Below, piece by piece: positions 1 to 20,644 of a DNA stretch of 20,644 bases. Where the stretch lies: positions 1 to 20,644 of the IMG/VR virus record IMGVR_UViG_3300012685_000047, one strand, 5' to 3'. Position 1 is the stretch's first letter. Every line of letters begins with the position of its first letter. Under the pieces are notes generated by a model. It was not told the origin of the DNA. It worked only from the letters and a program-made list of their open reading frames with translations, and ran no database searches. The DNA is from a virus. A program made the position numbers and the translations under genes.

Positions 1-165
1 CAGCCCCTGCTCGTTGCTGTCGAAGGCCGGCCAATAGCCGCCTTCATCGGCGACACCGGAAAGCCGCCCGGCCTCGGCCAGGAGCTCGCCGCCGGCGCGA
101 TAGACCTCCGCCGTCCATTCGAGCGCCTGGGCATACTCCGTCGCGCCGACGGCGATGACCCTCAA
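1..165 (-). pseudogene. Enolase-like fragment, truncated at the phage junction
   Basis: Read leftward, codons 159-157 down to 3-1 give 53 open residues beginning VIAVGATEYAQALEW and ending in VADEGGYWPAFDSNEQGL. From memory this aligns without gaps to the middle of bacterial enolase (phosphopyruvate hydratase, 2-phosphoglycerate to phosphoenolpyruvate), around the E. coli segment VGDEGGYAPNLGSNAEAL. The DEGGY and SNE landmarks are both present. Resemblance stops at about base 160-165. Further upstream in the same frame the residues (SFSRIGSSSRHL) are not enolase-like, and no start belonging to an enolase is visible, so the N-terminal half is absent here. The C-terminal half would lie left of the window. 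It may be a gene broken by phage insertion, a recombinant remnant or an assembly chimera. The family call is fairly secure; the cause of truncation is unknown. Confidence 0.65.
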
Positions 166-271
166 ATGCCTCGAGCTCGAACCAATCCGCGAGAAGCTCG
201 CGCGCGCCGGCCTGGTCCGCTTGGACCGCAACCCTGACGACGAGCCGCAAATCGTGGAGACATGGCTATGA
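155..271 (+). CDS. Small phage-like protein, 38 residues, probably 5'-truncated
   Basis: This frame opens with ATG at 155 and ends with TGA at 269-271, overlapping the next gene's ATG at 268. The C-terminus (GLVRLDRNPDDEPQIVETWL) looks like a real protein end. The frame upstream of about 155 is antisense to the enolase fragment and has stops near 35 and 98, so the native N-terminus was probably lost at the junction. There is no convincing ribosome site before the ATG. The function is unknown. Support comes from the start/stop overlap and the natural-looking composition only. Confidence 0.4.
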   Translation: MTLKCLELEPIREKLARAGLVRLDRNPDDEPQIVETWL

Positions 272-483
272 GCGAGTTCACCAAATACCGCCGCAAGCAA
301 ATCGCCGAATTGCGCCCATACGTCCCCGGCGAAAACCTGGCTCAAGTGTCTCTGTCGCCGGAGGACGAGAAGGCCGGCTCTCCCCGGCCGGGCGACATGA
401 TCGCGCGCAACCCGAAGAACCATGCCGATCAATGGCTGGTCGCGGCGCAGTATTTCGCCGATAATTTCGATCCCGTCGAATGA
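268..483 (+). CDS. Small conserved-type phage protein, 71 residues
   Basis: There are two in-frame ATGs, at 262 and 268. I prefer 268 because the GGAG-like ribosome site at 256-259 sits about eight bases before it but only two before 262, and because it forms an ATGA overlap with the preceding stop. The protein starts MSEFTKYRRKQIAELRPYV and ends with IARNPKNHADQWLVAAQYF. From memory this pattern is common in small phage proteins of unassigned role, but I cannot name a family. It is hydrophilic, with no membrane segment or enzyme motif. It lies in a three-gene overlapping run of small genes before the leftward PEP-CTERM gene. Confidence 0.65.
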   Translation: MSEFTKYRRKQIAELRPYVPGENLAQVSLSPEDEKAGSPRPGDMIARNPKNHADQWLVAAQYFADNFDPVE

Positions 484-713
484 GGGCGCCGCAATACGGC
501 AAGGTCTATACGCCCGAGGGCCCCAATCCCGAGGCCGCCAAGCGGCTGCGGGTCAAGCCGTTCGCCAATATCTTCGCCCTGGTCGAAGGCCTCGGCGTCA
601 TTTCCCTGCATCGCACGTTAAGCGATGCGCAAACGGCGCTCGAGGGAGAAATCGAGCGCCGCCGGCAGGCCAACCAACGCTTAAGCGACGTGAAGCCGGC
701 TTCGCGTCCTTAA
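480..713 (+). CDS. Hypothetical phage protein, 77 residues
   Basis: The ATG at 480 overlaps the previous stop as ATGA, suggesting translational coupling. The first half contains a basic stretch, AAKRLRVKPFANIFALVEG. The second half is a likely helix rich in Glu, Arg and Gln (ALEGEIERRRQANQRLSDV). No known motif is recognised. Its last 33 bases overlap the 3' end of the convergent PEP-CTERM gene, so the two transcripts run into each other. No rightward terminator is visible after it. Confidence 0.5.
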   Translation: MRAPQYGKVYTPEGPNPEAAKRLRVKPFANIFALVEGLGVISLHRTLSDAQTALEGEIERRRQANQRLSDVKPASRP

Positions 714-1265
714 CCCCATGAGGCCCATGACCCCGAGGCCGATCGCTAACATCGCCCAGGTCGACGGCTCCGGCGTCGGGACCGATCCGACGCCAGTTAC
801 CGCCGTGATCGTGCCGTCGATCGCAATGTGAATCGCCGCCCCGCCGCTGATTCCGCTGACTTCGGCGAAGTAAGACCCGGCCCCGAGCACGTCGGGCGCA
901 ACCGTCGCCTCCTGCCCGCCGAGCACATTCAGGATCGACGAGCTTTCGATCAACGCGCCGGTCGGCTGGAATGGCGACACGCCGGCGCTTCCCGTCCAGG
1001 TGTTGAGCGACAATAGGCCGCCGGTGATCCGCTGCGCGCCGATCGCGCTATCCGACACCGACAGGGTGACGGTTTCGCTCACCGGAAGCGTGAACTCGAA
1101 AAACTCTTGAAACCCGATCCCCGATCCCGGCGTGTCCTGCGCCGGAAGCGCGAGACTCTGGTTGAAGACCGCGCCGATGGCGTCGACGGTGATTTGGGTC
1201 GCCGCGCTGGCCGGCGCGGCCAACGTGACGACGGCGGCAAGGATGGCGAAAGTCAGCTTGGGCAT
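681..1265 (-). CDS. PEP-CTERM sorted secreted protein, 194 residues
   Basis: This is an exported surface protein of the class processed by exosortase. The N-terminus (MPKLTFAILAAVVTLAAPAS) is a signal peptide, with a probable cleavage site after ASA at residues 19-21. The C-terminus has the diagnostic PEPSTW motif at 165-170, a hydrophobic segment at about 170-184 and a basic tail with Arg 186, 188 and 190. The middle (about 25-160) is Gly/Ser/Thr-rich and probably beta-structured, without an enzyme motif. The start at 1265 is preferred over an upstream in-frame ATG at 1328 because the signal peptide starts there and a GGGGA stretch lies about nine bases upstream. It sits leftward among phage genes and overlaps the gene ending at 713. 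Sorting would need a host exosortase. The role of the mature domain is unknown. Confidence 0.85.
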   Translation of the reverse strand: MPKLTFAILAAVVTLAAPASAATQITVDAIGAVFNQSLALPAQDTPGSGIGFQEFFEFTLPVSETVTLSVSDSAIGAQRITGGLLSLNTWTGSAGVSPFQPTGALIESSSILNVLGGQEATVAPDVLGAGSYFAEVSGISGGAAIHIAIDGTITAVTGVGSVPTPEPSTWAMLAIGLGVMGLMGLRTRSRLHVA

Positions 1266-1325
1266 GGCGAATGATCCCCGGTTGAGAAGTCGTATTACGC
1301 ACGCCGGAATGACGCACGCAAGACG

Positions 1326-1350
1326 CAAAAAGGGCCGCGCAAGCGGCCCT
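1326..1350 (-). terminator. Intrinsic terminator after the leftward proline-rich gene
   Basis: A perfect eight-base-pair GC-rich stem (AGGGCCGC at 1331-1338 with GCGGCCCT at 1343-1350) encloses a four-base loop. On the minus strand it is followed by a run of five T (A at 1327-1331 on the plus strand). It lies 30 bases past the stop of the gene at 1380-1778, so it should end that transcript and insulate the PEP-CTERM gene from it. The PEP-CTERM gene would then need its own promoter in the short gap 1266-1325, where I see no clear one. Confidence 0.8.
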
Positions 1351-1379
1351 CCTTGAGTTGCAGAATACGAAACCTCTGG

Positions 1380-1778
1380 TTAACGCCGCGTCGGGTCGAC
1401 TTCCGGCCCGCCTGGCTCCGGCAGCGTCTCGGGCCAGCCGTCCGGATCGATGACGATGTAGCGCCAGCCATAGCTCGGAATATGCGCCAGCACGACAAAA
1501 TTGCCGCTGACCGGTCCAGGCGGACGCGGCCAGATCGAACCGGGTGGAATTGTCGGCAATTGCCCGGCTTCGCCGCCTTCGCCGGGCGCGACCGGCTCGA
1601 TCGGATGGCCGGGCGTCGGCCCCGGCCAAATGCCAGGCGGCGGCTCGGGCAGTTCGTTGTCGATGCTTTCGTCCCCGCCGCCCGGGCCGTCGCCGTCATC
1701 GACGCCGTAATCGGGATCGACCGGGCCGCCGCCCGGCCGCCGCTTGATGATCCGTAAAAAGCCTTTCACTCTCGGCAT
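1380..1778 (-). CDS. Proline-rich phage protein with repeated IWP motifs, 132 residues
   Basis: An excellent ribosome site, AAGGAGG, lies seven bases before the ATG at 1778. The protein has a basic N-terminus (about 1-14), an acidic Gly/Asp-rich stretch (about 16-42), then two related Pro-rich units. These are LPEPPPGIWPGPTPGHPIEP at about 43-62 and LPTIPPGSIWPRPPGPVSG at about 74-92. A compact C-terminal segment with VVLAHIPSYGWRYIVIDP follows. From memory, small proteins with Pro-rich IWP repeats and a similar C-terminal strand pattern occur in podovirus structural regions, but no function is established that I can name. It is transcribed away from the portal gene and ends at a clear terminator. 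Confidence 0.7.
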   Translation of the reverse strand: MPRVKGFLRIIKRRPGGGPVDPDYGVDDGDGPGGGDESIDNELPEPPPGIWPGPTPGHPIEPVAPGEGGEAGQLPTIPPGSIWPRPPGPVSGNFVVLAHIPSYGWRYIVIDPDGWPETLPEPGGPEVDPTRR

Positions 1779-1858
1779 GTTTTCCTCCTTGGGGGCCTTG
1801 TCGACTTGCGGAATCAGCCTTGCATGGCGTCACGACGCGAACAAGACATTGCCGCGAT

Positions 1859-1887
1859 TTGATCTTTGAACGATATCAGCCTCTAAT
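1859..1887 (+). promoter_or_regulatory. Candidate sigma70-type promoter before the portal operon
   Basis: In the 209-base gap between divergent genes (1779-1987), TTGATC (1859-1864) and TCTAAT (1882-1887) are separated by exactly 17 bases. This is a plausible -35/-10 pair reading toward the portal gene about 100 bases downstream. The rest of the gap is gene-free. Its left end holds the strong ribosome site of the leftward gene, and I see no operator repeat or convincing leftward promoter in it. The call rests on two near-consensus hexamers only. Confidence 0.35.
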
Positions 1888-1987
1888 CCTCGAAGCCTCA
1901 TGGGACGCGTGAAGGCCGGTTCTCGCTTGGTTCCTGGTTTGGGCGGTTTGCGATCCGCGCAACGCTCGAATTGAAGGCCTGAAGTCA

Positions 1988-4243
1988 ATGCTCGAAAGAA
2001 TATTCTCCACATTCAAAGAGGGTGGCGCGGACAGCGCCTATGATCCGGCCGACCCCGACAGTTACGAAACTTACATCCAGGCGCTCATTCGCGACAGCCG
2101 CGATTACGAGGGCTCCGTGCTCGCCGCCGCCCGCAACCAGGCGCAGCTTTATTACTACGGCTATCTGCCGTCGTTGAACCCCGACGGCACGCCCTATTCT
2201 GACACCCAAATCATCCAGGACCCGAACGCGACCTACGAGCAAATCCTCGGCGGCGACAAAGAGAGCGCTAACAAATCGCAATATGTTTCGACCGACGTCC
2301 GCGACGCCATCATGCTCATGCTGCCGTCGCTCATTCGCCTGTTCGCGGCATCTGAAAACGTCGTCGCGCTCATTCCCCGCACCAAGGCCGACGTCGACAA
2401 CGCTCAACAGCAAACCAATTACATCAATTACGTTTTCTGGCAGGACAATCCCGGCTTTTTGATCCTGTACGGGGCGTTCAAGGACGCCATGACGGTGCGC
2501 ACCGGATTCGTCAAATGGTGGACCGACGATAAAAAGGAAAAGCGGCGCAAGACCTTCATCAATCTCAACCCGCAACAGCTGTCGATGATCGCCCAAGGCG
2601 ATCCGACCGCCAAGCTGGTCGAGCACGAGGACCCCGATCAGCAAACCGGCCTTTTCCCGCGCGTCGTGCTCGAGTTCGAAGTCGACAAGCCGATCATCAA
2701 AATTGCCGGCGTGCCGCCCGAGGAGATGCGGCTCGACCGCAACGCGCGCTCGTTCTCAACCTCGCGCATCGTCGGTCATGAGCGCGTCGTGCCGATCGAT
2801 GAGCTCGTCGCCATGGGCTACGAGCGCGAGCAATGCCTCGAATATCTGCAGGGGGCGGCGATCAACGAATACACGATGGAGGCGCAACTCCGGAACCCCG
2901 GGCGCTATTCGTCGAACCGGATCAGCGACGGCGTGAACTATGGCGAATGGTACATCAAAATCGACGGCGACGGCGATGGCTTGCCCGAGCTCCGCTACAT
3001 CTGCACCATGGGCAATGTTTACGAGATCGTCCATGACGAACCGGCCAACCGGGTCAAGTTCGCCGTCTTCGGCGTCGACCCGATCAGCCACACCATCGTC
3101 GGCGACTCGATCGCCGATTACACCAAAGACATTCAGAAAATTAAGACCAACATGACCCGCGCCGTGCTCGACAGCGCGGCCGAGAGCATCAACCCGAAGA
3201 CCGTCGTCAACGAGCTCAACACCGACCTCGACGACGTGCTCAACGATGACGTCGGCGCCGTGATCCGCACGCGCGGGGACGTCAACGCCGCCGTCGCCTT
3301 CAACAACGTCCCCTTCCTCGGCGCGCAAATGCTGCCGCTGTTCGAGCTCATGAACAACGTCCTGCAGCGCCGCACCGGCTTGAGCGACGCCGCCAAGGGC
3401 CTCGACGCCAAGGCGCTGCAGAGCTCGAGCCAGATCGGCGTCGAGGCGATCATCAACGGCGCCCAGGAGCGCACCGAACTGGTCGCCCGGGTGCTCGCCG
3501 AAACCGGCTTCAAAGACCTGTTCACCGGCCTCTACAACGAGGTTTGCGAGGCCCCCAACCAGCGACGAACCTTGCGCATCAACGGCAAGTGGAGCGACGT
3601 CGACACCGGCACGTTCGACGCCTCAATGGGCGTCGAAGTCAATTCGACCCTCGGCAAGGGGTCGGACACCGTGCGCATGATGACGCTCAATCAAATCAAG
3701 CAGGATCAACAGCTGATTATGCAGCAATTCGGGGTCACCAATCCCGTCTGCGGCATCACCGAATATCTCAACACCATTTCGGACATGCTCGACATCGCCA
3801 ACATCAAAAACGTCGGCCGCTATTTCAAGACGCCCGATCCGCAAACCCTTGCGGCGATCGCTGCCCAACCGAAGGAGCCGGACGCGATGACGCTGGCCGC
3901 GCAAGCCCAATTCCAGAAGGTCAAAGCCGACACCGCGACCGCCGTCGGCAAGCAGCAACTCGCCCAACAGAAAGCGCAAGCCGACGAGGATTTCCGCAAT
4001 CGCCAGCTGGGCGAGAAAACCGCCAACGACCAGGCCAAACTTCAACTCGAGGCCGAGAAATACCACTTGGGCCATGTCGAGCGGCTCGGCCAGATGGCGG
4101 CCGACATGTTCGGCTCGCAAATGGACGCCGAAGTCGCCCACCACCAGGCGCAAGTCGACGCGGCGGTCGGCCATCACCAGGCCGATTCGGACGTCCAAGC
4201 GGCGCAAATCCAGGCCGACGCGCAGCCACCCGAGGGCTCATGA
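1988..4243 (+). CDS. Portal protein, P22-type
   Basis: The portal forms the dodecameric ring at one capsid vertex through which DNA is packaged and ejected. The 751-residue length fits P22-like podovirus portals. N-terminal landmarks that I associate with this family include RDAIMLMLPSLIRLF (about 105-119) and NYINYVFWQDNPGFLILYG (about 144-162). The core also carries TGFVKWW and, further on, DGDGDGLPELRYI. The last 120 or so residues are a long Gln/Ala/Lys helix with probable coiled coil, ending in repeats such as HHQAQVDAAVGHHQAD, which fits a portal barrel. The start has only a weak GAAGG site. The stop overlaps the terminase ATG. The order portal then TerL is reversed relative to many phages. 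Confidence 0.85.
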   Translation: MLERIFSTFKEGGADSAYDPADPDSYETYIQALIRDSRDYEGSVLAAARNQAQLYYYGYLPSLNPDGTPYSDTQIIQDPNATYEQILGGDKESANKSQYVSTDVRDAIMLMLPSLIRLFAASENVVALIPRTKADVDNAQQQTNYINYVFWQDNPGFLILYGAFKDAMTVRTGFVKWWTDDKKEKRRKTFINLNPQQLSMIAQGDPTAKLVEHEDPDQQTGLFPRVVLEFEVDKPIIKIAGVPPEEMRLDRNARSFSTSRIVGHERVVPIDELVAMGYEREQCLEYLQGAAINEYTMEAQLRNPGRYSSNRISDGVNYGEWYIKIDGDGDGLPELRYICTMGNVYEIVHDEPANRVKFAVFGVDPISHTIVGDSIADYTKDIQKIKTNMTRAVLDSAAESINPKTVVNELNTDLDDVLNDDVGAVIRTRGDVNAAVAFNNVPFLGAQMLPLFELMNNVLQRRTGLSDAAKGLDAKALQSSSQIGVEAIINGAQERTELVARVLAETGFKDLFTGLYNEVCEAPNQRRTLRINGKWSDVDTGTFDASMGVEVNSTLGKGSDTVRMMTLNQIKQDQQLIMQQFGVTNPVCGITEYLNTISDMLDIANIKNVGRYFKTPDPQTLAAIAAQPKEPDAMTLAAQAQFQKVKADTATAVGKQQLAQQKAQADEDFRNRQLGEKTANDQAKLQLEAEKYHLGHVERLGQMAADMFGSQMDAEVAHHQAQVDAAVGHHQADSDVQAAQIQADAQPPEGS

Positions 4244-5550
4244 CCGATAGCGCGCTCGTCGAGCGCGAAATCGAAGTCGCCTATCGGCCGCGCTCGTTTT
4301 TCAAGCCGCTGCACGCGAGCGACAAGCGGTGGATCTTCGAATGCTGCCATCGCCGCGCCGGCAAGACGGTGGCGATCGCCAATCACCTCATCCGCGCGGC
4401 TTCGAAAAACCCCCGAAAATGGCCGCCTCCCCGCTATGGCTATGTCGGCCCGTCTTTCGACCAAGCCAAAGATTTGGTGTGGGGCTACCTCAAACAATAC
4501 ACCGAAGCCATTCCCGGTGTCGTCCATCTCGAGGGCGAGCTCAAGACCATCCTGCCGGGCGGCGCTTCGATCAAACTCTATGGCGGCGCCGGCGCTTACC
4601 AGCGCATGCGCGGCATGTATTTCGACGGCATCGCGCTCGACGAATATCCGCTGCTCGAACCGACGGTGTTCGGAACCGTGGTGCGGCCGTGCCTGGCCGA
4701 CTATCGCGGGTGGGCGATCGTATCCGGCACGTCGAACGGCGACGACCATTTCAACCAGTTAAGGCTCAAGGCCGAGGACGATCCCCGTTGGGAAGTCTTC
4801 ATCATCCCCCTTTCGGCGACCGGCGAGGAGGCGCTCAAATACCCCGAGCAGGAAGAGCTCACCAAGGACATGACGCCCGAGGAATATGCGCGGGAAATGG
4901 AGTGCTCTTTCGACGCCCCGGTCGAAGGGGCCTATTACGCCGAAATCCTCAACCAACTGGCCGCACAAGGCCGCATCACCAAGGTTTCGGTCGACCTTTC
5001 GCAACCCGTCATCACCGCGTGGGATCTTGGCATTCACGACTATACCTGTATCTGGCTCTATCAAGTCGCCGGCCGCGAAGTGCACTTCATCGACTACATT
5101 CAGGACAACAACAAAGACTTGGGCCATTACACCGATTTGCTGCGGTTGAAGGCCAAGGCCGGCGGCTACAAGTTCAAGGCCCATTGCCTGCCCCACGACG
5201 TCGAGGCGCGCGAGCTCCAAACCGGACAAAGCCGGCGCGCCTTCCTCGAAAACGAGCTCGACGAAGTCATCATCACCGCGCCAATGGCGAGTCCCGAGGA
5301 CGGAATCGCCGCCTCGAGGGGCCTCCTCGGCCTGTCATGGTTCGACGCCGTCAATTGCAAAAAGGGCCTGGCGATGCTGCGCGGCTATCGCAGAGGGAAG
5401 ATGGGCAAGCCCGTGCACGGGCCAGGCCCGCATAGCCACGGCGCCGACGCTTACCGGACCTTCGCCTGCGCGTTCCACCTGGTGGGCGGCTATCGCTCGC
5501 GCCGGCTCGGCGGCGGCGCGCTCAGGCGGAAAATTAGGGGCCTGGTGTGA
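4240..5550 (+). CDS. terL: Terminase large subunit, 436 residues
   Basis: TerL is the ATP-driven motor and nuclease that packages DNA into the prohead through the portal. The ATPase domain shows a Walker A variant, HRRAGKT (37-43), a Walker B IALDEY (131-136) and a coupling motif VSGTSNG (161-167). The C-terminal RNase H-like nuclease has its expected acidic residues in AWDLG (Asp262), LPHD (Asp320) and SHGADAYR (Asp403). The frame is open much further upstream, but that part overlaps the portal in another frame. The ATG at 4240 overlaps the portal stop as ATGA and begins MTDSALVEREIEVAYRPRS, so it is chosen. No small terminase was recognised nearby. The gene is coupled by GTGA to the DpdA-like gene. 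Confidence 0.93.
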   Translation: MTDSALVEREIEVAYRPRSFFKPLHASDKRWIFECCHRRAGKTVAIANHLIRAASKNPRKWPPPRYGYVGPSFDQAKDLVWGYLKQYTEAIPGVVHLEGELKTILPGGASIKLYGGAGAYQRMRGMYFDGIALDEYPLLEPTVFGTVVRPCLADYRGWAIVSGTSNGDDHFNQLRLKAEDDPRWEVFIIPLSATGEEALKYPEQEELTKDMTPEEYAREMECSFDAPVEGAYYAEILNQLAAQGRITKVSVDLSQPVITAWDLGIHDYTCIWLYQVAGREVHFIDYIQDNNKDLGHYTDLLRLKAKAGGYKFKAHCLPHDVEARELQTGQSRRAFLENELDEVIITAPMASPEDGIAASRGLLGLSWFDAVNCKKGLAMLRGYRRGKMGKPVHGPGPHSHGADAYRTFACAFHLVGGYRSRRLGGGALRRKIRGLV

Positions 5551-6287
5551 TCTTTTACCTCGGCCTGCATAAGCCTTGGCACGCCGCCGTGCTGCCGCGC
5601 GCCTTCATGAGCGTCAACGTGCTTCGCCGGCGGCGCAAGCCGGTCAAGTGCGCCGCCGTCATCGTCGACAGCGGCGCTTTCACCGAGCTTGCGCAATATG
5701 GCCGCTACCGCCATTCGGTCGCCGACTATGCCGCCGATCTTCGCCGCCTGGCCTCGGTCGTCACCATCGAGGCGGCGGTCGCCCAGGATTATATGTGCGA
5801 GCCGTTCATGCTGGCCAAAACCGGGCTTTCGCTCGCCGATCATCAACGCCTGACCATCGAACGCTATGACGATCTTCTCGCCGAGCGCCTCTCGTTTCCA
5901 ATCCTGCCCGTATTGCAAGGCTACGATCCGGCCGATTACGTGCGCCACCTTGAAGCCTATGGCGATCGCCTCGGCCCCGGCCAATGGGTGGGCGTCGGCT
6001 CGGTGTGCAAGCGCAACGGCCATCCGCGCCAAGTGCTGGCCGTGCTCGAGGCGATCGCCCGCCGCCGCCCCGACCTTCGCTTGCACGGCTTCGGGATCAA
6101 GAAAACCGCGCTCGAGCACGAAGGCGTGCGGGCGTTGCTGTTCAGCGCCGACAGCATGGCTTGGTCCTATGCCGCCCGCCGGCAAGGGCGAAACCAAAAC
6201 TCGGCCGCCGAGGCGCAAGCCTACGGGGCGGGGATCGACGCCGTGCTGACGCGCCCTACCAAACCCTGGCAACCGAGCCTCGTATGA
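5547..6287 (+). CDS. dpdA: DpdA-like tRNA-guanine transglycosylase family protein (predicted DNA 7-deazaguanine insertion)
   Basis: Family members exchange guanine for a 7-deazaguanine base. DpdA proteins act on DNA and TGT enzymes on tRNA. Fold landmarks match TGT: IVDSGAFTEL (Asp41; TGT DSGGFQ), AAVAQDYMCEP (Asp81), LPVLQGYDPADYV (120-131), the glycine-rich WVGVGSVCKR (147-156), LHGFGIKK (179-186) and FSADSMAWS (199-207). Asp202 aligns with the TGT nucleophile. The TGT zinc site (CxCxxC plus His) is absent, since only Cys35, 84 and 154 occur. At 246 residues it is far shorter than bacterial TGT, as expected for phage DpdA types. The start is GTG at 5547, overlapping the TerL stop as GTGA. 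No preQ0 synthesis gene is in the window, so precursor would come from the host or elsewhere in the phage. The family call is good; the DNA substrate is inference. Confidence 0.8.
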   Translation: MIFYLGLHKPWHAAVLPRAFMSVNVLRRRRKPVKCAAVIVDSGAFTELAQYGRYRHSVADYAADLRRLASVVTIEAAVAQDYMCEPFMLAKTGLSLADHQRLTIERYDDLLAERLSFPILPVLQGYDPADYVRHLEAYGDRLGPGQWVGVGSVCKRNGHPRQVLAVLEAIARRRPDLRLHGFGIKKTALEHEGVRALLFSADSMAWSYAARRQGRNQNSAAEAQAYGAGIDAVLTRPTKPWQPSLV

Positions 6288-6565
6288 CCCGCACGACCAA
6301 ACCGAGGGCGAAGCGCACGCTCGACGACATGCGCGGCCTCGCCGACGGGGCCAAGGCGATCCTCAACGATCCGGCGTTCCTCGCCGCCCGCGAAGAGGCG
6401 CAAGAGCGCCTGGTCGCCGCGCTGATCGCCGCGCCAAGCACCGAGGAAAAGCTCGAGCTTGTTGCAAAGCTAAAGTGTTTGACGCAGATTGCCGCCGAAC
6501 TCGCTGTACTCATGAACGATTATAGGATGGCGTCTGACCGTGCCCGAGGGGCTAGACCAAGCTAG
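6284..6565 (+). CDS. Small helical phage protein of unknown function, 93 residues
   Basis: The ATG at 6284 overlaps the DpdA-like stop as ATGA. The N-terminus is basic (MTRTTKPRAKRTLDDMRG), and the rest is predicted by composition to be helical (AREEAQERLVAALIAAPSTE; KLELVAKLKCLTQIAAELAV). Its size and position between TerL and the scaffold would allow a small terminase or a head accessory role. I see no helix-turn-helix that would support terminase, and I do not assign one. The 3' end overlaps the next gene's GTG by 26 bases. Base composition becomes more AT-rich near 6460-6530 than in the neighbours. Confidence 0.6.
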   Translation: MTRTTKPRAKRTLDDMRGLADGAKAILNDPAFLAAREEAQERLVAALIAAPSTEEKLELVAKLKCLTQIAAELAVLMNDYRMASDRARGARPS

Positions 6566-7661
6566 TTCTGCTTTTCAAGCGGCCATCAATCCCGCTGCGC
6601 CGCAGCCTCGGGACACCGGCGGCCGTTTTCAGGCCACATCCGCCAAGCCCGAACCGATGTTCGAACCGCGCCCGGTCGAGGGCGACGAGAAAACCGGCGA
6701 CACGCGCGACGCCGGCCCCGATCCAACCCTGGTCGAGCGCGAGAGGAGGATAGCCGATGGCCGGTCTGAGCAGGGGGACGAAGACGCCGACCGCGCGCGC
6801 GCCAGGCCAGCCGCCGGCGACGGCGACGGCGAAAAGCCCGATGGGGACGGCGAAAATGCCGATGGCGAAAGCGAAAAGCCCGATGGCGAAGGCGAAGGCG
6901 AAAATGCCGAGCAGGGGCCAACCTATGAAGTGAACGTCGACGGGGAGACGGTCGAAGTCAGTCTCCCCGAGGCCCTCAAGGGCTACATTCGCGAATCGAC
7001 TTTCCACAAGCGCATGTCGCAAGTCGACCAGGCGCGCCAGGCGATCGAGCAGGAAGCCGGCAATGTCGGCCAGGCGCGCGACGCCTACGGCCAAAAGCTC
7101 CGCTATCTCGACACCCTGATTGCGCAGATGACGCCGGAAGAGCCGAATTGGGACGCCGAATTTCAGGCCGACCCGGCGGCCGCGCACCGGAAACAGAAAA
7201 CCTACGCCGAAATCTACCAAAAGCGTCATTGGATCGACAGCGAGCTTCAACGTTCGGCCAATGAAGGCAAGGAGGAATACGACAGACGGTCGAAGAATTA
7301 CGCCATTGAACAATTCACCGATTTCGTCAGGGAGGCCAAAATCCCCGACGAAAAAGCCCTCGCCGAAACCCTGACCACGATGCGCGCCTATGGCCGCAAG
7401 GAAGGGTTCAGCGAGGCCGAGCTCGCCCAAACCTACGACAAGCGCATGCTGCGCGTGTTGAGGAAGGCGGCTCTCTACGACCAAGGATTGGCCGACAAAC
7501 CCAAGCCGGTCATCCCTGGAAAAGGCAAGACGTTGACACCCGGAGTCGCTACGCCCCCAGGGAATGCGACACGCCGACATATCGACGAAGCCCAAAGCAA
7601 ATTGGCAAAATCGGGACGCATCGATGATGCGGCCCAAGTCATGGCTAGGCTCATTCGATGA
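6540..7661 (+). CDS. Putative capsid scaffolding protein, 373 residues
   Basis: The gene lies directly before the major capsid gene, the usual place for a scaffold, which organises coat subunits in the prohead and then leaves. The start is GTG at 6540, with an AGGATGG site about nine bases upstream. The N-terminal third is disordered and Pro/Gly/Asp-rich, with an acidic repeat at about 93-124. The middle and C-terminal parts are charged helices, such as RMSQVDQARQAIEQEAGNVG, PEEPNWDAEF and AHRKQKTYAEIYQKRHW. The tail is basic with PVIPGKGKTLTPG and a short helix. High charge, helical character, position and size all fit a podovirus scaffold. No enzyme motif is seen, and sequence alone does not prove the role. 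Confidence 0.6.
   Translation: MPEGLDQASSAFQAAINPAAPQPRDTGGRFQATSAKPEPMFEPRPVEGDEKTGDTRDAGPDPTLVERERRIADGRSEQGDEDADRARARPAAGDGDGEKPDGDGENADGESEKPDGEGEGENAEQGPTYEVNVDGETVEVSLPEALKGYIRESTFHKRMSQVDQARQAIEQEAGNVGQARDAYGQKLRYLDTLIAQMTPEEPNWDAEFQADPAAAHRKQKTYAEIYQKRHWIDSELQRSANEGKEEYDRRSKNYAIEQFTDFVREAKIPDEKALAETLTTMRAYGRKEGFSEAELAQTYDKRMLRVLRKAALYDQGLADKPKPVIPGKGKTLTPGVATPPGNATRRHIDEAQSKLAKSGRIDDAAQVMARLIR
6816..6911 (+). repeat. Imperfect short tandem repeat encoding an acidic DGE-rich tract
   Basis: Within the scaffold gene, units close to GATGGCGAAAAGCCCGATGG and GACGGCGAAAATGCC recur. They encode DGDGEKPDGDGENADGE, then SEKPDGEGEGENAE (residues 94-124). Two EKPDG blocks and two GENA blocks suggest duplication by slippage. 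The tract is strongly acidic and should be disordered. Confidence 0.75.
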
Positions 7662-7670
7662 GGTCGGAAC

Positions 7671-8657
7671 ATGCCCAAGGTCACCAACGCCTTCACCACC
7701 TATCAAGCGGTCGGTAATCGCGAAGATTTATCCAACGCCATCTATAACATTGACCCGTTCGACACGCCGGTTATGTCGGCTATTCGGCGGCGCAATGTAA
7801 AGAATAGGATTTTCGACTGGCAAACCGAAAATCTGCCGATCGTCAACCCCAACAATGCGCAAATCGAAGGCTTCGTGCTCGCCAACGCGCCGGCGCAGCC
7901 GACCATTCGCCAGAACAACGTCACGCAAATCTCAGAGCGCGACGCCACCGTCTCGGGCACCCAGGAAGAGGCCGACGCCGCCGGCAAGGGCTCGGAAATG
8001 GCGCACCAGATGGCGCTCGCCTCCAAAGTCCTCAAGTCGGACATGGAAACGATTCTGTGCGGCCGCCAGCCACGCAACGACGGCAACGACACCGGCCCGG
8101 CCGCGCGCACGACCGAAGCGTTCTCGCATTGGCTGGCGCGCGCCAAGGACAAGACCGGCGCCGTCAACGCGGCGATCGCGCCCGGCACGGTCACCGCCGG
8201 CGTTCCGGTTCTGGCCACCGACGCCTTTGCCGCCGTCGCCGGCGCCTCGCAAGTCTCCGTCACCGAGGCGATGCTCGGCGACGCGATGCAACAGGCCTAC
8301 ACCAACGGGGCTTCACCCTCATTGTGGATCGTTCCGCCAGGCCCCAAGCGCACGATTTCGACCTTCGTCGGGAGAAGCACAACTCAGGTTTTGGTGGGCA
8401 AGACCGAAGTCGTCTCGACCATCGACGTCATCGCCACCGACTTCGGCCGCATCAAGGTCGCGCCCTCGCGGTGGGTTCCGGTCGACGTCGGCCTCCTGAT
8501 CGATCCCGACTATGCGGCGGTCGCCTTCTTCCGCGCCTTCCGCCAGTTCTTGATGGCCCGTACCGGCGACGCCGAAACCCGCATGATCGTGGTCGAGTGG
8601 GGCCTCGAGATGCGCAATTCGATCGCGCACATCCTGTTCAACGGCATCAAGAAATAA
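7671..8657 (+). CDS. Major capsid protein, SU10 type (DUF5309-like, HK97 fold)
   Basis: This is the main shell protein of the head. The N-terminal region matches my memory of the SU10-type major capsid family: TTYQAVGNREDLSNAIYNID (9-28), PFDTPVMSAI, IFDWQTENLP, NAQIEGF, NVTQISERDATVSGTQEEAD, then SEMAHQMALASKVLKSDMET. The C-terminal half has beta-rich segments such as VVSTIDVIATDFGRIKVAPS and DPDYAAVAFFRAFRQFLMAR, as expected for the HK97 A-domain and P-domain. The 328-residue length is normal for the family. The ATG at 7671 has a GAGG site about nine bases upstream. A strong hairpin follows the stop immediately. Confidence 0.9.
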   Translation: MPKVTNAFTTYQAVGNREDLSNAIYNIDPFDTPVMSAIRRRNVKNRIFDWQTENLPIVNPNNAQIEGFVLANAPAQPTIRQNNVTQISERDATVSGTQEEADAAGKGSEMAHQMALASKVLKSDMETILCGRQPRNDGNDTGPAARTTEAFSHWLARAKDKTGAVNAAIAPGTVTAGVPVLATDAFAAVAGASQVSVTEAMLGDAMQQAYTNGASPSLWIVPPGPKRTISTFVGRSTTQVLVGKTEVVSTIDVIATDFGRIKVAPSRWVPVDVGLLIDPDYAAVAFFRAFRQFLMARTGDAETRMIVVEWGLEMRNSIAHILFNGIKK

Positions 8658-8683
8658 AAAAAGGGGCGGCTTGCACCGCCCCT
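8656..8683 (-). terminator. Strong hairpin after the capsid gene, terminator-like in the leftward direction
   Basis: A perfect eight-base-pair stem, AGGGGCGG (8662-8669) with CCGCCCCT (8676-8683), encloses a six-base loop. It directly follows the capsid stop codon. On the plus strand the hairpin is preceded by seven A (8656-8662) and not followed by T. On the minus strand it is therefore a textbook terminator with a seven-T run. For the rightward capsid mRNA it may act as a 3' stabiliser or a weak attenuator. No leftward gene is seen that would need it. Confidence 0.65.
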
Positions 8684-8734
8684 CGAGGCCTTCGCTCATC
8701 CCGCTCAAAGGAAGAACCGAAGGGACCATAAGCG

Positions 8735-9031
8735 ATGCAGCGCGCCTTTGTCTATGCAGCCGCCAACGGCGTGCGGCGGTCCTTGATCGTCGACGACGAG
8801 CGGCCGGACCAATTCACCGTCAAAACCGAACAAGATATCGAGCCACTCCTCGAGAGCGTCGCCCGCGATCGCGAGCTCATGGCCAACACCGGCGACAACA
8901 AGCTCGCCGCCCGCATCCCCGTGTCGATCTACGAGCGCTCCGTGCATGAGGAATGGAGCGAAGCGACATGGAAGCGCTGGCTCAACTCGGCCGAGGCCGC
9001 GCCCTTCCGCATCTGGAAAGGGCGGCTTTGA
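8735..9031 (+). CDS. Hypothetical phage protein with C-terminal WKRWLN motif, 98 residues
   Basis: The ATG at 8735 has a GAAGGGA site about nine bases upstream. The C-terminal third (IPVSIYERSVHEEW, then WKRWLNSAEAAPFRIWKGRL) has the look of a conserved small domain with spaced Trp residues that I recall from phage structural regions next to capsid genes. I know no assigned role. The N-terminal part has VRRSLIVDDERPDQFTVKTE and could be beta-structured. It lies between the capsid gene and the endolysin, one base apart from the latter. Confidence 0.65.
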   Translation: MQRAFVYAAANGVRRSLIVDDERPDQFTVKTEQDIEPLLESVARDRELMANTGDNKLAARIPVSIYERSVHEEWSEATWKRWLNSAEAAPFRIWKGRL

Positions 9032-9032
9032 A

Positions 9033-9692
9033 ATGCCCTACGATCGCAAGTTCTATTTCGACAAAGTGCGGGCCGCCTTGTTCAGAGGCAATCTGACGCA
9101 AAGCCAGGTCGACCATCAAAACTATTTGCTCCACATTTGGGAGCGCTTTTTCGAAGCGGCCAACCCGCGCGACGGCACGCGATGGCTCGCCTATTGCCTG
9201 GCGACCGTGATCCACGAGACCGACGAGGCGATGTCCCCGATCGAGGAATACGGGAAGGGCAAGAACTCCAAGTACGGTCAGCCGACCGGCCCTTATGGCC
9301 AATGTTACTACGGTCGCGGCCACGTCCAACTGACTTGGGAAGAGAACTACAAGAACGGCAAGAAATTCCTCAAGGACCGCTATGACGTCGACGCCGATTT
9401 GCACGCCAAGCCCGAGCTCATGCTCGAGGGCGAGTGCTCGGCGCTCGTCCTCTATGACGGCATGGTCTACGGCTGGTTTACCGGCGTCGGCCTGCCGAAA
9501 TATTTCAACGCGACGGTCGAGGATCCCAAGAACGCGCGGCGCATCGTCAACGGGACCGACAAGGCCGACACGATCGCCGGCTATTACTGGAAATTCAAGG
9601 CGGCCCTGAAACAGGTTCCGCACGCCGCCCCGATGGCGGAAGCGGAATTGCCCGGCTTGCCGAAAGGGCCGGCCATGCCGGAACCGACGTAA
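9033..9692 (+). CDS. Endolysin, GH19 chitinase-like muramidase
   Basis: The enzyme cleaves host peptidoglycan glycan strands at the end of infection. GH19-family landmarks are AYCLATVIHETDEAMSP with His61-Glu62 as the likely catalytic acid region, EEYGKGKN at 71-78, and CYYGRGHVQLTWEENY (91-106), the family's YYGRGxxQLT signature. The 219-residue length is normal for single-domain GH19 endolysins. No signal peptide is present, so a holin is needed for release. The frame is open further upstream to 8946, but the ATG at 9033 follows the previous stop and has a GGAAAGGGCGG ribosome site, so it is chosen. Two membrane-protein genes follow directly. Confidence 0.88.
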   Translation: MPYDRKFYFDKVRAALFRGNLTQSQVDHQNYLLHIWERFFEAANPRDGTRWLAYCLATVIHETDEAMSPIEEYGKGKNSKYGQPTGPYGQCYYGRGHVQLTWEENYKNGKKFLKDRYDVDADLHAKPELMLEGECSALVLYDGMVYGWFTGVGLPKYFNATVEDPKNARRIVNGTDKADTIAGYYWKFKAALKQVPHAAPMAEAELPGLPKGPAMPEPT

Positions 9693-10003
9693 TGGCCGCG
9701 AGCGACCTCATCATTCCGCCGCCGACGCCGAAGATCATGGACTATCCGGCGTCGATCGGCCTGATTATCGCGGTCGTTTTGGTGACCTGCCTCTTGGTCG
9801 TCACCAGCAAGTTCGATTCGACCGGCGGCACGCTCACCATTTCGCTCCTCGTCGTGCTCAGCTTTCTCGGCCTGGTCACCTTCTGCGCCTTTTTCACCAT
9901 CCCAACCGATGAAATCACGTCGGGCGCGATCGGCGGCCTGGTCGCCGCTTTCGGCGCCGTCGTCGCCTATTGGCTCGGCCGATCAAAGGAGCCGCCGAAA
10001 TGA
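9692..10003 (+). CDS. Putative holin, three transmembrane segments, 103 residues
   Basis: The ATG shares its A with the endolysin TAA stop (TAATG). Hydrophobic segments are at about 21-38 (SIGLIIAVVLVTCLLVV), 48-70 (LTISLLVVLSFLGLVTFCAF) and 77-95 (SGAIGGLVAAFGAVVAYWLG), followed by a short basic tail. Size, three-segment topology and position directly after an endolysin fit a class I holin, which forms inner-membrane lesions that release the endolysin. The sequence has no family signature that I can name, so the call rests on topology and context. Confidence 0.65.
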   Translation: MAASDLIIPPPTPKIMDYPASIGLIIAVVLVTCLLVVTSKFDSTGGTLTISLLVVLSFLGLVTFCAFFTIPTDEITSGAIGGLVAAFGAVVAYWLGRSKEPPK

Positions 10004-10179
10004 GCCTGCTTAGCCTCATACTCGTCGTGCTCCTCGTCTTGATCCTGCTTGGCGGCGTCGGCGGCCCCTATGTCGGCGCGCCCTGGCCGCACGGCTACGG
10101 TTGGGGCTGGCCAGGCAACAGCGCCGTCGGCGTCGTGCTCATCATCCTCATCATTCTCATACTGTTGGGGCGCGTGTGA
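10000..10179 (+). CDS. DUF3309-like two-TM membrane protein in the lysis cassette, 59 residues
   Basis: Two strongly hydrophobic helices at about 2-19 and 42-56 flank a short loop, GAPWPHGYGWGWPGNSAVG. The arrangement, including the aromatic loop and the ending ILILLGRV, matches my memory of the DUF3309 family of small proteobacterial membrane proteins, whose function is unknown. The ATG overlaps the holin stop as ATGA and has a clear AAAGGAG site eight to nine bases upstream. The frame extends upstream without need. Position suggests a second holin, antiholin or other lysis factor; this is inference from context. Confidence 0.75.
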   Translation: MSLLSLILVVLLVLILLGGVGGPYVGAPWPHGYGWGWPGNSAVGVVLIILIILILLGRV

Positions 10180-10802
10180 CCGACTTTTCCGACCTCAAGA
10201 CGACGATCGCCGAATGGGCCAACCGCCAGGATTGGAGCGACGCGCTCGTCACGTCTTACGTTCGGATGGCCGAACAGAAGTTCAACGCCGAGCTCCGCGT
10301 TAATCGGATGATCCTGTTCTCGGAAAACGTCGTCACGCAGCGCTGCTCGACCGTGCCCGACGATTGGCTGGCGATGGATCTGGTCAAGATCGAAAACGCC
10401 AACGGGGCCGACGGCTTTTTGCCGATTCGCTACAAGTCGCGCGACGAGTTTTTCAACCTCACCGACAATTGGTCTTACGGCTATTACACCATCGAAGGCC
10501 GCACGATCTTTTTCGGCGGCCCGCCTGACCAAACCGAGGGCATCGAATATCGGATCGCCTATTACGGCGAAGTGCCGGTCCTGTCCGACACCCAACAAAG
10601 CTGGCTCTACACCAAGTATCCGTCGCTCTATCTGCATGCCGCGCTCATGCACGCCGATCTGCATGCCGTCGGCGAGGAGCAATCGGCCGGCAACATGAAA
10701 CAGCTGACCGAGGATGAAATCCAAAAGCTCAACGCGCTCGACTTGCGCGCCAAGGCGAGCGGCTCGCGCGTCACTCGCTCGCGCGTTCGGAGCTTCGGCT
10801 AA
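10176..10802 (+). CDS. Head-tail adaptor (SU10/P22 gp4-type), 208 residues
   Basis: The adaptor joins the portal ring to the short tail. The N-terminus (MTDFSDLKTTIAEWANRQDW, then VTSYVRMAEQKFNAELRVNR) follows the pattern of podovirus adaptor proteins. A beta-rich middle (VPDDWLAMDLVKIEN; YGYYTIEGRTIFFGG; IEYRIAYYGEVPVL) and a helical region with YPSLYLHAALMHADLHA follow. The C-terminus is basic. The start is GTG at 10176, overlapping the previous stop as GTGA; the frame's upstream extension overlaps the DUF3309 gene and is rejected. The SU10-type capsid protein upstream supports the assignment. Confidence 0.75.
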   Translation: MTDFSDLKTTIAEWANRQDWSDALVTSYVRMAEQKFNAELRVNRMILFSENVVTQRCSTVPDDWLAMDLVKIENANGADGFLPIRYKSRDEFFNLTDNWSYGYYTIEGRTIFFGGPPDQTEGIEYRIAYYGEVPVLSDTQQSWLYTKYPSLYLHAALMHADLHAVGEEQSAGNMKQLTEDEIQKLNALDLRAKASGSRVTRSRVRSFG

Positions 10803-12833
10803 ATGACCGACCAATGGGTTCCGGCCCCGCCCCAACCGCCGCCGCCCGATCCGCCGGCCGGATTGCCACCGGCCAACTCGTGGTCGCCCGTCACGCCTTG
10901 CGCGGCCGCCGATAGTCCCAAGATCGCCGACGGCGTCATCATCACTGGCCGACCGGCGATTATTGCCGCCATGCCGTGGACGATTACCCTCAACGATGGC
11001 CTAAACCCGCCGAACTTCACCATCGATCGTTACGACGCTTCGGGCGTGCTCATCGAACACCCGATCGATATCGACGGGACGAGCGGCGACGTCACCCTCA
11101 CGCACAATCCGACGCAGCCGCTCGGGGTCGTGACGAAGCAATATGTCGACGCGATCGCGCTCACCGACGCGCCCAACGACGGCTCGACCTATGCCCGCAG
11201 GAACGCGGCCTGGACGCAAACCGTGCCGTCGTTCGGCGGAACGTTTTCCGGCGGCGTCGCTTTCACCGCCGGCGCGATCTTCGCCGGCCCCGCCAACCTC
11301 AGCGTTGGCGGCGGCGCGGCCGCTCAGGTTCTCTCGGCGGTCGGCAGCGGCGGCTCGCTGGCGTGGGCCAATCTGCCGATCGCCGCCGACGCGCCGAGCG
11401 ACGGGCAATTCTACACCCGGCAGAACGCAGCTTGGGCCGTCGCGCCAGGCGGAATGACCGACGCGCCCAACGACGGCACGGCTTACGCCCGCAAGAGCGG
11501 CGCTTGGGCGCATCTGACGCATCTCGACATCACCGATTGGGCGGCGACGCTCGCCAATTACTATCCGACCAGCAACCCGAGCGGCTACCAGACGGCGGCG
11601 CAAGTCACCGCCGCGCTCGCTCCCTATGCGCTGACTTCAAGCGTGCCGGTCGCCTCGACCACGCCGCCGCTCATGAACGGAACGGCGGCCGTCGGCACGG
11701 GCGCGACTTGGGCGCGGGCCGATCACGTTCACGCGAGCGACACGTCGCGCTACGCCGCCACCAATCCGTCGGGCTATCAGACGGCGGCGCAGGTTGCGAC
11801 CTCGCTTGGCGCTTATCTGCCGCTCGCCGGCGGAACCCTGACCGGGCAACTCACCGTTCCCGCGCTCAGCGCGCCGCAGGCGATCGGCGACAACCGCATC
11901 ATCAACGGCGACATGCGGATCGACCAGCGCAATGGCGGCGCGAGCGGGACGGCGACCAATGTTTATACGGTTGACAGATGGCAGTATCTAGCAACTCAGG
12001 CGGCCAAGGGCACATGGGGGCGGTCGGCCAGCAATATGTCGGGCTTTCCGTATTGTTTAGCCTTCAATTCATCATCTGCGTATGCTTCATTGGCCGCTGA
12101 TTACTTTATCTTTCGGCAACCATTTGAAGCAGATCAGATCAGCGATTTCCAATGGGGAGCCAGTAACGCGCAACCGATAACGCTATCGTTTTGGGTCGCG
12201 TCTAGTTTGACTGGGACATTTAGCGGCTGCATTAGCAATTACGCAGGTACACGCTCTTACCCATTCACTTATACGATATCAGCGGCGAACACTAACACCA
12301 GAGTTGTCGTTACCATTCCGGGCGATACGGGTGGAACATGGGTAATGAGTGGTAATGCGGGCGGCGCGCTTGTGTATTTTGATCTTGGGTGTGGCTCAAC
12401 CAATCGGGGCCCGGCAAGCGCCTGGGCCTCTGCGAGTTATATGGGGGTGACCGGATCGGTCAGCGTCGTCGGGACCAACGCCGCGACCTTCTTTGTCACC
12501 GGCGTCAAGTTGGAAATCGGCAGCGTCGCCACGCCGTTCAATCGGCAATCGCTGGCCAAGAGCATGGCCGATTGCCAGCGGTATTATCAGCAATTCAACA
12601 ATTTTATTGCTAGCGGCTACACTATCGCTGGAGGGCAAACTTATAATCAATTCAATTTTCAGACTGTGATGCGTGCTGCCCCATCAATAACTGGTGTTGG
12701 ACTAAGTAGCAACAATTTGTCAGGTTTTCTTATAAATACAATTGACACCCAAAGTGCGCGTTTCAATCTAACTATTACGGCCACTGGCTTAGGGTATCAA
12801 CAGGGTGGTTTAAATATAAGCGCGGAGCTTTGA
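10803..12833 (+). CDS. Tail fibre or appendage, putative receptor-binding protein, 676 residues
   Basis: The ATG directly follows the adaptor stop. N-terminal residues 5-30 are Pro-rich. A virion-attachment type region then leads to GVVTKQYVDA (about 108-117), a common phage fibre element. Three DAPxDG...W repeats (about 121-235) and two NPSGYQTAAQV units (258-268, 321-331) form the shaft. From IINGDMRIDQRNGG (366-379) to about 570 is a putative beta-sandwich tip. The element FFVTGVKLEIGSVATPFNRQ and CQRYYQQF, common in phage fibres, precede a final Ser/Asn/Thr-rich tip. DNA for about 11960-12420 and 12590-12833 is clearly AT-richer than the rest. Role: host recognition, inferred. Confidence 0.75.
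   Translation: MTDQWVPAPPQPPPPDPPAGLPPANSWSPVTPCAAADSPKIADGVIITGRPAIIAAMPWTITLNDGLNPPNFTIDRYDASGVLIEHPIDIDGTSGDVTLTHNPTQPLGVVTKQYVDAIALTDAPNDGSTYARRNAAWTQTVPSFGGTFSGGVAFTAGAIFAGPANLSVGGGAAAQVLSAVGSGGSLAWANLPIAADAPSDGQFYTRQNAAWAVAPGGMTDAPNDGTAYARKSGAWAHLTHLDITDWAATLANYYPTSNPSGYQTAAQVTAALAPYALTSSVPVASTTPPLMNGTAAVGTGATWARADHVHASDTSRYAATNPSGYQTAAQVATSLGAYLPLAGGTLTGQLTVPALSAPQAIGDNRIINGDMRIDQRNGGASGTATNVYTVDRWQYLATQAAKGTWGRSASNMSGFPYCLAFNSSSAYASLAADYFIFRQPFEADQISDFQWGASNAQPITLSFWVASSLTGTFSGCISNYAGTRSYPFTYTISAANTNTRVVVTIPGDTGGTWVMSGNAGGALVYFDLGCGSTNRGPASAWASASYMGVTGSVSVVGTNAATFFVTGVKLEIGSVATPFNRQSLAKSMADCQRYYQQFNNFIASGYTIAGGQTYNQFNFQTVMRAAPSITGVGLSSNNLSGFLINTIDTQSARFNLTITATGLGYQQGGLNISAEL
11163..11507 (+). 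repeat. Three-copy DAPxDG-Y-R-AW repeat in the tail fibre shaft
   Basis: Copies at 11163-11213 (TDAPNDGSTYARRNAAW), 11385-11435 (ADAPSDGQFYTRQNAAW) and 11457-11507 (TDAPNDGTAYARKSGAW) encode the same 17-residue unit. The DNA string ACCGACGCGCCCAACGACGG is identical in the first and third. Such units are typical repeated shaft elements of phage fibres. Confidence 0.85.
11574..11795 (+). repeat. Two-copy NPSGYQTAAQV repeat in the tail fibre shaft
   Basis: The 11-residue unit is encoded at 11574-11606 and 11763-11795. Synonymous differences at several codons indicate an old duplication. Confidence 0.85.
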
Positions 12834-12834
12834 G

Positions 12835-13071
12835 ATGACCTACACCCTCACCTCTCACCCCAACACCATCCTCCGCGACGAGGATCAAGCACACATCCCG
12901 ACCGATCCCGACAACATCGACTATCAGGACTATCTGGCGTGGCTTGCCGAGGGCAACGAGCCGACGCCCGCCACGCCGCCAGCGACGACGCTGCCGGTCA
13001 CTGTCCCGGTCGAGGACCGCGTCGCCGATCTTGAAACGCGGGTCGACCAATTGGAGAGCGGCAATGGCTGA
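12835..13071 (+). CDS. Small fibre-associated protein, 78 residues
   Basis: The ATG starts one base after the fibre stop. The N-terminal part (MTYTLTSHPNTILRDEDQAH, then DPDNIDYQDYLAWLAEGNEP) resembles short proteins found after phage fibre genes, with the recurring WLAEGN phrase. A Pro/Thr linker follows at about 43-57, and the last part (PVEDRVADLETRVDQLESG) is a short coiled coil. It may be a fibre chaperone or accessory subunit; this is inferred from position and the coiled coil. It overlaps the next gene by eight bases (ATGGCTGA). Confidence 0.6.
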   Translation: MTYTLTSHPNTILRDEDQAHIPTDPDNIDYQDYLAWLAEGNEPTPATPPATTLPVTVPVEDRVADLETRVDQLESGNG

Positions 13072-13813
13072 CACCGTCACCCCCCATTACGGTTGGGTGA
13101 AGCCGGAAGTCGCCGCGAGCGCCGCCACGTGGGGCGCGAAGCAAAACGGCGTGTTCGACCAAATCGACGCGCAAGTGTTCGCCAACCAGCAAGCCGGCGC
13201 GCCGGTCGGCGCCGGCGCTTTATGGTTCACGGCGACGCCGCCGGCCAATTGGCTGATTTGCAACGGCGCGGCGCTCGACACCACGACTTACGCCGCTTTG
13301 TTCGCCGTCTTTGGCTACACGTACGGCGGCTCGGGCGCGAATTTCAATCTGCCCAATTTCGTCAATGCTTTCCCGATGGGCGCGGGAACGCTGGCCGCGA
13401 CCGGGGGCGAGGCGACGCATGTCCTCACCACCGCCGAAATGCCAGCGCATAATCATCCCGCAACTGACAGTGGGCATCAGCATTTCGTCAATCTGGTGCA
13501 ATCTCCGCATACGCACACCTATATCGATCCAGGGCATCAACATGGCGGTGTTCTGCGGGCTACTGCGCAGGGCGCAGGGCAGGCGACCGGCCAGTTCCTT
13601 GGACAAACCGGCCTGACCGACAACTTTGGAACCAACATCACGATCCAGCCGGCCAATGCCAACGTGTCAATTACGGCAAGAAATGGAAACGGTGCGGCGA
13701 ATTGGTCCGATGTCGGTAATTCCTCCATCACTGTCGCCAATGCTGGCGGCGGCGCGGCGCACAACAATCTGCCGCCCTACCTCTCCATCAATTTCATCGT
13801 CCGGTATCAGTAG
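13064..13813 (+). CDS. Tail-collar domain short fibre protein, 249 residues
   Basis: This is a second putative receptor-binding fibre. Residues about 50-108 match the phage tail collar domain: PVGAGALWFTATPPANWLIC, NGAALDTTTYAALFAVFGYT, then FNLPNFVNAFPMGAG. A His-rich stretch follows (AHNHPATDSGHQH, SPHTHTYIDPGHQHGG; about 128-162), which in related fibres can bind metal ions within a trimer. The C-terminus (NNLPPYLSINFIVRYQ) is the usual ending of collar-domain fibres. I choose the ATG at 13064; the longer frame to 12944 overlaps the previous gene. DNA from about 13440 to 13740 is less GC-rich than the first part, again fitting a variable tip. Confidence 0.83.
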   Translation: MADTVTPHYGWVKPEVAASAATWGAKQNGVFDQIDAQVFANQQAGAPVGAGALWFTATPPANWLICNGAALDTTTYAALFAVFGYTYGGSGANFNLPNFVNAFPMGAGTLAATGGEATHVLTTAEMPAHNHPATDSGHQHFVNLVQSPHTHTYIDPGHQHGGVLRATAQGAGQATGQFLGQTGLTDNFGTNITIQPANANVSITARNGNGAANWSDVGNSSITVANAGGGAAHNNLPPYLSINFIVRYQ

Positions 13814-15363
13814 TGAGCTCGCAATTTCAACCACTGGAAATTCCGCCTGGCGTGGTCGCCAAGCCGACCAAGAAGATGCGCTCGAGCAATTGGGCGGAAG
13901 TCAATTGCGTGCGCTGGATCGAGCAGCAAATGGCCCCGATCGGCGGCCAGGCGCAATACAATTACGCCTTCGCCTCGCGCTGCAAACGCATTCATTCGTG
14001 GTACGACCTCAGTCAAGTGCTCCACATCGCCTATCTGTGCGAGGGCCACCTTTACGTCGACACCGGCGGCACGCTCACCGACATTTCGCCGACCCCGCCG
14101 ATTGTCATGCCGGCCCCGCCGGCGACCGGCGGCTTTGGCGACGGTGATTTTAGCGCCGACACTTTCGGCACGCCGCGCACCATCTCGACCATCCAGGCGC
14201 TCGACAAAACCCCTGACGCTTTCAGCCTCGCGAATTTCGGCGCGATTCTCTACGCGATGACCTCGCCCGACGGGCGTTTGCTGATGTGGGATCCGGCCGT
14301 CGGCGGCCACGCCGTGGTGCAGCCGGCGGCCTCGGGGCGCGGGCCCGTTCCGACCGGCCGCTTGTTCGTCGTCACGCAAGAGCGCTTCCTCATCATCTTC
14401 GGCTCGACGTCGGACGGCACGGCCGGCGGCGGTGGGTTCCGGCGCTTCGCCTGGTGCGATCAGGAGAACCCCGGCGCATGGGACTATGCCAGCGTCACCA
14501 GCCAGGCGGGCTTTCTCGACATCGAACCGGCGGCGCCGATCATCGCCGCGCTGGCGACCCGCTCGGGCGTGCTCTTCTGGACCGGGAAAAAGGCCTATGT
14601 CAGCCAATTCCTCGGCGCGCCGTATATCTACAATTACGTCGAGCTCGCCGAGGCGTGCACACCTTGGTCGCCGCAATCGGCCGTCAACACCGGCGGCCTG
14701 GCGCTGTGGTTTTCGCAGCAAGGCGTGTTTTCATTCGACGGCACGTCGGTCATGCCGGTTGCCTGCAACGTCCGGCCGTGGATCGATGACGACGTCGATC
14801 TTCTCAACGTGCGCTATCAGGCCTGCGCGGTGCATGTCGCCAATTTCAGCGAGTTTTGGTGGTTTTTCCCGCAAGACGGTCAGCCCGGAAACACCCGCGC
14901 CGTCATCTACTGTTACAAAGAGGGTTGGTGGGGCCAGGCGCGCATGGCCCGCTCGGCCGGGATTACGGCGAGCTATTCCTCGCACACCATCATGGCCGAC
15001 GGCCTGGTCGCTTTCGAGCACGAGGCCGGCAATGTCTATCCGGCCGCCGTCGAGTTGCCGTGGGCCGAGACGTTCGACTTGAACCTCAATTCGGGCGCGA
15101 AGCTTACGACGATCAAGCAGCTTTTGCCCGACGTCGAGGGCGATATAACAAATTTGTTATATTCGATCTTCTACCGCAATTCGCGCTCGACCGGCACGCC
15201 CGAGCTCCAAACCACGCCCAAGCCGGTCCGCTCTGACGGCTACGTCGACTTGCGCACCACCGGCCGCGACATCCGCCTGCGGATCGCGCTCGCCGGCCCG
15301 CAAGTCCTGCCGGTCACCGTCGGCCAGCATCTTGTCGACAGCGTCGCGCGAGGAGATCGGTAA
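13813..15363 (+). CDS. Putative tail nozzle / stabilisation protein (P22 gp10-like), 516 residues
   Basis: GTG at 13813 overlaps the collar-fibre TAG stop. The protein is built of many short beta-rich units, for example RLFVVTQERFLIIFGS, SGVLFWTGKKAYVSQFLGAP, TGGLALWFSQQGVFSFDGTS, NFSEFWWFFPQDG and AVIYCYKEGWWGQAR. Regularly spaced Trp and Gly residues fit a propeller-like fold. This matches podovirus nozzle proteins that plug the adaptor and close the tail. Position after the adaptor and fibres supports the role. I recognise the type rather than a precise family. A 20-base perfect AT-rich palindrome lies inside the gene near its 3' end. Confidence 0.65.
   Translation: MSSQFQPLEIPPGVVAKPTKKMRSSNWAEVNCVRWIEQQMAPIGGQAQYNYAFASRCKRIHSWYDLSQVLHIAYLCEGHLYVDTGGTLTDISPTPPIVMPAPPATGGFGDGDFSADTFGTPRTISTIQALDKTPDAFSLANFGAILYAMTSPDGRLLMWDPAVGGHAVVQPAASGRGPVPTGRLFVVTQERFLIIFGSTSDGTAGGGGFRRFAWCDQENPGAWDYASVTSQAGFLDIEPAAPIIAALATRSGVLFWTGKKAYVSQFLGAPYIYNYVELAEACTPWSPQSAVNTGGLALWFSQQGVFSFDGTSVMPVACNVRPWIDDDVDLLNVRYQACAVHVANFSEFWWFFPQDGQPGNTRAVIYCYKEGWWGQARMARSAGITASYSSHTIMADGLVAFEHEAGNVYPAAVELPWAETFDLNLNSGAKLTTIKQLLPDVEGDITNLLYSIFYRNSRSTGTPELQTTPKPVRSDGYVDLRTTGRDIRLRIALAGPQVLPVTVGQHLVDSVARGDR
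15143..15162. promoter_or_regulatory. Perfect 20-bp AT-rich palindrome inside the nozzle gene
   Basis: ATATAACAAATTTGTTATAT is its own reverse complement, with 18 of 20 bases A or T, inside a GC-rich gene. It is read as ITNLLY within a normal frame but uses ATA, ACA, TTG and TTA, which this operon otherwise avoids. It could be an operator, a binding site for a nucleoid protein or integrase, or a hairpin. No clear promoter hexamer pair surrounds it. Confidence 0.5.
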
Positions 15364-15506
15364 TGGCTGGAATACCGATGTGGATTGCTGCGGTTGGCGG
15401 ACCGCCCGCCGCCGCCATCACCGCGACCGAAGTTTGGATCGCTTCCTATGGCGGACCGCCGCCCGCCGGCGCGAATCCGGTCTGGATTTCGAGCGTAGGA
15501 GGCTAA
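15363..15506 (+). CDS. 47-residue microprotein with three WI-GG repeats
   Basis: The ATG shares its A with the nozzle TAA stop, and the gene ends at TAA 15504-15506. The sequence runs MAGIPMWIAAVGGPPAAAI, then TATEVWIASYGGPPPAGANP, then VWISSVGG. That gives three copies of WI(A/S)(A/S)xGG, the first two followed by PP. The frame fills the whole space between two structural genes, and its codon use is like the neighbours. The last codons contain the AGGAGG ribosome site for the next gene. Role unknown; a small tail component is plausible from its position. Confidence 0.65.
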   Translation: MAGIPMWIAAVGGPPAAAITATEVWIASYGGPPPAGANPVWISSVGG

Positions 15507-15785
15507 ATGGCCAATCAGCCGACCCCACGCACCCTTCAACCGCCGCCCGATCTTCCGAGCATGCCCGACGTTTCGGACAAGCTATCTGGCTATCTGCGCA
15601 ATTTCGCTCTGTGGTGTCGGCACGGCTTCGCCGACAAGATCAGCGCCTCTACGGCGCAGCCCGGAATCATGCTGCAGGCCTTTGACGCGCCGGCCGGCAC
15701 AATCCCGAAAGTGTTCATGGTCCGCGTCGACTCGGCCGGCGCGGTCAGCGCGACGCCGATCGGCCTTGGCGGCGGCAAGCCATGA
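15507..15785 (+). CDS. Hypothetical phage structural-region protein, 92 residues
   Basis: The ATG directly follows the microprotein stop, with AGGAGG eight bases upstream. The N-terminal 20 residues are Pro-rich (NQPTPRTLQPPPDLPSMPDV). A likely helix follows (SDKLSGYLRNFALWCRHGFA), then a beta-like segment (GIMLQAFDAPAGTIPKVFMV) and a Gly-rich end. No family is recognised. The one-helix, one-sheet pattern and the location suggest a small virion component. It overlaps the next gene as ATGA. Confidence 0.65.
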   Translation: MANQPTPRTLQPPPDLPSMPDVSDKLSGYLRNFALWCRHGFADKISASTAQPGIMLQAFDAPAGTIPKVFMVRVDSAGAVSATPIGLGGGKP

Positions 15786-16174
15786 ACGCGCCCGCGTCCG
15801 TTCCTCTCGAGCAAGCCGTCGCCTATCGGATGAAGCTCGCCAAAGCGCTCGAGCGCGCCGGCGGCTTGTACGAGCTCGGCGACCTCCTCGAGCGCATCGC
15901 CGACGGCCGCATGCAAGCTCATGTTTCACGTGAAACTCTCGCCGTAACTGAAATCAGCGTCTACCCTCGGCGGCGCGTCCTCACTATCATCATCCTCGTT
16001 GGCGACTTGGACGATGGCGAGAATTTGCACCGGCAGGTTTTCGACTTCGCGCGAAAAATGGAGTGCGACGCGGTCGTCGCGCAAGGACGTGTCGGGTGGG
16101 CGCACCTGGCGAAATCCCATGGCTGGAAAACCGTGTCGACAAACATGGTGTTCCGGAAAGAGGTTTCCCCATGA
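15782..16174 (+). CDS. Phage protein, possibly GNAT-like fold, 130 residues; contains a parS core
   Basis: ATG at 15782 overlaps the previous stop as ATGA. An N-terminal helical part (EQAVAYRMKLAKALERAGGL, then YELGDLLERIADGR) precedes beta segments (ETLAVTEISVYPRRRVLTII). The C-terminal half has LVGDLDDGENLHRQVFDFAR and CDAVVAQGRVGWAHLAKSHG, ending in WKTVSTNMVFRKEV. The closing pattern of helix, GRxGWxxLxxxHGWK and a last strand recalls acetyltransferase-fold phage proteins, but no acetyl-CoA loop is evident, so catalytic activity is doubtful. Codons 48-52 (VSRET) form a perfect parS core. It overlaps the next gene as ATGA. Confidence 0.6.
   Translation: MNAPASVPLEQAVAYRMKLAKALERAGGLYELGDLLERIADGRMQAHVSRETLAVTEISVYPRRRVLTIIILVGDLDDGENLHRQVFDFARKMECDAVVAQGRVGWAHLAKSHGWKTVSTNMVFRKEVSP
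15923..15936. other. parS: parS-like centromere site (ParB-binding palindrome)
   Basis: GTTTCACGTGAAAC is a perfect 14-base palindrome and the core of the bacterial chromosomal parS consensus TGTTTCACGTGAAACA. With flanks it reads TGTTTCACGTGAAACT, 15 of 16 matches. It encodes VSRET in the 15782-16174 gene using TCA and CGT, codons the neighbouring genes rarely use. One 14-base match is expected less than once in 10,000 windows of this size under equal base frequencies. The sequence match is certain; ParB binding is inferred. Confidence 0.75.
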
Positions 16175-17583
16175 GCGGCGGCGGCACAACTCAGACCACC
16201 CAAAGCCAAAACACGACGCAGCTGCCGCCATGGGTCAACGACGCGGCACAACAGAACTACGCCTTTGCGCAAAACGTCGCCCAACAGCCGTTGCAGCAAT
16301 ATCAGGGGCAAATGGTCGCCGATCCTGGCGCCCAAATGCAGCAAGCTTGGAACACGGCGGCCACTGGCGGCAACGCCGGCCAGGATCAATATAACGCCGC
16401 GCAGGCGGGCTACCTCGGGGTCATGGGGCAGACGCCGCAGAACGTGACGGCGGGCCAGTTGAGCTCGACCAATCTGCAGCCCTACATGAACCCGTACACG
16501 CAAAACGTCATCGATAAGACGCTGCCGGTGATGCAACAAAATCTCGCCCTGTCGCAAAACCAGCAAGGCAACCAGGCCAACGCCGCCAACGCGTTCGGCG
16601 GCTCGAGGCAGGCGGTTCAACAGGGCGTCACGCAAGCGCAAGGCGCCCAAGGCATGGCGCAGATGGCGGCGCAGTTGAACCAGGCCAATTACGGCCAGGC
16701 GCAGACCGCCGCGCAAAGCGACATCGGGACGAACCTACAAGCGCAGCTGGCCAATCAATCGGCGCAGCAAAACCAGGCCGGCCTCAATCTGCAGGGCGCG
16801 GCCGGCCTGACCTCGCTCGGCAATGCGGCGCAGCAAGCGCAATTGCAGAACTTCGGCGAGCAAGTCACCGCCGGATCGCTCGAACAGCAGCAAGCGCAAA
16901 ACCAGATCAACGCGCAGATGCAGAAGTTCCAACAGGCTTGGGCTTACCCCGGCCAGCAATTGGGCGTTGTACAATCGGCGCTCGGAATGACGCCCTATGG
17001 GCAGTCGCAGCAAGGCCAGTCGACCACGCAGACGCAGACCTCGCCCGATTATGCGATGAGCGCGCTCGGCGGCATGCAGATGCTCGGCTCGCTATTCTCG
17101 CCGGCCGGCGCTCTCGGCGCTGTAAATCCATTCGGCTCCGATCGGCGCTTGAAAACCGACATCACCAAAGTTGGCGTGCACAAGCCGACCAAGCTGCCGA
17201 TTTACGCCTATCGCTACAAGGGCGACCCGAAGAGCTATCCCAAGGCGGTCGGGCCGATGGCCGAGGACGTCGCCAAGGTTGCGCCTGGCGCGATCGCGAC
17301 GATCCCCGGCTCGGGCGGCAAGATGGCGGTCCATCCGGCGGTGATGAGCGCGATCGGCATGTCGCCAGTTATGACGCCCGGCGGGGGCATGACGCCGGGC
17401 AGCGGCCGGCCTCGAGGCGTGAGCTTGCCGACCCCGAATCTCGGCGCGCTCGCCAGCGGCCCGCTCTCGTCGCCGGTCCCGATGAACGGAATCGGCGCGC
17501 TCGGCGCCAATATGGGCGTCGCCCGTGGGCCTTCGGCGCGTCGCCCGCGCATGCCGCAAATCCGAGGGGCGCTCGGTGGCTGA
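16171..17583 (+). CDS. Gln/Ala-rich virion protein with S74-type chaperone domain, 470 residues
   Basis: ATG at 16171 overlaps the previous stop as ATGA; the longer frame to 16063 is rejected. Residues about 5-310 are Gln/Ala/Asn-rich and largely helical (AQMQQAWNTAATGGN; NLALSQNQQGNQANAANAFG). The segment GSDRRLKTDITKVG, starting near 322, is followed by PIYAYRYKGDPKSYPKAVGP and MAEDVAKVAPGAI. It matches the intramolecular chaperone (peptidase S74) domain of phage fibres and spikes, with Ser323 and Lys328 as the expected dyad. Some 100 Gly/Pro-rich residues follow, which is unusual because S74 domains are normally C-terminal. Likely a tail or ejection component. Confidence 0.75.
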   Translation: MSGGGTTQTTQSQNTTQLPPWVNDAAQQNYAFAQNVAQQPLQQYQGQMVADPGAQMQQAWNTAATGGNAGQDQYNAAQAGYLGVMGQTPQNVTAGQLSSTNLQPYMNPYTQNVIDKTLPVMQQNLALSQNQQGNQANAANAFGGSRQAVQQGVTQAQGAQGMAQMAAQLNQANYGQAQTAAQSDIGTNLQAQLANQSAQQNQAGLNLQGAAGLTSLGNAAQQAQLQNFGEQVTAGSLEQQQAQNQINAQMQKFQQAWAYPGQQLGVVQSALGMTPYGQSQQGQSTTQTQTSPDYAMSALGGMQMLGSLFSPAGALGAVNPFGSDRRLKTDITKVGVHKPTKLPIYAYRYKGDPKSYPKAVGPMAEDVAKVAPGAIATIPGSGGKMAVHPAVMSAIGMSPVMTPGGGMTPGSGRPRGVSLPTPNLGALASGPLSSPVPMNGIGALGANMGVARGPSARRPRMPQIRGALGG

Positions 17584-18904
17584 CGACGTCCTCGCCTATC
17601 TAACGAGCCTAAGCGACCATCCGAACCGGCCGGGCGACGTCTCGAATATAAACCCGGCTTTTGCCGGGCCGCTGGCCGCCGCGCTACGCCAGGCGCGCGC
17701 CGCCGGCCTGCCAGTCGGCGTCATGTCGGGTTATCGTAGCGACACGACCACGGGCTCGGCCTATGACGCCGGCGGCAACTCGTCGCACGGCTATGGCCTG
17801 GCGTCGGACATTTCCGGCCTCGACGGCCCGAACGGCAAAATTACCCAAGCATGGGCGCAAATCGCCCAAGCGAACGGGCTCCACAACCCGTACGGCATCG
17901 GCAACAAAGCCGAGTTCAATCATTGGCAATTGCCGCCGCAACCGCTCGAGCAAACGCCCGCGCTGTTGGCCTCGCTCAAGGACGCCCGCTCGAGCGGCGA
18001 CTTTCAAAACGTGTGGAACGCCTACAACGGCGCCAGCGCGCCGGCGAAGATCAATCCAGGCCTCACCGTCAACACGTCGCCGATGGCCGGCTCGCATGCC
18101 CGATACATTCAGGATTACGCAAAATCGATCGGGCTTGACCCGAACCTGGCGCTTGGCATCGCCAACGCCGAGGGCCTGAAAGCTTGGAGCGCGTCGAACC
18201 CCAACGCCGCCTCTTTGGTCGACGTTGAGAACGGCAAGCCGTTTTCGTTCGGCGACTTCCAGTTGAATGTTCACCCGGGCGCGATGGGGGCCAAGGCGAT
18301 CGCCGCTGGCGTCAATCCGAGCGACCCGACGCAATGGCAGGCGGCCGACAAATTCGCGCTCGATCAGATGAAGGCCGGCGGCGTCGGCCCGTGGAAGGGC
18401 GACCCGGTCGCGGCGGCCTATCTCAAGAGCGGCCAAGCCCCCGGTCCGATCGATCCTTCGATCATCGCGCGCGGCGGCGTCTCGCCGCCGATCCCCGGCG
18501 CTGCACCGGACGCATCGGCCCCGGCGGCCGCGCCTGGCGTCCTGCCAGGCTTCGCCGACAAGGCCTCGAGCGACAATTTCACGTCTGGCGCGAAGGCGCT
18601 CGACAAGGCGATGCACGGCGACCAAAGCCCCGGCCAAGAAGGCGGCCAGGCCGCCGCCTTCAACTTCCCGCAAGCGCGCAACGTCTCGCCGCTCCTGCCG
18701 ATGTCGAGTCAGATTTACGGCAACACGCTCAACAGCATGGCGACGCCGGCGCAATGGAGCTCGGCGACGCCCGGTCAAAGCCCTTACGCCGCCGCCGGCG
18801 GCGCGCCGGTCGGCCAGCAATTCGGGACGCAACTGAGCTCGATCGAGCAAATGCGGCAGATGATGGCGATGATGGGCAGTCCCTACGGAGGCGGCTATGG
18901 CTGA
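17576..18904 (+). CDS. Virion peptidoglycan hydrolase: M15 peptidase plus lysozyme-like domain, 442 residues
   Basis: GTG at 17576 overlaps the previous stop by eight bases and has GAGGGGC upstream. Domain one (about 20-120) is an M15-type zinc D-Ala or L-Ala peptidase. It has SGYRSDTTTG, then SSHGYGLASDIS with His71 and Asp78, and EFNHWQL with His116 as the third ligand. Domain two (about 172-285) is lysozyme or transglycosylase-like: ARYIQDYAKSIGLDPNLALG, then IANAEGL with the likely catalytic Glu199, FSFGDFQLNVHPG, and PTQWQAADKFALDQMKAGGV with GPWKG. The remainder is Pro/Ala/Gly-rich. Having both peptide-cutting and glycan-cutting domains in the structural block points to a tail or ejection enzyme that opens the wall at entry, distinct from the GH19 endolysin. 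Confidence 0.82.
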   Translation: MADDVLAYLTSLSDHPNRPGDVSNINPAFAGPLAAALRQARAAGLPVGVMSGYRSDTTTGSAYDAGGNSSHGYGLASDISGLDGPNGKITQAWAQIAQANGLHNPYGIGNKAEFNHWQLPPQPLEQTPALLASLKDARSSGDFQNVWNAYNGASAPAKINPGLTVNTSPMAGSHARYIQDYAKSIGLDPNLALGIANAEGLKAWSASNPNAASLVDVENGKPFSFGDFQLNVHPGAMGAKAIAAGVNPSDPTQWQAADKFALDQMKAGGVGPWKGDPVAAAYLKSGQAPGPIDPSIIARGGVSPPIPGAAPDASAPAAAPGVLPGFADKASSDNFTSGAKALDKAMHGDQSPGQEGGQAAAFNFPQARNVSPLLPMSSQIYGNTLNSMATPAQWSSATPGQSPYAAAGGAPVGQQFGTQLSSIEQMRQMMAMMGSPYGGGYG

Positions 18905-19553
18905 TACGCCAACTTTTCAGTCGAACCCCTATGCGAGTTTCGACCCGTCGCAATATACGAACCCCTATTCGAATTTCTTCGGCAAGGCGCTTCCTTGGCC
19001 GTCGAGCTATGCCGGCACGCCGACCAACGCGCTCGGCCAGCCGATCCAGCCGCCGCCGGGCATGACGCTCAACTCGACGCCGCAACAGCCGCAAGCGGCG
19101 GCCGCGCCACCGCAACAGCAGATGGGTTGGAACCCTGGCTACCTTATCGACAGCCGCACCGGCCTGCCGAGCCAGAACGGCAGCGGCGACCGAGTTGGCC
19201 AGGGTATGTTTTCTTTTGATCCCCAAACCGTGGCGCATCTGGCCCCAACCGTCGGCAACAAGGCGATGTTTGGCGCCGCCGTTGGCGGCGGACAGCCGGG
19301 CGCCACAGCCGCGCCCGCGCAAGCGGCCGCGCCGAACAACTGGCAAAGCACGCTTTCGATGCTCGCCAACCCGGGCCATGTGACCACGCCGGGCGCCACC
19401 GTGCCGCAGGCTCAGAGCTCGACTGGAGTGCAGCCTGGCGTGCTGCAAAACTTCCTCGCCAATTGGAAGCCGCAGCAAAGCGGGGCGGGCTCGGGCTTCA
19501 CGCAGAATTTCAACTCGATCTTGCGCGGCCTGCAGGCGCAGAAGGGGAGTTGA
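18897..19553 (+). CDS. Pro/Gln/Ala-rich putative virion protein, 218 residues
   Basis: ATG at 18897 overlaps the previous stop by eight bases (ATGGCTGA) and has GGAGG about six bases upstream. It begins MADTPTFQSNPYASFDPSQY, with two NPYxxF units. Low-complexity Pro/Gln/Ala/Gly segments follow (QQPQAAAAPPQQQMGW), then MFSFDPQTVAHLAPTVGNKA. The end is a short helix (FTQNFNSILRGLQAQKGS). No family is recognised. Position between the hydrolase and another low-complexity gene suggests an internal or ejected virion protein; this is inference. Confidence 0.6.
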   Translation: MADTPTFQSNPYASFDPSQYTNPYSNFFGKALPWPSSYAGTPTNALGQPIQPPPGMTLNSTPQQPQAAAAPPQQQMGWNPGYLIDSRTGLPSQNGSGDRVGQGMFSFDPQTVAHLAPTVGNKAMFGAAVGGGQPGATAAPAQAAAPNNWQSTLSMLANPGHVTTPGATVPQAQSSTGVQPGVLQNFLANWKPQQSGAGSGFTQNFNSILRGLQAQKGS

Positions 19554-19557
19554 ACCC

Positions 19558-20644
19558 GTGGCTGGCAGCATTCTCGATCTGATTCAATCGGCCATGGGCC
19601 ATCCTGATCCTGCGATGGCGATCCAAGCCCGGTTGGGCCAGGCCCCCGGCATGCCCGGCGGGCCCGGCCCGCAACCTCTCGCCGGTCCCCCGCCCTCCGC
19701 AGGCGGACCGGCGGGGCCTGGCGGTCCCCCTGGCGCCTCGGGGGGGCCGCCTTCGCCAGGCGGCCCGGCCTCTCCCACCGGACCGCCTGGCGCTCCTCCT
19801 GGCGGCGCGCCGCCGCCGCCGACCCCTCAAGTCATGCAAACGCCGCCCGACCTTGGGCAGATGTTCGTGACGCTGATGCAGCGCCAGCAATCCAACGAGC
19901 AGTTCAATCGCGGCATGGGCATGCTGGCGGCCGGCTTCGCTCAACCGCGCGATCGCGGCATCATGGTTGACGCGATGCAGGGGCAGAGCGGCGACGCCGG
20001 CGGCCTCATGGGCAACCTCATGAAGCTGCAGCAATACAATATCGAACAACAGCAAATGGCCGCGTATCGGCAGAGCGTGCCCGGCATGCTGGCGAAGGCG
20101 GGACTCGACGCGAGCTACGCGCCGCTCGTCATGGCCGACCCTTCGATCCTATCGAAGATTGTCGAGACACAGGCCGGCGTTGGCGGCAATCCGGCCTGGC
20201 AAGCCCAAATGCGCGCCGAGAAGGCCCTGACCAATCAAGGCCAGTCGATCCCGTGGACGCCTGGCGACCCGACGTCTTATGACGCCTACACCAAGGCCAA
20301 GACCGGCGAGGCCGTCACCACGGCGGACGCGAAGGCGAAAGACCTCTCGGCCGACCGGGCGAATTTCGCCCCGGCCAAGACCGCCTATGACGCGATGATC
20401 GCCGACAGCCAGGCGTTGCTCAACAAGCCCGGCCTCGACGACATTGTCGGCGGCTATCTCAACCAGCACAAAACCGACCAGACGCCGGGCCTGGCGACCA
20501 CCACGCAAGACGCGCTCGCGCTCTACAACAAGGTCATGGGCGCACAATACGCCTCGGGCGTGCAGGATTTCAAAGGCGCGGGCCGGATCAGCCAACAGGA
20601 GCTCAAGCAGGATTTGCCAAGCCAGAGCACGATGTCGAACCGCG
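19558..20644 (+). CDS. Putative internal virion protein, collagen-like N-terminus, 3' end outside the window
   Basis: From GTG at 19558, with a GGGGAG site about ten bases upstream, the frame is open for 362 codons to the window end without a stop. It starts MAGSILDLIQSAMGHPD. Residues about 28-95 are very rich in Gly and Pro (PGGPGPQPLAGPPPSAGG and similar), giving a flexible or collagen-like arm. Helical segments follow (QMFVTLMQRQQSNEQFNRGM; GGLMGNLMKLQQYNIEQQQM; FAPAKTAYDAMIADSQALLN). The visible end has GAGRISQQELKQDL. Long helical proteins in this position are often ejection proteins of podoviruses. No catalytic motif is seen. Confidence 0.65.
   Translation, partial: MAGSILDLIQSAMGHPDPAMAIQARLGQAPGMPGGPGPQPLAGPPPSAGGPAGPGGPPGASGGPPSPGGPASPTGPPGAPPGGAPPPPTPQVMQTPPDLGQMFVTLMQRQQSNEQFNRGMGMLAAGFAQPRDRGIMVDAMQGQSGDAGGLMGNLMKLQQYNIEQQQMAAYRQSVPGMLAKAGLDASYAPLVMADPSILSKIVETQAGVGGNPAWQAQMRAEKALTNQGQSIPWTPGDPTSYDAYTKAKTGEAVTTADAKAKDLSADRANFAPAKTAYDAMIADSQALLNKPGLDDIVGGYLNQHKTDQTPGLATTTQDALALYNKVMGAQYASGVQDFKGAGRISQQELKQDLPSQSTMSNR

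Follow-up and report, generated by a model that had tools for sequence, protein, structure and literature searches.

The palindrome and the gene that contains it

The sequence analysed here, referred to below as the window, is a stretch of 20,644 nt of viral DNA. A gene at positions 13813-15363 (+ strand) encodes a protein of 516 aa, which PHROGs places among the virion structural proteins (phrog_3287, E value 5e-53). Distant relatives of this protein carry the annotations 'phage stabilization protein' or 'tail protein', and sequence searches of Pfam and the PDB returned no match. The product was termed a nozzle in the initial annotation of this DNA, an identity that is plausible, judging from the context of the gene.

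A perfect 20-bp palindrome, ATATAACAAATTTGTTATAT (half-site ATATAACAAA), is situated within this gene at positions 15143-15162, with no strand assigned. Its coordinates and letters, its perfect symmetry and its richness in A+T are exactly as given in the initial annotation. The A+T content of the palindrome is 90%, and the GC3 of the surrounding gene is 82%. No other perfect even palindrome in the window is as long, the runners-up being 14 bp in length, and no other copy with up to three mismatches was found in the window or in the phage's own record. The reading frame is gAT ATA ACA AAT TTG TTA TAT, representing D I T N L L Y at codons 444-450. The avoidance of ATA and TTA that had been remarked upon was borne out, as these represent 4% and 2%, respectively, of their codon families.

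The expected number of perfect 20-mer palindromes of any composition is 0.037 per window based on base composition and 0.047 based on codon resampling. The computed expectation is approximately twice the frequency proposed originally, about one per million positions. No A+T-rich (at least 70%) 20-mer palindrome was obtained in 1500 codon-resampled windows, nor was any A+T-rich palindrome of at least 16 bp obtained in 4 Mb of Markov simulation. Taken together, these values indicate that the length of the palindrome is mildly unusual and that its composition is very unusual. Palindrome counts and lengths in 786 kb of sequence from relatives were as in the Markov simulation. Only one of the 3456 possible encodings of DITNLLY is palindromic, namely the one used, and its probability under the codon usage of the window is 2.2e-7; this figure concerns a single peptide picked post hoc in a type of scan that covers many windows, and is not a p-value.

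Distribution and retention among relatives

The set of relatives consisted of 80 IMG/VR loci encoding the structural gene. Four of them (L003, L002, L005 and L010) have the same 20-mer at the same codon positions and the other 76 lack it, and a search of IMG/VR with a degenerate pattern for the peptide context yielded no additional carrier. Contig names point to two or three separate source datasets for these carriers, which are the window's four nearest relatives, with protein identities of 93-96% and synonymous codon differences of 12-27%. The carriers also come first when the relatives are ordered by synonymous distance, an ordering that is independent of the palindrome and so avoids a circular definition of the carriers.

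Three non-carriers lie at synonymous distances of 27-30% from the window, similar to that of the carrier L002. Two of these, L006 and L004, encode the same peptide, DITNLLYS, without symmetry, the seven codons differing at three positions in L006 and at five in L004; in the third, L007, six of the seven palindrome codons differ. Relatives with the same amino acids and no symmetry had been named in the initial annotation, together with a lack of any linked transcript or binding change, as evidence against a functional site. That objection carries by half: L004 and L006 reveal that the symmetry is not a requirement of the protein and that the site is clade-specific, confined to a small group of phages. 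Bootstrap values in the gene tree are low in the region of the carriers (62 and 48 for the grouping of L004 with L002), and absence of the site from L004 is therefore indistinguishable from loss or recombination. Towards its 3′-end, the L004 copy of the gene (genome G005) contains many synonymous changes to A/T-ending codons relative to all relatives. Its codon pattern is possibly the result of recombination with a differently biased phage.

A run of 13 codons at positions 15127-15165 (+ strand), which includes the palindrome, is shared unchanged by the window and the four carriers; no other run of this kind in the gene is as long. At codons where the five proteins agree, approximately 18-23% of rare codons were kept in all five. 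Under a model based on codon rarity, the probability that all seven palindrome codons would be kept is 0.06 for the nearest relative, 0.02 for two, 0.002 for three and 0.0003 for all four. Although only the window was used in picking the site, the number of relatives was set at four, the point at which the palindrome ends; this choice calls for a correction by a factor of up to 7, giving p ~2e-3. The palindrome was also the top-ranked 7-codon window over all shared genes (3.76, versus 1.74 for the best elsewhere). In the carriers the DNA may be conserved beyond the needs of the protein (p ~3e-4 raw, ~2e-3 corrected); the site is absent from L004, L006 and L007, and a short recombined tract common to the carriers would look alike. 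Retention letter for letter while the remainder of the gene drifted suggests, at the level of sequence, that the palindrome is recognized by something.

Neighbouring features and searches outside the phage group

The initial annotation placed the palindrome 760 bases before a parS core and just before a group of microproteins. The first of these placements was confirmed, in that a parS-like core, GTTTCACGTGAAAC, is found at positions 15923-15936, approximately 760 bp downstream. The parS-like palindrome lies approximately 0.6-0.9 kb downstream of the 20-mer in these phages and is a separate feature, common to more distant relatives. The parS-consensus palindrome, TGTTTCACGTGAAACA, occupies positions 15922-15937, where it provides codons for HVSRET in the gene at 15782-16174; it is found in the window and at loci L010, L002, L004, L006, L009 and L011. 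The match to TGTTTCACGTGAAACA is exact in genomes G002, G003, G005, G006 and G011; G001, G004 and the window each have a single mismatch, and G001 and G004 read HVSHET. In G010, a divergent relative, GTTTCACGTGAAACA is present in a different place, at position 2754. In every instance found, HVSRET is encoded by parS-like codons. The parS centromere-like palindromes (TGTTTCACGTGAAACA) and the 20-mer are alike in that both are perfect or near-perfect, are formed by synonymous codons and reside in neighbouring genes of the structural operon in the same phages. They differ in sequence, and the parS-like site reaches more distant relatives whereas the 20-mer does not.

The association with the microprotein group did not hold, since the stretch at 15364-15507 is missing from the palindrome carriers L010, L002 and L005. 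This stretch, a short glycine/proline-rich, repeat-like ORF region after the structural gene, is absent from most relatives and expanded in L003.

Two other sets of palindromes were observed in the genomes of the relatives. A conserved 21-bp palindrome, (T/C/G)ACGTGATTATAGATCACGT(A/G), is located in G001 (12953), G002 (17178) and G011 (470), and looks from its sequence like an early-region operator. A palindrome, CGTCTTAATTAAGACG, is accompanied by a near copy 68 bp away in G002 (8106 and 8174) and in G011 (36414 and 36482), and these may be regarded as a candidate operator pair.

A second copy of the 20-mer, elsewhere in the phage or at host attachment sites, had also been proposed as something to look for. 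None was found, and the alphaproteobacterial genomes searched do not contain the exact 20-mer. Among the genomes of 84,980 species, exact matches were limited to a few records, none of them alphaproteobacterial and most of them A+T-rich. Nor was there enrichment at up to two mismatches in 385 alphaproteobacterial genomes, of which 4 contained a match, versus 8 with the reversed control sequence. A search for the host via prophage relatives of the structural gene gave matches that were only 19-36% identical.

Three possible affiliations of the sequence were considered and set aside. An attachment site is disfavoured, as no identical core was found in alphaproteobacterial genomes and the integrase-like ORF is distant. 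A motif common to phage families was rejected because the other 18-mer matches in IMG/VR all fall in records or loci of no more than 48% G+C, in unrelated contexts, and resemble chance matches. Finally, a 19-bp match situated 5′ of a chemoreceptor gene in pAt plasmids of Agrobacterium is confined to one plasmid family and has no obvious connection to the phages. Among the papers searched, ATAACAAATTTGTTAT was absent, and the six containing AACAAATTTGTT seem, by title and abstract, to be unrelated.

Possible origins and functions of the palindrome

The reading that best accommodates these results, although it is held weakly (a probability of approximately 0.4), is that the palindrome is a young, clade-specific site for a two-fold symmetric DNA-binding protein. 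The site would have been gained through synonymous changes in an ancestor shared by the window phage and the four carriers. It would then have been kept by selection, because a homodimeric protein, encoded by the host or by the phage, would recognize it on duplex DNA within the late structural operon, with a presumed effect on late transcription or on prophage silencing. Mutation without function follows closely behind this reading, and an RNA hairpin comes after both. Of the functions suggested in the initial annotation, an operator and a hairpin each fit the retention of nucleotides among the nearest relatives; the remaining one, a recombination or attachment core, is not supported.

Several properties of the site bear on recognition by a protein. 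The perfect 20-bp symmetry falls within the 14-30 bp of two-fold symmetric sequence expected of an operator, and both symmetry and conservation extend to the central AATT, the bases of which would form the unpaired loop of a hairpin. Autoregulated phage repressors usually have several operator copies. No near copies (up to six mismatches) were found in the near-complete carriers G001 and G002, and the palindrome is single-copy in these genomes and in the window. No DNA-binding protein private to the carriers was seen in a comparison of G001 and G002 with G010-G012, and no sigma-70-like −35/−10 pair, the promoter type covered by the search, was detected at the palindrome. In comparison with the palindromic operators of homodimeric HTH repressors and antitoxins (Xre, MarR, TetR and HicB types), the palindrome is alike in its length of approximately 20 bp, two-fold symmetry, A+T richness and short central A-tract; it differs in being intragenic, single-copy and without an adjacent regulator or promoter hexamers. 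Since L004, L006 and L007 lack the site at a distance like that of L002, any constraint would have to be recent or local, and a short tract spread by recombination could produce the same picture. A broader proposal, in which a recent intragenic site spelled in rare synonymous codons of a late virion gene, a dimeric host or phage protein that binds it and the parS-like palindrome would together make the tail operon a platform for DNA-binding proteins, is improbable.

In an Acinetobacter prophage (L084, 10107-10158), two tandem copies of the identical 20-mer lie upstream of hicA/hicB-like genes, and a similar arrangement was seen in a contig of Acinetobacter tandoii (L109, 4393). By its position the pair is a candidate HicB operator. 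All that follows from these observations is that a sequence of this kind can occupy an operator-like position.

Templated mutation offers the strongest competing explanation, and one that is only somewhat less probable. Templated quasipalindrome correction is a known mutational mechanism by which mismatches in imperfect palindromes are mended. Here it would have acted during replication to perfect an imperfect palindrome favoured by the peptide, and the product would then have been inherited neutrally within a small clade. Partial symmetry is indeed already present in relatives (6 of 10 pairs in L006, 7 of 10 in L015), and all four base differences between L006 and the carriers mend mismatched pairs, as in known products of the process. 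Perfect 20-mers occur at the background rate in the relatives, and templated repair would explain the rare A/T-ending codons without selection. However, the repairs from L006 go both ways, two per arm, and at least two templated events would be needed. Moreover, rare codons should decay in G+C-rich phages, yet all seven codons are kept in four relatives (p ~2e-3, corrected); retention of rare codons across synonymous codon differences of up to 27% sets this case apart from the usual products.

A hairpin in the late mRNA, affecting its stability, translation or processing, is unlikely. The predicted structure, at positions 15133-15172 (+ strand), has an 8-bp A/U-rich stem and an AAUU loop, with flanks that extend it weakly. 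The folding energies of the 20-mer (−4.4 kcal/mol, z −4.8) and of the 40-mer (−12.6 kcal/mol, z −4.3) are better than those of all shuffled sequences, but the A/U stem is weak and the z value is only −1.7 in a 100-nt context. The loop is symmetric although a hairpin needs no symmetry there, and the structure, distant from all start codons, lies approximately 200 nt upstream of the stop codon, with no terminator-like site found at it. The sequence is invariant among the carriers, so that no compensatory changes are seen in the predicted local fold.

It is quite doubtful that the cluster of rare codons (ATA, ACA and TTA) serves to slow translation near the C-terminus, the symmetry being accidental: ATA is found at the same position in the non-carriers L004, L006 and L009, but ACA and TTA are not common to them, and a translational pause needs no perfect symmetry. 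A core for attachment (attP/attB) or other site-specific recombination is the least credible alternative, for despite the perfect symmetry and the presence in G002 of what we read as a tyrosine-integrase-like protein, the site is mid-contig in an intact gene far from that ORF (36185 versus 124-1344 in G002), the 20-mer is found in no alphaproteobacterial genome, and aligned relatives have no rearrangement or insertion at the site.

If the palindrome is under selection, it would plainly illustrate how a regulatory DNA element can evolve through synonymous change within a phage structural gene, and near relatives that have and lack the palindrome would serve as natural controls. If it is not, it would be an instructive instance in which templated mutation and shared descent mimic a regulatory element.
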